DNA from: Rhizobium sp. NFR03
Lineage (GTDB): Bacteria; Pseudomonadota; Alphaproteobacteria; Rhizobiales; Rhizobiaceae
Assembly (NCBI RefSeq): GCF_900111275.1
Contig: NZ_FOGR01000003.1
Span: 62,001-126,000 of the forward strand
Direction of reading: 5' to 3'
Length of the DNA: 64,000 bases
How positions within the stretch are numbered: the stretch's first letter is position 1; each line of letters begins with the position of its first letter. The notes beneath the pieces are model-generated. The model saw nothing but the letters and a program-made list of their open reading frames with translations, ran no database searches and was not told the DNA's origin. The position numbers and the translations under genes are program-made. Shown here in pieces: positions 1 through 64,000 of this stretch.

Positions 1-852
1 CGCCTTCTGCTGGAGCCAGGGGATACGGTGCTGGTGGACGATCCATGCTACTTCAATTTCCACGCCTTGTTGCGTGCTCATCGTGCACGGATCGTCGGCA
101 TTCCCTACACCCCGACCGGACCGGATATAGAGGCCTTCACCAAAGCGGTCGCGGATCACCGACCGCGACTCTACATCACCAATTCCGCCATCCACAATCC
201 GACGGGCGCAATCCTTTCACCGGTCACGGCCCATCGCGTCCTGAAGATCGCCGAGCAAAGTGACGTCGTCATCATTGAGGATGACATTTTTGCCGATTTT
301 GAACATAGCCCTGCCCCGCGGCTGGCGGCTTTCGACGGGCTCGACCGCGTCATTCATATCGGCAGCTTCTCAAAGACGCTGTCCGCTTCCGGACGCTGCG
401 GCTTCATCGCCGCAAAGCCGGACTGGATCGACAGCCTCACGGACCTGAAGATCGCCACGACCTTTGGCGGCGGCCGCATGACCGCGGAACTGGTCTACAG
501 CGTCCTGAGCGACGGCAGCTACCGCAAACATCTGGAGACGCTCCGCCAGCGGCTGTCTGTGGCTATGCAGACCGTTTCGGTACGACTTGGAAACCTCGGC
601 ATCCGTCCATGGCTCGATCCACAGGCCGGCATGTTTCTCTGGTGCGGACTTCCCGAGGACGTTGACGCCACCGCTGCGGCGCGCAGCGCTTTGCAGCGGG
701 GACTCGTCCTTGCACCCGGCAACGTCTTCAGTCTCTCGCAAAGCGCGACCACCTTCATGCGCTTCAACGTGTCCCAGATGCAGGAGCCGCACGTTTTCGA
801 CATCTTGCGCGATGTTCTGAAGGAACAACGCGGCCAGGGCACAAGCTCCTAG
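1..852 (+). CDS. PLP-dependent aminotransferase, MocR/class I-II type (5' truncated)
   Basis: The reading frame is open from the first base, so the N-terminus lies outside the window; a GTG at 28 lies inside the fold and is not a real start. The 283 visible residues are the large and small domains of a fold-type I, class I/II aminotransferase. They include a GDTVLVDDPCY segment, the NPTG motif, EDDIFADF (PLP-ring aspartate) and SFSKTLSAS, whose lysine codon at 373-375 would bind PLP. The wording of these motifs resembles MocR/PdxR regulators, which carry an N-terminal GntR helix-turn-helix, but that part cannot be seen. Substrate and regulatory role are therefore open. The next gene is convergent. 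Confidence 0.8.
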   Translation, partial: RLLLEPGDTVLVDDPCYFNFHALLRAHRARIVGIPYTPTGPDIEAFTKAVADHRPRLYITNSAIHNPTGAILSPVTAHRVLKIAEQSDVVIIEDDIFADFEHSPAPRLAAFDGLDRVIHIGSFSKTLSASGRCGFIAAKPDWIDSLTDLKIATTFGGGRMTAELVYSVLSDGSYRKHLETLRQRLSVAMQTVSVRLGNLGIRPWLDPQAGMFLWCGLPEDVDATAAARSALQRGLVLAPGNVFSLSQSATTFMRFNVSQMQEPHVFDILRDVLKEQRGQGTSS

Positions 853-879
853 ATTACGCCTGGCGGCTCCCGTTCAAGA

Positions 880-2013
880 TCACTTCCAACTCGTATAGTC
901 GCCCGCCGTGCAGCCGAAAGGCGCGCGCTGCTCTCCGAAGCGCTTCTTCAGCTGGTCGCACCCCCATTCGTTGACCGGTGCCGGCATCATGTTGTTGATA
1001 TCCATGCCCGGCGACTGGAACTGCGTATCCGAGGCGAGAACGTACCAGAGCCAGAAACCAACAACGCCGACCACCATAAGAAGCAGCACACCGATCAGGA
1101 TCTGCAGTCGCTTCCAGATCGACATCGTCTGGCGCGGTGCTTCCACGAGCAGCGGGCGACCGTCATGGCCGTCTGGCACCTGCTGGAAGGGCAGAAGCGC
1201 ATCTGCACGCTCCGCATCCGTCAGCTCCACCCTCGTCAGACGATCATCAAGCAGCACCGGGAGCGCCGTATTGCCATGCCGGACGGCGAGAGCGACCGGC
1301 TTACCCCCGTTCGCACCCACAATCATAGGCTCCTCGCCCTTTTGCATCTTCGTATAGGCCGAGCGCTTCGTCTTATCGTCCGCGATCGAATCGTTATACG
1401 TGATCGAGAGCATGTTGCGCTTGCGATCGAATGCGGCAATCTCCACCGGCACCACAGCAAGCATGGCGGGATGCCGCAGTTTTCTAAGGACGCGCCAGAT
1501 CCGCAGGCCGAGAAAAATCATCCCGACACCAAGCCCCCCGAGGAAAAGAACGAACAGCGTCAACGTGATAATACGGTTCCAGAGCTTGTCGAGGCCGAGG
1601 CTCATCGTCGCCAGTTCCGGATGATCACCCGAGATGACGAGGCCCGTCTCGTAGTCCCCGACATGAAAGTCGACGAACATGATCTCGACGTCGGTTTCGT
1701 AGTCCTTGCCGGCGTAGCTGTAGACGAGGCGGGCTTCGCAATCGGTGAAGATGGCCTTGCGCGTGGTGCAGCGCCCGTTCTGGACGTCGCCGTCCTCGAT
1801 AAGGACAGGATTCTGGCTGATGGTGAAATCCCTCAGCACGCCCGGCCCTTCCCATACGAGCAGGAAAATGCAAAGCGCCAGAATGACCGGCGTCGACCAG
1901 TAATAGGCCCTCGGCGTGGAGATACTATCGGGTGCCAGCCTTAGCGGACGACGGGGGAGCACGAGTTCGGGCAAATCGAAGACCTTTTCCGTATGGGCTG
2001 TTCCACCGTCCAT
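880..2013 (-). CDS. Hypothetical membrane protein with three TM segments
   Basis: This is a 377-residue protein I do not recognise as a named family; a DUF3592-like fold is possible but unproven. Hydrophobic segments lie at about residues 39-55, 148-172 and 303-326. The loop after the first segment (about 60-145) holds Cys82 and Cys92, and the C-terminal tail holds Cys355 and Cys369. If both regions face the periplasm, two disulfides are possible. The region between segments 2 and 3 is a soluble domain of about 130 residues, probably cytoplasmic. The gene stands alone, convergent with the aminotransferase and divergent from the histidine kinase gene. No catalytic motif is visible. Confidence 0.65.
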   Translation of the reverse strand: MDGGTAHTEKVFDLPELVLPRRPLRLAPDSISTPRAYYWSTPVILALCIFLLVWEGPGVLRDFTISQNPVLIEDGDVQNGRCTTRKAIFTDCEARLVYSYAGKDYETDVEIMFVDFHVGDYETGLVISGDHPELATMSLGLDKLWNRIITLTLFVLFLGGLGVGMIFLGLRIWRVLRKLRHPAMLAVVPVEIAAFDRKRNMLSITYNDSIADDKTKRSAYTKMQKGEEPMIVGANGGKPVALAVRHGNTALPVLLDDRLTRVELTDAERADALLPFQQVPDGHDGRPLLVEAPRQTMSIWKRLQILIGVLLLMVVGVVGFWLWYVLASDTQFQSPGMDINNMMPAPVNEWGCDQLKKRFGEQRAPFGCTAGDYTSWK

Positions 2014-2193
2014 GGCACAGTGGAACCGGGCGGGAAAGCCGTAGGATTACACTTACGCAGCATAGCCCGGCTATTCCCCTGATTTGCCTGAATTGGCGGT
2101 GCGCCTGACTGGAAGAATGAGCCACATGGCGCTACATCGCCGGAACGATCGTGTACTGGCTCCGACAAGTGCCGCCGACCAGAGGACCCGTTG

Positions 2194-3654
2194 ATGTTTC
2201 CTGCCAATCCCGACTGCGGGAAACTCTTCAATGAAATGGACTGGTCAGGCACACCGCTCGGCCCCCGTGAGGACTGGAGCGTCGAACTGAAAACATTGAC
2301 GAGCGTCATGCTTGGCTCTCTCCAGCCGATGCTCATCGTCTGGGGGCCCCACCAGACCACACTCTACAATGACGGCTACGCGGCGATGTGCGGCCAGCGA
2401 CATCCCGCAGCCTTCGGCCATTCGTTTCGTGCGCTATGGCATGACATCTGGGATGCCGTGGAACCCATCATCACCGATGCCTATGAAGGGCTGGGAACGT
2501 CGATGGACGATATCGAGTTTACCATGCACCGGAATGGCTATCCGGAAGAAACGCACTTCGCTTTTTCCTACACGCCAGTGCGCGATCCGTGGGGCACCGT
2601 GCTCGGCATGTTCTGCGCCTGCACGGAGATTACCACGCAGGTGATGGTCCGCCGCGCAGAACGGACGCAGCGGGAGAGGTTCCGGCAGGTGTTCGAACTC
2701 AGCCCCGGCGGAATCGCGATGCTCGTCGGCCCGAACCATGTCTTCGACTACGCGAACGAGGAATATTACTCGATGATCGGCGTCGGCCGGGACATCATCG
2801 GCAAGACCGTGGCGGAAGCCGTGGCCGAGGTCGTGCGCCAGGGATTCGTCGATATTCTCGATGGTGTCTACCGAACCGGCGAAAGCTTCATCGCGCGCAA
2901 CATGCCGATCGAACTCAATCGCGGGCCGGACGGCGAAATGCAGCGCCGCCTTATCGACCTTTCCTATCAGGCAATGCGGCAGGAAGACGGCACGATCAGC
3001 GGCATTCTCGTGCAGGCGCGCGATGTGACGGAGCCTCGAGCAGAGGAAGCCAGCCGCGAACTCCTTTCGCATGAACTCGGGCACAGGCTTAAGAATCAAC
3101 TCGCAATGGTGCAGGCGATCGCCTCGCAGACCCTGCGCAATGCTCCCGATATCGCTTCGGCACGCCAGCGGCTTTCCGAACGCCTCGCCGTTCTGAGCGC
3201 CGCGCACGACACGATTCTCGAGGGTGGCCGTGGTTCTTCGACCGTGCGCCAGCTGGTCGAGCAGATGACGGATCTACATGACGATCCCTCCGCGCCGCGC
3301 TTTCTGACATCCGGCCCTAATCTGAAGATTGGTTCCCGCCCTTCACTGTCCTTGTCGCTCATCCTGCATGAACTCGCGACGAACGCCGTGAAGCACGGTG
3401 CACTCTCCGTGCCGACCGGCAGCGTCGATCTGCGCTGGCGCGTGGTCCTGCCGGAAGCCAACCGGTTCGAGATGATATGGACGGAAAGTGGCGGCCCGAC
3501 CGTCGTCGAACCGGTCGTGAAGGGCTCGGGATCGAGGCTGATTTCGGCCGGTTTGAACGGCACATCCGACGGGCGCGCGGAGATAACGTATGCGCCCGAA
3601 GGTCTGCGCTGCATCGTGACCGCCGACCTCGAGAGCTTCCAGAGGGAACATTGA
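2194..3654 (+). CDS. HWE-family sensor histidine kinase with two PAS-like domains
   Basis: This 486-residue soluble kinase has two PAS-like sensory regions (about 30-150 and 165-285), the second ending in a typical PAC-like segment. They are followed by an HWE-type kinase core: HRLKN dimerisation/phosphoacceptor motif near residue 297, N-box HELATNAVKHG near 393, and the W-x-E signature IWTESGG near 429. No transmembrane segment is seen, so the stimulus is probably cytoplasmic. ATG 2194 is chosen because an AGAGGA ribosome-binding site lies at 2181-2186; an in-frame TTG directly before it (2191) is possible. The stop codon overlaps the start of the following receiver protein by one base (TGATG), so the two form a coupled pair. 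Confidence 0.88.
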   Translation: MFPANPDCGKLFNEMDWSGTPLGPREDWSVELKTLTSVMLGSLQPMLIVWGPHQTTLYNDGYAAMCGQRHPAAFGHSFRALWHDIWDAVEPIITDAYEGLGTSMDDIEFTMHRNGYPEETHFAFSYTPVRDPWGTVLGMFCACTEITTQVMVRRAERTQRERFRQVFELSPGGIAMLVGPNHVFDYANEEYYSMIGVGRDIIGKTVAEAVAEVVRQGFVDILDGVYRTGESFIARNMPIELNRGPDGEMQRRLIDLSYQAMRQEDGTISGILVQARDVTEPRAEEASRELLSHELGHRLKNQLAMVQAIASQTLRNAPDIASARQRLSERLAVLSAAHDTILEGGRGSSTVRQLVEQMTDLHDDPSAPRFLTSGPNLKIGSRPSLSLSLILHELATNAVKHGALSVPTGSVDLRWRVVLPEANRFEMIWTESGGPTVVEPVVKGSGSRLISAGLNGTSDGRAEITYAPEGLRCIVTADLESFQREH

Positions 3655-4043
3655 TGGACGATCACCCGCGCCACTCGCCCGTGCTCGTCGTGGAAGACGA
3701 TGGCCTTATCCGGATGGATCTCGCCGACGCCCTCTCCGATCTAGGCCTCGCCGTGATAGAGGCCGGAAACGCGGATCAGGCATTGAAGGTGATGGACACG
3801 TTGCCCGCAATCTCCGCGCTGTTCACCGACATCGACATGCCCGGCTCGATGAACGGTCTCCAGCTGGCGCATCTCGTCGCAAGCCGCAACCCCGCCTGCC
3901 CCCTCGTCATCATCTCCGGCCGCTACAACCCGGCCGACGGCACCCTACCCCAAGGCGCGGTTTTCCTGTCGAAGCCGATATCAGAGCGCTTGCTGAAGCG
4001 GACGCTGGCAGCGCTGAAGCTCATCGCAGGGGATGCCAGGTAA
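3654..4043 (+). CDS. Single-domain response regulator (receiver)
   Basis: This 129-residue protein is a bare CheY-like receiver domain with no output domain. Acidic pocket residues Glu14-Asp15-Asp16, phosphoacceptor Asp59 in FTDIDMPG, and the conserved lysine 107 in LSKP are all present. The start ATG (3654) overlaps the kinase stop, so translation is coupled and the kinase is its probable phosphodonor. A stand-alone receiver like this usually acts by protein-protein contact or as a phosphate shuttle; the target is unknown. A longer in-frame extension upstream to 3477 lies wholly inside the kinase gene and is rejected as the start. Confidence 0.88.
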   Translation: MDDHPRHSPVLVVEDDGLIRMDLADALSDLGLAVIEAGNADQALKVMDTLPAISALFTDIDMPGSMNGLQLAHLVASRNPACPLVIISGRYNPADGTLPQGAVFLSKPISERLLKRTLAALKLIAGDAR

Positions 4044-4199
4044 CATCGGAAGTGCCGTGAGCTTGCCGATGGCGCCGTGACTTTCGCATCGCGCGGTCTG
4101 TTCAGCAGCCGAACGATGCCTCGCAATGATAATTCGATGGTCGCACTCCTTTCGCCCTTGCGGCCCTGCCATCGAGCGTGTATTGCCCACCCATCGGCA

Positions 4200-4276
<77 letters not shown>

Positions 4277-4474
4277 CCGATTTTCCCTGATGATCAAAAT
4301 GTTTCAGAGATGATGGCCGCTTCGTCTGTCGCAAACCTGCGAGACGATTTTGGTGATGCTTCGAACGGAAAATTCGATAGAGCTTGCATCAAGGTCATTC
4401 CGTTTTCAGCATTTGTGCGTTATGCCACAGGAAAGCCGGCTGAGCCGGCACATGCCATGCTTGGAGTTTGAGGA

Positions 4475-4780
4475 ATGTCCGCCAAGATTTATCGTCCCGC
4501 CAAGACCGCGATGCAGTCCGGCAAGGCAAAGACCAATCTTTGGGTGCTCGAATTCGATCAGGAAACGCCCCGCACGATTGATCCGATGATGGGTTATACG
4601 AGTTCGGCCGATACGCGCCAGCAGGTCAAGCTTACCTTCGAAAGCGCGGAAGCCGCCGTTGCCTATGCCGAGCGCAACGGCATCGAATACCGCGTCATCG
4701 CGCCGAAGGACCCGACACGGAAGAACGTCTCCTATAGCGACAACTTCCGCTATAGCCGGATGCAACCCTGGACGCACTGA
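4475..4780 (+). CDS. NADH dehydrogenase accessory subunit, NDUFS4 family
   Basis: This 101-residue protein matches the ETC complex I conserved-region family, the bacterial counterpart of mitochondrial NDUFS4 (18-kDa subunit). It opens with an AKIYRPAKTAMQSGKAKT segment, has WVLEFDQETPRTIDPMMG in the middle, and ends with DNFRYSRMQPWTH, the usual C-terminus. NDUFS4 proteins sit on the peripheral arm of respiratory complex I in alphaproteobacteria and mitochondria. Here the gene is not in a nuo operon but lies between tRNA-Pro and tRNA-Arg. No signal peptide or membrane segment is seen. Two other complex I-related genes (assembly factors) lie near 24.3-25.6 kb in this window. Confidence 0.9.
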   Translation: MSAKIYRPAKTAMQSGKAKTNLWVLEFDQETPRTIDPMMGYTSSADTRQQVKLTFESAEAAVAYAERNGIEYRVIAPKDPTRKNVSYSDNFRYSRMQPWTH

Positions 4781-4810
4781 CAAACCCGCGCCGCCTTCAG
4801 CGGCGCCTAA

Positions 4811-4887
<77 letters not shown>

Positions 4888-4984
4888 TATTTCCATCGTT
4901 CAATAGTCGGGTCCAATGCGCCGTGCATTCGTGAATGAAGGATCGGACGGTGTTGTCAGACGTGCACAAAATCTGACATCACAG

Positions 4985-5012
4985 GACATCCGCTGATATT
5001 TTGGCGGATGTC
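4985..5012. terminator. Inverted repeat between tRNA-Arg and the DUF192 gene
   Basis: A perfect 9-bp inverted repeat, GACATCCGC / GCGGATGTC, encloses a 10-nt loop. It lies between the tRNA-Arg gene and the convergent DUF192 gene (stop at 5040). No T-run follows directly on either strand, so it is either a weak bidirectional terminator or another hairpin element. Confidence 0.4.
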
Positions 5013-5039
5013 AGGATACTCGTCTATCTCGGCCGGACG

Positions 5040-5528
5040 TCAGTCAGGCTTGGCCATTGGAAGCTGTCGCGGCAGGTCTATGCGGGCGCCGGGAGTGATC
5101 GACAGGGTTTTTGCCGTGCCGGCGTTTAGCTCGACCACATAGGCAACGGGCACGCGGGAATCGATGATGGCTTCGGAGTGCGGCACGGCGTTCTCGTGGA
5201 CGGTTTCCACCTTTCCGTCTTTCGACACGAACAGCATATCCAGCGGAAGGAATGTGTTCTTCATCCACATCATCACCTGACGCGTCTGACCGAAATCGAA
5301 AAGCATGCCGTGATCGGAAGGCATTTCGCGGCGGAACATCAGCCCTTGGGCGCGTTGATCGCTATCGAGCGCCAACTCCACCGTGAATGCGTGCGTCCTG
5401 CCATCCGTTGTCTCGATCGTCAGCGGCGCGCTTTCGAACGTCACGTCCGCAGCGTTCGACGACGCAGCCGCCAGCAGGATGCCCGTCATAATGATGGCGC
5501 GGCGAGCTACGTCGCGCAGGCTCAACAT
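5040..5528 (-). CDS. DUF192 family exported protein
   Basis: This protein of about 162 residues has an N-terminal signal peptide (RR-containing n-region, hydrophobic stretch around IIMTGILLAAAS, likely cleavage after SNA). A DUF192 domain follows, with the recurrent motifs AQGLMFRREMP, GMLFDFG and MMWMKNTFLPLDMLF. DUF192 proteins are small beta-rich proteins of unknown biochemical role, usually periplasmic in Gram-negatives. ATG 5528 is preferred; an in-frame GTG at 5549 would overlap the end of the upstream cold-shock gene by 11 bases and would lengthen the n-region. It is probably co-transcribed with that gene. Confidence 0.8.
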   Translation of the reverse strand: MLSLRDVARRAIIMTGILLAAASSNAADVTFESAPLTIETTDGRTHAFTVELALDSDQRAQGLMFRREMPSDHGMLFDFGQTRQVMMWMKNTFLPLDMLFVSKDGKVETVHENAVPHSEAIIDSRVPVAYVVELNAGTAKTLSITPGARIDLPRQLPMAKPD

Positions 5529-5538
5529 GCCGAACTCG

Positions 5539-6117
5539 TCAATGCGCACGGCCCGCGGGTGCGGGTACGTCAGGGTGAATTTCTGCCGCCATCAGCCCTT
5601 TGTCGCCATCGCCGAACCGCACGAGCACTGTCTGGCCGGGCCGCAGTTCGGTGAGACCGAAACGGCGCAGCGTTTCCATGTGAATGAAAATATCCTCGGT
5701 GCCATCGCCGCGGGTCAGGAAGCCGAAGCCCTTGGTGCGGTTGAACCACTTTACAAGCACGCGCTCCAGGCCACTGGTGGGCGTCACCTGAACATGCGTT
5801 TTCACGGGCGGCAGCTGCGACGGGTGCACAGCGGTCGACTGATCCATGGAGAGAATACGGAAAGCCTGGTATCCGCGGTCACGCTTCTGGATGAGCGCGA
5901 CGATGCGCGCACCCTCCAGAACCGTCTGGTAGCCATCACGGCGCAGGCATGTGACGTGCAGAAGAACGTCCTGCATGCCGTTGTCCGGAATGATGAAGCC
6001 GAAACCCTTGGCAACGTCGAACCACTTGATGACACCGGTGATCTCGATCAGGTCGAGTGCATCACCGGCAAAATCTTCATCTGGTGCGACATCTTTCGCC
6101 GAAATCCTGTCCACCAT
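5539..6117 (-). CDS. Two-domain cold-shock protein
   Basis: This 192-residue protein carries two cold-shock (OB-fold) domains. The first contains GVIKWFDVAKGFGFIIPD and the second VLVKWFNRTKGFGFLTRGDG. Both keep the aromatic RNP1-type surface (KGFGF) used to bind single-stranded nucleic acid; the RNP2 part is weaker (VLLHV in domain 1, IFIHM in domain 2). Double-CSD proteins of this kind are common in alphaproteobacteria and are thought to act as RNA chaperones. The start at 6117 (MVDRISAKD) is chosen because the upstream extension to 6240 has no recognisable domain. The DUF192 gene follows directly. Confidence 0.87.
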   Translation of the reverse strand: MVDRISAKDVAPDEDFAGDALDLIEITGVIKWFDVAKGFGFIIPDNGMQDVLLHVTCLRRDGYQTVLEGARIVALIQKRDRGYQAFRILSMDQSTAVHPSQLPPVKTHVQVTPTSGLERVLVKWFNRTKGFGFLTRGDGTEDIFIHMETLRRFGLTELRPGQTVLVRFGDGDKGLMAAEIHPDVPAPAGRAH

Positions 6118-6313
6118 TGTCTGCCAGCCCCTCGAATACGCATCACGATTGCTGCGGTTAACTGATTCTTGAGCATCAGAATAACATCGTCCCGCCGCTT
6201 GTGGGCAAGCCCCCGGAACGAAATTTGCCGCTATCGGCAAGCTATGATTCCAGCCTTGTGTCTGGCTGGCGCAGCGCTAGATAGGACAGGTAACAACAGG
6301 AAAGAGGGCTTTC

Positions 6314-6754
6314 ATGCGTTATCTGCACACAATGGTTCGGGTTAAGGACCTTGATCAGGCACTGCATTTTTACGGCACACTGTTCGGACTGCAAGAGGTG
6401 CGACGGACGGAAAATGAAAAGGGGCGCTTCACGCTCGTCTTTCTGGCCGCGCCGGGCGATGCCGATCATGCGCAGTCGCGCCTGTCGCCCTGCCTCGAGC
6501 TGACCTACAACTGGGACACCGAGGACTACACCGGCGGCCGCAACTTCGGTCACCTTGCCTACGAAGTCGATGATATCTACGCCATCTGCCAGAAACTGAT
6601 GGATGCCGGCGTCACCATCAACCGTCCACCCCGTGACGGCAACATGGCCTTCGTACGCTCGCCGGATGGCATCTCCATCGAGATCCTCCAGAAGGGCGAG
6701 CCGCTTGCACCGCAGGAGCCGTGGTCATCGATGGAAAACACAGGCGCCTGGTGA
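6314..6754 (+). CDS. gloA: Lactoylglutathione lyase (glyoxalase I)
   Basis: This 146-residue vicinal-oxygen-chelate enzyme isomerises the glutathione-methylglyoxal hemithioacetal to S-lactoylglutathione. The metal ligands His5, Glu62, His80 and Glu123 are in the expected places ([31 protein letters not shown]). The length and the ELTYNWD segment fit the short bacterial GloA class. A purine-rich ribosome-binding site (AAAGAGG) precedes ATG 6314. It stands alone, divergent from the cold-shock gene. Confidence 0.94.
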
Positions 6755-6787
6755 CAGTTTCCATATAACCACTCGCATTTCATGACA

Positions 6788-6817
6788 CCTTGCGGCGGAC
6801 CAGTGATCGCCGCAAGG
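6788..6817. terminator. Inverted repeat downstream of gloA
   Basis: A perfect 10-bp inverted repeat, CCTTGCGGCG / CGCCGCAAGG, with a 10-nt loop lies 34 bases after the gloA stop. There is no T-run after it, so it may be a Rho-assisted stop or an RNA-stabilising hairpin rather than a classical intrinsic terminator. Confidence 0.45.
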
Positions 6818-6956
6818 CATAACGCAAGCTCCACGCAACGGGGCTGGCGCATAGCTCTCCCTTGAGATCTGCCCGGACATTTGTTTTTGGGCATCGGCCA
6901 TGATGGCACGGTCCGCTTCTCACCTTGGATCGGGGCCGTCGTTCGGGAGATGCAAC

Positions 6957-8144
6957 GTGCGATACGGTCCTTTGTCCAACCCCTTTCTTGCCAGTGTCGG
7001 ATCGGCGGTCCTTGCCGCCGTGCTGCTCACGGGCTGCGTAACGGGCAAGCCGGTTACCGATCAGATTGTGGAAGGTGTTGTCGCACCTGAAATCGGCGAG
7101 ACGGATGTACCGGTTGTTGCATCGGGACCGACATCCGCGAGAGCGCCCGCCGGCCAAGCTTCCGGCGCAGGGGTTGCTGAGGCGCAGGCGGCACAGCCTC
7201 AGGCACCAGCACAGCCGGGTGCCATCGTCATGCAGGGAACGGGCCTCCAAGCGACATCGAGCAGCATCTTCTCCGTTGGTGGCGCGTCCGGCACTTCACC
7301 CATTTCAGGCGGCGGGTCATCGCCGGCGAGCCTTTTCCGCGCAACTCCTCAGGAGCAGGTCATGCCACCGCCCATGTTGCAGCGGCCACTGCCAGCTCAG
7401 TCCACGGATGCAGGCTATCGGGGCCGCGGCGCAGCAACGCCAACGAACGAAATACCGGCCGAGACGGCACTGGAGAGCCTGAGGCCTGCATCTGTTCCTC
7501 AAACTGTTGACACGCCGAAGGCTTCCGCGTCGCTGATCGGGTTGTTCGGCAAGCCCCAGCTGCCGGATGCGAAGAGCAGCGCCGGTCCGTCCGGTAAGCC
7601 GGCTAACAACCAGCCTCTGCCCAGCATGGCCGGCATGGCGCCACAGCAGGTCGCAGCGCTCAGCTATACAGCCCTCCCCGGCATCCATGCCCGTTCGATG
7701 TTCGCCACGGTCGACGACACTGCCGAGAATCACGACGATAACAGCCCAAAGGTTCAGATGGCTTCACTCTCAGGCCTCGCCCGGCTCGCGCCCAGCGGTC
7801 TTCTCTTGCAGACGGAGACAGTTGAGACCGGCTGCTTCAAACCACAACTGTTGAACATCCTCAAATCGGTGGAACGGCATTTCGGCAAGAAGGTGCTCGT
7901 TACCTCCGGGCGGCGTAGCCTCAGCCATAATATCAAGGTCGGCGGTCGGCCGCAGTCGCGGCACCTGACCTGCGAGGCAGCGGATATCCAGGTAGCAGGC
8001 GTCAGCAAGTGGGATGTCGCGACGTTCCTGCGTGCGTCCGAGGGGCGCGGCGGCGTCGGCACCTACTGTCACACACAGTCCGTCCATATCGACATCGGGC
8101 CGCGGCGCGACTGGAACTGGGCCTGTGGTCCCAGAAATGCATAA
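6957..8144 (+). CDS. Lipoprotein with C-terminal peptidase M15-type domain
   Basis: This 395-residue protein has a lipoprotein signal ending in LLTGC (Cys27), a long low-complexity Ala/Pro/Gly/Ser linker, and a C-terminal domain (about 290-395) of the M15 D,D-carboxypeptidase-like family. Zinc-ligand motifs are visible: SRHLTCEAADI with His336 and Asp343, and VHIDIG with His377. The family cleaves D-Ala bonds in peptidoglycan. Here the usual glycine of SxHxxGxAxD is a cysteine. GTG 6957 is chosen over ATG 6900 because GGGAGA lies 6 bases upstream and the resulting signal peptide is compact. It is likely a murein-modifying or recycling enzyme anchored in a membrane. Confidence 0.78.
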   Translation: MRYGPLSNPFLASVGSAVLAAVLLTGCVTGKPVTDQIVEGVVAPEIGETDVPVVASGPTSARAPAGQASGAGVAEAQAAQPQAPAQPGAIVMQGTGLQATSSSIFSVGGASGTSPISGGGSSPASLFRATPQEQVMPPPMLQRPLPAQSTDAGYRGRGAATPTNEIPAETALESLRPASVPQTVDTPKASASLIGLFGKPQLPDAKSSAGPSGKPANNQPLPSMAGMAPQQVAALSYTALPGIHARSMFATVDDTAENHDDNSPKVQMASLSGLARLAPSGLLLQTETVETGCFKPQLLNILKSVERHFGKKVLVTSGRRSLSHNIKVGGRPQSRHLTCEAADIQVAGVSKWDVATFLRASEGRGGVGTYCHTQSVHIDIGPRRDWNWACGPRNA

Positions 8145-8229
8145 ACGGCTGATTTAACGTCGTTTTTCTGCCTCAAACCCGCCGTCGTCCACAGCCATGA
8201 TATTTTTACGACAAAATGAGATTTGCGGC

Positions 8230-8258
8230 TTGCGGTCCTGAAAACCGCTGACTATAAG
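8230..8258 (+). promoter_or_regulatory. Promoter of the first tRNA-Glu gene
   Basis: A TTGCGG (-35) and TATAAG (-10) pair is separated by 17 bases, with the -10 box ending 20 bases before the tRNA. The same arrangement precedes the second tRNA-Glu copy, which supports it being functional. Confidence 0.65.
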
Positions 8259-8278
8259 ACGGCCACCGCAAAGCGACT

Positions 8279-8353
8279 GCGCCCTTCGTCTATCGGTTAG
8301 GACACCAGATTTTCATTCTGGGAAGAGGGGTTCGACTCCCCTAGGGCGTACCA
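8279..8353 (+). tRNA. tRNA-Glu(TTC), first copy
   Basis: This is a 75-nt cloverleaf with CCA encoded. The acceptor GCGCCCT pairs with AGGGCGT. The anticodon stem CCAGA/TCTGG encloses TTTTCAT, giving anticodon TTC. It is identical base for base to the copy at 8527-8601. Confidence 0.96.
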
Positions 8354-8481
8354 CTTTGCGGTCAAACTCCTCCTCCGATTTTTACTGAACAGCTTTAGCG
8401 TTCTCGCACATCGCGTTGGTTTTGTGTTGAAATCACTCTGAGGGCATTTGGAGAATTTCTCGGCTTCCTGCGTTTTTCCTC

Positions 8482-8510
8482 TTGCCTCCGGAAGATCCTA
8501 AGCCTATAAG
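8482..8510 (+). promoter_or_regulatory. Promoter of the second tRNA-Glu gene
   Basis: TTGCCT and TATAAG are separated by 17 bases, followed by a CGGCCACC discriminator region shared with the first copy. The position relative to the tRNA matches the first copy closely. Confidence 0.6.
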
Positions 8511-8526
8511 CCGGCCACCAGCGAAT

Positions 8527-8601
8527 GCGCCCTTCGTCTATCGGTTAGGACACCAGATTTTCATTCTGGGAAGAGGGGTTCGACTCCCCTAGGGCGTACC
8601 A
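8527..8601 (+). tRNA. tRNA-Glu(TTC), second copy
   Basis: This is a perfect duplicate of the tRNA at 8279-8353, with anticodon TTC and CCA encoded. The sequence between the copies (8354-8526) is not duplicated apart from the promoter-proximal segment. The rest of the 8145-8738 interval holds no recognisable gene. Confidence 0.96.
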
Positions 8602-8738
8602 CCTGGCTTCTCTACTTCCCTTCAAATTGCGATTTTATCGATGTGTTCTCAACGAGAGCACGCAGGTCCGCTCGTTTTCCGAATGAGCGACCTCGCCAGC
8701 GCTCGCACACGGCGGCGCCACAACGAAAAGCTTGACCT

Positions 8739-10541
8739 TCACATCGCGCGCGCAGCGTCGAGGATGCGCAACTGAACGCGTCGGGTGCCTTGCCAGATGT
8801 CGGCCGAGAGGCTTCCTGCGGTATGGATGCTCATCCCCCGCGCGGCGAGAAGAAAGTCGCCCAGAGGCGTCTGGAAGGCGCGAAAGGCGATCGCATCCAG
8901 TCGTGCACCATCCTGCCCCTCAAGAGTGACCTTGACGTGGTCCGTTCCGATCTGCCGCACATCACGCACCCTGTGCGCGGGGATCGCGAATACTGGCTGG
9001 GGATGACCGGAGCCGTACGGCCCCGCCTGCTCCAGCCGATCTATCAGATCGATGGTCGCACCGGACGCCGCCAAAGCGCCGTCGATCTTTACGGTCTCCG
9101 CTGCGACCAGATCGTGAACCGTGCGCGCGGCGCGTTCCTCGAGGAAGTGGCGCAGGCGTCCGAGATTGGCGCGCTCCACGGTCAGGCCCGCGGCCATGGC
9201 GTGGCCGCCGCCCTTGACGAGAAGTCCCTCGTCCACCGCCGCACGCACGACCTTGCCGATATCGAAACCGGCAATCGAGCGCCCGGAGCCGGTTCCCCGG
9301 CCATTGAGGTCGAAGGAGATGGCGAAGGCCGGGCGGCGGAAGCTCTCCTTGAGGCGGGCTGCGAGCAGGCCAACGATGCCAGGGTGCCAATTCTCGCGGG
9401 CCGTGACGATCACCGAGGCGCCTTCGCCAGTGCCATATTCCGCGAGCGCCTCGGCCTGCGCCTCCATCAACATCACCTGCTCGATCGCCTGACGCTCACG
9501 ATTGAGTTCATCGAGACGTGCGGCGATGGCATCGGCCTCGTTGGTATCGTCCAGCGTCAGAAGGCGGCTGCCGAGTGCTGCATCGCCGATGCGTCCGCCG
9601 GCATTGATGCGCGGCCCGACGAGAAACCCGAAATGGTAAGGCGTGACGGGACCGCTGAGGCCGGCCTTTCGGAAGAGGGCGGCAAGGCCTGGGTTCTTCA
9701 TATGGCGGGCGGCGATCAGGCCCTTGACGACATAGGCGCGGTTCAGACCCTTCAGGGGCACCACGTCGCAAACGGTCGCAAGGGCAACGATGTCGAGATG
9801 GGACAGGAGATCGAAACTCCCGGCTCTGAGGTCGCCACGCTCGCGCAGGACACGCAGCAGGTTGACGAGCACCAGCATGACGACACCGGCCGCGCAGAGG
9901 TGCCCCTGCCCCGAAAGGTCGTCTTCCCGGTTGGGGTTCACCAGCGCCACCGCTGGCGGCAGTTCTCCTGAGACCTGATGGTGGTCGATGACGACGACGT
10001 CGGTGCCGCGCGCCTGCGCACGTTGCAGCGATTCGTGGCTTGTCGATCCGCAATCGACTGTGACGATCAAACCCGCACCGTTATCGATCAGCTTGTCGAT
10101 GGCAGCCGGGTTCGGGCCGTAGCCTTCGAAGATTCGGTCGGGAATGTAGATTTCCGCCGTAACGCCGAAATGGGTGAGCAGGCGATAGAGAATGGCCGAG
10201 GACGCTGCGCCATCTACATCGTAATCCCCGAAAATAGCCACGCGCTCTTGTCGCGCGATTGCGTCGGCAATGCGGACGGCCGCCTTCCGGCAGTCGGTGA
10301 GCTTGTCCGGATCCGGCATCAGGCTGCGGATGGTGGGATCGAGGAACGCGATCGCATCTTCCTGCTGGACGCCCCGTCCAGCCAGCACGCGGGAAATAAG
10401 GTCTGGAAGCCCGTGCACCTGGCTGATCGCCAGGGCCCGGTTCTGACCCGCCTGATCGAGCCGCGACACCCAACGTTGTCCCGTGACAGACGTCTCGACG
10501 CCGAGAAACGCGCGCGGAACCGGGTCCGGAAGTTCGCTCAT
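8739..10541 (-). CDS. recJ: Single-stranded-DNA-specific 5'-3' exonuclease RecJ
   Basis: This 600-residue DHH-family exonuclease acts in recombinational repair and mismatch repair. Metal-binding motifs are intact: FGDYDVDGAAS (about 104-114), VTVDCGSTS (about 160-168), VIDHHQ (about 184-189) and GPRINAGGRIGD (about 309-320). The DHHA1-type GGHAMAAG follows, with an OB-like C-terminal region. The length matches family members. The gene lies 63 bases downstream of hom on the same strand. In the rhizobial order I remember, glpX sits between these two genes; here nothing lies between them. Confidence 0.95.
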   Translation of the reverse strand: MSELPDPVPRAFLGVETSVTGQRWVSRLDQAGQNRALAISQVHGLPDLISRVLAGRGVQQEDAIAFLDPTIRSLMPDPDKLTDCRKAAVRIADAIARQERVAIFGDYDVDGAASSAILYRLLTHFGVTAEIYIPDRIFEGYGPNPAAIDKLIDNGAGLIVTVDCGSTSHESLQRAQARGTDVVVIDHHQVSGELPPAVALVNPNREDDLSGQGHLCAAGVVMLVLVNLLRVLRERGDLRAGSFDLLSHLDIVALATVCDVVPLKGLNRAYVVKGLIAARHMKNPGLAALFRKAGLSGPVTPYHFGFLVGPRINAGGRIGDAALGSRLLTLDDTNEADAIAARLDELNRERQAIEQVMLMEAQAEALAEYGTGEGASVIVTARENWHPGIVGLLAARLKESFRRPAFAISFDLNGRGTGSGRSIAGFDIGKVVRAAVDEGLLVKGGGHAMAAGLTVERANLGRLRHFLEERAARTVHDLVAAETVKIDGALAASGATIDLIDRLEQAGPYGSGHPQPVFAIPAHRVRDVRQIGTDHVKVTLEGQDGARLDAIAFRAFQTPLGDFLLAARGMSIHTAGSLSADIWQGTRRVQLRILDAARAM

Positions 10542-10604
10542 CGGCGTCCGTTCCCGTCTGACATGGGCCGGCTGGCCGATATTGCGGACGAGGCGGCGCC
10601 GATC

Positions 10605-11930
10605 TCAGTAATCCTTCGGACGCTCGATACGAATGACCTGCGGTTCGCCGACAAGATAGCCTTCGCCCTTGATCGCCGCCACGGCATCGCGAACCGAATG
10701 TTCGGCCGTCGCGTGGGTGACGAGAATGATCGTCTGCGGTTTGCCGGTTTCCTGCGTGTGTTTGGAATGCTGCATGATCGATTCGAGCGAGATGCCGTTC
10801 TCGGCCATGCGGGAGGCGACGCTGGCGAAGACGCCGGCTCGGTCGATGACTTTCAACCGAATGAAATAGCCGCCTTCATGGCTCTGGATCTGGGCGCGCG
10901 TATACGGAATAAGCGCATCGACCGGGCGGCCGAATGCCGGAACATGCTGTGCTCCCGGGCGGCTCTTGGCGATGTCGGCGATATCGCCAAGGACGGCGGA
11001 GGCCGTCGCGTTGCCGCCGGCACCGGGGCCTACCATCAGAAGTTCGCCGAGGATATCAGATTCGATCGCGACCGCGTTCGTCACACCATCCACCTGGGCG
11101 ATAACGGAATCGAACGGGACCATCGTCGGATGGACGCGCTGCTCGATGCCACCGCTATCCGTGCGCTGGGCGACGCCAAGAAGCTTGATCCGGTAGCCGA
11201 GATCGGAGGCCGCCTGAATGTCTTCGATGGAAATGTTCGTAATGCCCTCGAGGTAGATGTCGTCGGCTGCAATGGCGGTGCCGAAGGCAAGGCTGGTCAG
11301 GATCGAGAGCTTATGGGCCGTGTCGTTGCCCTCAATGTCGAAGGCCGGATCGGCCTCGGCATAACCGAGACGCTGGGCTTCCTTGAGGCATGCCTCGAAG
11401 CTCAGTCCTTCCTTCTCCATCTTCGTCAGGATGTAATTGCAGGTTCCGTTCATGATGCCGTAGACGCGGGCAATCGTGTTGCCGGTCATCGACTCGCGCA
11501 ATGCCTTGATGACAGGGATGCCGCCGGCGACAGCAGCCTCGTAGTTCAGAAGAGCGCCGTGTTTTTCGGCGATACCGGCAAGCTCGATGCCATGTGAAGC
11601 CAGAAGCGCCTTGTTGGCGGTGACGACGTGGATACCGCGGGCAAGCGCGGTCTTCACCGCGGAATAGGCAGGATCGCCCGCGCCACCCATGAGCTCGACG
11701 AACACATCCATCTGAGCATCGGCCGCCAGCGTTCCCGCATCGGCAAACCAGATATCGTCGGCAAGCGCGATGCCGCGATCCTTGGCCCGATCACGGGCGG
11801 TGACGGCAACGACCTCAATGGGCCGACCGCAGGTCGTGGCGAGCGATTCACGGCGTTCGGTGAGGATGCGGACAAGAGAGGCGCCCACGGTACCCAAGCC
11901 CGCAATGCCGATTCTCAGCGCGTCTGCCAT
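10605..11930 (-). CDS. hom: Homoserine dehydrogenase
   Basis: This 441-residue enzyme reduces aspartate semialdehyde to homoserine for threonine, methionine and isoleucine synthesis. The N-terminus carries the nucleotide-binding motif IAGLGTVG. The catalytic core includes NGTCNYIL, GYAEADPAFDIEGNDTAHK and a conserved lysine region. The C-terminal part (about 345-425, IRLKVIDRAGVFA) is an ACT domain, the usual site of threonine feedback inhibition. Three in-frame ATGs lie at 11939, 11936 and 11930; 11930 is chosen because AGGG lies at optimal spacing and the protein then begins MADALRIG. It follows the AlaC-like aminotransferase gene and precedes recJ. Confidence 0.95.
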   Translation of the reverse strand: MADALRIGIAGLGTVGASLVRILTERRESLATTCGRPIEVVAVTARDRAKDRGIALADDIWFADAGTLAADAQMDVFVELMGGAGDPAYSAVKTALARGIHVVTANKALLASHGIELAGIAEKHGALLNYEAAVAGGIPVIKALRESMTGNTIARVYGIMNGTCNYILTKMEKEGLSFEACLKEAQRLGYAEADPAFDIEGNDTAHKLSILTSLAFGTAIAADDIYLEGITNISIEDIQAASDLGYRIKLLGVAQRTDSGGIEQRVHPTMVPFDSVIAQVDGVTNAVAIESDILGELLMVGPGAGGNATASAVLGDIADIAKSRPGAQHVPAFGRPVDALIPYTRAQIQSHEGGYFIRLKVIDRAGVFASVASRMAENGISLESIMQHSKHTQETGKPQTIILVTHATAEHSVRDAVAAIKGEGYLVGEPQVIRIERPKDY

Positions 11931-12016
11931 ACTCATCATCCCTACTGTCTTGAAATTGTCCCGCCGCCACTGCGGCGGGAATATGTGTTTGCGATTGTTC
12001 GTCGCACAGCAAACGC

Positions 12017-13234
12017 CTAGCGGCGTGCGTTGAGCGAAATCACGTTGTGCAACGTGTCGTCCGCGGTCGAGAGGAACTTCTTCAGGTTCCGCGCCGCCTG
12101 GCGGATGCGATGCTCGTTCTCGACCAGCGCGATACGGACGTAATCGTCTCCCTGCTCGCCGAAGCCGATGCCGGGCGCGACCGCGATGTCGGCCTTCTCA
12201 ACAAGCAGCTTCGAGAATTCGAGCGAGCCGAGATGACGGAATTTTTCCGGGATCTTGGCCCAGGCGAACATGGTCGCTTCCGGCGGCGGCACTTCGAAAC
12301 CGGCTTTGCCGAAGCTCTCCACCAGCACGTCGCGGCGGCGCTTGTACACGGCGCGAACTTCCGCGATGTCGGACCCATCACCATTCAGGGCGTGCGTGGC
12401 AGCCACCTGGATCGGCGTGAAGGCGCCGTAGTCGAGGTAGGATTTCACGCGTGTCAGCGCCGAGATAAGACGTTCGTTGCCGACGGCAAAACCGATGCGC
12501 CAGCCGGGCATGGAGAAGGTCTTCGACATGGAGGTGAATTCGACAGTGCAATCCATCGCGCCGGGAACTTCCAGAACCGATGGCGGCGGCGTATCACCGA
12601 AGTAGATCTCGGAATAGGCCAAGTCCGACAGGATGACGATGTCGTTGCGTTTGGCGAAGGCGACGACTTCCTTGTAGAAATCGAGCGTTGCCACATGCGC
12701 CGTCGGGTTGGACGGATAATTGATGATCAGCGCAATCGGCTTCGGGATCGAGTGCTTGATGGCCCGTTCCAGCGGAGGGAAGAACGTATCGTCCGGCTCG
12801 ACCGAAATGGAGCGGATGACGCCCCCCGTCATCAGGAAGCCGAAAGCGTGGATGGGATAGGTCGGGTTCGGGCAGAGCACGACATCGCCAGGCGCCGTGA
12901 TGGCCTGCGCCATGTTGGCAAAGCCCTCCTTGGAACCGAGCGTGGCCACGACCTGCGTGTCGGGATTGAGCTTCACGCCGAACCGACGTGCGTAATAAGC
13001 GGCCTGCGCCCGGCGAAGACCGGGAATGCCCTTGGACGAGGAATAGCGGTGGGTGCGCGGATCGCGCACGACCTCGCAAAGCTTATCAACGATAGCCTGA
13101 GGCGTCGGAAGATCGGGGTTACCCATGCCGAGGTCGATAATGTCGGCGCCGCCCGCTCGCGCGCTAGCCTTCAGGCGATTGACCTGTTCGAAGACGTAGG
13201 GCGGCAGACGCCGGACTTTATGAAACTCTTCCAT
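12017..13234 (-). CDS. AlaC-like class I/II aminotransferase
   Basis: This 405-residue PLP enzyme resembles the AlaC/YfbQ and LL-diaminopimelate-type aminotransferases often found next to hom in rhizobia. Visible motifs are IDLGMGNPDLPTP near the N-terminus, NYPSNPTA, LSDLAYSEIYF and SMSKTFSMPGWRIGF with the PLP lysine. The start is set at 13234 (MEEFHKVRRLPPYVFEQ), the standard N-terminus; an upstream extension to 13450 has no family similarity. The likely reaction is alanine/2-oxoglutarate or related transamination, but the substrate is not settled by sequence. The link with hom suggests amino acid synthesis. Confidence 0.86.
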   Translation of the reverse strand: MEEFHKVRRLPPYVFEQVNRLKASARAGGADIIDLGMGNPDLPTPQAIVDKLCEVVRDPRTHRYSSSKGIPGLRRAQAAYYARRFGVKLNPDTQVVATLGSKEGFANMAQAITAPGDVVLCPNPTYPIHAFGFLMTGGVIRSISVEPDDTFFPPLERAIKHSIPKPIALIINYPSNPTAHVATLDFYKEVVAFAKRNDIVILSDLAYSEIYFGDTPPPSVLEVPGAMDCTVEFTSMSKTFSMPGWRIGFAVGNERLISALTRVKSYLDYGAFTPIQVAATHALNGDGSDIAEVRAVYKRRRDVLVESFGKAGFEVPPPEATMFAWAKIPEKFRHLGSLEFSKLLVEKADIAVAPGIGFGEQGDDYVRIALVENEHRIRQAARNLKKFLSTADDTLHNVISLNARR

Positions 13235-13547
13235 CTCTCTGACCTTGTCCAGAACGCCTGCATCCGGTCGGACGCGCGTGAGGGCGTTCTCTTGATGTAA
13301 TGTGAACAGCGTATCGGCAAAATGATGACGCGTTCTCTTGCAGTATGCCTGTCGCAACCTTTCCGAAGCTGGCGTTTTTGCCAGCGTACCGGAAACACGA
13401 CGACAGGGAGAGATCTGCGAACATCGCCGGACGTGTTCTACGGCCTGCAAAGCTGCAGCGCGACCGGAAACGCCTTATGAAAAAAGGCCGGATCCACCCC
13501 TCGGTCGACGTTCTGGCTTTGCGTCCAAACGGCTCGAAAGGCAAGCC
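13235..13547. other. Intergenic region upstream of the AlaC-like gene
   Basis: These 313 bases separate the aminotransferase start from the end of the small lipoprotein gene on the same strand. Frames on both strands are open for up to about 70 codons but show no family, signal or ribosome-binding site. Presumably it holds the promoter of the aminotransferase-hom pair; I see no clear hairpin terminator. Confidence 0.5.
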
Positions 13548-13898
13548 TTAATTGCGAATCTCGTTGAGCGTGTCAGCGCCGTGATGTTCGGCGAGCGCGT
13601 TCAATTCGGCAAGGCGACGGCGGTACTCGGCTTCGGAGATCGCACCGGACGCGCGACGGGCCGAGAGCGCGCTCAGCCGCGTCGATACGCTGGCGGCCTC
13701 TTCGTTTGTCATTTGCGGTGCCGCAGCGGAAAGCCTGCCTTCGATGCGCGGATAGACGTCGGTCGGCACCGGGCGGGCCATCGTGGAGGTGTAGACCGGC
13801 GTGCGATCGGCCTGGGGAGTCGTGCAGCCGACGGCGGTGGCGCCAAGCGCGCTGATCGCCGCAATGCGCAGCATCGAATGTCCCGACAGCAATTTCAT
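13548..13898 (-). CDS. Small lipoprotein with SHOCT-like C-terminus
   Basis: This 116-residue protein has a lipoprotein signal peptide ending TAVGC (Cys25). The C-terminal part (about 75-105), with ALSARRASGAISEAEYRRRL, has the look of a SHOCT-type short domain: a helix, a G-x-I-x-x-x-E-Y turn and a second helix. SHOCT domains are short oligomerisation modules. Function is unknown. It is divergently arranged with phaC across a 146-base gap. Confidence 0.72.
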   Translation of the reverse strand: MKLLSGHSMLRIAAISALGATAVGCTTPQADRTPVYTSTMARPVPTDVYPRIEGRLSAAAPQMTNEEAASVSTRLSALSARRASGAISEAEYRRRLAELNALAEHHGADTLNEIRN

Positions 13899-14044
13899 GG
13901 CATCCCTCTATAACCCGGATCGTGCGGCGGTTGCCGATTTGCGTGGCGCTTCCCGGCCCCGCATGGCAACATCCGCTGGCACTTGTAGTGATATTCCGGC
14001 AGAATGTAAAAAGCCAAAACAAAGAGATATGGCGGGAGGATCTG

Positions 14045-15877
14045 GTGGGAGACGACAAGACGACCGGCAACGGCGGACGCGCTTTTCCGGGTTTCGATCC
14101 CAAAGCGGTCGAAGCCTATCTCATCAAGGATCCCGAGACCCTGACCGTCAACCTTGCCCGTTCGCTGGAGCATGTTGGCAAGGCGGCGTCCGCATGGCTC
14201 GCACCGCGGGAAAGCGGCGAGAAGATCGACACGATCGCCGATCCCATGACGGATCTCGTGAAGACCCTCTCCAAGGTTTCCGAATACTGGATGTCGGATC
14301 CGCGCCGGTCGTTCGAGGCGCAGACGCATCTGATGACCAGCATGATGGGCATGTGGACTCGGAGCCTGCAGAAGGTCAGCGGCGTGGAAACGCCTGTCGA
14401 GCGGCCGAGCGACAAACGCTTCGCCGACCCGGACTGGGTCACCAATCCCTTCTTCGACATGCTGCGACAGGCCTATCTCGTTCTGTCGGACTGGGCGGAA
14501 AAGATGGTGACGCAGACGGAGGGGCTGGATGAGCATACGCGCCACAAGGCCGCATTCTATGTTCGGCAGGTCACCGAGGCTCTCTCTCCCTCGAACTTCA
14601 TCGCAACCAATCCGCAACTCTATCGCGAGACGGTGGCCGCCAACGGCGCCAATCTCGTCAACGGCATGCGGATGCTCGCCGAAGACATCCTCTCCGGCAA
14701 AGGCGATCTGCGCCTGCGTCAGAGCGATACGAGCAAGTTTGCAATTGGCGAGAACATTGCGCTGACGCCGGGCAAGGTGCTGGCGCAGAGTGATGTCTGT
14801 CAGGTCATCCAGTACGATGCCACGACCGAAACGGTCCTGAAGCGCCCTCTCCTCATCTGCCCGCCCTGGATCAACAAATTCTACGTTCTGGACCTGAACC
14901 CTCAGAAATCCTTCATCAAATGGGCGGTGGATCAGGGGCACACCGTCTTCGTCATTTCCTGGGTGAACCCGGACGAGCGTCATGCGGCCAAGGACTGGGA
15001 GTCCTACGCGCGCGAAGGCATCGATTTCGCCCTCGATACGGTGAAGCAGGCGACGGGCGAAGATGAGGTCAACGCCGTGGGTTACTGCGTGGGTGGCACG
15101 CTCCTCTCGGCCACACTGGCGCTTCACGCGCAGGAGGGTGACCAGCGCATCCGATCCGCAACGCTTTTTACGACACAGGTCGATTTTACCCACGCGGGCG
15201 ATCTCAAGGTCTTCGTCGACGAAGACCAGATCTCGCAGATCGAAAAGCGCATGAGCGAGAAGGGCTACCTCGAAGGATCGAGCATGGCGCTCGCGTTCAA
15301 CATGCTGCGCGCATCCGACCTGATCTGGCCCTATTTCGTCAACAATTACCTGAAGGGCGTCGAACCCTCGGCTTTCGACCTTCTCTACTGGAACGCCGAT
15401 TCGACACGGATGCCGGCTGCGAACCACTCGTTCTACCTGCGCAATTGCTATCTCGAGAACAAACTCAGCCGCGGAGAGATGATGCTCGCGGGCAAGACGC
15501 TCTCCCTGAAGGACGTGACGATCCCGATCTACAATCTCGCAGCGCGCGAAGATCACATCGCACCGGCGAAATCGGTCTTTCTCGGCAGCAGCGCCTTCGG
15601 CGGCGAGGTCACCTTCGTGCTCTCCGGCTCGGGGCATATCGCCGGGGTGGTCAATCCGCCCGACAAGCGCAAGTATCAGTTCTGGACAGGTGGTGCTCCG
15701 GTTGGCGAACTGGAAGACTGGATTGCGAATGCCGAGGAAACGCAAGGCTCGTGGTGGCCCAACTGGCACGACTGGGTGGCGTCGCTCGATGGCGAGCGGG
15801 TTCCCGCCCGGCGAACGGGCGGCGCGATGAACTCGCTCGAGGAAGCTCCGGGCTCCTATGTCAGGGTTCGCGCCTGA
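14045..15877 (+). CDS. phaC: Class I poly(3-hydroxyalkanoate) synthase
   Basis: This protein of about 610 residues polymerises (R)-3-hydroxyacyl-CoA into storage polyester granules. The lipase-like box GYCVGG supplies Cys348, with Asp503 (REDHIAP) and His531 (GSGHIAG) completing the triad. The N-terminal region (about 1-240) is the usual class I PhaC_N domain. GTG 14045 is chosen because GGGAGGA lies just upstream; an open extension back to 13922 has no similarity and would include the intergenic region. No phasin or phaAB genes are adjacent, which is common in rhizobia. Confidence 0.94.
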   Translation: MGDDKTTGNGGRAFPGFDPKAVEAYLIKDPETLTVNLARSLEHVGKAASAWLAPRESGEKIDTIADPMTDLVKTLSKVSEYWMSDPRRSFEAQTHLMTSMMGMWTRSLQKVSGVETPVERPSDKRFADPDWVTNPFFDMLRQAYLVLSDWAEKMVTQTEGLDEHTRHKAAFYVRQVTEALSPSNFIATNPQLYRETVAANGANLVNGMRMLAEDILSGKGDLRLRQSDTSKFAIGENIALTPGKVLAQSDVCQVIQYDATTETVLKRPLLICPPWINKFYVLDLNPQKSFIKWAVDQGHTVFVISWVNPDERHAAKDWESYAREGIDFALDTVKQATGEDEVNAVGYCVGGTLLSATLALHAQEGDQRIRSATLFTTQVDFTHAGDLKVFVDEDQISQIEKRMSEKGYLEGSSMALAFNMLRASDLIWPYFVNNYLKGVEPSAFDLLYWNADSTRMPAANHSFYLRNCYLENKLSRGEMMLAGKTLSLKDVTIPIYNLAAREDHIAPAKSVFLGSSAFGGEVTFVLSGSGHIAGVVNPPDKRKYQFWTGGAPVGELEDWIANAEETQGSWWPNWHDWVASLDGERVPARRTGGAMNSLEEAPGSYVRVRA

Positions 15878-16038
15878 GCGACCGTCGGTTGCGCGGCGGC
15901 CGTGCACATATTTGCTGAACTTCAACCCTCTGAGCTGTGGTTTTACCATCCCGTTCATTGCCGACATCCGCCCTTGCCTCTAGCATAAGCGGCAGGTCGG
16001 CCTCACGGTTCGGCATGACATCCCCGGGAGGCATCCCC

Positions 16039-16068
16039 ATGTGGGATCCAGAACGCAAAAGACGCTAG
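16039..16068 (+). other. Possible 9-codon leader ORF upstream of map
   Basis: A CGGGAGG ribosome-binding site is followed at normal spacing by an ATG and nine codons (MWDPERKRR) ending in TAG, 25 bases before the map start. It could be a leader peptide or simply chance. No attenuator hairpin is evident. Confidence 0.25.
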
Positions 16069-16093
16069 ACAGGCAAGCAGGAAGAATCGGGCT

Positions 16094-16924
16094 ATGGTCA
16101 ACTATATCGAAGCGGCGGCCGCGCCCACACGGAATACCGGGGTCATCCGGCTTCACACGGCAGAGGATTTCGAAGGCATGCGGCGGGCCTGCCTCATCAC
16201 GGCCCGCTGTCTCGATGCGCTTGTCGATGTCGTCAAGCCGGGTGTCACCACGGATGCCATCGACCGTTTCGTTTTCGATTTCGGCATGGAGAACGGAGTT
16301 CTCCCCGCGACGCTAAACTATCGCGGCTATACCAGATCTTCCTGCACGTCGATCAACCACGTCGTCTGCCACGGCATTCCAAACGACAAGCCGCTGCGCG
16401 AAGGCGATATCGTCAATATCGACGTGACCTATGTGGTGGGCGGGTGGCATGGCGATTCGAGCCGGATGTATCCCGTCGGCGAGATCAAGCGCGCAGCACA
16501 GCGGCTTCTCGAGGTGACGCATGAGTGCCTGATGCGCGGCATCGCGGCGGTAAAGCCCGGCGCGCGAATCGGCGCAATCGGAGAGGCTATCCAGACCTTC
16601 GCCGAGGCAGAGCGTTGCTCCGTGGTGCGGGATTTCTGCGGCCATGGTGTCGGGCGGCTCTTCCATGACGCACCGAACATACTGCATTATGGGCGCGCCA
16701 GTGACGGACCCGAGATGCGCGAAGGCATGATCTTCACCATCGAGCCCATGATCAATCTCGGCAGGCCGCATGTGAAGGTGCTGGCCGATGGCTGGACGGC
16801 GGTCACGCGCGACCGCTCGCTGTCGGCTCAGTACGAGCACGCCGTCGGTGTGACTGCGGATGGCTGCGAGATCTTCACGCTCTCTCCCGCCGGTCTCGAC
16901 CGTCCCGGCCTCCCGGCGGCGTGA
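16094..16924 (+). CDS. map: Methionine aminopeptidase, type I
   Basis: This 276-residue enzyme removes the initiator methionine from nascent proteins. The metal ligands are all present: Asp110 (VNIDVT), Asp121 (GWHGDSS), His184 (FCGHGVGR), Glu217 (FTIEPMI) and Glu248 (QYEHAVG), together with substrate-site His93. The length fits type Ia without an N-terminal zinc-finger extension. AGGAAG precedes ATG 16094. The stop codon overlaps the radC start by one base (TGATG), so the two are translationally coupled. Confidence 0.96.
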
Positions 16925-17742
16925 TGGGGGCCAAACCTCCCTTTGATCCCGATGCCGAAGCGCAGGAGCCTGCGGACGAACGCGGCTTCTTTGCCGACCA
17001 GCCAGCGCGCACCACGCCTGCGGCCAAGCAGAGATCGTCGACAGCGAAACCGCCTGTCAAAGATGCTGACGAGGCGCACTATCACGGACACCGCGACAGG
17101 CTGAGAAGCCGTTACCGGGACAATGGCGATACGGCGCTCGCCGATTACGAACTCCTCGAACTCCTGCTGTTTCGCCTCATCCCGCGTCGCGATACCAAAC
17201 CGATCGCGAAGGCACTTCTCGACCGGTTCGGCACGCTCTCCGGCGTTCTCGGCGCTCCGCCCTCCCTGCTGCAGGAGGTGAAGGGAATTGGCGAGGCTGT
17301 CGCACTGGATCTGAAGCTTGTCTCAACCATCGCCCACCGCATGCTGAAGAGTGAGTTGCGGGGCAAGAAAGTGTTGTCGTCGTGGTCTCAGGTGATCGAG
17401 TATTGCCACGCCGCCATGGCCAACGAGACTCGCGAGCAGTTCCGGATTCTGTTCCTCGACAAGCGCAACGCCCTCATCGCAGATGAAGTGCAGCAGACCG
17501 GCACCATCGACCACACGCCCGTCTACCCCCGGGAGGTCGTCAAGCGCGCGCTGGAGCTTTCGGCGACCGCCGTCATTCTCGTGCACAACCATCCCTCGGG
17601 CGATCCGACGCCATCGCGGGCCGACATCGATATGACGAAGACGATCATCGATACGGCCAAACCGCTCGGCGTCACCGTCCATGACCACATCATCATCGGC
17701 CGCGACGGCCATGCGAGCCTTCGGGGACTGCGGCTGATCTAG
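16924..17742 (+). CDS. radC: RadC family JAMM-domain protein
   Basis: This 272-residue protein has a variable N-terminus, a helix-hairpin-helix segment (about 95-130) and a C-terminal JAMM/MPN+ metalloprotease-like domain. The zinc motif His221, His223, Ser231, Asp234 is intact in [14 protein letters not shown]. The historical DNA-repair assignment of RadC is doubtful and the biochemical role is unknown. ATG 16924 overlaps the map stop; a GTG three bases earlier is less likely. Map-radC adjacency is common in alphaproteobacteria. Confidence 0.93.
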
Positions 17743-17907
17743 CTGGTTTCCCGGCTGCGGCCGCCCAAACTCGCGCAAGGCTTGCCGCCCTGTCGGTTTC
17801 CGGCCATTTTGCGTCGTTCACACAGTCTCCATGATTGACCTATAGGGCATTGACGCGCGACATTTGCCGCAACGCACAACGATTCATCATCATATCGGAA
17901 ACACTCC

Positions 17908-19317
17908 ATGATGCAGTATGACCTCATCGTCGTCGGCAGCGGCCCCGCCGGCCGTCGCGCCGCCATTCAGGCCGCAAAGCTCGGCAAGAAAGTGGTCGTG
18001 ATTGAGCAGGGAAAACGTGTCGGAGGTGTTTCCGTACACACCGGAACGATCCCTTCGAAGACGATGCGCGAGACCGCGCTGAACCTCTCCGGCTGGCGTG
18101 AACGCGGCTTTTATGGCCGCGCCTATCGCGTCAAGGAGCAGATCAGCGCGGAAGACCTGCGCCGGCGCCTGCTCATCACGCTCGACCACGAGGTCGAGGT
18201 TCTCGAACACCAGTTTGCGCGTAACCGCGTGCAGCATATCCGTGGACGCGCCAGCTTTGTCGACGCCACCACCATGCAGATCGTCAAGGAAGACGGCGAA
18301 GTCGTGCAGGTCACCGGCACAAGCATTCTTCTAGCTGTAGGAACCAAGCCCTTCCGGCCCGACTACATTCCCTTCGACGGCAAAACCGTCCTCGATAGCG
18401 ACGAGCTTCTCGACATCGAAGAGCTGCCGCGCTCCATGGCTGTTATCGGCGCCGGCGTTATCGGCATTGAATATGCAACCATCTTCAGCGCGCTCGATAC
18501 GGCCGTGACGATTATCGATCCGAAATCGACCATGCTCGACTTCATCGACAAGGAGATCGTGGAAGACTTCACCTACCAGCTCCGTGACCGCAACATGAAG
18601 CTTCATCTCGGCCAGAAGGCCGACAAAGTCGAGCGACTGCCCGACGGCAAGTGCCAGATCACGCTGGACAGCGGACGGGTCATCATCTGCGAGATGGTGC
18701 TATTTGCCGCCGGGCGCATGGGGGCAACCGAGTCTCTGAACCTTGCAGCGGCCGGCCTGCAGGCCGACACGCGCGGACGGCTCAGCGTCAATCCGGAAAC
18801 ATTCCAGACCTCCGTGCCCAACATCTACGCCGCAGGCGACGTCATCGGCTTTCCGAGTCTCGCCTCAACCTCCATGGAACAGGGCCGGATCGCTGCACGC
18901 GTGGCCGTCGGCGCCATTGCCAAGGAGCCACCGAAGTTCTTCCCCTACGGCATCTACGCCGTTCCCGAAATCTCGACCTGCGGACTGACCGAGGAAGAGG
19001 TAAAGACCCGTGGCATCCCTTACGAGTGCGGCATCGCACGTTTCCGCGAGACGTCGCGCGGGCACATCATGGGTCTCGATTCGGGCCTCCTGAAGCTGAT
19101 CTTCTCGCTCAAGACCCGCCGCCTTCTTGGCATCCACATTGTCGGCGAAGGTGCGACCGAACTCGTCCATATCGGCCAGGCCGTTCTCAACCTGAAGGGC
19201 ACGGTTGAATATTTCGTCGAGAATACCTTCAACTATCCGACACTCGCGGAAGCTTACAAGATCGCCGGCCTCGATGCATGGAACCGCATGGGCGACCTGA
19301 AGGGCAGCGAGCACTAA
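17908..19317 (+). CDS. sthA: Soluble pyridine nucleotide transhydrogenase
   Basis: This 469-residue flavoprotein of the disulfide reductase superfamily transfers hydride between NADPH and NAD. An FAD-binding VVGSGPAGRRAA motif lies at about 8-19, a second nucleotide-binding fold has VIGAGVIGIEYA, and AAGDVIG and the dimerisation domain follow. The segment that in lipoamide dehydrogenase carries the redox disulfide reads GVSVHTGTIPSKT, with both cysteines absent; this is diagnostic of SthA. The gene is monocistronic. It faces tig convergently across a shared hairpin. Confidence 0.93.
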   Translation: MMQYDLIVVGSGPAGRRAAIQAAKLGKKVVVIEQGKRVGGVSVHTGTIPSKTMRETALNLSGWRERGFYGRAYRVKEQISAEDLRRRLLITLDHEVEVLEHQFARNRVQHIRGRASFVDATTMQIVKEDGEVVQVTGTSILLAVGTKPFRPDYIPFDGKTVLDSDELLDIEELPRSMAVIGAGVIGIEYATIFSALDTAVTIIDPKSTMLDFIDKEIVEDFTYQLRDRNMKLHLGQKADKVERLPDGKCQITLDSGRVIICEMVLFAAGRMGATESLNLAAAGLQADTRGRLSVNPETFQTSVPNIYAAGDVIGFPSLASTSMEQGRIAARVAVGAIAKEPPKFFPYGIYAVPEISTCGLTEEEVKTRGIPYECGIARFRETSRGHIMGLDSGLLKLIFSLKTRRLLGIHIVGEGATELVHIGQAVLNLKGTVEYFVENTFNYPTLAEAYKIAGLDAWNRMGDLKGSEH

Positions 19318-19446
19318 ACCGGGAAGCGCCGGCTGCAGACCACGAGGCTCTGATCTGCCTGCTCCGACCTTCTCCCCGCCAGCGGGGCGAAGGAACGTCC
19401 CGCTAGCGTTCGAGCTATCCAACTGCCTTTTTGTCAGAACAAAAAA

Positions 19447-19474
19447 CCCCGCCGGCGAAACCGGCGGGGTTTTT
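19447..19474. terminator. Bidirectional intrinsic terminator between sthA and tig
   Basis: A 9-bp GC stem, CCCCGCCGG / CCGGCGGGG, with a 5-nt loop is flanked by A-run 19441-19446 and T-run 19470-19474. It can therefore act for tig (minus strand) and for sthA (plus strand, about 130 bases after its stop). Confidence 0.9.
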
Positions 19475-19496
19475 CAGTATCCAATCCAGGCGTCGA

Positions 19497-20984
19497 TTAC
19501 TCGGCGGCGCTGTCGTCCGCAGCCTTCTTCTTGGAAGAAGCCTTCTTCTTCGGAGCAGCAGCTTCGGCGGTTTCCTCGCCTTCGGTGGCTTCAGCCTTGG
19601 CAGCCGACTTCTTCTTGGCGGACTTCTTGGCCGGCTTGTCGTCGCCGTCCTCGTCTTCCGCCATCAGCTCTTCCTTGCTGACCGTCTTATCGGTCACGCT
19701 GACTTCCGAGAGAAGGTGATCGACGACCTTTTCTTCGAAGAGCGGAGCGCGCAGCGACGCGGCAGCACCCGGGGTCTTCTGGAAGTAGTCGATGATCTGC
19801 TTTTCCTGACCGGGGAACTGGCGCAGCTGATCGAACAGCGAGCGCTGCATTTCTTCGTCGGTTACGGTAACACCGGCCTTTTCGCCGATTTCCGACAGGA
19901 CGAGACCAAGGCGAACGCGGCGTTCGGCGAGCTTGCGGTATTCGACGCGAGCTTCTTCTTCCGTAGTTTCTTCATCGGCAAAGGTCTTGCCGGCCTGTTC
20001 CAGATCGGTGTTGATCTGGCGCCAGATGTTGTCGAACTCGGCATCGACGAGACGCTGCGGGGTGTCGAACTGGTACATTTCGTCCAGCTGGTCGAGCATC
20101 TGACGCTTGACCTTCTGGCGGGTCATCGAGCCGTACTGGCTCTCGATCTGACCGCGCACGATTTCCTTCAGCTTGTCAGCCGATTCGACGCCGAGCTTTG
20201 TTGCCAGTTCATCATTGATCTCGACGGTGCCGGGTGCTGCGACCGACTTGACCTTGATGTCGAAGGTGGCTTCCTTGCCAGCAAGGTTTGCTGCCGGATA
20301 TTCGGCCGGGAACGTGACGGTGATCGTCTTTTCGTCGCCTGTCGAGGCGCCGACCAGCTGCTCTTCGAAGCCCGGGATGAAGCGGTTGGAACCGAGAACC
20401 AGCTCCGCGTCTTCGTCCTTGCCGCCGTCGAAGGCTTCGCCATCGACCTTGCCGAGATAGTCGATCGTGACGCGGTCGCCGTTTTCGGCTGCACCGGTCT
20501 TGTCTTCGAAGGTGCGCGCGCTTTCGGCGATGCGCATGATCTGCTCGGTGACCTCATCCTCGGCAATATCGACCACTTCGCGGGTGATCTTGATGCCACT
20601 GACGTCCTTCAGCTCGATAGCGGGAATGACTTCGTAGGCGAGCGTGAATTCGAAATCGGCTTCGGCGCTCAGGATCTTTTCGGCTTCTGCCTCGTCCTCG
20701 GTCATCGCCACTTCCGGCTGGGTCGCAGACTTTTCGCCGCGCTCCGACAGGATCTCGGTGGGCTTGTCGCGAACCAGCTCGTTGACGAGCTCGGCCATGA
20801 TCGACTTGCCATACATCTTCTTGAGATGTGCAACCGGTACCTTGCCCGGACGGAAGCCGTTGATCTTGACCTTGTCCTTGGCATCGGCGAGGCGCTCATT
20901 CATGCGCGCCTGCATGTCCTTTGCCGGGATGACGACCTTGAGTTCGCGCTTCAGCCCATCCGCGAGCGTTTCGATAACCTGCAT
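19497..20984 (-). CDS. tig: Trigger factor
   Basis: This 495-residue ribosome-associated chaperone has the N-terminal ribosome-docking loop NGFRPGKVP at about residues 42-50, a central FKBP-like prolyl isomerase domain (about 155-245) and the helical C-terminal domain. The last 50 residues form a Lys/Ala/Glu-rich tail, common in rhizobial trigger factors. It is preceded by a 152-base gap to the tRNA-Leu gene on the same strand. It is not followed by clpP, which is the usual partner in many bacteria. Confidence 0.96.
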
Positions 20985-21136
20985 GTTCCAACCTTCATTT
21001 CACGTTGACAGGGCTCTGCCATTGAATGCTTCAGGCGAGCCGATCCGATTGCCGGGAGTGGCTTTACGCAAATAGAACGCCGCTTTGCAAGCAAAACAGC
21101 GCTGCCGCCGGGTCTATAACGACCCATTCGTCCATC

Positions 21137-21221
<85 letters not shown>

Positions 21222-21558
21222 GTTCAGAAGCGGCTGCCTGGTCTCTACGGATGAGCGGAAATAACGAAATTCCTGCCGCAACCGGGTCCAAGCCTTCCCG
21301 AGCGCGGCGTCTCTATAACACCCGTTCCCTGGGGATCAAAGGGAAAATGCGGTTTTTCCGGCGATCGCACGTAGCGACGGCGAGACATTCGTCGGATGCT
21401 CCCGTCAGCTTGCGTTACCGCCTATCGGCAAGGTTTGCGCCCGCCGCATGGGTGCGATGCAGCAGACACCCTGCCTCTAATCGATTTGATTGGCTATATC
21501 AGTGTCATGACAACGCGCCGGTGAGAAATGCCGGCACTTCCAGAAAAGGAAACCGGAC
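21222..21558. other. Intergenic region between tRNA-Leu and the first DUF1127 gene
   Basis: These 337 bases hold two divergent promoters by position. No conserved coding frame is convincing. A purine-rich ribosome-binding site (AAAAGGAAA) ends just before the DUF1127 start. Confidence 0.5.
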
Positions 21559-21702
21559 ATGAACATCACCCGCTCTTTCTCCACATGGCGCAAGTATCGT
21601 CAGACCGTTTCGGAACTCGGCCGCATGAGCGATCGTGAACTGAACGATCTCGGCATCGGCCGCGGCGACATCCGCAGCGTTGCGCGCAAGGCTGTCCTCT
21701 AA
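21559..21702 (+). CDS. DUF1127 small protein, copy 1
   Basis: This is a 47-residue protein starting MNITRSFSTWRKYRQTVSEL and ending DIRSVARKAVL. It has the DUF1127 pattern of an arginine-rich N-terminal helix followed by LSDRELNDLGI-type and R-x-D-I-R motifs (here MSDRELNDLGIGRGDIRS). AAAGGAAACC precedes ATG 21559. Short DUF1127 proteins of about this size are abundant in rhizobia and have been tied to RNA and phosphate regulation in Agrobacterium; a specific role here is inference. It is followed by a strong terminator and then by a second copy. Confidence 0.9.
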   Translation: MNITRSFSTWRKYRQTVSELGRMSDRELNDLGIGRGDIRSVARKAVL

Positions 21703-21733
21703 GCCTGCACCCCGCGAGACAATCGACGTGAAG

Positions 21734-21763
21734 CGCCTCCCGGCTTAGCCGGGAGGCGTTTTT
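21734..21763 (+). terminator. Intrinsic terminator of DUF1127 copy 1
   Basis: An 11-bp perfect stem, CGCCTCCCGGC / GCCGGGAGGCG, with a 3-nt loop is followed by TTTTT (21759-21763). It lies 31 bases after the stop codon. Confidence 0.92.
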
Positions 21764-21997
21764 CGTTCGTGGATCGTGCAGATAACGCGCTACGACCGGA
21801 TGCTTCGCAACGCGAATTTCTTGAGCTGCAAAATTGGTCAGACAGATCGTATGCGTGCAAAATGAGCAGGCATCTGCACAAATGCATGGCAGCTGCACAG
21901 TCTTTGCACTGCCCCTTCTCAAAACATGGGCGTATAAGAAGCGTCAACGAGATGGCTGAAACGAATGCCTCTCACCATGATACCGAAGGATAAGACC

Positions 21998-22141
21998 ATG
22001 AACCCTATTCGCATCGCCAAGAGCTGGATCAACTACCGCCGCACCGTCGCCGAACTCGGCAACCTGTCGAACCACGCACTGTCGGACATCGGCATCACGC
22101 GTTTCGATATTCGCAACATTGCTTCGCGCTCCTACCGCTAA
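21998..22141 (+). CDS. DUF1127 small protein, copy 2
   Basis: This 47-residue paralogue of the preceding small protein starts [20 protein letters not shown] and ends [12 protein letters not shown]. The aligned core R-x-T-V-x-E-L-G-x-x-S, L-x-D-I/L-G-I and D-I-R is shared. GAAGGA lies 10 bases before ATG 21998. The 295-base gap from copy 1, which contains a terminator, suggests that each gene has its own promoter. The protein is basic and has no signal peptide. Confidence 0.9.
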
Positions 22142-22167
22142 TCGGCGGTTTTCGAGACGGTATGCCA

Positions 22168-22193
22168 ACGGCGCTCTTCGGGGCGCCGTTTTT
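22168..22193 (+). terminator. Intrinsic terminator of DUF1127 copy 2
   Basis: The stem ACGGCGC / GCGCCGT with an 8-nt loop is followed by a T-run to 22193, 27 bases after the stop codon. It lies upstream of the chosen trmFO start and argues against the longer trmFO frame. Confidence 0.88.
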
Positions 22194-22278
22194 GTTTGCA
22201 GCAGGTGTGAGCATTCACGGCGGCACACGTGATGTGCCTGCCCTTCCGGGCGGAGCCGTTTTGCTCTATGAACGCGCC

Positions 22279-23712
22279 ATGACGAAGCACAATTCCTATT
22301 CTCCCATTCATGTCATCGGTGGTGGCCTTGCAGGCAGTGAAGCCGCCTGGCAGATCGCTCAATCCGGTATCCCGGTTATCCTGCACGAGATGCGTGGCGT
22401 ACGCGAAACCGAAGCGCACAAGACGGATCACCTCGCGGAACTGGTCTGCTCGAACTCCTTCCGCTCGGACGACGCGACCAGCAACGCCGTGGGCGTGCTA
22501 CATGCGGAAATGCGTCTTGCGGGCTCGTTGATCATGGCCTGTGCCGACCGTCATCAGGTGCCCGCGGGCGGCGCGCTCGCGGTCGATCGCGAAGGTTTTT
22601 CGGCAGCGGTGACGCAGGCCATCGGCGACCATCCTCTGATCGAGCTGACGCGTGAGGAAGTCTCCGCGCTGCCGCCCGAATCCTGGGATCTCGCCATTAT
22701 CGCAACGGGCCCCCTTACCGCACCCGCGCTCGCGGAAGCGATCCAGGCGCAAACCGGCGCGGACGCACTTGCCTTTTTCGACGCCATCGCGCCTATCATC
22801 CATACCGAGACGATCGACATGGATGTGTGCTGGTTCCAGTCGCGATATGACAAGGTCGGCCCCGGCGGCACCGGCAAGGACTATATCAACTGCCCCATGG
22901 ACGAGGAGCAGTACAACGCCTTCGTCGATGCGCTGATCGCCGGAGACCGGATCGGCTTCAAGGAATGGGAAGGGACGCCCTATTTCGACGGCTGCCTGCC
23001 GATCGAAGTCATGGCCGAGCGGGGACGCGAAACGCTTCGACATGGTCCGATGAAGCCAATGGGGCTGACCAATGCGCACAACCCGACAGTCAAGCCCTAT
23101 GCCGTCGTGCAGCTTCGGCAGGATAACGCGCTTGGCACGCTCTACAACATGGTCGGATTCCAGACGAAGTTGAAATACGGCGCGCAGGCCGACATCATCC
23201 GCATGATACCGGGACTCGAGCGTGCAGAATTCGCGCGCCTTGGCGGTCTGCACCGCAACACCTACCTGAACTCGCCGACCCTACTCGATCGTTCTCTGAC
23301 CCTGAAGTCCCGGCCGGGACTGCGCTTCGCGGGGCAGATCACCGGATGCGAGGGCTATGTGGAGAGCGCGAGCATCGGGCTCCTGGCTGGTCGGTTCGCG
23401 GCAGCGGAGCGAAAAGGAGATGCCGTGCATCTTCCGCCGCCAACCACCGCGTTCGGCGCACTTCTCGGACACATCACCGGCGGGCATATCGTCTCGGACG
23501 AAGAGCCGGGCAAGCGCTCCTTTCAGCCGATGAACGTGAATTTCGGCCTATTCCCGCCGCTCGATCCCGGCGCGATCGTCAAGCCGGAGGGCGTGAAGCG
23601 GTTTCGTGGCAAGGACAAGGCCATCGTCAAGAAGAACCTCGTCGCGAACAGAGCTCTCGCGGATTGCGCCGTGTGGCTTGGGCAGGAGACCGGACTGCTT
23701 CGGTCAGCCTGA
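22279..23712 (+). CDS. trmFO: Methylenetetrahydrofolate-tRNA uracil-5-methyltransferase TrmFO
   Basis: This 477-residue FAD- and folate-dependent enzyme makes 5-methyluridine 54 in the T-loop of tRNAs. The N-terminal FAD motif [16 protein letters not shown] is followed by [18 protein letters not shown] and, towards the C-terminus, [15 protein letters not shown]. All are typical of the GidA-like TrmFO family. ATG 22279 ([15 protein letters not shown]) is chosen because the frame extending to 22162 runs through the terminator of the preceding gene. It stands as a single gene. Confidence 0.95.
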
Positions 23713-23745
23713 GTTTGCCCTTCCAAGTACGACCGTGCATTCGGC

Positions 23746-24159
23746 TCAGGGGCTGAAGCTGCCGAGAATCCAGAGGGAGACCTCGGCAGCCGTTTCCGCG
23801 TTTGCAAACTCGTAGGTTCCATCAAAGGTCGCCGTGTCGTTGAACGACAGCGTCAAGCCGCGGCCACTCTGGGCATGAGTGATCCGTACCTTGCCGGGGA
23901 CGATCAGGTGGCAGAGATAGTGTCGTCCCTGCGATAACACGATGCCCGCTTTTCCGTCGTGAAGCCGCACGAAGAAGGCTTGGCCGTCGGCCGTCGGGTG
24001 GATGGCCCGGATCGCCTCGTTGGGGAAGGCGCGCCCGAAATCAAGAATGGCCTGCCCTTCGTCCGGTTCCGACAGATATTCAGCCTCCTGACGCTTCATG
24101 CGCTGGTAGATATAAGCCGCTGCTAAGAGCGATGCGGCGACGGCAAACCACGATATCAT
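23746..24159 (-). CDS. Hypothetical membrane-anchored protein
   Basis: This 137-residue protein is not recognised. Residues 1-20 form a hydrophobic segment followed by a basic stretch (QRMKRQ), suggesting an uncleaved N-terminal anchor. The rest is a small, probably beta-rich domain with FFVRLHDGKAGIVL and LTLFND-like features, about 110 residues long. It lies between trmFO (convergent) and the phytoene-synthase-like gene on the same strand. There is no catalytic signature. It is probably a rhizobial conserved protein. Confidence 0.6.
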   Translation of the reverse strand: MISWFAVAASLLAAAYIYQRMKRQEAEYLSEPDEGQAILDFGRAFPNEAIRAIHPTADGQAFFVRLHDGKAGIVLSQGRHYLCHLIVPGKVRITHAQSGRGLTLSFNDTATFDGTYEFANAETAAEVSLWILGSFSP

Positions 24160-24336
24160 CGCATCTTCCCGATCTCCGGCATTGATGTGCCGGTCATGTC
24201 ACGTAGCGGCTTCATCTCAAAAGCCTGTCAGAACCAAAGAGCATCGATGCACTTTGTCTCGTGCAAGCCGCTGGTCTCTCGAGCAAGCCGATGGGTAATC
24301 CCGTAGCGGCTGCGGCTTGCGTGGATGTGCCGAAAT

Positions 24337-25233
24337 CTACCAGCGACCGCTCTGGGCTGCCCGCCACATCCACCACTGCCGCCGCCATTGCGGTGGAACG
24401 ATGGAGTGCTCGAAAATATCGGCACCCGACGTCTCCGCGCGCTTGAATACCTTTTCGGCAAGTGCCACGCCTGCGAAGGCTGGACGGTTCTGCCGCGAGA
24501 TGCTTTGCGATACCGCGCGTGCTTTGCCGAGATGCTCCCGCCCGAGGCCGGCCAGAGCCTGCACCGCGCGGGTGACCGCCGCACGATCCTCTGCACTCAG
24601 GAAAGATGCCCGGTCAAGGCCCGTGGCTGCGATAAGGTCGGCCGGGAAATAGACCTGGCCGCGCTGCCGATGAATCGGGGCAAGCATAAGGAGCCCGGCA
24701 ATCGTCTGTGCAACCCCGGCATGGCCCGCAGCATCGGCCGAACTGCGCGCGGTTTCCGGATCGAGGATGAGGCAGGCGAGCTGGATCAGGGCCGAAGCGG
24801 TTTCCCCTGCATAACCTTCCAGCGCGCTCCGACTCTCCATCGGGTCGTCATAGAGATCGAAGACACGCGCATCGATCATGTCGAGCAGGACGCCGATCGG
24901 CAGATGTGCAGCGCGTATCGTGTGCAGCAAGGCTTCGGCGAGCGGATTTCCATCCGCCTTGGCGCCTGTCGTATCCTCCAGCGCGTCGCGCCACCATTGT
25001 AACCGGATCTCACCGGGAAGTGGTTCTCGCACGACATCGCGAACACGGGCGATCTCGGCGTGAAAAGCGTAAAGTGCAGCCAGCTGCCCCTGCTTTTCGG
25101 GCGGCGCCAACAGGCAGGCGAGATAGCGATCACGATCGCTCTCGCGCAGCGCGGCAAGGCTCGCGGAAAAATCTGGTATGCCGGGTACGGTGTCAGGATT
25201 GGCGCTATCGGACATGGGAATCGTTCGCGTCAC
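24337..25233 (-). CDS. Squalene/phytoene synthase-like protein, NDUFAF6 family
   Basis: This 298-residue all-helical protein has the trans-isoprenyl synthase fold. It shows AALYAFHAEIARVRD, LQWWRDALED, IDARVFDLYDD and a final HSIVPPQWRRQWWMW segment. The two DxxxD substrate motifs of true squalene or phytoene synthases are not intact (AEIARVRD, DARVFDLYDD). This fits the mitochondrial complex I assembly factor NDUFAF6 rather than carotenoid synthesis. Its GTG start overlaps the stop of the preceding gene (GTGA); an internal ATG at 25215 is an alternative. It is the last gene of the yajC-secDF operon. Confidence 0.82.
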   Translation of the reverse strand: MTRTIPMSDSANPDTVPGIPDFSASLAALRESDRDRYLACLLAPPEKQGQLAALYAFHAEIARVRDVVREPLPGEIRLQWWRDALEDTTGAKADGNPLAEALLHTIRAAHLPIGVLLDMIDARVFDLYDDPMESRSALEGYAGETASALIQLACLILDPETARSSADAAGHAGVAQTIAGLLMLAPIHRQRGQVYFPADLIAATGLDRASFLSAEDRAAVTRAVQALAGLGREHLGKARAVSQSISRQNRPAFAGVALAEKVFKRAETSGADIFEHSIVPPQWRRQWWMWRAAQSGRW

Positions 25234-25616
25234 ACGGCGATGAGAGCGGCGGCGACGTTACGCTCCTCGGCCAGCATGATGTTATAGGTCCGAACCGCTG
25301 CACCTGTGCTCATCGGGTCTGATGAAATGGAGTGACTGCGGAAGGCCGTTTTCACGTCACCCGAAAGTGGCCGGATGTTTACGCCGGTGCCGACAAGGAT
25401 GACCTCGATGTCAACAGCTTCTGCGATAACGCGATCGAAATCGGCTGCCGTCAAAGGCTCGCCTTCTTCCTTTTCCCAGCCGTAGATTCCCGAGGGAAGC
25501 AGCAGGAGCGAGCCGCGATGCGACATGCCGGCAAAGCGGAAACCGCCATTGCCGTAGGCATCGATAGGCGCCCGGCCGGGGAAATGGGCATTGCGAACTT
25601 CGATCGGTCGACGCAT
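25230..25616 (-). CDS. Mth938-like (DUF498) protein, NDUFAF3 family
   Basis: This 128-residue protein of the Mth938-like fold is the bacterial relative of mitochondrial complex I assembly factor NDUFAF3 (C3orf60). Diagnostic segments are YGNGGFRFAGMSHRGSLL, VEVILVGTGV-like DIEVILVGTG, and STGAAVRTYNIMLAEERNVA. Its ATG overlaps the secDF stop by one base, and its stop overlaps the start of the NDUFAF6-like gene, so all three are translationally coupled. The known neighbourhood of this family with secDF in alphaproteobacteria supports a role in inserting or assembling complex I. Confidence 0.88.
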   Translation of the reverse strand: MRRPIEVRNAHFPGRAPIDAYGNGGFRFAGMSHRGSLLLLPSGIYGWEKEEGEPLTAADFDRVIAEAVDIEVILVGTGVNIRPLSGDVKTAFRSHSISSDPMSTGAAVRTYNIMLAEERNVAAALIAV

Positions 25617-28144
25617 CAGGCTGCTCCCTGCATGTCGCGTGCGCGGGCGCGGGCACGCTTCAGCCGGAACAGGATGAGCACCGGCCCAGCGACATAAATG
25701 GAGGAGAAGGTCGCTACGGCTACCCCGAACATCAAGACGACGGCAAAGGGACGGATCGTATCGCTGCCGAAGAGGCTCAGCGCCGCCAAAGCCAGAAGCG
25801 TCGTCGCACCCGTCAACACGGTGCGCGACAGCGTCTGGTTGATGGCGGTGTCGATCAGGATTGGCAGAGGCATGCGCGGGAACCGGTTCAGGTTCTCACG
25901 GATACGGTCATAGACGATGACGGTGTCGTTCAGCGAATAGCCGACGATGGTCAACAGCGCTGCCACGCTCGTCAGATTGAACTCCATGCCGGTCACGACG
26001 AAAAGCCCGATCGTCAGAATGACGTCGTGCAGTGTTGCGACAATGGCGCCCGCAGCGAACTGCCATTCGTAGCGAGCCCAGATGTAGAGAAGAATGCCAA
26101 GCAGCGAGATGGCGACACCGATCGAGGCGGAACGCGTGAGGGTTTCCGAGACCGTGGGACCGACGACCTCGACACGACGGAGTTCGTAAGCACTGTCGAG
26201 CTCGTCGCGAATGAGAATAACGGCCGTCTGCTCGGCGTTCTCCCCGCCATCGCGGGACTGAACGCGGATGACGGCATCACGTGGCGAACCATAGGGTTCG
26301 ACCGCGATGTCCCCGAGATTGAGCTCATCGAGACGCGCGCGAATATCGCCAATATTGGCATTGCCCTCGCGTGCCTGGACCTCGATGACCGAACCGCCCG
26401 AGAAGTCGATACCGAGATTGATGCCGAACAGACCGAAGAGCACGACGGTGAGGATCGAAAGGGCTGCCGTGACCGAGAAAACGTAGCGGCGCGCCGCCAT
26501 GAAGCGGAACGAGAGGTGATCGAATATCGCCGTCTTGATGCCGCGGGGCAAGCGCTTGCGCGGACGGCGGCGCTGCCATGCCTCCAGCATCACGCGGGTC
26601 AGTGTGAAGGCTGTGAAGAGCGTAGTGACGATACCGATGGCGAGCGTGACGGCAAAGCCGCGAATAGAGCCGCTGCCAAGATAAAGGAGAATGATCGCGG
26701 CGATCAACGTGGTGATATTGGCGTCCACAATAGCGCCGAAGGCGCGGGCGAAGCCGAGCTGGATCGCCTGGCGGAAGTCGCGGCCGGCGGCTGCCTCCTC
26801 GCGGAAGCGCTCGAAAATGAGAACGTTGGAGTCCACCGCCATGCCGATCGTCAGCACGATGCCAGCGAGCCCGGGGAGCGTCAGCGGCAAGCCGGTCGCG
26901 GTGAGAACGGCGACGATCATGACCACATTGAGCACGACCGCGATGCTGGCCACGACGCCGAAGCGTCCATAGAAGCCGACCATGAAGGCGATGATGACGA
27001 CCGTGCCGACTGCGCCGGCGATCAGCATGGAATCGATACTGTCGGAACCGCGGCCTGCGCCGATCGTGCGCTCCTCGGCAACAGAGATCGATGCCGGGAG
27101 GGCGCCGGCCCGCAGGACCAGGGCGAGATCCTGAGCGCCCTCGGGCGTCATATCGGCGGCAAGCCGCATGCGGCCGTCGGTAACGGCGTCGCGAATAAGA
27201 GGCGTCGCAATGACTGCTCCGTCGAGAACAACGGCCATGGTGGTACCGGCAACCACCTTGGTGGCCTCTGCAAAGCGGCGCGCACCATCCTCGGTGAAAA
27301 CAAGATCGACCACCGGCGCGCCATTCTGCGCGTCCGTCGTGGCTGTCGCGTCCGCGATATCCGCCGTTGTCACCACAGGCTGGCGGCGTACGAGCGTGGC
27401 AACCGGCGGATCTTCCGCAGAATAAAGAACCTCGGAGCCTGCCGGCGGCGCGCCGGTCACGGCTTGCTCGACGGTCGAGGACATATCGGCGATGCGGAAG
27501 GAGAATTCCCCGCCCTGCCCCAAAACCGTCTTCAGCTGTTCGGAATCGTAAAGCCCCGGAACCTGCACGACGATTCGGTCGGCGCCCTGACGCCCCAGGC
27601 GCGGTGCAACCACGCCAAGTTCCACGAGGCGCCGTTCAAGCACGGCGATGCTGTCGGTGACCGCATCCGCAAGGCGTGCATCGATGCCTTCTGCCGTCAG
27701 AGCAAGCCGCGACTGGCCATCGGACGTGCCGACGAAGCGCAGCTCGCTGACGGCCTTGCTGCCGCGGCCGCGATCGACAGCGCCGGTGAGCGGCGCCATG
27801 ACTTGCGGCAGGCTTTCCGCCTTTGCAGCATCCTGAAGAGAGAAAGTGATTTCCTCACCCGTCCCTGAAAGATCGGTGTAGGCGAGATTGGCATTGCGCA
27901 GCTGTGCCGCGACGGCATCGGTTGCGGCTTGCAGGCGCGTATGCGTTACATCATCGCGCTCCACTTTGAGCACGATCCGCGAGCCACCGGAAAGATCCAG
28001 CCCAAGCGCAACCTGGCGGGCTGGAACCCAGTCCGGCAGGCTATCGAGAAGCGAACGTGGCAACACGTTCGGCAGGGCCACGACGAGGCTCGCGAGAACG
28101 ACGAGCCATACGAGGATAGTTCCCCAGCGTGAGGTTTGCGGCAT
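25616..28144 (-). CDS. secDF: Fused protein-export translocase subunit SecDF
   Basis: This 842-residue inner-membrane protein is a fusion of SecD (about 1-520) and SecF (about 535-842). It uses the proton gradient to pull proteins through SecYEG. SecD features include LGLDLSGGSRIVL, the large periplasmic P1 region and GAVGTVVIIAFM; the SecF half has GINLGIDFSGGSVIEV and SLNDTVIVYDRIREN. About twelve membrane segments are expected. It lies 61 bases after yajC and overlaps the following NDUFAF3-like gene. Confidence 0.96.
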   Translation of the reverse strand: MPQTSRWGTILVWLVVLASLVVALPNVLPRSLLDSLPDWVPARQVALGLDLSGGSRIVLKVERDDVTHTRLQAATDAVAAQLRNANLAYTDLSGTGEEITFSLQDAAKAESLPQVMAPLTGAVDRGRGSKAVSELRFVGTSDGQSRLALTAEGIDARLADAVTDSIAVLERRLVELGVVAPRLGRQGADRIVVQVPGLYDSEQLKTVLGQGGEFSFRIADMSSTVEQAVTGAPPAGSEVLYSAEDPPVATLVRRQPVVTTADIADATATTDAQNGAPVVDLVFTEDGARRFAEATKVVAGTTMAVVLDGAVIATPLIRDAVTDGRMRLAADMTPEGAQDLALVLRAGALPASISVAEERTIGAGRGSDSIDSMLIAGAVGTVVIIAFMVGFYGRFGVVASIAVVLNVVMIVAVLTATGLPLTLPGLAGIVLTIGMAVDSNVLIFERFREEAAAGRDFRQAIQLGFARAFGAIVDANITTLIAAIILLYLGSGSIRGFAVTLAIGIVTTLFTAFTLTRVMLEAWQRRRPRKRLPRGIKTAIFDHLSFRFMAARRYVFSVTAALSILTVVLFGLFGINLGIDFSGGSVIEVQAREGNANIGDIRARLDELNLGDIAVEPYGSPRDAVIRVQSRDGGENAEQTAVILIRDELDSAYELRRVEVVGPTVSETLTRSASIGVAISLLGILLYIWARYEWQFAAGAIVATLHDVILTIGLFVVTGMEFNLTSVAALLTIVGYSLNDTVIVYDRIRENLNRFPRMPLPILIDTAINQTLSRTVLTGATTLLALAALSLFGSDTIRPFAVVLMFGVAVATFSSIYVAGPVLILFRLKRARARARDMQGAA

Positions 28145-28205
28145 GACGCTCCCGGCGCTTCGCAGTGGATCGATCGGATCGTCGTCTCTTGCCGCAAGCG
28201 GCCCG

Positions 28206-28541
28206 TTATTCCTTGACGGGCTCGCCCTTGACGCGGACTTCGGTCACACCACTCCGTACCACACGAATCTTGATGCCGTCAGCAATTTCCACTTCGAGTT
28301 CACCGTCATCGATGACCTTCGTAACCTTGCCGACGATGCCGCCGCCGGTGACGACCTGATCGCCACGGCGGATGTTCTTCAGCAGTTCCTCACGACGCTT
28401 CAAGGCCGTGCGCTGCGGACGGATGATCAGGAAGTACATCACGACGAAGATCAGCAGGAACGGCAGGATGGACATGAGAATGTCCGCGCTGCCGGCGCCG
28501 GTTGCACCTGGCGTCTGCGCGAAAGCTTCCGTAATGAACAT
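28206..28541 (-). CDS. yajC: Preprotein translocase subunit YajC
   Basis: This 111-residue protein has one membrane segment (about 22-40, LPFLLIFVVMYFLIIRPQ) followed by the basic QRTALKRREELLKNI stretch and GDQVVTGGGIVGKV. This is the standard YajC pattern. It is a partner of SecDF in the Sec holotranslocon and the first gene of the operon running to 24337. Confidence 0.94.
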   Translation of the reverse strand: MFITEAFAQTPGATGAGSADILMSILPFLLIFVVMYFLIIRPQRTALKRREELLKNIRRGDQVVTGGGIVGKVTKVIDDGELEVEIADGIKIRVVRSGVTEVRVKGEPVKE

Positions 28542-28784
28542 CGATCACTCCTCAAATAACAACAATTGCAGCCGGTGGGCGGAACGCCCTATCGCGGAAT
28601 GGCCGCACTATAAGAATGGCCGCTGCGATTGCAACGCGCCGAACCCTGCCTCTCGCATAGTTTATCCTGCCGCAGAAGGACTTTTCGGCCGTCGAGTGAC
28701 CTTTCCCCAGACTAAGACGCGTGTTAGCGCAGCCGATACAGGTGCGGGCGCGCCTGACAGTACAGCGGAGAAGAGGAGACCGAC

Positions 28785-29678
28785 ATGAGCGAAGCGACAA
28801 TCGAACGGCTGATGGAAGAGGTTCGACGGCTGTCTGCGGCGGTCGAGCGCATTGCCGGCCCCGCACCCGCGGTGAACGATCTCGACGCGGCGGAGTGCTT
28901 CGTCTGGGCGCCTTCGCGAAGCCACCTGCAGCCTGTCGCGCGACCGAACCGCATCGACCTCGCCCTCATCCAGAGCGTCGATCATGTCAGGGACATCCTT
29001 CTCGACAATACGCTGCGGTTTGCAGAAGGTTTTCCAGCGAACAACGTCCTTCTCTGGGGCGCGCGGGGTATGGGCAAGTCTTCGCTCGTGAAATCCGTTC
29101 ATGCTGCCGTCATCCAGCGGACGGGTGTTGCGCTGAAGCTGGTGGAAGTGCATCGCGAGGATATCGCCACCCTGCCCCAGCTGATGGATATCCTTAAAGC
29201 CTCATCCGCTTCCTTCATCGTCTTTTGCGATGACCTGTCGTTCGACCATGACGACACGTCGTATAAGTCGCTCAAAGCCGTGCTGGATGGCGGCATCGAA
29301 GGACGTCCGGGCAATGTGCTTCTCTACGCGACCTCGAACCGCCGCCACCTGCTGCCTCGCGACATGATGGAGAACGAGCGCTCGACGGCAATCAACCCTT
29401 CGGAGGCGGTGGAGGAAAAAGTTTCGTTGTCAGATCGCTTCGGCCTGTGGCTGGGCTTCTACAAGTGCAGCCAGGAAGACTATCTCGCAATGATAGATGC
29501 CTATGCGCAGCATTTCGCGATCGCTATTTCCCGGACAGACCTCCATGCGCAGGCGCTCGAATGGAGCACGACGCGTGGAGGGCGTTCGGGTCGCGTTGCC
29601 TGGCAATTCATTCAGGACCTTGCAGGACGCACCCGCACGCGGATCGGGGACTGCGAAAGCAGTGCCTCGACGCAGTAG
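28785..29678 (+). CDS. DUF815 family AAA-type ATPase
   Basis: This 297-residue protein has a Walker A motif GARGMGKSS (92-100), a Walker B motif FIVFCDDLS (about 144-152) and a sensor-like YATSNRRHLLP stretch. The N-terminal 30 residues form a short coiled region. DUF815 proteins are stand-alone AAA-type ATPases of unknown substrate, widely conserved. A good ribosome-binding site (GAGGAGA) precedes ATG 28785. The gene is divergent from yajC and convergent with the LysM/LytM lipoprotein gene. Confidence 0.88.
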   Translation: MSEATIERLMEEVRRLSAAVERIAGPAPAVNDLDAAECFVWAPSRSHLQPVARPNRIDLALIQSVDHVRDILLDNTLRFAEGFPANNVLLWGARGMGKSSLVKSVHAAVIQRTGVALKLVEVHREDIATLPQLMDILKASSASFIVFCDDLSFDHDDTSYKSLKAVLDGGIEGRPGNVLLYATSNRRHLLPRDMMENERSTAINPSEAVEEKVSLSDRFGLWLGFYKCSQEDYLAMIDAYAQHFAIAISRTDLHAQALEWSTTRGGRSGRVAWQFIQDLAGRTRTRIGDCESSASTQ

Positions 29679-29694
29679 GCGCGCCGCCCCGAAC

Positions 29695-29726
29695 AGCAAA
29701 AACCCCGGCATGCCGGGGTTTTTGCT
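29695..29726. terminator. Symmetric bidirectional terminator
   Basis: This is a perfect 32-base palindrome built of A-run, CCCCGGCA/TGCCGGGG core and T-run. It lies between the DUF815 gene (ends 29678) and the convergent LysM/LytM gene (ends 29754), so it should stop transcription from both sides. Confidence 0.9.
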
Positions 29727-29753
29727 CATTCGCATTCGCTGGCCGGATACCTA

Positions 29754-31328
29754 CTATTCCAGGTAGGTTGCCGGATTGACGGCCGTCGCATTCTTGCGGA
29801 CTTCGAAGTGCACCTGAGGCTGGCTTGCGGTGCCGCTCATGCCGGACGCTGCGAGTGTCTGCCCGCGCTGGATCTTCTGGCCGCGCTGGACCTTCAGCTC
29901 CGAAGCGTTGCCATAGACCGTGACAGTGCCGTCGTCGTGGCGCACGAGGACCGCGTTTCCGAGTTCCTTGAGGCTGCTGCCGGAATAGATGACCACACCG
30001 TTTTCGGCTGCCTTGATCGGCGTTCCCTCAGGTACCGAGATGTTGATGCCGTCATTGCGGTTGCCTTCGACATTGGCGCCGTAACCGGCGACGACGGCAC
30101 CGCGGACCGGCCAGCGATACTTGCTGATCCCGGTGGCCTTGGGAGCGTCCGAACCATCGTCCTTGGCGGCGACTTCGTTGACCGACTGCTTTGCCACGGC
30201 CGGCGTATATTCCGTCGGCTTCGTGACTTCGGCCTTTGCCTGCTCCACCTTCGCCGTCTTCGGCTCGGCCTTCGGGGCAACACCCTTCGGAGCGACGGAT
30301 GCCGTGGTCACCTCATCCGTGCCGGGCTGGGTGGCATTCCGGGCAACCGATGCCGTCTTCGGGAGCTTCAAAGCCTGACCGACACGAATGGCGCCGCTCG
30401 TCAGGCCGTTTTCCGCGCGAAGCTGATCGACGGAGACGCCGTTTGCCTTCGCGATACGATTTAGCGAATCGCCAGCCTTGACCGTGTATGTACCGGCCTT
30501 GTCGCCCTCACCAGCCACCGGCTGCTTGCCGGCAGTGGTACCGTTCGCGGTCGAGCCCTTTTCGCGGCTCTGCGTCTGCGTCGGCAGGATGGCAACGTCG
30601 CGGTTTTCCGGCAGAACAGGCTTGTTCTTCTGCTTGTCGACATCGAGAGCCGTCGCAGCCTGGGAAGCCGACGCCTTGGCAGCGCTACCGGCTGCTCCAT
30701 AGGTGGGGATCAGAATGCGCTGACCCGGCTCGGCGTCGGAGCCGCGCTTCAGGCCGTTTGCCTTCAGAATTTCCTTTTCCGGCACACCGAAGCGGGTTGC
30801 AAGCGATGCCGTCGTATCACCCTGACGCATCAGCACGGCCGGCGCATTGACGGTAGACCAGCCGCTGGATGTACGAACAGTCGCCGTGTTGACCGGATCC
30901 GGCGCAGCCAGTGCGGGCGTCCTTGGGCGTGCAGAAGACGTTTCCGACGGAAAGGGCTGAGCGCTCGGGCGACGGGTCGGTTCGGCCGTCGGTTCAGCAA
31001 GCGTCGTGCGCTGAACGTTCATCGGCGTCGAGGCAACACGTGTGCGAGACACGGGCGTCACATTGACCGGGTCGGGGAAAGACTGACTGACCGCCGCCTG
31101 ACGGGTGTTCGACATCGGCGGCATGTTGCCGCTACCGTCGAGATCTCCGCGCGGAACCGGCACCGAAGCGCTGGGAATGGAATTGGTCGTCAGGTCGGAC
31201 GAGCGCGAAAACAAGCCTCCGAACCGGGACGAGTCCGAACTGCAGCCACTCGCCGCGCTCGCCAGGAGAACGGCCACTCCCAGACGGATGACCGATTTAT
31301 GAACAGATGACGATACACTCAAACGCAT
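29754..31328 (-). CDS. LysM lipoprotein with degenerate LytM (M23) domain, NlpD/DipM-like
   Basis: This 524-residue lipoprotein has lipobox ASGC (Cys29), a low-complexity linker, LysM domain 1 (about 167-209), LysM domain 2 (about 280-323), a Lys/Ala-rich linker and a C-terminal M23/LytM domain (about 404-524). The zinc-site residues are mostly replaced: N425 and N429 where HxxxD would stand, N474 in place of the YxH histidine and Q505 for the first His of HxH; only His507 remains. Such domains, as in NlpD, EnvC or DipM, activate amidases rather than cut peptidoglycan. The likely role is septal peptidoglycan splitting in cell division. It has no close operon partner. Confidence 0.87.
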   Translation of the reverse strand: MRLSVSSSVHKSVIRLGVAVLLASAASGCSSDSSRFGGLFSRSSDLTTNSIPSASVPVPRGDLDGSGNMPPMSNTRQAAVSQSFPDPVNVTPVSRTRVASTPMNVQRTTLAEPTAEPTRRPSAQPFPSETSSARPRTPALAAPDPVNTATVRTSSGWSTVNAPAVLMRQGDTTASLATRFGVPEKEILKANGLKRGSDAEPGQRILIPTYGAAGSAAKASASQAATALDVDKQKNKPVLPENRDVAILPTQTQSREKGSTANGTTAGKQPVAGEGDKAGTYTVKAGDSLNRIAKANGVSVDQLRAENGLTSGAIRVGQALKLPKTASVARNATQPGTDEVTTASVAPKGVAPKAEPKTAKVEQAKAEVTKPTEYTPAVAKQSVNEVAAKDDGSDAPKATGISKYRWPVRGAVVAGYGANVEGNRNDGINISVPEGTPIKAAENGVVIYSGSSLKELGNAVLVRHDDGTVTVYGNASELKVQRGQKIQRGQTLAASGMSGTASQPQVHFEVRKNATAVNPATYLE

Positions 31329-31467
31329 GACGCTTACCTACTTGGAACATAGCCCCGATGTAGGTTTATTAAAACGTATTAGAGTTACCGGCGGGTTAAG
31401 ACCCGGTCATCCTTTATGGTTTTAACCTCGCCCATGACGATTGCCATCTGCGGAATCCACAGGCGGA

Positions 31468-32124
31468 TCAAAAGCTTTCGCGGTAAAAACGCTCGATTTC
31501 CGAATGCTCGGCGCGGCTCTGGGTAACGTCCTCGTAAGAAACCGAGCCACTATCCCAACCGAACATGTCGCCGGTGATCATCACACCCGGCGCATCGCCG
31601 GCCTGATCAGACGGTGTCGGCTTCTCGCCATCCAGGAGCACATCGACAAGCGTTTGGAACCCGCCAACCGTATCAATCCCGGACTCATCCTCGTACTCCA
31701 TGGAACGCAGCCCGGCGACGGCGGCGTCGCGGGTACCGAAATAGCGCAGGCTATCCTGATCGTCCGGGCGCAGGTTGTCGTAATAGTCGATGAAGCCGCG
31801 GTAATAGGCCTTGTAGTCGCCGGTCTCGCCGTATTTTCCGAAAGCCTGATACTCGCGCGCGGCAAGCTGAGGGGAAAGTTTGTTGTTCCACTCGTCGCGT
31901 GTCAGCGGCGGATATTTCTCCTGTGCACGCTTCGTTCGCGAGAGGAAAAGCAACGTTTCCGCAGAAAGGGAGACGCGGGAGGACGGATCGTAATTGCCGC
32001 TGATGACGGCAGTGGGCGCCGATGCTTCACGGCTATCGACATCCGGCCGAACCTGGGGACGCGCGCCACGCTGTCCCGTATCATTGGTCGCGGTGATCGT
32101 CTTGCCTGCAATCTGCATGGACAT
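31468..32124 (-). CDS. Hypothetical protein, 218 residues
   Basis: I do not recognise this protein. It has no signal peptide or membrane segment. The N-terminal 50 residues look disordered. The middle (about 60-140) is rich in aromatic and charged residues (AAREYQAFGKYGETGDYKAY, YRGFIDYYDN), and the C-terminus is acidic. It lies between the LysM/LytM lipoprotein gene and pcm on the same strand, with gaps of 139 and 269 bases, so it probably has its own promoter. Secreted or structural roles are only speculation. An alternative start is the ATG two codons downstream. Confidence 0.6.
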   Translation of the reverse strand: MSMQIAGKTITATNDTGQRGARPQVRPDVDSREASAPTAVISGNYDPSSRVSLSAETLLFLSRTKRAQEKYPPLTRDEWNNKLSPQLAAREYQAFGKYGETGDYKAYYRGFIDYYDNLRPDDQDSLRYFGTRDAAVAGLRSMEYEDESGIDTVGGFQTLVDVLLDGEKPTPSDQAGDAPGVMITGDMFGWDSGSVSYEDVTQSRAEHSEIERFYRESF

Positions 32125-32393
32125 GCTCCTTCCGCCTCAACGCCTTGGGAGCCTGCACCTCTGCAAAGCTCTGTGAGGTCTGCTTTGGGTTAGATCCCGA
32201 GGCTTGCACGAGGCTGGAGCAGGTTAACGCCCGGTTAACCCTTTGAAATAGCGGAAGTCTGATAAAGGTTTCCCGAATAGACGGAGCTGCCACACCGCTC
32301 ACGCTGAAGGAATTTGAGTGATTCCAGGAGAGCACCGAGATAATGACGCGTCTCGTTGTCACAAGAACCCGAAATGCCTTGGCGCAACAGGCC

Positions 32394-33047
32394 TTAGAGG
32401 AAAGCCGCCATTTTCGGGACGATCGGCAGGTATGGCGCCTCGAACAGATCCTCGCGGTCGAAGCGGCTTCCTGTCCGCGTGAGGCGCACCATACGGCACT
32501 CAGTTTCGCTCACCATGATAGGCACCAGCAGCACACCGCCTGACACAAGGTGATCAGAGAACACGCGCGGCAGGCTGTCGAAAGCTGTCGTCACGAGGAT
32601 ACGGTCGAAGGTTCCCTCTCCGGCGAGGCCTGCATTGCCGTCTGCCTGCCGGACGATGACGTTGCGGATGCCGGCTTTGTCGAGGCTCGCCTGCGCGTTC
32701 GTCACGAGCGTCTTGTAGCGCTCGTAGCTCAGGACACGCTCGGCAATCCGCCCCATGACAGCGGCCGTGAAGCCGCTGCCGGTACCGATCTCCAGAATAC
32801 GCTGCCCAGGCTTGACGCCAAGCGCATGGAGGGCGCGCACCGCAAAGTCGAAACCTTCCATGAAAGACCCGCAATCGAGCGGAACCATACGGGAGGAAAG
32901 CGCCTCCTTCTGGTAGGGTGCAGGCGCAAACAGGGTGCGGGGCGTCTCCTCGACGGCGTTCAGCAGGCCCTTGTTGGTGATGCCTTCCGCGCGGAGACGT
33001 AGCACCAGCGCGGCAAAACCTTCCTGCTCCAGCAATCGCGTCGCCAT
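32394..33047 (-). CDS. pcm: Protein-L-isoaspartate O-methyltransferase
   Basis: This 217-residue SAM-dependent enzyme repairs isoaspartyl residues in aged proteins. Motif I reads ILEIGTGSGFTAAVMG; the N-terminal MATRLLEQEGF, the RTLFAP segment and a C-terminal domain with LFEAPYLPIVP are normal for the family. ATG 33047 is chosen over 33071 because an AGGAGGGG sequence lies at suitable spacing. It follows serS by 59 bases; surE, which I would expect between them in relatives, is absent. Confidence 0.92.
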   Translation of the reverse strand: MATRLLEQEGFAALVLRLRAEGITNKGLLNAVEETPRTLFAPAPYQKEALSSRMVPLDCGSFMEGFDFAVRALHALGVKPGQRILEIGTGSGFTAAVMGRIAERVLSYERYKTLVTNAQASLDKAGIRNVIVRQADGNAGLAGEGTFDRILVTTAFDSLPRVFSDHLVSGGVLLVPIMVSETECRMVRLTRTGSRFDREDLFEAPYLPIVPKMAAFL

Positions 33048-33106
33048 CCACCCGTCCCCCTCCTTCGGCAACGCGGCTCCCGGTCAGGAACCGCGTTACG
33101 CGCGCA

Positions 33107-34390
33107 TCAACGCGCTGCTTCGATCCGCGTCAGTCCGCCCATGTAGGGCTGGAGGACGTCGGGCACGGTCACCGAGCCATCCTCGTTCAGGTAGTTCTCC
33201 ATGACCGCGATCAGCGCGCGGCCAACGGCGGTTCCCGAACCATTCAGCGTATGGACGAATTTCAGTGCCTTGTCGTCTTTCGAGCGGTAACGCGCATTCA
33301 TGCGCCGGCCCTGGAAATCACCGCAGACGGAGCAGGATGAGACCTCGCGGAACGTGTTCTGACCCGGTAGCCAGACTTCGAGATCGTAGGTCTTGCGGGC
33401 ACCAAAGCCCATATCGCCCGTGCAGAGCGTCAGCACCCGGTAGTGCAGGCCTAGACGCTTCAGAACCTCCTCGGCGCAGGCGGTCATCCGCTCGTGCTCG
33501 TCGATAGACGTCTCGGCATCGGTGATCGAAACGAGTTCGCATTTCCAGAACTGGTGCTGGCGCAGCATGCCGCGGGTGTCGCGCCCCGCAGAGCCTGCCT
33601 CCGACCGGAAGGACGGCGTCAGCGCAGTGTAGCGCAGCGGCAGCTTGTCGCCGTCCACGATCTCCTCGCGGACGAGGTTGGTCAGGGTTACCTCGGCTGT
33701 CGGAATCAGCCAGCGGCCGTCCGTCGTGCGAAACAGGTCTTCGGCAAACTTCGGAAGCTGGCCTGTGCCGAACATCGCGTCATCGCGCACCATCAACGGC
33801 GAGGATACTTCCGTATAGCCGTGCTCGCTTGTGTGAAGATCGATCATGAACTGACCGAGCGCCCGCTCCATACGCGCCAGCGGTCCGGTCAACACCGTAA
33901 AGCGGGAGCCGGAAAGCTTGGCGGCGCGCTCGAAATCCATATAGCCAAGCGCTTCGCCTATTTCGAAATGCTCCAGCGCTTTATGGTTCCAGCCGGGACG
34001 CGCGCCAATGGTGCGGGCAACGGTGTTCGCATTCTCGTCCGCGCCGACGGGGACATCGTCCAGCGGAATATTGGGGAGGCGGGACAGGACGTCGAGAAGT
34101 TCCGCATCGATCGACCGCGTCTGGTCTTCGAGCGCCGGCATAGCGGTCTTGAGATCAGCCACCTCGGCCTTGAGGCGATCGGCAAGCTCGGTATTCTTCT
34201 GCGCCATCGCGGCGCCGATTTCCTTCGAGGCGGAATTGCGACGGGACTGAATGTCCTGAAGCGCCTGCACGAGGCCACGCCGTTTCTCGTCCAAGGCGAT
34301 CAGGCTTGCCGCCTGGGCAGGGGCGCTGCGCTTTGCCAGTGCCGCGTCGAGAGCTTCGGGATTATCCCGCACCCATTTGATATCGAGCAT
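33107..34390 (-). CDS. serS: Seryl-tRNA synthetase
   Basis: This 427-residue class II synthetase charges tRNA-Ser. An N-terminal coiled-coil arm (about 30-100) is visible, then motif 2 ([20 protein letters not shown]) and motif 3 ([18 protein letters not shown]). The start [18 protein letters not shown] is standard. It lies between tatC and pcm on the same strand, 108 bases after tatC, and may be part of that operon. Confidence 0.97.
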
Positions 34391-34498
34391 CGATCAGTCT
34401 CCGGACGTGAGAGACCCGACATTCCGCAAATGACGCGGACGAAGACGCCAAGGACCTGCCGGGCCACGCAAGGAGACCGCGGGACCTCGTTTGGAGGA

Positions 34499-35317
34499 TC
34501 AATCGGTCTTCTCGTCGGCTTCAGCTAGCTCACGCGACGCCGCATCTCTGGCGCGCTGGCGCTCGATGAGTCGGGCCGTATAGATGGAAATCTCGTAGAG
34601 AATGATCGCGGGGATCGCAAGGCCGATCTGGGAGACGGGATCCGGCGGCGTCAGAATGGCGGCTGCGACGAACGAAATGACGATTGCGTATTTCCGCTTG
34701 GCCGCCAGCGTATCCGCCGTCACGAAACCGACACGCGCCAGAAGCGTGGTGATGACCGGCAGCTGGAAGACAAGCCCGAAGGCGAAGATCAGCGACATGA
34801 TCAGGCTGAGATATTCCGAGACCTTCGGCAGAAGCTGGATCGAGACCTCACCCTGCCCGCCTTCCTGCTGCATGTTCAGGAAGAACCACATGACCATCGG
34901 CGTGAAGAAGAAGTAGACAAGGGCTGCACCGAGCAGGAACAGCAGCGGCGACGCGATGAGAAAGGGAAGGAACGCGGCGCGTTCGTTTTTGTAGAGGCCG
35001 GGCGCGACGAACTTGTAGAGCTGCGTCGCGATCATCGGGAATGCGATGACCAGTGCACCGAACATCGCCACTTTGATCTGGGTGAAGAAAAACTCCTGCG
35101 GCGCCGTGTAGATCAGCCCCGCCGCACGGTGATCGAGACCTGCCCAGGACACGGCCCATTTATAGGGCTGCACGAGAACATTGAAAATCTGCTTTGCAAA
35201 GAAGAAGCACACCAGAAAGGCAACGAAGAAAGCGCCCACGGCCCAGATCAGGCGGGTCCGCAGTTCAATGAGATGGTCGAGAAGCGGCTGGGGCTTGTCT
35301 TCGATATCGGCGCTCAT
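34499..35317 (-). CDS. tatC: Sec-independent protein translocase TatC
   Basis: This 272-residue polytopic protein with six expected membrane segments recognises twin-arginine signal peptides. The motif KPQPLLDHLIELRTRL lies near the N-terminus, with conserved LYKFVAPGLYKNERAAFLPF and ILTPPDPVSQIGLAIPAIIL. The start overlaps the end of tatB by four bases (ATGA), indicating coupling. Confidence 0.97.
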   Translation of the reverse strand: MSADIEDKPQPLLDHLIELRTRLIWAVGAFFVAFLVCFFFAKQIFNVLVQPYKWAVSWAGLDHRAAGLIYTAPQEFFFTQIKVAMFGALVIAFPMIATQLYKFVAPGLYKNERAAFLPFLIASPLLFLLGAALVYFFFTPMVMWFFLNMQQEGGQGEVSIQLLPKVSEYLSLIMSLIFAFGLVFQLPVITTLLARVGFVTADTLAAKRKYAIVISFVAAAILTPPDPVSQIGLAIPAIILYEISIYTARLIERQRARDAASRELAEADEKTD

Positions 35318-36123
35318 GCGTCGTCTCCGCTCTTCGGCGTCATCGGTATATCCATCGGCGCGTCGGCTTTCGCCGTCTTCTTCCGGCTCGCGATCTTCGC
35401 GCCGATCTCCGCAACATCGGCCTCGCCGACAGCCGCCGAAGCGCGCTTGCGTGACTTGGCGGTACCGGTGTCAATCACGGCCTTTACGGGTTTCTTGCGC
35501 GTAGAGGCGGCCGCATCCTCATTGACGGCGCCCGGCTCTGCCTTCACGGACCGCTTGCGGGACTTGGGCCCTACGGTCGCGTCGGCGGCAAGCGGAACAC
35601 CGGATGAAACAGGCGCGGCAGGGGCAAGTGGCTTAACAGCGGCAAGCGGTGCGGACGTTACGGGCGTTACAGGAGCAGCGGCAACGGTATTCGGGGCGCT
35701 TCCTGCCGAAGCCGGGCGGCTCGCGGCAACAGAGCTCTGTTCGGCTGGAATCGCAACAGATGCCGCCATCTCCGGGGATGGCGGGATGTCTGAGGCGACG
35801 GAGGCCGGCTTCTCATCCGGGCGGGTCGCCTTCTGAAGATCGGCCTTGATATCGTTGCCCATCTGGCGAAGCGGGTTCATGGCTTCACGGAGACTGTTTG
35901 CAGGATTGAGCTTTTGAGCATCGCTCAGTGTCTTGCGCACATCGTCGAGATCCGCCTCGCGCAGGGCTTCATCGAATTGATGACGGAAATCGGCAGCCAT
36001 GCCACGCATCTTCGACATCATCTTGCCGAAGGTCCGGAGCATCGGCGGAAGGTCCTTAGGGCCAACGACGATAATCAGGACGATGGCGATGACAACAAGC
36101 TCGGTCCAGCCGACGTCAAGCAT
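35314..36123 (-). CDS. tatB: Sec-independent protein translocase TatB
   Basis: This 269-residue protein has an N-terminal membrane helix with the typical MLDVGWTELVVIAIVLIIVV start and GPKDLPPMLRTFGKMM. An amphipathic helix and a long Lys/Arg/Ala-rich tail with several short basic patches (SRKRSVK, TRKKPVK, KSRKRAS) follow. Long tails of this kind are usual in rhizobial TatB. It lies between tatA and tatC. Confidence 0.94.
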   Translation of the reverse strand: MLDVGWTELVVIAIVLIIVVGPKDLPPMLRTFGKMMSKMRGMAADFRHQFDEALREADLDDVRKTLSDAQKLNPANSLREAMNPLRQMGNDIKADLQKATRPDEKPASVASDIPPSPEMAASVAIPAEQSSVAASRPASAGSAPNTVAAAPVTPVTSAPLAAVKPLAPAAPVSSGVPLAADATVGPKSRKRSVKAEPGAVNEDAAASTRKKPVKAVIDTGTAKSRKRASAAVGEADVAEIGAKIASRKKTAKADAPMDIPMTPKSGDDA

Positions 36124-36186
36124 ACTCAGGAACTCCGGACATCATGATAGGGCGCGCGGCGCACGCTGCGCGCCCAGACTGCCTGA

Positions 36187-36444
36187 TCAGCGCACTTCGT
36201 CGGATTTATGTTCGACAGTCCGCGGGTCGATGGGCGCACCCTTGTCGTAAGGACCCTTTTCATAACCGGGCTTGTCGTAACCGGGCTTATCCGCGACGTC
36301 GGCTTCATCGTCGGTCATGCCCTTCTTGAAGCTCTTGATGCCTTTGGCGACATCACCCATCAATTCGGGGATCTTGCCGCGACCAAAGAGCAGCAGAACG
36401 ACCACGAGCACGATGAGCCAGTGCCAGATACTGAATGAACCCAT
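36187..36444 (-). CDS. tatA: Sec-independent protein translocase TatA
   Basis: This 85-residue protein has one membrane helix and an amphipathic helix: [20 protein letters not shown] then [22 protein letters not shown] 36444 is chosen because longer frames to 36507 add an untypical N-terminus. The C-terminal tail contains a short repeat ([17 protein letters not shown]) reflecting a 15-base near-repeat in the DNA. Spacing to tatB is 63 bases. Confidence 0.95.
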
Positions 36445-36693
36445 TCTCTTAAAACTCCCTGCAAATCCGACAAACACACCTCGGATGGCCTGCCTGCGCT
36501 GTTCCACTGTCTCAAGCCGTCAAGCCGGCGTCACCGCCCTGCCCCGACCCCTGGTCTCTGTCGGCCGGCGCGATTCTCCGCGAAGAAACGTCAGCCTGCT
36601 TTTCCGGCAAAGATCTAAAGGAAACGGTGATGTCACGCAATGCTCACGCCGTTCAATCCAGCGAGAGCGTCTACCTGCTTATCATGGTGAATA

Positions 36694-37398
36694 TCAGGCA
36701 GGCTCATCGCCGATCGGTGGAAGGAGACCGAGCTCCTCCAGATCGAGGGCGGTAATCGGGTCTTCGTCCGCCGACAGGTCCTCGTCGCCGGATGGCAGCG
36801 GCACATGGAAGTTGGGTGGTATACGGCCGGCAAGGAGGCCCGCCCCCTTCAGTTCTTCCAGTCCCGGCAGGTCGCGCAGCTCCTCGAGGCCGAAATGGTC
36901 GAGAAAGTCACGCGTGGTCGCGAATGTCACCGGGCGACCGGGCGTCCGTCGGCGACCGCGAAATCGGACCCATCCGGCTTCCATCAGGACGTCCAGCGTA
37001 CCCTTGGATGTCTGCACGCCGCGGATGTCCTCGATCTCGGCGCGGGTGACGGGCTGGTGATAGGCAATGACGGAAAGGATTTCGAGCGCCGCGCGCGACA
37101 GTTTTCGCACCTCCGGCGCGTCGGACGACAGGGCGAAGGAGAGATCGGCTGCCGTGCGGAATGCCCAGTGGTCCTCCACCTGAACGAGGTTGACGCCACG
37201 TGGCGCGTAGAAGGCCTTCAACCCAAGCATGATGCTGCGAACATCCGTGCCACCCGGCAGGCGCTGTGCGAGATAGGTCTCCGACACGGGCTGAGCCGAA
37301 GCGAAGACCAGCGCCTCGGCGATTCGTTGCAGCTCATCGGCCCGGTGTGCATCGTCTCTCTCGCGAACGAGGATGCCGTCTTCGCGGACTTCAGCCAT
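36694..37398 (-). CDS. scpB: Segregation and condensation protein B
   Basis: This 234-residue winged-helix kleisin-associated subunit of the SMC condensin complex shows LQRIAEALVFASAQPVSE at the N-terminus, ALEILSVIAYHQPVTRAEIE, RGVQTSKGTLDVLMEAGWV and TTRDFLDHFGLEELRDLPGL. The C-terminal 40 residues are acidic. The start overlaps the end of scpA by 8 bases, so the pair is coupled. Confidence 0.95.
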   Translation of the reverse strand: MAEVREDGILVRERDDAHRADELQRIAEALVFASAQPVSETYLAQRLPGGTDVRSIMLGLKAFYAPRGVNLVQVEDHWAFRTAADLSFALSSDAPEVRKLSRAALEILSVIAYHQPVTRAEIEDIRGVQTSKGTLDVLMEAGWVRFRGRRRTPGRPVTFATTRDFLDHFGLEELRDLPGLEELKGAGLLAGRIPPNFHVPLPSGDEDLSADEDPITALDLEELGLLPPIGDEPA

Positions 37399-38248
37399 TG
37401 CGCGCTTCCAGTTCTGCGATCTCGTCCTCTGTCATCGGGTTATCGCCGAGCCGGACATAGATGGGCGCGAAGGCTGCCGCCTGGCGGATTTCCAGCCGAC
37501 CCTCCCGCACCATTTCCAGCGAGGCAGCAAAAGCACTGGCAACAGCGCTGACCCGCTGGCGGGGATCGCCGACGTACCGCAACAGAAAATCGTCGAGAGC
37601 CGTCCAGTCCGACAAGCCGCCCATCAGCCGCGCGAGAATAAGGCGGGCATCGGCAAGCGACCAGACCTGCCGGCGCTCGATCGTCACCTGCATTACCGCC
37701 TCGCGCTGGCGCAGACTCGCATAGGCCTGAAGGAGATCGTAGAGCGAGGCCTCGAAAGCGGACGTCCGTTCAACGGGTATATGCTCCGGCGCACCACGCG
37801 CGAAGACGTCGCGACCGAGCCGATTGCGGTTGACGAGCCGCGTTGCGGCGTCCCGCATGGCCTCCAGCCGCTTCAGCCGGAAGGCCAGTGCCGAGGCCAT
37901 TTCCTCACCCGACGGCCCGTCGTCCTTGTGCGGCTGGGGGATGAGGAGACGGGACTTCAGGAAGGCGAGCCAAGCTGCCATGACAAGATAATCGGCTGCC
38001 AGCTCCAGCCGGATCGAGCGGGCGCTCTCGATGAAAGCGATATACTGCTCGGCAAGCGCCAGTACGGAGATCCGCGACAGATCGACCTTCTGGTTGCGCG
38101 CCAGGTGCAGCAACAGATCCAGCGGACCTTCGAAGCCGGCGATATCCACCACCAGTTCCGCCTCGTGCAGCGCCCGCTCGTCGGCCTGCCAGTGCGCATC
38201 CATTGGCACATCACCGGGCGCGCGTTCGCGACCATCGGCCGGGCTCAT
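37391..38248 (-). CDS. scpA: Segregation and condensation protein A (kleisin)
   Basis: This 285-residue kleisin bridges the heads of SMC. The N-terminal LVVDIAGFEGPLDLLLHLAR and YLVMAAWLAFLKSRLL segments are typical. The C-terminal winged-helix region includes VREGRLEIRQAAAFAPIYVR. It lies 39 bases after nagZ and overlaps scpB. A later ATG at 38203 (MDAHWQ) is possible but less likely. Confidence 0.94.
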   Translation of the reverse strand: MSPADGRERAPGDVPMDAHWQADERALHEAELVVDIAGFEGPLDLLLHLARNQKVDLSRISVLALAEQYIAFIESARSIRLELAADYLVMAAWLAFLKSRLLIPQPHKDDGPSGEEMASALAFRLKRLEAMRDAATRLVNRNRLGRDVFARGAPEHIPVERTSAFEASLYDLLQAYASLRQREAVMQVTIERRQVWSLADARLILARLMGGLSDWTALDDFLLRYVGDPRQRVSAVASAFAASLEMVREGRLEIRQAAAFAPIYVRLGDNPMTEDEIAELEARNG

Positions 38249-38287
38249 CCGGCGATGTCCACAACAATTGCAACTGCCAGCGAAACG

Positions 38288-39304
38288 TCATGCACCCGGA
38301 AACATCTCCAGAAATTCTGCCCGCAATGTCGCTTCGTCGGCATCGTCCGGCTCGCGAAAGCTCGACATAACGATGTCGGCGCGGCGAAGAGAATCGCCCG
38401 AGAGAACCGGAACGACACGCGATACGGCCAGCATCTCCTCCATGATACCGTGGCAGTGAAGGACGAGATCCAGTCCTGCCTCGACGATACCCCTCGCGCG
38501 GGTCTCCATGTCTCCAGCAAGCGCGTTCATCGACACGTCGTCCGACATCAGAAGTCCATCGAAACCGATATGCCCGCGAATGACCTCGTCCACGACTTTC
38601 CTCGATGTCGTCGCCGGCCTATCCGGATCGATCGCCGTGAAGACGATATGGGCGGACATGGCCATCACCTCGGATTTGAGGGCGACGAACGGCACGAAGT
38701 CGCTGATGGCAAGCTCTTCGAAGGTGCGGTCGACCACCGGCAGTTTATGATGTGAATCGACGAGCGCTCGCCCATGGCCGGGCATGTGCTTCATGATGGG
38801 CAGCATGCCACCTGCCTTCAAACCTTCTGCCGCCGCAGCCCCAAGGGCTGCCACGGCTTGGGGATCGGAGGAATAAGCCCGGTTGCCGATTGCCTCGCTC
38901 ATGCCTTCCGCGGCAACATCGAGCACCGGCAGGCAATCGACATTGATGCCGTATCGCATGAGATCGAAGGCATGAAGGCGCGACATGAGCCAGGCCGCCC
39001 GCAGGCCCTTTTCCGGGTCGGCATGGAACCGGGCGCCGATAGCGGCCGCATTCGGATAGGCGCCGGCGAGCGGCGGGCGAATACGCTGCACGCGTCCGCC
39101 CTCCTGGTCGATCAGCACGAGCGCCTGCGGATGACCGATGCTTTCGCGAAGGCTGGCAACAAGATCCGAGATCTGCGACGCCTCCCCGATATTGCGGGCG
39201 AACAGGATGAAGCCCCATGGACGCTCATCGGCAAAGAAGGCCCTCTCATCAGCGGTCAGCGAGAGACCCTTGCAGCCGGAGATGAATGCTTTCGATCCGC
39301 TCAT
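38288..39304 (-). CDS. nagZ: Beta-N-acetylhexosaminidase NagZ
   Basis: This 338-residue family GH3 enzyme removes GlcNAc from muropeptides in cell-wall recycling. The diagnostic KHMPGHGRALVDSHH motif lies at about 173-187 and contains the catalytic His/Asp dyad of NagZ. DQEGGRVQR and the nucleophile region MSDDVSMNAL are also present. No signal peptide is seen, consistent with a cytoplasmic enzyme. It is followed by scpA. Confidence 0.95.
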   Translation of the reverse strand: MSGSKAFISGCKGLSLTADERAFFADERPWGFILFARNIGEASQISDLVASLRESIGHPQALVLIDQEGGRVQRIRPPLAGAYPNAAAIGARFHADPEKGLRAAWLMSRLHAFDLMRYGINVDCLPVLDVAAEGMSEAIGNRAYSSDPQAVAALGAAAAEGLKAGGMLPIMKHMPGHGRALVDSHHKLPVVDRTFEELAISDFVPFVALKSEVMAMSAHIVFTAIDPDRPATTSRKVVDEVIRGHIGFDGLLMSDDVSMNALAGDMETRARGIVEAGLDLVLHCHGIMEEMLAVSRVVPVLSGDSLRRADIVMSSFREPDDADEATLRAEFLEMFPGA

Positions 39305-39413
39305 GGCGTTACCCTCATGCTTTGTTTTCGTCGTGCTCGTTCGGTTTAAGGACGGATGATGCCGGAGAGCAAGAGACTTATGTTTTGCCTCCCGTCACCG
39401 CCTCAAACGCGGA

Positions 39414-39437
39414 AGGGCGCAGCCGAAGCCGCGCCCT
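39414..39437 (-). terminator. Hairpin between the SPOR gene and nagZ
   Basis: A 7-bp inverted repeat, AGGGCGC / GCGCCCT, with a 10-nt spacer lies 25 bases after the SPOR-protein stop. No T-run follows on the minus strand, so its role as a terminator is doubtful. Confidence 0.3.
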
Positions 39438-39461
39438 CTCTCTTCAACCTTCGGCCGACCC

Positions 39462-41939
39462 TTAGCGGGTGACCAGGCAGCTGCCGCCAGCGCTCTTCAG
39501 ACGCGAGCAGAGAGCATTTGCCTCATCACGGCTGCCGGCAGGAATGCGGACGCGGTAGTAGGTACCCTTGCCAGCAATGTCGGCCTTCTTGATGTCAACG
39601 CCGCGACCGGCGATGACGCTGCCATACTTGCCGGAAAGGCTCTTGTAGGACTTCTGCGCCTCGGCTTCCGACGGCAGCGATGCGACCTGCACCACATAGC
39701 TGCCGGGAGCGATCGAAGCGGTCTGGACGGGCGATGCTTCGGCCGGAGCGGCAGTTGCAGGCGTCGCAAAGGTATCGACCGGCTTGCGTGTCGCTTTGGC
39801 AGCTTCGACCGGCTTTGCTTCCGGAAGCGGCTGGGCTATCGCGACATCGGCTGCGGGCACCGCTGCATTGGCGGCTGCCGCCAGCGCACCGACATCGTCC
39901 TGCGCGGCCGTCGCAAGCGCCGGCGTGTTCGGCTTGAGCGTGCTGGTCTTGACCGTCTTGACGTCCGGCTCGGCTGCGGCAACGACGGCCGCTTCTTCCG
40001 GAGCAAGATCCTCCCGGGCAACGAGCGTGCCATCCGGGCGCACGATCATGGTCCGGACCTTGCGCGGTGCAACGGCCGGCGCGGCATCATCGTTTGCGGC
40101 ACTTGCCTGCGCATCGCCATCGTCAGGCATCAGGCGGTCTGCGCCCTCGTCATCGGCCGGCGACATCCCGTCGAGACCGTTCATGCCTTCGAGCGGCAGG
40201 CTCTCCGGCGTCAGCGTGCGCTGAACGACGTCGATCGGCTCTTCGGTCGAAGACACCAATGTGCCCTGCTGCGGTGCATCTTCCTGTGCCCCGGCCACAC
40301 GGTCGTAGACGGCCTTGTCCTGGTTCGGAACGGTCTTCCCGCCCTTCTCGACGGGCACCATTTTGGTCGGCGTCTTGTCGGCGAGAATGATCTGTGGCTC
40401 GCCGCTCGTAAAGGACGATCCCACGCTGCCCATCAGGGTGTAGGCGCCCACGCCGCCTGCGATCAGCACGATGGCTGCAGCACTTGCAAGAAGCAGCAGC
40501 TTGCCGCGCGGTCGAGCTTCGTTGTCGTTGCCATAGGTCGGCTCGGCATAGCGATCGCCCTGCCCGATGACCTCCTGGCGCTGGCTGATAGAGCGGCGGA
40601 AGTCTTCTTCCATCGCCCGCTCGAAATCGGCGAACTCTTCGTGCGAGGCACGTGCGGGGGCGGCGGCACCGGCGATACCGGCAGCCGTAGCCGCTTGAAC
40701 GCCACCGTTTACACGTTCCGAATCGTGGCGACCGGCGCTGAAAATCTGCGCCATCTCGGCGTCGATATCGAGGTCGTAGTCGCCGGCATCGAGCGGATGG
40801 TTCTGCTCCTCGACGACAGGCAGCTGCGGCACATCGATCTCGCCGGTTGCAGCAACGCCGTAATCAGCTTCGGCGATCAGCGAGGGATCGAAAGGAAGTT
40901 CCACTTCGGTAAAGGGCTCGACCGGCTCTTCGATCGCGGCAACCTCTTCGGTCGCCATATCCAGCTCGAGCTCGATGTCGGACAGATCGATCTCGAAATC
41001 GTCGAGGTCGAAATCCGGCTCGGCTTCCGCTGCCGTCACAGGTGCCGACTGCGCAACGGGTGCGATCATCGGCGCCGCGATAGCGGACGCCTGGGGAACG
41101 GCAGACGCCATGACCGGGGCGGCAGCGATAGGCGCTTCCGCAACCGGCGCCGGCATAACCGGGGCAACAGGCGCCGGGGGCGCCGGAGGCAGCGGCGTTG
41201 CGAAGGTGCGCGGCGCACCACCATTCAGCGCAACCGGGGTCGCGCGGCTGAAATTCGGCGTAAAGGGATAGTTGTTCTTTCGCGCGGTTTCCGCAGAAAC
41301 AGACGGGCGCGCGGTTTCCGCAGAAACAGACGGGCGAACCGGCATGGCCGGCACAGCGAACCGCTCGACGGTTTCCAGCAGCGGATCGGCGACAGGGCGG
41401 ACAGGCTGCTGAACGGGCGCAACACTTGCAACGGGCGCATGGCGCACGGGCTCTACCGGAACCTGTGGCACAGGAACCGGCTCCGGCGCGGAACCGAGTG
41501 ACATTTCGAGCTCATGGCCGAGGTCGAGCGATGGCTCCGGCTGAGTCTCGAACACGGGCTCCGGACGCGGATCGAAGGCAGGCTCGACAGGCCGCGGTGC
41601 CTGCTGAACAGGCTGAGGCGCCTGAACCGGCTGGTAGGGCTGCTGCGCGGGAGCAGCTACAGCCGGCTCGGTGCGGAAAACAGGTTCAGGCGCGATGACA
41701 GTCCGAGGCTCGGGAGCCGTCGGCGCGTCGAATGCCTCGAACTCCCGCATCAGCTCCTCTTCAAGATCGACAATAGGGTCGTAACGAACCGCTTCCCGAT
41801 GACGCTCCAGCTCCTGGAGCTGTTGCAGGGCGGGACGATTGTCGTAGCCGACAATGCGGGCCAGCTCGCTCAACGGATCTTCATCCGGGAACGAGTTCGG
41901 GTCCACATCCGTGCTTCGTGCCAACTGTTTGTCTGCCAT
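39462..41939 (-). CDS. SPOR-domain inner-membrane protein
   Basis: This 825-residue protein has a long cytoplasmic Pro/Ala/Glu-rich N-terminal region (about 1-480), one membrane segment around 484-508 (LLLLASAAAIVLIAGGVG), a Pro/Ala-rich periplasmic linker and a C-terminal SPOR domain (about 745-825) beginning GSYVVQVASLPSEAEAQKSY. SPOR domains bind denuded septal glycan, so a division or cell-wall role is likely. ATG 41939 (MADKQLARS) has GGAG upstream; GTG 41948 is the alternative. A perfect 27-bp tandem repeat lies at 41281-41334. It is placed between argS and nagZ, as in other rhizobia. Confidence 0.9.
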   Translation of the reverse strand: MADKQLARSTDVDPNSFPDEDPLSELARIVGYDNRPALQQLQELERHREAVRYDPIVDLEEELMREFEAFDAPTAPEPRTVIAPEPVFRTEPAVAAPAQQPYQPVQAPQPVQQAPRPVEPAFDPRPEPVFETQPEPSLDLGHELEMSLGSAPEPVPVPQVPVEPVRHAPVASVAPVQQPVRPVADPLLETVERFAVPAMPVRPSVSAETARPSVSAETARKNNYPFTPNFSRATPVALNGGAPRTFATPLPPAPPAPVAPVMPAPVAEAPIAAAPVMASAVPQASAIAAPMIAPVAQSAPVTAAEAEPDFDLDDFEIDLSDIELELDMATEEVAAIEEPVEPFTEVELPFDPSLIAEADYGVAATGEIDVPQLPVVEEQNHPLDAGDYDLDIDAEMAQIFSAGRHDSERVNGGVQAATAAGIAGAAAPARASHEEFADFERAMEEDFRRSISQRQEVIGQGDRYAEPTYGNDNEARPRGKLLLLASAAAIVLIAGGVGAYTLMGSVGSSFTSGEPQIILADKTPTKMVPVEKGGKTVPNQDKAVYDRVAGAQEDAPQQGTLVSSTEEPIDVVQRTLTPESLPLEGMNGLDGMSPADDEGADRLMPDDGDAQASAANDDAAPAVAPRKVRTMIVRPDGTLVAREDLAPEEAAVVAAAEPDVKTVKTSTLKPNTPALATAAQDDVGALAAAANAAVPAADVAIAQPLPEAKPVEAAKATRKPVDTFATPATAAPAEASPVQTASIAPGSYVVQVASLPSEAEAQKSYKSLSGKYGSVIAGRGVDIKKADIAGKGTYYRVRIPAGSRDEANALCSRLKSAGGSCLVTR
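41281..41334. repeat. 27-bp perfect tandem repeat (two units)
   Basis: Two identical 27-base units (41281-41307 and 41308-41334) lie inside the SPOR-protein gene and encode the nonapeptide PSVSAETAR twice in a row. The repeat is in frame and sits in the disordered N-terminal region. Confidence 0.95.
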
Positions 41940-42000
41940 TCGCTCCACTCACAAATACTGGTCCGGTCGTGCCAGTCCAATATGGGGAAATGGTGACATG

Positions 42001-43773
42001 CTATCGCATCTCGTTCGGGGCGTCCGTCCCTGTGATACCAAGGCCGGACCTCAAAACAGAGGCAACCGCATGCACCAGTCCTAGTCTGGCAAGGCTCAAT
42101 TCTCTACTTTTATCGTTAATAAAGCGTAAGCCCGGAAAATCTTTGCCCTTGTTCCAGTGCCCGTGGAACGCGCTGGCGAGATCGTAGAGGTAAAATGCGA
42201 TGCGATGCGGCTCTTGCGCCAGTGCCGACGCTTCAATGATCCGCGGATATTCTGCCAGCTTTGCGATCAGCTGCAACTCGCTAGGATCCGCGATGTGCGT
42301 TCCCAACGCCTCGGCATAGTCGATGGCGTCCAGGTCGAGATCCGGAAACGCCTCTGCGGCCTGCCGGAAGATCGAGCGGCACCGTGCGTGAGCATATTGA
42401 ACGTAGAAGACCGGATTGTCTTTCGATTGCTCGGTGACCTTGGCGAAGTCGAAATCGAGCGGTTCGGAGTTCTTCCGGTAGATCATCATGAAGCGCACCG
42501 AATCGCGGCCGACCTCATCAACGACATCGCGCAACGTGACGAAATCGCCCGACCGCTTCGACATCTTGACCGGCTCGCCGTTGCGGTAGAGCTTGACGAG
42601 CTGGCAGAGGAGCACGGTCAGCTTGACCGAGCCGCCGGAAACAGCGCGCGCCAGCGCTTCCAGCCGCTTGACGTAGCCCCCGTGGTCCGCGCCCAGCACG
42701 TAGATCATCTCTTCGAAGGCGCGGTCGAACTTATCCTTGAAGTAGGCCACGTCGGCTGCGAAGTAGGTGTAGGAGCCGTCGGACTTGATCAGCGGGCGAT
42801 CGATGTCGTCACCGACATCCGTCGAGCGGAACAACGTCTGCTCGCGGTCCTCCCAGTCTTCCGGCACCTGCCCCTTCGGTGGCGGCAGGCTTCCCTTGTA
42901 GACATGGCCCTTGAACGTCAAATCGTTGATGGCGGAGCGGATGCGCTGCGCGCCGTCGGCATGCAGCGTGCGTTCCGAGAAAAAGACGTCGTGATGAACG
43001 TTGAGCGCGGCCAGGTCCTCGCGGATCATCGCCATCATCGCCGCGATGGTGCGCTCCTTGACGAGCGGCATCCAGCTCTCCTCAGGCATCTGAAGCAAGC
43101 TTCCACCAAATTCATCCGCCAGCGCCTGGCCAACCGGAACGAGATAATCCCCGGGATAGAGGCCCGCCGGAATCTCGCCGATCGTTTCGCCCAACGCTTC
43201 GCGGTACCGCAACATGGCAGACCTGGCGAGGACGTCGATCTGCGAGCCCGCGTCGTTGATGTAATATTCCTTGGTCACATTCCAGCCGGCAAAGCCGAGC
43301 AGATTGGCCAGAGTATCCCCCACGACGGCACCCCGGCAGTGGCCGACATGCATCGGACCTGTCGGGTTGGCCGACACATATTCGACGTTGACCTTGCGCC
43401 CGGCACCGATGGTGCTCTTTCCGTAAGCCCCGCCCGCCGTGACGATAGCTGCCAGCAATTTCTGCCAGTAGCCGACAGACAGGCGGATATTGATAAAGCC
43501 GGGGCCGGCGACCGAGACCTCGGCAATATCTCCGTCTTCCCGAAGCGCCGCGGCAATGGTTTCGGCGAGCGCGCGCGGATTCGTGCCAAGCGGCTTGGCC
43601 AGCACCATCGCAGCGTTCGTCGCGACATCGCCATGGCTCGGATCGCGCGGGGTTTCGACCGCCACACGCGAAAAATCAACCTCCAAGCGCTTTTCCTTCA
43701 CCACTTCAATGGCTTCAAGGACGTTCTTCACTCTTGCTTCGAGGTCGGCGTAAATGTTCATGATATCCATCAT
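42001..43773 (-). CDS. argS: Arginyl-tRNA synthetase
   Basis: This 590-residue class I synthetase has an N-terminal additional domain, the HIGH-like [13 protein letters not shown] motif (about 138-150), the KMSKRSGD loop (about 400) and a DALR-type anticodon-binding domain at the end. The start [15 protein letters not shown] leaves several ATG choices within four codons. It lies 92 bases after dgt on the same strand. Confidence 0.96.
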
Positions 43774-43865
43774 CCGGGAGGGCGCGCCTTATAAGGCTGC
43801 GGTCCGCATCAAGGTGGCCCGGCTCTCGACAGACCGAGATCTTCAACCGGGCGGGTGCTGGCGCT

Positions 43866-45083
43866 CTAGCGCAAATCCGGAGTGTGGTCAAACAAACGCC
43901 GATGTGTGGAAATCGCGTATGTATCGGTCATTCCAGCGATGTAATCGGCCACATGACGAGCCTTTGCCGGCTCGCCAAGACCTGCAATCTGATCGATCCA
44001 GTAGTGTGTCTGCATCTCGCGCGGCTCGGCCATGAACGCATGATAGAGATCGACAACGATCCTGGCGGCATTCTCGCGCACCCGCATGACATCAGCGTGC
44101 CGATAGATGCGGGTCATCAGCATGCGCTTGATCTGCCGGTCGGTCTCCGCCATCTCGGGCGAAAAGGTCGCCACGACACGGCCGGCCATGCGGATATCGG
44201 TGGCGCTTTCCGGACGGATATCGCGCAGGTTGCCTTGAGCAACCCCGATGACATCCTCGACCATCGCGGTGATCTGGCGACGCATGATTTCATGCGTGAA
44301 GCGCGCGGCCTCCAGACCCGGATATTTCGCCCGGACCTCCTGCATGAGACCGGAGAGAAACGGGATGTCCTCCAGCATGTCAAAGGTGAGGTAACCCGAG
44401 CGCAGTCCATCATCGATATCATGCGTGTTGTAAGCGATATCGTCCGCAATGGCCGCAACTTGCGCTTCGAGACTGGCGAAAGTGCCGAGTTCCAGATCGT
44501 GCAAGGCGCAATAGTCGAGAATTGGCTGAGGTACGAGGGGGTGACGCGGGTCGGCGGCCGGCCCCGTGAGTGGCCCGTTGTGCTTCACCAGCCCCTCAAG
44601 ACTCTCCCATGTCAGGTTCAGCCCGTCGAATTCCGCATAGCGCCGCTCCAGCTTGGTGACGATGCGAAGCGACTGCGCGTTGTGATCGAAGCCACCATGT
44701 GCGGACAGGACATCCTGAAGCGCATCCTCCCCCGTGTGACCAAAGGGGGTATGCCCGAAATCGTGAACAAGCGCCACGCCTTCTGCCAGATCCTCATCGA
44801 GGCGCATCGCGCGGGCCAGAGCACGCGCGATCTGCGCGACTTCAATCGTGTGGGTCAGTCTCGTGCGGTAATGATCGCCATCGGCCGCGATGAAGACCTG
44901 AGTCTTGTGTTTCAGCCGGCGAAACGCCGTGGTATGAACGATGCGGTCGCGGTCGCGCTGGAAATCGGAGCGCGTGGTGCTGGTGCCCTCGGGATAGAGC
45001 CGTCCCCTGTTCGTCCAGGGATCGGACGCGAAAATCGCCCGCTGTCCGGTGCCAAAACCCAGTGCATCCTTGTCCAAAGCCAT
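43866..45083 (-). CDS. dgt: Deoxyguanosinetriphosphate triphosphohydrolase-like protein
   Basis: This 405-residue HD-domain dNTPase has signature segments [20 protein letters not shown] and [15 protein letters not shown] that supply the HD metal ligands, along with [13 protein letters not shown] and the conserved [20 protein letters not shown]. The start at 45083 ([11 protein letters not shown]) matches the usual N-terminus; ATGs at 45089 and 45101 are also possible. It is divergent from erpA. Confidence 0.92.
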
Positions 45084-45282
45084 TTGCATGCAGCATCCCA
45101 TTGACGCGGTTTTAAAGCCTTCATACCTATAGTAACGGCCGCACGAAAGCGTTGACTGCTCTTCTAGGGCATGAACCGTTCAGAATCATGACGTTGGCGG
45201 CCATGGCGCAGACCATGCATACAGATTCCGCCGTAAGCGGCGACAAACTCTCCGGATCTTGACCCCGGCAGGAGACACGATA

Positions 45283-45615
45283 ATGACCGAGACCACCGTT
45301 ACCCTTTCCGATGCCGCAGCAAAGCGTATCGCCACGATTCTGAAAAGCGATGCTGAGAAGCACGCGATGCGCGTTTCCGTCGAAGGCGGCGGTTGCTCCG
45401 GCTTCTCCTATAAGTTCGATCTGGTCGATGACGGCTCCGACGACGATCTCGTTCTGGAAAAGGGCGAGGCGAAAGTACTGATCGATAGCCTGTCGCTTGT
45501 CTACATGGAGGGGTCAGAGATCGACTTCGTCGACAATCTACTCGGCCAGTCGTTCCAGATCCGCAACCCGAACGCGGTCGCGAGCTGTGGCTGCGGGACG
45601 AGTTTTTCGATCTGA
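45283..45615 (+). CDS. erpA: A-type iron-sulfur cluster carrier ErpA
   Basis: This 110-residue A-type carrier passes iron-sulfur clusters to apoproteins. The three cysteine ligands are Cys38 (GGGCSGFSY), Cys102 and Cys104 (SCGCGTSFSI). AGGAGA precedes ATG 45283; a longer TTG frame from 45259 is not needed. It is divergent from dgt and convergent with cls. Distinction from IscA rests on gene context and is not absolute. Confidence 0.9.
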   Translation: MTETTVTLSDAAAKRIATILKSDAEKHAMRVSVEGGGCSGFSYKFDLVDDGSDDDLVLEKGEAKVLIDSLSLVYMEGSEIDFVDNLLGQSFQIRNPNAVASCGCGTSFSI

Positions 45616-45636
45616 GACCGGAGACACTCCGGATCA

Positions 45637-45656
45637 GGATCTGATAATCCAGATCC
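45637..45656. terminator. Hairpin between erpA and cls
   Basis: A perfect 7-bp inverted repeat, GGATCTG / CAGATCC, with a 6-nt loop sits between the two convergent genes. There is no strong T-run on either side. Confidence 0.4.
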
Positions 45657-45688
45657 GGAAATCGACCTAAATTATTGTAATAATTACA

Positions 45689-47152
45689 TCAAAGATATGG
45701 CGATCCGAGCCAGAAGACACGATCGAGAAGTCGCGTCACGAAGGGCCGGGCGCGCAGCGCGGATAAGGTCACCTCACTGGATGCGCCGTGAATAGCTTCG
45801 AAGCGGCGCTCAAGATCGGCCGCGAAGGTCGTATCGAGCACTTCCAGATCAATCTCGAAATTGAGCCGGAGCGATCTTGGATCGATGTTGGAAGATCCGA
45901 TATAGGACCAGCGCCCGTCGATCGTCAGCAGCTTGGAATGGTTGAACGTGCCTTGCGCCCGCCACACCCGGCAACCGCCTTTCAGAACCTGATCGAACTG
46001 CGCGGTCATAGCCCTGTCCACGAGCGTCAGGTTGTTGACGGCCGGCACGATGATATCGACATCGACGCCACGCAGCGCGGCCGTCACGAGAGCGCTCACC
46101 AGTTCCCGGTCCGGTAGAAAATAGGGTGACATGATCCGGATATTCTTGCGGGCAACCGAAATCGCTCCCATCAGCATCTTGTGATTGGCCTCGTTGGCGC
46201 GGTCGGGCCCGGTGGGTATGGCGCGCATGATCATCGGCGACTTGCGCTCGCTGTCCGGCGGCGGGTCGACACCCCAGAGGTCGCCTTCGAGAACCTCGCC
46301 AGCGGCAAACTGCCAGTCCTCGCAAGCGATATGCAGCAGATCCGCGACCACAGGGCCTTGCACTGCGAAATGCGTGTCGTGGGCCTCCTCCGCCATCGCG
46401 AATTCCGACGTGAAACCGGCGCGGATGTTCATCCCGCCTGTGAAAGCGACGGCGCCATCGACCACAAGGATCTTCCTGTGCGTGCGCAGGTTGGCATAGG
46501 GCAGACGCAACCCCATGACGATGTTGCCGTTGAAGGTTCGCGTGGTGACACCACCCTTGCGCAGATGGCCGACGATGCTGGGCACGGAGTAACGTGCGCC
46601 GACGGCGTCTATCAGCACCCGCACCTCAACACCGCGCGCGGCGGCGGCGATCAGGGTCTCGGCAAAGCGCAGGCCGATCGGGTCTCTATCGAAGATGTAG
46701 GTCTCCAGCAGGATGGAGCGTCTGGCGCCTGCGATTGCCTCCAGCATACGGGCATAGGCGATATCGCCGCCTTCAAGCATGACGACCCTGTTGCCCGCTG
46801 ACATATGGTGACGGCTGACCTTGTCGCCGAGAACCTTCATCGAGCAGAAACGCTGCCCGAAGCGTTCGGCGACGAGAGCATCGTTGACATCGAACCGCCG
46901 AAGCGCGTCCGCCGTACGGTCTTTCAGCAGCGAGCGCTGCATACCGACAGAACTGCGCCGGATGCGGTTGATCCCCGCGATGGCGTAAATGATGGCGCCA
47001 AGGACCGGAGAGAGGACGATGACCCCGACCCACCCGAGTGCTGCCCGCACCTCTTCCTTGGTCATGGTGGCATGGATGGCGGCGGGAACGCCAAGCAGCA
47101 CCGAGAGAACGGCGAGGATATGCGGCCAATAGGTGGCAAGCGTCTGGATCAT
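45689..47152 (-). CDS. cls: Cardiolipin synthase
   Basis: This 487-residue phospholipase D superfamily protein has two N-terminal membrane segments (about 8-26 and 38-58), then two HKD motifs: HRKILVVDGAVAFTGG near 224 and HSKLLTIDGRWSYIGSS near 404. It condenses two phosphatidylglycerols to cardiolipin. The start is set at 47152 (MIQTLATYWPHIL); an ATG 8 codons upstream at 47176 is possible. Confidence 0.92.
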   Translation of the reverse strand: MIQTLATYWPHILAVLSVLLGVPAAIHATMTKEEVRAALGWVGVIVLSPVLGAIIYAIAGINRIRRSSVGMQRSLLKDRTADALRRFDVNDALVAERFGQRFCSMKVLGDKVSRHHMSAGNRVVMLEGGDIAYARMLEAIAGARRSILLETYIFDRDPIGLRFAETLIAAAARGVEVRVLIDAVGARYSVPSIVGHLRKGGVTTRTFNGNIVMGLRLPYANLRTHRKILVVDGAVAFTGGMNIRAGFTSEFAMAEEAHDTHFAVQGPVVADLLHIACEDWQFAAGEVLEGDLWGVDPPPDSERKSPMIMRAIPTGPDRANEANHKMLMGAISVARKNIRIMSPYFLPDRELVSALVTAALRGVDVDIIVPAVNNLTLVDRAMTAQFDQVLKGGCRVWRAQGTFNHSKLLTIDGRWSYIGSSNIDPRSLRLNFEIDLEVLDTTFAADLERRFEAIHGASSEVTLSALRARPFVTRLLDRVFWLGSPYL

Positions 47153-47393
47153 GCTCCCGGGTTTATCCCTTCTCATCGACAGTGGCGTGACGTGCCCGAT
47201 ACGTGATGTCCTGACTTAGCGCAAAGGGACACAAACGTGTATCTCGGACGGCAGAATAATGCTGCTTGTCCATACCTCACCCTGTCGCTGCCGGATGCCT
47301 GAAGCCGGGAGGAACGCGATTTTGCCTCGGACGCGTTTGTCAAAGCGGTTGGTGCGCTTTAAGACGACGCGGTAGCCACAGGAGACAGAGACC

Positions 47394-48200
47394 ATGAAGA
47401 TCGCGACCTGGAACATCAATGGCGTCAGGGCCCGCATCGAGACTCTTCTTGCCTGGCTGCAGGAGTCGCGTCCGGACATCGCCTGCCTGCAGGAGATCAA
47501 GACGGTTGACGAGGGTTTCCCCCGCACTGAAATCGAGGCACTCGGCTACCATGTTTTCACCCATGGCCAGAAAGGCTTCAACGGCGTTGCCTTGCTGACC
47601 CGGATCAAGCCGGACGAGATCACCAACGGTCTCGCCGGCGATGACGAGGATATCCAGTCCCGGTTCATCGAAGGCGTCTTCTCCGTCGAAGGCGGCGTGA
47701 TACGGGTGTGCTCGCTCTATCTGCCGAACGGGAACCCGCCGGAGACGGAAAAATACACCTACAAGCTCGGCTGGATGGAGCGCCTGCACGACTTCGCCGC
47801 GTCGCGGCTCCGCTTGGAAGAACCGTTGATCCTAGCCGGCGACTACAACGTCATCCCGGAGCCGCACGACTGCTGGGACCCGCGTGTCTGGGAGAACGAC
47901 GCCCTCTTCCTGCCGCGGACGAGAGCCGCCTTTCGTCGACTGGAACAGCTCGGCCTTACCGACGCCGTACGCGCGACCACCGACGCGGCTTCTCACTACT
48001 CCTTCTGGGATTATCAGGCCGGCGCCTGGCCCAGGAACCACGGCATTCGCATCGACCACCTGATGCTGTCGCCGGAGGCGACCGACAAGCTCATCTCCAC
48101 AGACATCGAGAAGCATGTGCGCGGTTGGGAAAAGCCATCAGACCACGTACCGGTCATCGCGCATTTCGACTTCAAGCCGATCGAGGTTGTTGCGGCGTGA
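47394..48200 (+). CDS. xthA: Exodeoxyribonuclease III
   Basis: This 268-residue AP endonuclease/3'-5' exonuclease repairs abasic sites. Catalytic residues visible are Asn7, Glu34 (LQEIKT), the ILAGDYNVIP segment and Asp250-His251 (SDHVPVIAHF). AGGAGA lies upstream of ATG 47394. The gene is convergent with exoR across 99 bases. Confidence 0.95.
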   Translation: MKIATWNINGVRARIETLLAWLQESRPDIACLQEIKTVDEGFPRTEIEALGYHVFTHGQKGFNGVALLTRIKPDEITNGLAGDDEDIQSRFIEGVFSVEGGVIRVCSLYLPNGNPPETEKYTYKLGWMERLHDFAASRLRLEEPLILAGDYNVIPEPHDCWDPRVWENDALFLPRTRAAFRRLEQLGLTDAVRATTDAASHYSFWDYQAGAWPRNHGIRIDHLMLSPEATDKLISTDIEKHVRGWEKPSDHVPVIAHFDFKPIEVVAA

Positions 48201-48299
48201 CGCTGCATCTACCTTGGCGTGATTTTCGGATGACAGCCGTGTTGCCGCGACCACGGAGCGGCAGAAGCACATTCGTGTATGATTTGCTGTGAGGTATTC

Positions 48300-49097
48300 T
48301 CAGTCCGCTTCGCCGGGACGGATCGCGTGGGACATGTTGATGGCGACGCGGCGGTCAGACTCGGTGGCCAGCGAGAAGGCCTGCTCCTGCATCGGCTGCA
48401 GCCACTGCCTATCCTTCGGCGAGCACTGGTCGAGCGCTGCGGTCATGTAGGCAAGGCCGCGAACGGTCTGGCCTTCCTGGAAAATGACGTTGCCAAAGAC
48501 GCCCATGGCGCCGGCATGGCCCTTCTTGCGGGCACGGTTGAGCCACTTCTTGGCCTGCTGGACATTGACGCTGCCGCCATCGCCCGAAAGCAGCATCTTT
48601 GCGAGCTGAAACTGCGCTTCAGCAACACCAAATGTCGAGGCTGCCTGAAAGTAGAGTTGACGTGCCTGGCTGAGGTCGGCTGAAACCGGTGTATCCGGGA
48701 TACCGCGGCGGTAATATCCGGCGAGGGAGATCAGCGCATTGACGAAATAGCCTGTATCCTGCGAGCCCGGCTCGACGCCGTTTTCGGCGATCTCGCTATA
48801 GATCTTGAAGGCTTCGAGATCGTTTTCGGTGACGCCATCGCCATCGGCATACATATTGGCAAGGGCCCAGCGAGAGGCTGTGTGGCCTTTTTCGGCGGCA
48901 TAGCGGTAGGCTTCGACAGCCTCATCCTTGCGGCCGTTCTTGTAGGCGGAGAAGCCAAATTTGAAAAGCGCGAACGGGCCGGATTCCTTCGTGACGCCGG
49001 CATTGGGATCGAAGGCGCGAACCGCGCCGCAAGACGCACCAAGCGCTGCCGCCAAACTCAATACCACCAACGTCAACGACCTGCATTCGCGTAGCAT
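48300..49097 (-). CDS. exoR: Periplasmic regulator ExoR (Sel1 repeats)
   Basis: This 265-residue secreted protein has a signal peptide (about 1-28, cleavage after VRA), then several Sel1/TPR-like repeats: GPFALFKFGFSAYKNGRKDE, EAVEAYRYAAEKGHTASRWA, NMYADGDGV, VQQAKKWLNRARKKGHAGAM and NVIFQEGQTVRGLAYMTAA. It matches ExoR of Sinorhizobium, which binds and holds back the ExoS sensor kinase and so controls succinoglycan, motility and acid responses. ATG 49097 (MLRECRSLTLVVLSL) gives a normal signal peptide; the frame extends upstream to 49367 without similarity. An unusually long intergenic region precedes it. Confidence 0.93.
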   Translation of the reverse strand: MLRECRSLTLVVLSLAAALGASCGAVRAFDPNAGVTKESGPFALFKFGFSAYKNGRKDEAVEAYRYAAEKGHTASRWALANMYADGDGVTENDLEAFKIYSEIAENGVEPGSQDTGYFVNALISLAGYYRRGIPDTPVSADLSQARQLYFQAASTFGVAEAQFQLAKMLLSGDGGSVNVQQAKKWLNRARKKGHAGAMGVFGNVIFQEGQTVRGLAYMTAALDQCSPKDRQWLQPMQEQAFSLATESDRRVAINMSHAIRPGEAD

Positions 49098-49931
49098 ATT
49101 CGTCAAAATCTTCCGTTCAACCCGGCTCGCCTCATGTTCGATCCGGCGCTTCCCCACTCGATTCATGCCTTGCCGAAATACCGCAACGACCCCTCGCCCG
49201 CATTCCGCATTCGCAACCGCTGCCGCCTGCTGTCGTCTTGGGTGCTCCAGCCAAGCTAACGCCAATTTTCGGCGACACTGCGGCCCATTCCCGACCCTCT
49301 GGAAATCCGGGTTTCCCCGGACTGGATCCACCCACAGACGTCCTCGAAGATCGTCATGTAACATCATGAAACATCACTACTTCGTTTCACCTGCAGAAAA
49401 ATCTTCCGTTGACCCTTCATAGCGTCATCGCGGGTTCATCTTCCTGCGGCAAGAGATCGATGCTCTCTGTTTGTGGCGGGAAATAGACTGAAACAAGGGC
49501 CCGCCGGGGCCGCCAAGCCATTCAAACCGCGTGTTGCGGAATCATCACAAATTGCGTGTGTCCGGGGCGAATTTCCCGTTACACTCCTGTCGAACAATCT
49601 CAGTCTGCGCCCACCCCTCAGGAAGCAGACAAACACGCTGTTCGTGATCTCTCGGGGGGAGTGACAGCTCCCCTGGAAGCCGAACGATCGGGCCTGCCGC
49701 GCAAAGCCGCCCAGCGGCTTCCCAGCGCCGACATGCACTGAACAAGCACTGAGGCTCTCGATGAACGTGAAGGAGGGCAAAGGGACGTCTGAGCGCCCTC
49801 GGGGCGGCCGAGACGTTTCCGACAGCCGCCATGTGTCTCCCCTGAGCAGCGCGACGCCATCTGCGTGTTCAAACAAAAACGCCCGGCTTTTAAACCGGGC
49901 GCTCTCGTGATTTACCTTTGGTCGCTGCGGA
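49098..49931. other. Long intergenic region upstream of exoR
   Basis: About 830 bases lie between the exoR start and the end of the porin gene on the same strand. Open frames of up to 146 codons exist but lack family similarity, signals or sound ribosome-binding sites. Small hairpins are present (for example TCCGGG/CCCGGA at 49306-49321), and the porin terminator is at 49875-49901. The remainder may hold the exoR promoter, a long leader or a small RNA; I cannot decide from sequence alone. Confidence 0.45.
49875..49901 (-). terminator. Intrinsic terminator of the FadL-type porin gene
   Basis: Read on the minus strand, a 7-bp stem CGCCCGG / CCGGGCG with an 8-nt AT-rich loop is followed by TTTTTG. 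It lies 31 bases after the porin stop codon. Confidence 0.88.
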
Positions 49932-51188
49932 TCAGAAGCGAACCTTCAGCGACGTCGAGACAGCGGTGACGACGTCGTTGCCAAAGTCGTAGCTGACATT
50001 GTTGCCGAACGGAACACCATTGACTGTCGTCGAGCGGGAGGAACCGCTGGTCAGGATGCCGACGGCGCCAGCCAGACGGAACTCGACGTTTTCGACCGGC
50101 TTGTAGGCAACCCCCGTTCCAAGCGTCCAGGTGTCGCTCTGCGCGTTGATGACGGTGCTCGTGCCACGATCCCAAGTGAGGCTGACAGCGCCGCTCCACT
50201 GATCGTTGAACTTGTGCCCGATGCCCGCCGTAACCGTCAGGCCATCGCGGTAGAGAAGGTCAAGGCTGGTGCAGGGTGTCAGCGGGCTCGTCGTTGCCGG
50301 GCAGAAGCCGACCGACTGCAAGACGCTCCAGTCCGTCCACTTGATCGAACCGAAGGCCAGCCAGTCGGGTGCGATACCGCTCTGGATCTTGTACTCCAGC
50401 GACTGGGGTACGGATGCGTCACCTGTTACAGAATATTTACCGAACTGGATCGGGCTGGTCGGACCCAAAGGACCGGGTACGCGGACTTCGCTCAGGTCGA
50501 TCGTGCCTTCGATATCCTCGAATTTGACTTCGCTGTTGTAGACAAGGCTTGTCAGGAAGGCATATTCCGGGATTTCATATGCCAGACCGACGCGACCGCC
50601 CCATCCGTTGTCTTTCAAATCCAGTCGGCCGATACCGTTGCCCGTGCCGTAGACGTTCGGCGCGACCAGACGCTCCTTGTACCCTTCAACCTCCTGGTAG
50701 AAGGCACCACCGATGACGCGGATCTTGCCCGGACCCATCGCCCACTTGTAGGAACAGGTAACCGCGTAATTGTCGGTTTCGATCTTTGTCTTGGTGTTGT
50801 CGTTGGCGCCGATCCAGTTACGGCCGGGATTGGTGTAGGCACCGAAAGGCTGCGAGTAGTCGGCCATGCAGTCGATACCGCTGTCGCCGAGAGCAGCTTT
50901 GATGCCGACGCGCGGCACCCAGTAGCTTTCCGTGTCGCGCGTCGAGGTGGAACCGCCGCCACGACCGTCGGCGCCCAGACCGTTTGTCGGGTTCGTGTCA
51001 CGGCCGTTCTTCAGGTCGCGCTGCGGATTGACGTATGTCGTCGTCGCCTCGAGGGCATAAGCGGAGGGATCGAAGAGAAGATCGATATTATAGCCGCCGC
51101 GTTCCAGGCCACCTGCCTGAGCCGACGTTGCTGTCGTAGCGGCGAGAACTGCCGCTGCGATGACGGACCGTGTGTTGTTGAAATTCAT
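49932..51188 (-). CDS. FadL/OmpP1-family outer-membrane protein
   Basis: This 418-residue protein has a signal peptide (cleavage after SAQA, residue 25) and a beta-barrel of the FadL/TodX hydrophobic-compound transporter family. The mature N-terminus GGLERGGYNIDLLFD is the FadL-type plug region, many alternating amphipathic strands follow, and the C-terminus ends in phenylalanine (SLKVRF) as outer-membrane proteins do. Two pairs of cysteines lie in predicted loops. It probably takes up hydrophobic substrates or fatty acids. It is monocistronic, with its own terminator. Confidence 0.87.
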   Translation of the reverse strand: MNFNNTRSVIAAAVLAATTATSAQAGGLERGGYNIDLLFDPSAYALEATTTYVNPQRDLKNGRDTNPTNGLGADGRGGGSTSTRDTESYWVPRVGIKAALGDSGIDCMADYSQPFGAYTNPGRNWIGANDNTKTKIETDNYAVTCSYKWAMGPGKIRVIGGAFYQEVEGYKERLVAPNVYGTGNGIGRLDLKDNGWGGRVGLAYEIPEYAFLTSLVYNSEVKFEDIEGTIDLSEVRVPGPLGPTSPIQFGKYSVTGDASVPQSLEYKIQSGIAPDWLAFGSIKWTDWSVLQSVGFCPATTSPLTPCTSLDLLYRDGLTVTAGIGHKFNDQWSGAVSLTWDRGTSTVINAQSDTWTLGTGVAYKPVENVEFRLAGAVGILTSGSSRSTTVNGVPFGNNVSYDFGNDVVTAVSTSLKVRF

Positions 51189-51659
51189 GCAACCTCCCCC
51201 TCAACGAAACGACATGCCCTCGGATGTCGCCTTATTGAATACGGGGATATGCGAATACAGACCGAATGCAATTCCCAGAAATTGATGGTCACATCTCACC
51301 GCGTGTAAAATTTGACGTAAGAATTTCGTCTGCAAGCCGTATATCGACCAATTTGGAAATTTTTTTCCAGAAAAGTGATGATCTTTGACGGGGGAAGCAT
51401 GAATTTCCTCTCCGCCCTGCACTGTCACCAACATGCCACAACCTGCCATTTTTCAGGCATGTTTCACCCTCTCAGCGTACCCAAGGGAACTTTCCGGCGT
51501 GCTTGGAGATGGATGCCATTCTTCCGTAACGCCGCTGAGTCGCAGACCGCGAAGACGCCGCTTCCGCATTCGCGTTTCCAAACTGAAAAAGGTCGCAACG
51601 ATGTCGCGACCTTTTCATTCTCTTGCTCATCGTCGGATGCAAAAGCGTAAAAGTAAGCC
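51189..51659. other. Intergenic region between valS and the porin gene
   Basis: These 471 bases include the valS terminator at 51587-51615, a CATGCC / GGCATG inverted repeat at 51432-51461, and the AT-rich upstream region of the porin gene. I see no convincing coding frame. Confidence 0.5.
51587..51615 (-). terminator. Intrinsic terminator of valS
   Basis: A 10-bp stem, AAAAGGTCGC / GCGACCTTTT, encloses a 9-nt loop 45 bases after the valS stop. Its A/T-rich ends would let it act on both strands. Confidence 0.82.
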
Positions 51660-54503
51660 TTAGCCCGCATCCGCGATACGCCCGAGGGCAACATCGAGCG
51701 CGGTCTTCTGGCCGTCGAGTTCCACCAATCTCTCACGCTCGGCCTCAACCACCTCCGGCTTTGCGTTCGCCACGAACTTCTCGTTCGACAGCTTGCCAAG
51801 GATGCGCTGGCGCTCGATTTCGACCTTGTCGATCGCCTTGGCGAGGCGAGCCTTTTCGGCAACGAGATCGATCAGGGCGCCGAGCGGCAGGCAAAAGGTT
51901 GCCTCGCCGACCACGATCTGCGCGCTGCCCTTCGGCGCTGTCGTTGCAATGTCGATGGCATCGACGCGGGCGAGACGACGGATAGCGGCGGAGTGCCGCT
52001 CCAGCCGTTCACGTGTGGGAATGCCGGCATCGACCACCACCAGCGGCGCGATTGCCGAGGGAGGTACGTTCATCTCGGAGCGAACCGAACGGATGCCCGA
52101 GACGAGATCGATCAACCAGTTGATTTCCGCCGCAGCGTGCTCATTGGCAAAACCGGCAACCGGCCATGCGGCGTGGCACAGCAGGATGTCCCGCTCGGCG
52201 CCCTCGTCGGCTGTCGCCGCCCACAGTTCCTCCGTCATGAAGGGCATGAACGGATGAAGCAGCTTGTATGCCGCTTCGAGAACATAGGCGACGCAGGCCT
52301 GGGATTCGGCTTTTGCAGCTTCGTCTTCGCCGGAAAAGACCGGCTTCAGAAGTTCGAGATACCAGTCGCAGACCTGATTCCATACGAAACGATACAGGCC
52401 GCTTGCCGCTTCATTGAAACGGTAGGTCTCGATGGCCGTGGTGACGTCGCGGGTCGTACGGGACAACTCGGTCAAAATCCACTGGTTGACCGGGAGGACG
52501 CAGGCCTCCGGCAGGAAGGACGGATCGGCTTTCACGCCGTTCATCTCGGCAAAGCGCGTGGCGTTCCAGAGCTTGGTTCCAAAGTTGCGATAGCCGGCGA
52601 TACGAGCGGGGTCCAGCTTCACGTCGCGCCCCTGCGCCGCCATGATGGCCAGCGTGAAGCGCAGAGCGTCGGCTCCGTATTCGTCGATCAGGTCGAGCGG
52701 ATCGATGACGTTGCCCTTCGACTTCGACATCTTCTGCCCGTTCTTGTCGCGAACGAGGGCGTGGACATAGACGGTGTGGAACGGCTCGACCGGGCTGCCG
52801 CTCTCGTCCTTCATGAAGTGAAGGCCCATCATCATCATCCGGGCAACCCAGAAGAAGATGATGTCGAAGCCGGTCACCAGAACGTCGGTCTGGTAATACT
52901 TCGCCAGCTCCTTCGTCTGGTCGGGCCAGCCGAGGGTGGAAAATGGCCAAAGCGCCGAAGAGAACCAGGTGTCGAGAACGTCTTCATCGCGCGTCAGAAT
53001 TTCGCCAACGGCAAAGTTCTCGATTCGGTCCTGAACGAAGGCCTTCATCGGGCCTTCATGCGACAGGTAATGCTGGATGGCGGCGTGCAGCGCCTCTTCC
53101 TCGGACTTCTCGACGAAGACCTGGCCGTCCGGTCCGTACCAGGCCGGAATTTGGTGCCCCCACCAGAGCTGGCGGGAAACGCACCACGGCTGGATGTTTT
53201 CCATCCACTCGTAATAGGTCTTCTCCCAATTCTTCGGAACGAAGTTGGTCCGGCCCTCACGAACGGAAGCGATGGCGGGCTTTGCGAGCGTTGCCGCATC
53301 GACATACCACTGTTCGGTCAGGCGTGGCTCGATCGGCACGCCGCCGCGATCGCCATGGGGAACCATGTGCTTATGCGGCTCGATCTTGTCGAGCAGGCCG
53401 CGTTCCTCGAACAGGGACACGATGATCTTGCGGGCTGCAAAGCGCTCGACATTCTCAAGGATCTCGATGAGGGCATCCAGCTCCCCGGTCGCAGGCAGGC
53501 CTTCGAGGAAGTCCTCATTGTCCTTCAGCGTGACGTGGCCATCGATCGTCAGGATATTGATCTTGCGCAGATCATGACGGCGCGCGACCTCGAAATCGTT
53601 GAAATCATGGGCTGGTGTCATCTTGACGGCGCCGGTTCCGGCGGTCGGGTCGGCATAATCGTCGGCAACGATCGGAATGCGGCGACCGACCAGCGGAAGC
53701 ACGACATGCCGGCCGACGATTGCGCGATAACGCTCGTCTTCCGGATTGACGGCGATGCCCGTGTCGCCGAGCATGGTTTCCGGCCGCGTCGTTGCGACGA
53801 CCAGATAGTCGCGCGTCTCGAACTCGGTCGGCTCGCCCTCTTCGTTGAAGGCAACAGGATGCTGATAGGTGACGCCCGGCTCGAGCGGGTAGCGCAGATG
53901 CCAGAGATTGCCGGCAACCTCGATCTGCTCGACCTCGAGATCGGAGATTGCAGTGAGAAGCTTCGGATCCCAGTTGACGAGGCGGTTGTCCTTATAGATC
54001 AGACCCTGCTTGTAGAGCGTGACGAAGACCTCGAGAACCGCCTTGGAGAGTCCTTCATCCATGGTGAAGCGCTCGCGGGACCAATCGCACGATGCGCCGA
54101 GGCGCTTCAGCTGATTGAAGATCAGCCCGCCGGACTCGCCCTTCCATTCCCAGATGCGATCGACAAAGGCCTCTCGGCCCATGGCGCGTCGGCCTGGAAG
54201 CTGGCGTTCCATCAGCTGGCGCTCGACGACCATCTGGGTGGCGATGCCGGCATGGTCCATGCCCGGCTGCCACAGCACATCCTTGCCGCGCATTCGCTCG
54301 AAGCGAATCATGATGTCCTGCAGCGTGTTATTGAGCGCGTGGCCCATATGCAGAGAACCGGTCACGTTCGGCGGGGGTATGACGACGCAGAAGGGCTCGG
54401 CGCCGGGCTTTGCGCCCGCACCGGCGCGAAAGGCGTCGGCATCGTCCCAAAGCTTGGCGATACGCGGTTCGATCGCAGCGGAATCATAGGTTTTGTCAAG
54501 CAT
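51660..54503 (-). CDS. valS: Valyl-tRNA synthetase
   Basis: This 947-residue class I synthetase has PPPNVTGSLHMGHALNN near residue 45 (HIGH), the large editing domain, KMSKSKGNVIDPLD near 590 (KMSKS), an anticodon-binding domain and a C-terminal coiled-coil arm (about 880-947). Length and start MLDKTYDSAAIEPRI are standard. It lies downstream of popZ on the same strand, with a 239-base gap. Confidence 0.97.
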   Translation of the reverse strand: MLDKTYDSAAIEPRIAKLWDDADAFRAGAGAKPGAEPFCVVIPPPNVTGSLHMGHALNNTLQDIMIRFERMRGKDVLWQPGMDHAGIATQMVVERQLMERQLPGRRAMGREAFVDRIWEWKGESGGLIFNQLKRLGASCDWSRERFTMDEGLSKAVLEVFVTLYKQGLIYKDNRLVNWDPKLLTAISDLEVEQIEVAGNLWHLRYPLEPGVTYQHPVAFNEEGEPTEFETRDYLVVATTRPETMLGDTGIAVNPEDERYRAIVGRHVVLPLVGRRIPIVADDYADPTAGTGAVKMTPAHDFNDFEVARRHDLRKINILTIDGHVTLKDNEDFLEGLPATGELDALIEILENVERFAARKIIVSLFEERGLLDKIEPHKHMVPHGDRGGVPIEPRLTEQWYVDAATLAKPAIASVREGRTNFVPKNWEKTYYEWMENIQPWCVSRQLWWGHQIPAWYGPDGQVFVEKSEEEALHAAIQHYLSHEGPMKAFVQDRIENFAVGEILTRDEDVLDTWFSSALWPFSTLGWPDQTKELAKYYQTDVLVTGFDIIFFWVARMMMMGLHFMKDESGSPVEPFHTVYVHALVRDKNGQKMSKSKGNVIDPLDLIDEYGADALRFTLAIMAAQGRDVKLDPARIAGYRNFGTKLWNATRFAEMNGVKADPSFLPEACVLPVNQWILTELSRTTRDVTTAIETYRFNEAASGLYRFVWNQVCDWYLELLKPVFSGEDEAAKAESQACVAYVLEAAYKLLHPFMPFMTEELWAATADEGAERDILLCHAAWPVAGFANEHAAAEINWLIDLVSGIRSVRSEMNVPPSAIAPLVVVDAGIPTRERLERHSAAIRRLARVDAIDIATTAPKGSAQIVVGEATFCLPLGALIDLVAEKARLAKAIDKVEIERQRILGKLSNEKFVANAKPEVVEAERERLVELDGQKTALDVALGRIADAG

Positions 54504-54742
54504 TTCGGAACCAAACGTGCTGTGGATGTGGGAGGCTTGTAAACCGGAACCGAGGAGGCGCGCAACGTTCCGCCCCGTGAATATGGGATGCGTCGGTGAA
54601 GGATGCCAGGCAGCAGGGTTTAGCGGGAGACTGTTACGCCTGCCCGCAGGCCTTTCGCTCCGTCGGATTTCGACAAAGCGTCAGCCTGCGCGACAGGGAG
54701 AGAGAATGATCGGCTTTGCCGAACGTCACTCCCGAGACGGTG

Positions 54743-55705
54743 TCAGCGGCGAGGGCCGCGGGCTACGCGTTCGATTTCCTCGCGCACGAGGCGCTCGACA
54801 AGGGTCGGCAGGTTGTCGTCGAGCCATTCCTGAAGCATGGGACGCAGCATTTCTTCCGCAATTTCATCGAAGGAGCGGCGCGGACTGCTGTCGATTGCCA
54901 GCGCCAGATCGCCGAACGAGCGGGCCACCTGCTCGCTCACGGCATCTGAAAGGATTGCGGTGACGTCCTTCTCCCGAACCTGCGTCGAAACGCTGGGGAC
55001 CAGCGGCTGTGTGGCTGGCGTTTCCGGTTGTGTCGCCACGGTCGCTCCCGAATTTGCGGTCTCGGAGGAAGAAACCTCGTTTGTAACAAGGTGCGGCGCG
55101 ACAACGTTGCGCGCCATGGCGCGGATGGACGCCTCCACCTCTGCCTGATGCGCAGCGTCATGCTCGCTCTGCGTCTCCTCGGCAACCGGCTCGCGGTAGG
55201 CACGAGGCGGTTCCGGCTGGAAGGGCGCTGCGGCGCTTGTCTGCGGCCGAGGTTGCTGCATATCCTCTCGGGGCGCGGCCGCCTGCGGTGCCCTTGCCGG
55301 CAGATCGCGGGGCGCGACAACCGTTTCTCTCGGCATCGTCTGGCGCTCGGAGGCGGCACGGACGCGGGCCGCAACGTCTGCCAGCGAAAGCGGCGCAGAC
55401 GGCGCTGCGCGGGGCGGCTCTGCCTCGCCATAGGAGGCAGACGGCGCGTGCCTATGCCCTGTATCCGCATCGGCGTCAGAGGAAACGAAATCCGGGAAGA
55501 CGGTGTCGTCGATCGTCAGTTGAATGTCTTCGGCCTGCTCTTCGTCAAGGTAGGCCTGGTCGCTTGAATAATAGCTGTCCGACATCGGACCGTGGTCATT
55601 GGCAGGAAGACCAGGACCGGTCGCCTCGTTGCTTTCGATGATCTTGCGGATCGAAGCGAGAATTTCGTCCATTGACGGTTCGCGCGCCAGGTTCGATTGT
55701 GCCAT
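54743..55705 (-). CDS. popZ: Polar organising protein PopZ (DUF2497)
   Basis: This 320-residue protein has the short conserved N-terminal helix EPSMDEILASIRKIIE, a long acidic and Pro-rich disordered middle (about 40-240), and the conserved C-terminal helices SFDEIAEEMLRPMLQEWLDD and NLPTLVERLVREEIERVARG. This is the PopZ layout. PopZ forms polar condensates that anchor the origin region and cell-cycle regulators; in Agrobacterium it marks the growing pole. ATG 55705 (MAQSNLAREPS) is preceded by GAGG. It is found between tolC and valS as in related genomes. Confidence 0.93.
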   Translation of the reverse strand: MAQSNLAREPSMDEILASIRKIIESNEATGPGLPANDHGPMSDSYYSSDQAYLDEEQAEDIQLTIDDTVFPDFVSSDADADTGHRHAPSASYGEAEPPRAAPSAPLSLADVAARVRAASERQTMPRETVVAPRDLPARAPQAAAPREDMQQPRPQTSAAAPFQPEPPRAYREPVAEETQSEHDAAHQAEVEASIRAMARNVVAPHLVTNEVSSSETANSGATVATQPETPATQPLVPSVSTQVREKDVTAILSDAVSEQVARSFGDLALAIDSSPRRSFDEIAEEMLRPMLQEWLDDNLPTLVERLVREEIERVARGPRR

Positions 55706-55870
55706 TGCAGATCCTCGTTTCATTCAAGGCGCGCCGCCGTTTCGCGCAGAGCCTGATGACCCTTAAGCGACTTGTCCATTTGGCGGAATGCCGCGAATCA
55801 TCCTCTCGCGATGATGCACAGATTTGTTTCTCCCGTCATCCGGTCTTGCAGGCAAACAAGACGCGGGCGT

Positions 55871-57229
55871 TCAGCGTCCCTCTACGGGCTTGAGACCGAA
55901 CCATTTGTTCTTTACCGCCTCATAATGCTTTTCCGGTCGGTATTCTGCGACATTGAGGTTCTGTCCGCGGACGGTGAGCGCGCCCATGCTGGCAAGCAGG
56001 GAATAGCTGGCGACGACGGCATTGCGCTGCGATGCCGCAAGGCTTTCGCGCGCAATCAGCACGGATTGCTGGGCGTCGAGAACGTCGAGCGTCGTGCGCT
56101 GTCCCACCTTGCGCTCCTCGATGACGCCGGCCAGCGCCTGATTTGCAGCCCGGATCTGCTCCTTGTTGGCCGTGATGGAGGCTCGGGCAGCATCCAGTTG
56201 GGCGTAGGCGCTGACGACCGTTTTTTGGACATCGAGCCGGACGCTGTCGACCGCGATGCTTTGCTGACCAGCGCGCTCCTTGGCCTGCCGCACCTGACCA
56301 TACTCGGCACCGCCTTGGTAGATGGGCACCTGTAGGCGTGCCGTGATCGAGCCGGAGGTATTGTCGACACCGCCGTTGTTGAACGAGTCGCCCGTGTTGC
56401 GGCTGACAGAACCCTGGATCGTCACACCGGGCAACATAGTCCCTTCCGCCTGCTTCACCCGGTAGCCCGCAGCATCGACCGCATATAATGCAGCGATGAT
56501 CTGCGGATTGTCCCGAAGGCCCGCGGCAACGGCCTGGTCGAGCGTGCGTGGCATGCCCGTCTTTGCCGGTGGCGCTGCCTTGATATCTCGAGGTGCGCCG
56601 CCGACGATCTGTACATAGACCGCCTCACTCTGCTTCAGTTGCGATACGGCTGTAGCAAGCAGTGCCTTCGCACTTGCGAGTTCCGCCTCGGCCTGACTGA
56701 CGTCCGTGCGGGTCCCCTCGCCCACCGTCAGCCGCGCATTGGCCGCCTTCAACTGCTCCTTGAGGAAAGCGAGGTTTTGTCGCCGAATGCCGACAACCTG
56801 CTGGTCACGCACAATATTGGCGTAGGATTCCGCAGCCGACAGGAGAATCGAGATTTCGTTGGCCTTGAGGCTTTCGCGATTGGACAAGACGGTCGATTCG
56901 GACGCCCGGACGTCGTTCAGGGTCTGGAAACCGTCGAAGATCTGCTGCGTGATCGTCAGTCCGGCAGAGCCTTGGTGGAAGTCCCGCGGGCGCGTCTGCA
57001 AATCGCTGTCAAAGCGCGTCTGCGTGCCGGTCGCGACTGCGGAAACCTGTGGTCGGTACCCGGACTTGGCGATCGTGACGGACTCGTCCACGGCACGAAG
57101 GCCGGCGCGTGCCGCGTTCAGATCCGGGTTGTTGGCATATGCCTTCGCCATGGCTTCGGCGATCGTATCGGCGGAGGCAGGCGAAACGAGAGCCACCGCG
57201 AGTATGGTCGTGATGCGCAGCATTTTCAT
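55871..57229 (-). CDS. tolC: TolC family outer-membrane efflux protein
   Basis: This 452-residue protein has a signal peptide (MKMLRITTILAVALVSPASA) and two outer-membrane efflux repeats (about 25-220 and 230-430), with long coiled-coil segments such as RVKQAEGTMLPGVTI and QLDAARASITANKEQIRAAN. It forms the outer-membrane duct for tripartite pumps and type I secretion. ATG 57229 has GGAGG five bases upstream, which settles the start. It has no pump genes beside it. Confidence 0.94.
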   Translation of the reverse strand: MKMLRITTILAVALVSPASADTIAEAMAKAYANNPDLNAARAGLRAVDESVTIAKSGYRPQVSAVATGTQTRFDSDLQTRPRDFHQGSAGLTITQQIFDGFQTLNDVRASESTVLSNRESLKANEISILLSAAESYANIVRDQQVVGIRRQNLAFLKEQLKAANARLTVGEGTRTDVSQAEAELASAKALLATAVSQLKQSEAVYVQIVGGAPRDIKAAPPAKTGMPRTLDQAVAAGLRDNPQIIAALYAVDAAGYRVKQAEGTMLPGVTIQGSVSRNTGDSFNNGGVDNTSGSITARLQVPIYQGGAEYGQVRQAKERAGQQSIAVDSVRLDVQKTVVSAYAQLDAARASITANKEQIRAANQALAGVIEERKVGQRTTLDVLDAQQSVLIARESLAASQRNAVVASYSLLASMGALTVRGQNLNVAEYRPEKHYEAVKNKWFGLKPVEGR

Positions 57230-57609
57230 GCGATGCCTCCAGTATGACAGGACCCAGCACTCCGGCACCCGCACATCGACTTAAAAGGTTCTGCCGCAAA
57301 AGCCATGCCGAAGGTCGGAACAGCTGCTACCGCAAGATCATTCGATGCCAGCACTGCGCCTCCATGCGCAAGACGGAGCCGGCCCTACGTAACCGAACGG
57401 TCGTCCGGCGTTGCTGTTGCGCATCAGGTCGTCCCGAGGCAGGCAGGTATCCAAGCCCGATCTAATTGACCAGCATGGCGCCGGGCTGACCATAGCATCG
57501 GCGCCTAACCATAACGGATCGAAGGCCGACGCCTATGCATGAAAAAGCCGGGCCACGTTTCCGTATAGCCCGGCTTTCTACCTTCATCGAATGCTTGGTG
57601 ATCCGAAGA
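57230..57609. other. Intergenic region between tolC and the pcm-like gene
   Basis: These 380 bases hold the terminator of the upstream gene (57542-57577) and the tolC promoter and leader. I recognised no gene in it. Confidence 0.5.
57542..57577 (-). terminator. Intrinsic terminator of the pcm-like gene
   Basis: The stem AAAGCCGGGC / GCCCGGCTTT with a 14-nt loop is followed on the minus strand by a short T-run, 32 bases after the stop at 57610. It separates this gene from tolC. Confidence 0.8.
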
Positions 57610-58269
57610 TCAGAACACGAATTCCTTGGCGACGCGAAAGCCCGGCAGCGGCTTGACGGCCGTATTGAAGGCCTTGCGCTCTGACACTTTACCGCCTTCG
57701 CGCATGAAGACCTTTGCACGCGAAGCATTGCCGAAGCCGACGACAGCGATGAGCCGACCACCATCGCGCAACTGCGACGTCAGCGCAGCAGGGACCGTCT
57801 CGATCGCGCCATTGACGAAGATGACGTCATAGGGGGCCTTTGTCGGGTAACCGGCTTCGAGGACACCCGTCACGACACTGACGTTCGCGTAGCCTAGGCT
57901 GGACAGGTTTTCCTTCGCCTGCGCAGCCAGCTCCGCGTCGCTGTCGAGCGCGATCACATCCTTGCCCAGCAGAGACAGCAGAGCGGACGTATATCCGGTC
58001 GTGCAGCCGATCTCGAGAATGGAGTCTGTCTTGGCGATCTCGCCAAGCTGCAGCAGCTTCGCCAGCGGCGACGGCTCCATGACGTACCGGCCGCCGTCTG
58101 CCTGGGAAACGGCAATATCCGTGTCGATGTAAGCGAGTTGCTTACGGCTTTCGGGAACGAACGCTTCGCGGGGAACCGCCAGGAAGGCGGAAAGGACCGT
58201 ATGAGAGGTAACATCCGTGGTGCGAACCTGGTTGTCGACCATCTTGATACGTGCTGCTTCGAAATCCAT
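57610..58269 (-). CDS. Protein-L-isoaspartate O-methyltransferase-like protein
   Basis: This 219-residue SAM-dependent methyltransferase of the PCMT family begins MDFEAARIKMVDNQVRTTDV, with motif I ILEIGCTTGYTSALLSLLG and later VIFVNGAIETVPAAL. It differs clearly from the pcm at 32394 (GCTTGY replaces GTGSGF), so its substrate may differ. The frame is open upstream to 58473, but the N-terminus given is that of the family. It lies upstream of tolC, an arrangement also known in rhizobia. Confidence 0.87.
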   Translation of the reverse strand: MDFEAARIKMVDNQVRTTDVTSHTVLSAFLAVPREAFVPESRKQLAYIDTDIAVSQADGGRYVMEPSPLAKLLQLGEIAKTDSILEIGCTTGYTSALLSLLGKDVIALDSDAELAAQAKENLSSLGYANVSVVTGVLEAGYPTKAPYDVIFVNGAIETVPAALTSQLRDGGRLIAVVGFGNASRAKVFMREGGKVSERKAFNTAVKPLPGFRVAKEFVF

Positions 58270-58444
58270 CGCGCGTGCCTCTTCGATCCGCTTTGAACGC
58301 CGCCCTTGCGGACACTGTCCGGACGACCTGCGTCCGCCGCAACGGCGGACTGCCTTGCAAAGCTCATAAATCGCCGCATCGTGCGTTTCAAGCGGCGAAT
58401 GCAACGATGGGCAAATCGCCCCGTATCTCGTGCGCTTCAGGCGT

Positions 58445-58876
58445 TCACCGCGCTGGCGCGCCTTCGAGGCCAACCAGCGCGATCTTGCTGTAGCCTGCCT
58501 GCTGGATCCGGTTCATCAGGTCCATCAACGCGCCGTAATCGACGGACTTGTCGGCGCGCAGCAGGATTCGTGTCTGCTTGTTGCCCTCGGTCATTCCGTC
58601 GAGATCCGCAGCGAAACGGGATGTATCTGTCGTCTCGTTGCCGAGCGCGAGCGTCAGGTCGGATTTCAGCGTGATGAACACAGGCTTGTCGTCGCTGCGT
58701 GGCGTGGGCTTTGCCGCCGATTGTGGAAGATCCACTTTCATATCGACGGTCGCCAGTGGCGCTGCGACCATGAAGATGATCAGGAGCACCAGCATCACGT
58801 CGATGAAGGGGGTGACATTGATCTCCGCATTTTCCTCGAGATCGCCGCCACCGCTGTCGCCAAGTCGCGTTGCCAT
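58445..58876 (-). CDS. exbD: Biopolymer transport protein ExbD
   Basis: This 143-residue inner-membrane protein has one membrane helix containing the essential aspartate: EINVTPFIDVMLVLLIIF. A periplasmic domain with ILLRADKSVDYGALMDLMNR follows. It is the proton-channel partner of ExbB. The gene starts 3 bases after the exbB stop, so the pair is an operon. No tonB gene follows. Confidence 0.94.
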   Translation of the reverse strand: MATRLGDSGGGDLEENAEINVTPFIDVMLVLLIIFMVAAPLATVDMKVDLPQSAAKPTPRSDDKPVFITLKSDLTLALGNETTDTSRFAADLDGMTEGNKQTRILLRADKSVDYGALMDLMNRIQQAGYSKIALVGLEGAPAR

Positions 58877-58879
58877 GGT

Positions 58880-59914
58880 TCACCTCATCCGTGCGACGGG
58901 CGTTTCGCCCGGCTTGATCGTGTCGGCAAGCCGCGGCGCGGTGCGGCGAGCCAAGCGGAAATCGAGGTCGCGGCTGACCAGACGATCGACGGCCGCAGCG
59001 GTGTCCGCCAGGATCAGCCGATAGCCGGCGATGGAGCGGGCGAAGTAATTGTAGATGACCACCGCCGGAATGGCCGCGACGAGGCCGATGGCCGTCGCCA
59101 AAAGCGCTTCGGCAATGCCGGGCGCGACGATGGCAAGGTTTGTCGTTTGCGCCTGGCTGATGCCGATGAAGGAGTTCATGATACCCCAGACCGTGCCGAA
59201 CAGGCCGACGAAAGGGGAGATGGAGCCGACCGTTGCAAGGACGCCGGTGCCCGCCGCGATCTTCTTGCCCGCACCGGCCTCGATGCGCGAGAGACGCGAA
59301 GCGACACGTTCCTTTACGCCCTCGCCCGGCACGAGATCGAGGACCGGCTCCGATTTGGTCAGTTCCTGACCGGCAGCCGTCAGCATGGCGACGGCCGGTC
59401 CGCTTTTGACGACGCCTTCGGACGCATCGCGCAATCCGGTCGCGTCGGTCAGATGGGCAAGCGCCCGGCGCAGACGAGCCTTGGCTGCCGACAGTTCGAA
59501 GACCTTGAAAAGAAGAATTGACCACGTCGCGACGGAAGCAAGCGCGAGGGCGATCATCACGCCTTTGACCACATAGTCTGCCGCGAGAAACATGCCGACC
59601 GGCGACAGATCGTGCGGGAGCGACGGATCATCCCCATCTTCGGCGGCGAGTTCCTGCAGCTCGGTCGGTGGCTGCGCGGCTTCGGGCGCCGTATCCGGTG
59701 CCGCCGGTGGCGTGGCCTCCGGCGTCGGCGTCACAGGAGCGGGTGCCGTCTGGGCAGAGCCTTGCGGAGCCGCAGGCGCTGGTGGGGCCGAGGGCGCCTG
59801 CTCCGTAGAAGAGGCCGGAGGGGCTGATGTCTGGGCAGAAGCCGGCAGGGACATCGCCAGCGCCCCGATCAGGGCTGTGGCGAAGAAGGGCGTGGAAAAC
59901 TTGCAGTTCGACAT
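58880..59914 (-). CDS. exbB: Biopolymer transport protein ExbB (MotA/TolQ family)
   Basis: This 344-residue protein has a signal-like N-terminus (cleavage near PASA, residues 23-27), a Pro/Ala-rich periplasmic extension (about 28-100) and three membrane segments: VVKGVMIALALASVATWSI, VGLFGTVWGIMNSFIGI and EALLATAIGLVAAIPAVVIY. The extended N-terminus is common in rhizobial ExbB. It powers TonB-dependent outer-membrane uptake, usually of iron or haem. It lies directly upstream of exbD. Confidence 0.94.
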   Translation of the reverse strand: MSNCKFSTPFFATALIGALAMSLPASAQTSAPPASSTEQAPSAPPAPAAPQGSAQTAPAPVTPTPEATPPAAPDTAPEAAQPPTELQELAAEDGDDPSLPHDLSPVGMFLAADYVVKGVMIALALASVATWSILLFKVFELSAAKARLRRALAHLTDATGLRDASEGVVKSGPAVAMLTAAGQELTKSEPVLDLVPGEGVKERVASRLSRIEAGAGKKIAAGTGVLATVGSISPFVGLFGTVWGIMNSFIGISQAQTTNLAIVAPGIAEALLATAIGLVAAIPAVVIYNYFARSIAGYRLILADTAAAVDRLVSRDLDFRLARRTAPRLADTIKPGETPVARMR

Positions 59915-60064
59915 GATTCGTCCATCTCAAGCGATCCATCCGCTGCGTCGGGCGGACGATGATCTCGGGCGCCGGCCGCAGCCGGTTTCGTCACCATTGT
60001 GACGTCGTTCGCGCTCTCATATGTCACAGACGGCAGTGAAGGCAAGATTTCTAGACTGTTTTCA

Positions 60065-62554
60065 TCATGATTCTTCGCCGGGAAGGGTTTCGGAGTCATC
60101 GGCGTCTGTCGGCGTGTCGTCCGGAAAGGAATCGAGACGCCAGTCATAGGCGCGGTGTCGCTGCCAGGGCCGACGAAGCCCGTCCATGGCGGCGACAACC
60201 AGCCGGCCTCCGGGCGTAGCTGTGTCTGCGTAGATTTCGAGAGCACCTGTTTTTCGCAGCATGCGAGCACTGGCGAGGATTGCCCCGGAGTGACATGCGG
60301 AAAAAGCGAGGTTCGCGGAGGTCACGACGATATCGGCGATATCGCAGGCCGAACCGACAAGCCTGCGATCCTCGACCGTGACGATGACCCAACCCTGAGG
60401 CGATGTGGCGGCGCACCACTGCTCGGGAACGCAAGAGAAGCGGCCCTTCTCGCCCTCGCCAATCAACCGGTGCAATGCGCCGCGGGCCTCCGAATCCTTG
60501 AAAGGGAGCCGGTTCCGCTTGTCGTCGGTCGCCGGTAGCGGTTCGGGCAAAGCAAGATCGATACGCAAGCTTGGTGCGCGGTGCTTGTCGAGACGAAGCG
60601 CTCGCGTCCATTGACCGTAGATAAAGGCCGGCGGACGGGTTCGATTGCTGGCACCGGACATGCCGTCGATCAATGCAGCCAATCGTCCATCCTCAGCGAT
60701 AAGGAGAACCGGCCGCTCGGACGGAGCAGCGACGGCGATGCAGAGGCCGACGACAACGAGACCAAGACCTGCGAACGCCAGCCGCGTTCGCAGCAGGCAG
60801 AAAACAACGCCGCCGATGGCAATCATTGCGAAGGCCGCATGCGGCAGGCGCCCGGTCATGATCTGGCCACCGAGCGCCGAGACGAAACGAGCGACGGCCA
60901 GCATGACCTCCAGCCCGTACCCCATCACGATCAGAGGAAGCGTATCCAGTCCGAGCGGCATCAGCAGCATTGCGATGAGGCCAGCCGGCATGACCACGAT
61001 GCTGATGACCGGCATGGCCAGCATATTGCCAAGCAGGCCGTAGGCCGGCAGCTGATTGAAGTGGGCAGCCGAGTAGATCATGGTCGAGACGCCGCCGATG
61101 AGCGAACTGAGAAACAGTCCTGCCAGAAATCCGCGAATGCCTGCGAGCATCTCGTTTCCCTCGCGTCGGCCGGCAGGCACCTCGCGTTCCCGCCAGCGGG
61201 CATAACCGGCAACAAGCGCCAGCGTCGCGGCGAAGGACATCTGGAAGCCCGGACCGGAAACCGCGGACGGGTCCACGGCCAGAATCACCAATGCTGCAAT
61301 GGCTACATTGCGCAGGCTGATCGAGGGGCGATCGAAGAAAACGGCGAGGAGCATGATGACGATCATGATCCATGACCGGACGGCGGAAACGGCGCCTCCG
61401 GAGATCAGGATATAGAAGCACACCATCAGCAGAGCCCCGCCCGCTGCGATCTTCTTGATCGGCACGCGATGCGCAAGGCCGGGCACCAGACTGAGGCCGG
61501 TTCGCAAGCCGACCAGCAAGGTTCCGGCGGCCAACACCATATTGAGCCCGGAAATTGCAAGGACGTGGCCAAGGCCGGAATTTCGCAACGCGGCGATGCT
61601 GTCCCGGCTGATCGCCCGTTCCTCCGCCGTTACGAGAGCCGCAGCGATGGCTCCGGCATCGCCGGGAATGGTCGCGCGGATCCGCATGCCGATGGCCTCG
61701 CGCCAGACAGCAAGACCCGCCCAACTCCTGTCGATTAAGGACGCTCTGGCCGTCTCTTTCTTCTCATCGGCAAGGATCTGCGGCTTGCCATAAGCATAAC
61801 CTACCGCTCCGATGCCCTTGAAGAAGCTGTCGAATCCGAAATCGTTGAGGCCCGCGAGAGCGGGACCGGAGGGCGGCGAGAGACGAGCCCGTCCCTTGAT
61901 GATATCGCCGACCTTCGCCGCACCGGCATTGCGCACGACAAGCGTCAGGGTCGTCGGCGGACGCCGCAGCGTCGGCGCCTCGGTGCGCTGCAGGGCGACG
62001 ATATAGCGATAGGCATTTCTGCCGGAGATCTCCCGGCTAAGGATACGGCCCGTTATCGTCGTCGTTACCGGCGAATCCAGCATGACAGTGACGGTCCGGG
62101 ACGTTTCGAATGCTGCCGAGGTCGCACCGAGGAGAAGACCCGTTGTGCTGAAAACGACAAGACGGAGCCAGCCGGAGCGTCCCATTAGCGCTCCACTTGC
62201 TATGCAAAAACAACATGCCAGCACTGCAACATTGATGAGCGCGGGCGGGTCGCGTGCGGAAAACCAAAGGATCGCTCCCAGCGCCATCAGCAGCGGCAGG
62301 AAGAGAAACGGGTGCCCGAAGGCCGCCTCTTCCTCCCAAGCCGTACGAAATCGATCCGGCCACGCGCGGGGACGCGGACGCAAGACGGCGATCCAGCGGG
62401 CTCGTGCGCGTAATTCGTGTTGAAAAAATTGCGGGAGACGCTGGCGGGTCGGGGCGTGAACAAGCTGCGGGAGCGTTTCAAGATCCGGCTCATGAAGCGC
62501 TTGCTCAGCGCGCCTTGGTCCGATGTCGATCACTGCTTCGGACACCTTGCGCAT
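60065..62554 (-). CDS. comEC: ComEC/Rec2 family membrane protein
   Basis: This 829-residue protein has an N-terminal DUF4131 region (about 85-280), the competence membrane core (about 290-620) with GLGHVLAISGLNMVLAAG, SAVRSWIMIVIMLLAVFFD and ISIVVMPAGLIAMLLMPLG, and a C-terminal region that lacks the HxHxDH motif of metallo-beta-lactamase nucleases. ComEC carries single-stranded DNA across the inner membrane in naturally competent bacteria. The role in rhizobia is unclear. It is divergent from gltA. Confidence 0.9.
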   Translation of the reverse strand: MRKVSEAVIDIGPRRAEQALHEPDLETLPQLVHAPTRQRLPQFFQHELRARARWIAVLRPRPRAWPDRFRTAWEEEAAFGHPFLFLPLLMALGAILWFSARDPPALINVAVLACCFCIASGALMGRSGWLRLVVFSTTGLLLGATSAAFETSRTVTVMLDSPVTTTITGRILSREISGRNAYRYIVALQRTEAPTLRRPPTTLTLVVRNAGAAKVGDIIKGRARLSPPSGPALAGLNDFGFDSFFKGIGAVGYAYGKPQILADEKKETARASLIDRSWAGLAVWREAIGMRIRATIPGDAGAIAAALVTAEERAISRDSIAALRNSGLGHVLAISGLNMVLAAGTLLVGLRTGLSLVPGLAHRVPIKKIAAGGALLMVCFYILISGGAVSAVRSWIMIVIMLLAVFFDRPSISLRNVAIAALVILAVDPSAVSGPGFQMSFAATLALVAGYARWREREVPAGRREGNEMLAGIRGFLAGLFLSSLIGGVSTMIYSAAHFNQLPAYGLLGNMLAMPVISIVVMPAGLIAMLLMPLGLDTLPLIVMGYGLEVMLAVARFVSALGGQIMTGRLPHAAFAMIAIGGVVFCLLRTRLAFAGLGLVVVGLCIAVAAPSERPVLLIAEDGRLAALIDGMSGASNRTRPPAFIYGQWTRALRLDKHRAPSLRIDLALPEPLPATDDKRNRLPFKDSEARGALHRLIGEGEKGRFSCVPEQWCAATSPQGWVIVTVEDRRLVGSACDIADIVVTSANLAFSACHSGAILASARMLRKTGALEIYADTATPGGRLVVAAMDGLRRPWQRHRAYDWRLDSFPDDTPTDADDSETLPGEES

Positions 62555-62863
62555 ACCAGGGGAGCCCTTTTCGTCGCCACCGGAAGATGTTGCAGAAAAA
62601 GTTCTAATTTACAATTTCGAGTTATTGCCTATTTCTTCATCATGTCGTCGACCAAGCGCGGGAAGCCGCGACTTTCCTATGCAGCCGTAGTTGGAACTGC
62701 CAACAATCCATGCAACTATCGCGCCGCGAGATGATTATGCTGCATCGCAAAACGTAAGCCCCCGAGCGCTTGGCAGGGGGTATCAAATGCGGTAGCACTG
62801 AGGCAACAACGATGAATTGCGGCACGCTTTCGTGCCGTTTCGGTGCAAATGGAGGATCGCTAT
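62555..62863. other. Divergent promoter region of comEC and gltA
   Basis: This 309-base interval is AT-richer than its surroundings around 62600-62660. A perfect 6-bp hairpin GGCACG-CTTT-CGTGCC sits at 62821-62836, 13 bases before the gltA ribosome-binding site GGAGG (62851-62855). I saw no gene here; the glutamyl-tRNA synthetase gene that I recall beside gltA in relatives is absent. Confidence 0.5.
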
Positions 62864-64000
62864 ATGGCAGGCAAAAGCGCAACGGTGACGGTCAACGATA
62901 AATCGGTCGAGCTGCCGGTGCGGTCCGGCTCCATCGGCCCAGAGGTCGTTGATATCGGCACGCTCTACAAGCAGACGGGACAGTTCACCTACGATCCGGG
63001 CTTCACGTCGACCGCATCCTGCGAGTCCAGGATTACCTATATCGACGGCGACGAAGGCATCCTTCTTCACCGCGGCTTTCCCATCGAACAGCTCGCCGAA
63101 CAAGGCGATTTCCTTGAGGTTTGCTACCTTCTTCTCTACGGCGAACTGCCGACCAAGACGCAGAAGATCGACTTCGATCACCGCGTCACGCACCACACCA
63201 TGGTGCACGAGCAGATGTCACGCTTCTTTACCGGCTTCCGCCGCGATGCCCACCCGATGGCCGTCATGTGCGGCTGCGTCGGTGCGCTTTCGGCCTTCTA
63301 CCACGACTCGACGGATATCACCGATCCACACCAGCGCATGGTTGCAAGCCTGCGCATGATCGCGAAGATGCCGACGCTTGCCGCCATGGCTTACAAGTAT
63401 CATATCGGCCAGCCCTTCGTTTACCCGAAGAACGACCTCGATTACGCGTCGAACTTCCTGCACATGTGCTTCGCGGTTCCGTGTGAAGAGTACAAGGTCA
63501 ACCCCGTGCTGGCCCGCGCCATGGACCGGATCTTCATCCTCCATGCCGATCACGAGCAGAACGCTTCGACCTCGACGGTTCGTCTCGCCGGTTCTTCGGG
63601 CGCAAACCCCTTCGCCTGTATCGCGGCCGGCATTGCCTGCCTCTGGGGCCCGGCACACGGCGGCGCCAACGAAGCGGCTCTCAACATGCTGGCGGAAATC
63701 GGCACGGTCGATCGCATTCCGGAATATGTCGCCAAGGCCAAGGACAAGAATGACCCGTTCCGCCTGATGGGGTTCGGTCACCGCGTCTACAAGAACTACG
63801 ATCCGCGCGCCAAGATCATGCAGAAAACCACGCATGAAGTGCTGGCGGAACTCGGCCACAAGGACGACCCGCTTCTGCAGGTCGCCATGGAGCTCGAGCG
63901 CATCGCTCTGACGGACCCCTACTTCATCGAGAAGAAGCTGTACCCGAACATCGACTTCTATTCGGGCATCACGCTGAAGGCCCTGGGCTTCCCCACGACC
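62864..64000 (+). CDS. gltA: Citrate synthase, type II (3' truncated)
   Basis: The 379 visible residues are a type II (hexameric, Gram-negative) citrate synthase condensing acetyl-CoA and oxaloacetate. The catalytic residues His265 ([10 protein letters not shown]), His306 ([14 protein letters not shown]) and Asp364 (NIDFYSGI) fit the known triad. The N-terminal beta-rich part ([12 protein letters not shown]) is typical of type II. GGAGG precedes ATG 62864. The last 50 or so residues lie outside the window. Confidence 0.97.

Follow-up and report, generated by a model that had tools for sequence, protein, structure and literature searches.

Four genes lie together on the minus strand of the window, by which we mean the whole stretch of 64,000 nucleotides that was analysed, and the domain and open-reading-frame scans agree with an earlier sequence-only reading of the same DNA in placing all four on one strand. 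The gene yajC (28206-28541) encodes a Sec translocase accessory subunit of 111 aa (PF02699, E 5.5e-26; TIGR00739 above its cut-off) and is followed, after a gap of 61 nt, by secDF (25616-28144), which encodes a fused SecD-SecF protein of 842 aa (PF02355, PF22599, PF21760 and PF07549; TIGR01129 and TIGR00966 above their cut-offs). The domains of YajC and SecDF were thereby confirmed for these two genes in the Pfam and NCBIfam scans. The third gene (25230-25616) encodes an NDUFAF3-like protein of 128 aa with the DUF498/Mth938 fold, which scores 103.9 bits with PF04430 against a cut-off of 33. The fourth gene (24337-25233) encodes an NDUFAF6-like protein with the SQS_PSY fold (PF00494, 185.8 bits), which has 298 aa when it is read from the GTG at 25233.

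The last three genes had been described as overlapping by ATGA and GTGA. At the junction of secDF and DUF498, GCCTGATGCG, the TGA stop and the ATG start have a single base in common (TGATG), and this sequence rules out a 4-base ATGA. At the junction of DUF498 and the SQS_PSY-fold gene, GTGTGACG, the GTGA overlap is present if translation starts at GTG 25233 and is lost if it starts at the alternative ATG 25215, which lies 18 nt further in and yields a protein of 292 aa.

A protein of 137 aa (23746-24159, minus strand) is a candidate fifth member of the cluster. It has no match in Pfam or NCBIfam, and its hydrophobic N-terminus was recognized by reading. A relative of this protein occurs near the cluster end in 79 of 80 loci from close relatives, and in all 79 its frame starts at most 0.8 kb from the end of the NDUFAF6-like frame; its gene may be the one that closes the cluster. 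Divergent from yajC lies a gene for a DUF815 AAA ATPase (28785-29678, plus strand), and next to it a gene for a LysM-M23 peptidase (29754-31328, minus strand) that is related to DipM/NlpD at scores below the family cut-offs. The same genome encodes a separate NuoC (open frame of 202 aa) on the same contig, approximately 255 kb away. Because this NuoC is unfused, the organism has the type of complex I in which NuoC and NuoD are two proteins. The DUF498 gene and the NDUFAF6-like gene both lie away from NuoC.

Identity of the two small proteins

Both small proteins are related to human complex I assembly factors, as had been stated in the sequence-only reading, one through PF04430 and the other through PF00494 with its motifs lost. 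Among solved structures, the best matches of the DUF498 profile (A2) are PDB 2fvt (E 4e-37) and 2fi9 (E 5e-34), two DUF498 proteins that are filed as "conserved hypothetical protein" and "Outer membrane protein", respectively, with no function given.

The closest named relatives of the NDUFAF6-like protein are found in Rhizobium-type strains, at 91% identity, which makes Rhizobiaceae the most likely source of the window. In addition to the PF00494 match, its AlphaFold model (mean pLDDT 91.4) matches squalene-synthase-like structures, with a best Foldseek E of 1e-8. Its scores remain far below the cut-offs for HpnD (100.4 versus 278.6 bits) and HpnC (49 versus 250.45 bits), and in the tree the NDUFAF6-like proteins form a clade that is distinct from HpnC/HpnD. 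Squalene and phytoene synthases are recognized by two Asp-rich DxxxD motifs. In an alignment of 31 sequences, with the motif sites located by alignment with HpnC, DxxxD is absent at both sites and is retained in none of the 31. Site 1 reads AxxxE in 20 and AxxxD in seven of these sequences, and site 2 reads AxxxH in 15; in the protein of the window, the sites are ARVRD and LAPIH. It had been proposed that proteins of this type have lost prenyl synthase activity. The loss of the motifs is plain, and the protein has probably lost its enzyme activity, to judge from these residues. According to the part of PMC12470011 that was available, human and Arabidopsis NDUFAF6 have AxxxD and AxxxH/SxxxH, the fly and nematode proteins show other replacement residues, and the nematode NDUFAF6-like protein is without SQS or PSY activity. 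Likewise, the accessible portion of PMC8007014 describes the loss of the motifs in Candida NDU1 and its orthologues and states that complex I depends on NDU1.

Gene order in Alphaproteobacteria and beyond

We compared 80 DUF498 neighbourhoods, one per genome, which were taken from the 164 DUF498-positive genomes of the alphaproteobacterial sample described below and were spread over families. In 72 of the 80, the domain immediately upstream of DUF498 is SecF, with the DUF498 domain starting at most 200 nt from the SecF stop. The sequence-only reading had already placed NDUFAF3 homologues beside secDF in other alphaproteobacteria. Such homologues next to secDF were reportedly described by Saada et al. 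in 2009, and the arrangement of yajC, secDF, DUF498 and the NDUFAF6-like gene is ordinary and already described. In three loci (L050 and, with the strong DUF498 matches of family f23 considered below, L112 and L113), yajC directly adjoins DUF498, with no SecDF between them.

When profile A1 was counted at E ≤ 1e-26, an NDUFAF6-like gene was found downstream of DUF498 in 56 of the 80 neighbourhoods, on the same strand in all 56; it is directly adjacent in eight and stands at 0.8-4.3 kb in the other 48. The remaining 24 loci are no proof of absence because their stretches ended 0.2-4.5 kb downstream, and two of the 80 (L080 and L083) have adjacent weak candidates below the cut-off that were left out of the 56. 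In the order to which the window belongs, the two genes are adjacent in 36 of 38 genomes. They are also adjacent in all of 80 close-relative loci, which are the best 80 of a longer list drawn by similarity to the NDUFAF6-like protein. A 4-nt overlap of DUF498 and the NDUFAF6-like gene is possible in only nine of these 80 loci, and a conserved translational overlap is therefore ruled out; the tight spacing is conserved. The two genes were not found fused, in that no open frame in the 80 DUF498 loci matched both profiles. We regard this gene neighbourhood as more than chance.

Two further families recur downstream of DUF498, mostly on the opposite strand, in 19 and 14 loci; an example of the former reads as a superoxide dismutase, a name that was taken from the sequence. 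In six loci (L051, L056, L073, L077, L089 and L091), an hpnCDE-like cluster, its hpnE named by reading, lies downstream of DUF498 on the opposite strand, near the NDUFAF6-like gene where the latter was found. There is a hint that the NDUFAF6-like gene arose by duplication of an hpnCDE-type synthase. Outside Alphaproteobacteria, neither SecDF nor YajC was present within 1.5 kb of DUF498 in any of the 12 loci examined, which are the best-scoring of 74 positive genomes and no random draw.

Co-occurrence with complex I

All survey counts are plain counts of genomes that ignore phylogeny, and absences may be overcounted because in many genomes the profile search scored only part of the candidates (for example, 8 of 47). 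The class sample consists of 289 alphaproteobacterial genomes that are at least 90% complete, with a NuoD match counted at E ≤ 0.001 and the NDUFAF6-like gene at A1 E ≤ 1e-40; 13 genomes with an A1 match between 1e-30 and 1e-40 were left uncounted. Of the 289 genomes, 267 have NuoD (252 above the curated cut-off), 164 have DUF498 and 150 have the NDUFAF6-like gene. Every genome with either gene has a NuoD match (164/164 and 150/150), the matches counted as present including weak ones (G189, 9e-31; G193, 2e-19; G061, 2e-81), and 103 of the 267 genomes with NuoD are without DUF498. Neither gene was counted in any of the 22 genomes without NuoD (0/22 for each). Four of these genomes (G213, G037, G144 and G225) have A1 matches of 1e-21 to 1e-26; the match in G213 is HpnD by its motifs, and true diverged copies can score as low. 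Twenty of the 22 have a listed size, which is at most 2.0 Mb in every case. When they are compared with the NuoD-positive genomes of at most 2.0 Mb, the difference is not significant for DUF498 (13/78 versus 0/22, p 0.066) or for the NDUFAF6-like gene (7/78 versus 0/22, p 0.34), and the class sample alone was therefore rejected as proof of a link with complex I.

Within the class sample, the co-occurrence of the two genes is strong: 133 of the 289 genomes have both, 31 have DUF498 only, 17 have the NDUFAF6-like gene only and 108 have neither. NDUFAF3 and C8orf38 co-evolve in eukaryotes, according to the available part of PMC3436739. The strong class co-occurrence, together with the common strand in 56 of 56 loci, argues against the view that the tight cluster is a conserved neighbourhood without functional meaning and that each gene acts independently, for which the distance of 0.8-4.3 kb in 48 loci and the lack of conserved overlaps both speak. 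We consider this view possible but doubtful, and it can coexist with a role of the two genes in complex I.

The phylum sample consists of 249 genomes, of which 161 lie outside Alphaproteobacteria. Among the latter, DUF498 is present in 73 of 134 genomes with NuoD versus 1 of 27 without it (p 3e-7). The difference persists when NuoD is required at E ≤ 1e-100 (70/127 versus 4/34, p 4e-6) and when the dominant family is removed (35/95 versus 1/27, p 6e-4). Genome size is not the cause here because 18 of the 19 NuoD-less genomes with a listed size have 2.0-5.3 Mb. Among the four exceptions under the strict threshold, two (G485 and G499) have NuoH and two do not: G460 has only a NuoD match of 6e-5, and G396 has DUF498 with no match to NuoD or NuoH. 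The DUF498 gene of G396 (L254:156-554, plus strand) has two downstream neighbours that are radical SAM/SPASM-like at scores below the family cut-offs. There is also a hint that a NuoCD-like class outside Alphaproteobacteria avoids DUF498 (0/29 versus 70/97, with the NuoD E-value as a stand-in for the class). For the NDUFAF6-like gene, we make no claim outside Alphaproteobacteria because uncertain matches reach 8e-48, which makes the A1 threshold of E ≤ 1e-40 unusable.

These loci outside the class also bear on the proposal that the DUF498 protein, and perhaps its neighbour too, is a general accessory factor of Sec or SecDF with only an indirect link to complex I. The position of SecF directly upstream of DUF498 in 72 of 80 neighbourhoods, and of yajC in its place in L050, L112 and L113, would suit such a factor. 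However, DUF498 tracks NuoD outside the class although none of the 12 loci there stands near SecDF or YajC, and SecDF is, to our knowledge, near universal in bacteria, whereas DUF498 is not. We judge a general Sec factor to be unlikely and return to complex I.

Family f23 consists of 90 alphaproteobacterial genomes that were drawn from a larger group, and its traits fit Acetobacteraceae, to which it presumably corresponds. In the part of PMC10715153 that was available, nuo13 and nuo14 operons are listed separately in Acetobacteraceae, and NDUFAF is absent from that text. DUF498 matches occur in only three of the 90 genomes, two of them strong. In this family, some NuoD proteins stand alone (the nuo14 or mitochondrial type of complex I, with NuoC separate), and others are joined to NuoC (the nuo13 or NuoCD type). 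We called 69 genomes unfused by NuoD score, of which 10 were read and four domain-scanned; 10 genomes have fused NuoCD only among the strong matches, as read from their frames, with both domains confirmed in the six that were scanned; in six, no NuoD match goes beyond 5e-20, and NuoH is lacking as well; and five have a partial NuoD (G290, G303, G305, G312 and G360). True copies of the NDUFAF6-like gene that have diverged score 2e-23 to 1e-34 in this family, and eight positives and 11 negatives were separated from HpnC/HpnD by tree and motifs and the rest by score. On this basis, the NDUFAF6-like gene is present in 63 of the 69 genomes with unfused NuoD, one of the 10 with fused NuoCD only and none of the six without NuoD (p 4e-11), as well as in four of the five with a partial NuoD. 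Thus, in family f23 the presence of the NDUFAF6-like gene goes with the mitochondrial type of complex I, in which NuoC and NuoD are unfused.

The exceptions deserve attention. The one positive genome with fused NuoCD only (G309) has a second nuo operon, NuoG-H-I-L-M-N, which is followed by a type III pantothenate kinase and ends at the contig edge. Of the genomes with partial NuoD, G290, G303 and G305 have a strong NuoH, and G312 and G360 have NDUFAF6-like matches of 4e-58 and 7e-60, respectively, with NuoD and NuoH matches that are weak and at the level of hydrogenases. The latter two genomes are either assembly gaps or true counterexamples and, unless they are gaps, they count against the link with complex I. 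When G309 is moved and the partial genomes are placed by NuoH, the gene is present in 66 of 73 nuo14-type genomes versus 2 of 17 others (p 4e-10); when G309 is kept as an exception, the counts are 65 of 72 versus 3 of 18 (p 2e-9). The six unfused genomes that were not counted as positive are G300 and G320, with short or unclear matches, and G313, G343, G354 and G372, in which no NDUFAF6-like gene was found, the candidates having been only partly scored in three of these four. Five genomes (G325, G341, G352, G362 and G370) have both an unfused NuoD and a fused NuoCD, as judged by frame length, and keep the NDUFAF6-like gene. In a small tree, the genomes with fused NuoCD and those without NuoD come together in the HpnD part, and the losses may therefore represent only a few events.

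In four genomes with fused NuoCD only (G295, G308, G311 and G315), HpnD is kept and an NDUFAF6-like gene was not found. It is very unlikely, in our opinion, that the SQS_PSY-fold protein has kept a part in making or handling an isoprenoid of the squalene, hopanoid or carotenoid branch and is linked to complex I through membrane lipids: its resemblance in fold and sequence to CrtM-like enzymes, HpnC and carbazole prenyltransferases, and its position near an hpnCDE-like cluster in some alphaproteobacteria, are outweighed by the absence of both DxxxD motifs in 31 of 31 sequences, the separate clade, these four genomes and the nematode protein without SQS or PSY activity (PMC12470011, in the part available).

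A probable role in complex I biogenesis

We consider it probable that the DUF498 gene corresponds in bacteria to NDUFAF3 and the SQS_PSY-fold gene to NDUFAF6, and that both encode complex I biogenesis factors. We infer a complex I role for both genes with good support. The link with complex I that the sequence-only reading had drawn is upheld by the DUF498 counts outside the class, where the gene tracks NuoD, and by the NDUFAF6-like counts in family f23, where the gene tracks nuo14; the survey that it had called for gave no such answer in the class sample once size was matched. By contrast, the idea that the two proteins form an obligatory pair is not supported, because family f23 retains complex I and the NDUFAF6-like gene although DUF498 is nearly gone there.

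In the mechanism that we propose, the NDUFAF6-like protein would descend from a prenyl-synthase fold whose Mg/diphosphate ligands are gone, and it would serve the mitochondrial-type complex I with separate NuoC and NuoD. Like its human relative, it would act most likely at the NuoH/Q-module step. The DUF498 protein may aid complex I more widely across Pseudomonadota and yet be dispensable. As a guide to the step, the available parts of the sources describe NDUFAF3 as a Q-module assembly factor (PMC6056720, PMC10910544) and normal ND1 synthesis as dependent on human NDUFAF3, 4 and 6 (PMC6056720). The placement of the genes in or near yajC-secDF is perhaps such that the factors arise together with the machinery that inserts the membrane subunits. 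Action at the Sec translocon, which had also been suggested, agrees with the gene order but not with the 12 loci outside the class, all away from SecDF, or with the distance of the NDUFAF6-like gene in 48 of 56 loci. A role there is weakly indicated: it could account for the gene order and for no more than that, and any contact with SecDF would be a further conjecture.

The tie of the NDUFAF6-like gene to the type of complex I is the new detail of this study. We found no literature report that tested bacterial NDUFAF3 or NDUFAF6 and none of an NDUFAF6-like gene that follows nuo14 but not nuo13; the available parts of PMC4013037, PMC7050145 and PMC12419801 contain nothing bearing on this question. 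As a speculation that we think improbable, the NDUFAF6-like protein may be dedicated to nuo14 and not to nuo13, and its emptied prenyl-synthase pocket may hold the tail of an isoprenoid such as ubiquinone while the quinone channel is being closed by NuoH and the Q module. Under this speculation, the gene could be dropped by bacteria in which nuo13 has replaced nuo14.

Mutations in NDUFAF6 cause complex I deficiency in humans. If its counterpart in bacteria is tied to a single type of complex I, alphaproteobacteria that are easy to grow would offer a direct test bed, and the difference between the nuo14 and nuo13 enzymes should indicate which subunit and which step are served. The survey also warns that the NDUFAF3-like gene and the NDUFAF6-like gene should not be treated as a single obligatory module.

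Compared with known systems, the bacterial DUF498 protein shares the DUF498/Mth938 fold and the Pfam family with human NDUFAF3 (C3orf60), which we take to belong to PF04430; many genomes with complex I lack the bacterial gene. The NDUFAF6-like protein shares its fold and Pfam family with the squalene and presqualene synthases HpnC and HpnD but differs from them in its lack of the catalytic Asp motifs, its scores below the equivalog cut-offs and its separate clade. Its likeness to human NDUFAF6 (C8orf38) rests on reported motifs, the tree being composed of bacterial sequences. Both proteins have the PF00494 fold with both DxxxD motifs replaced, and the bacterial site 1 has A first and D or E last in 27 of 31 sequences; it is more often AxxxE than AxxxD, and site 2 of the protein in the window starts with L.
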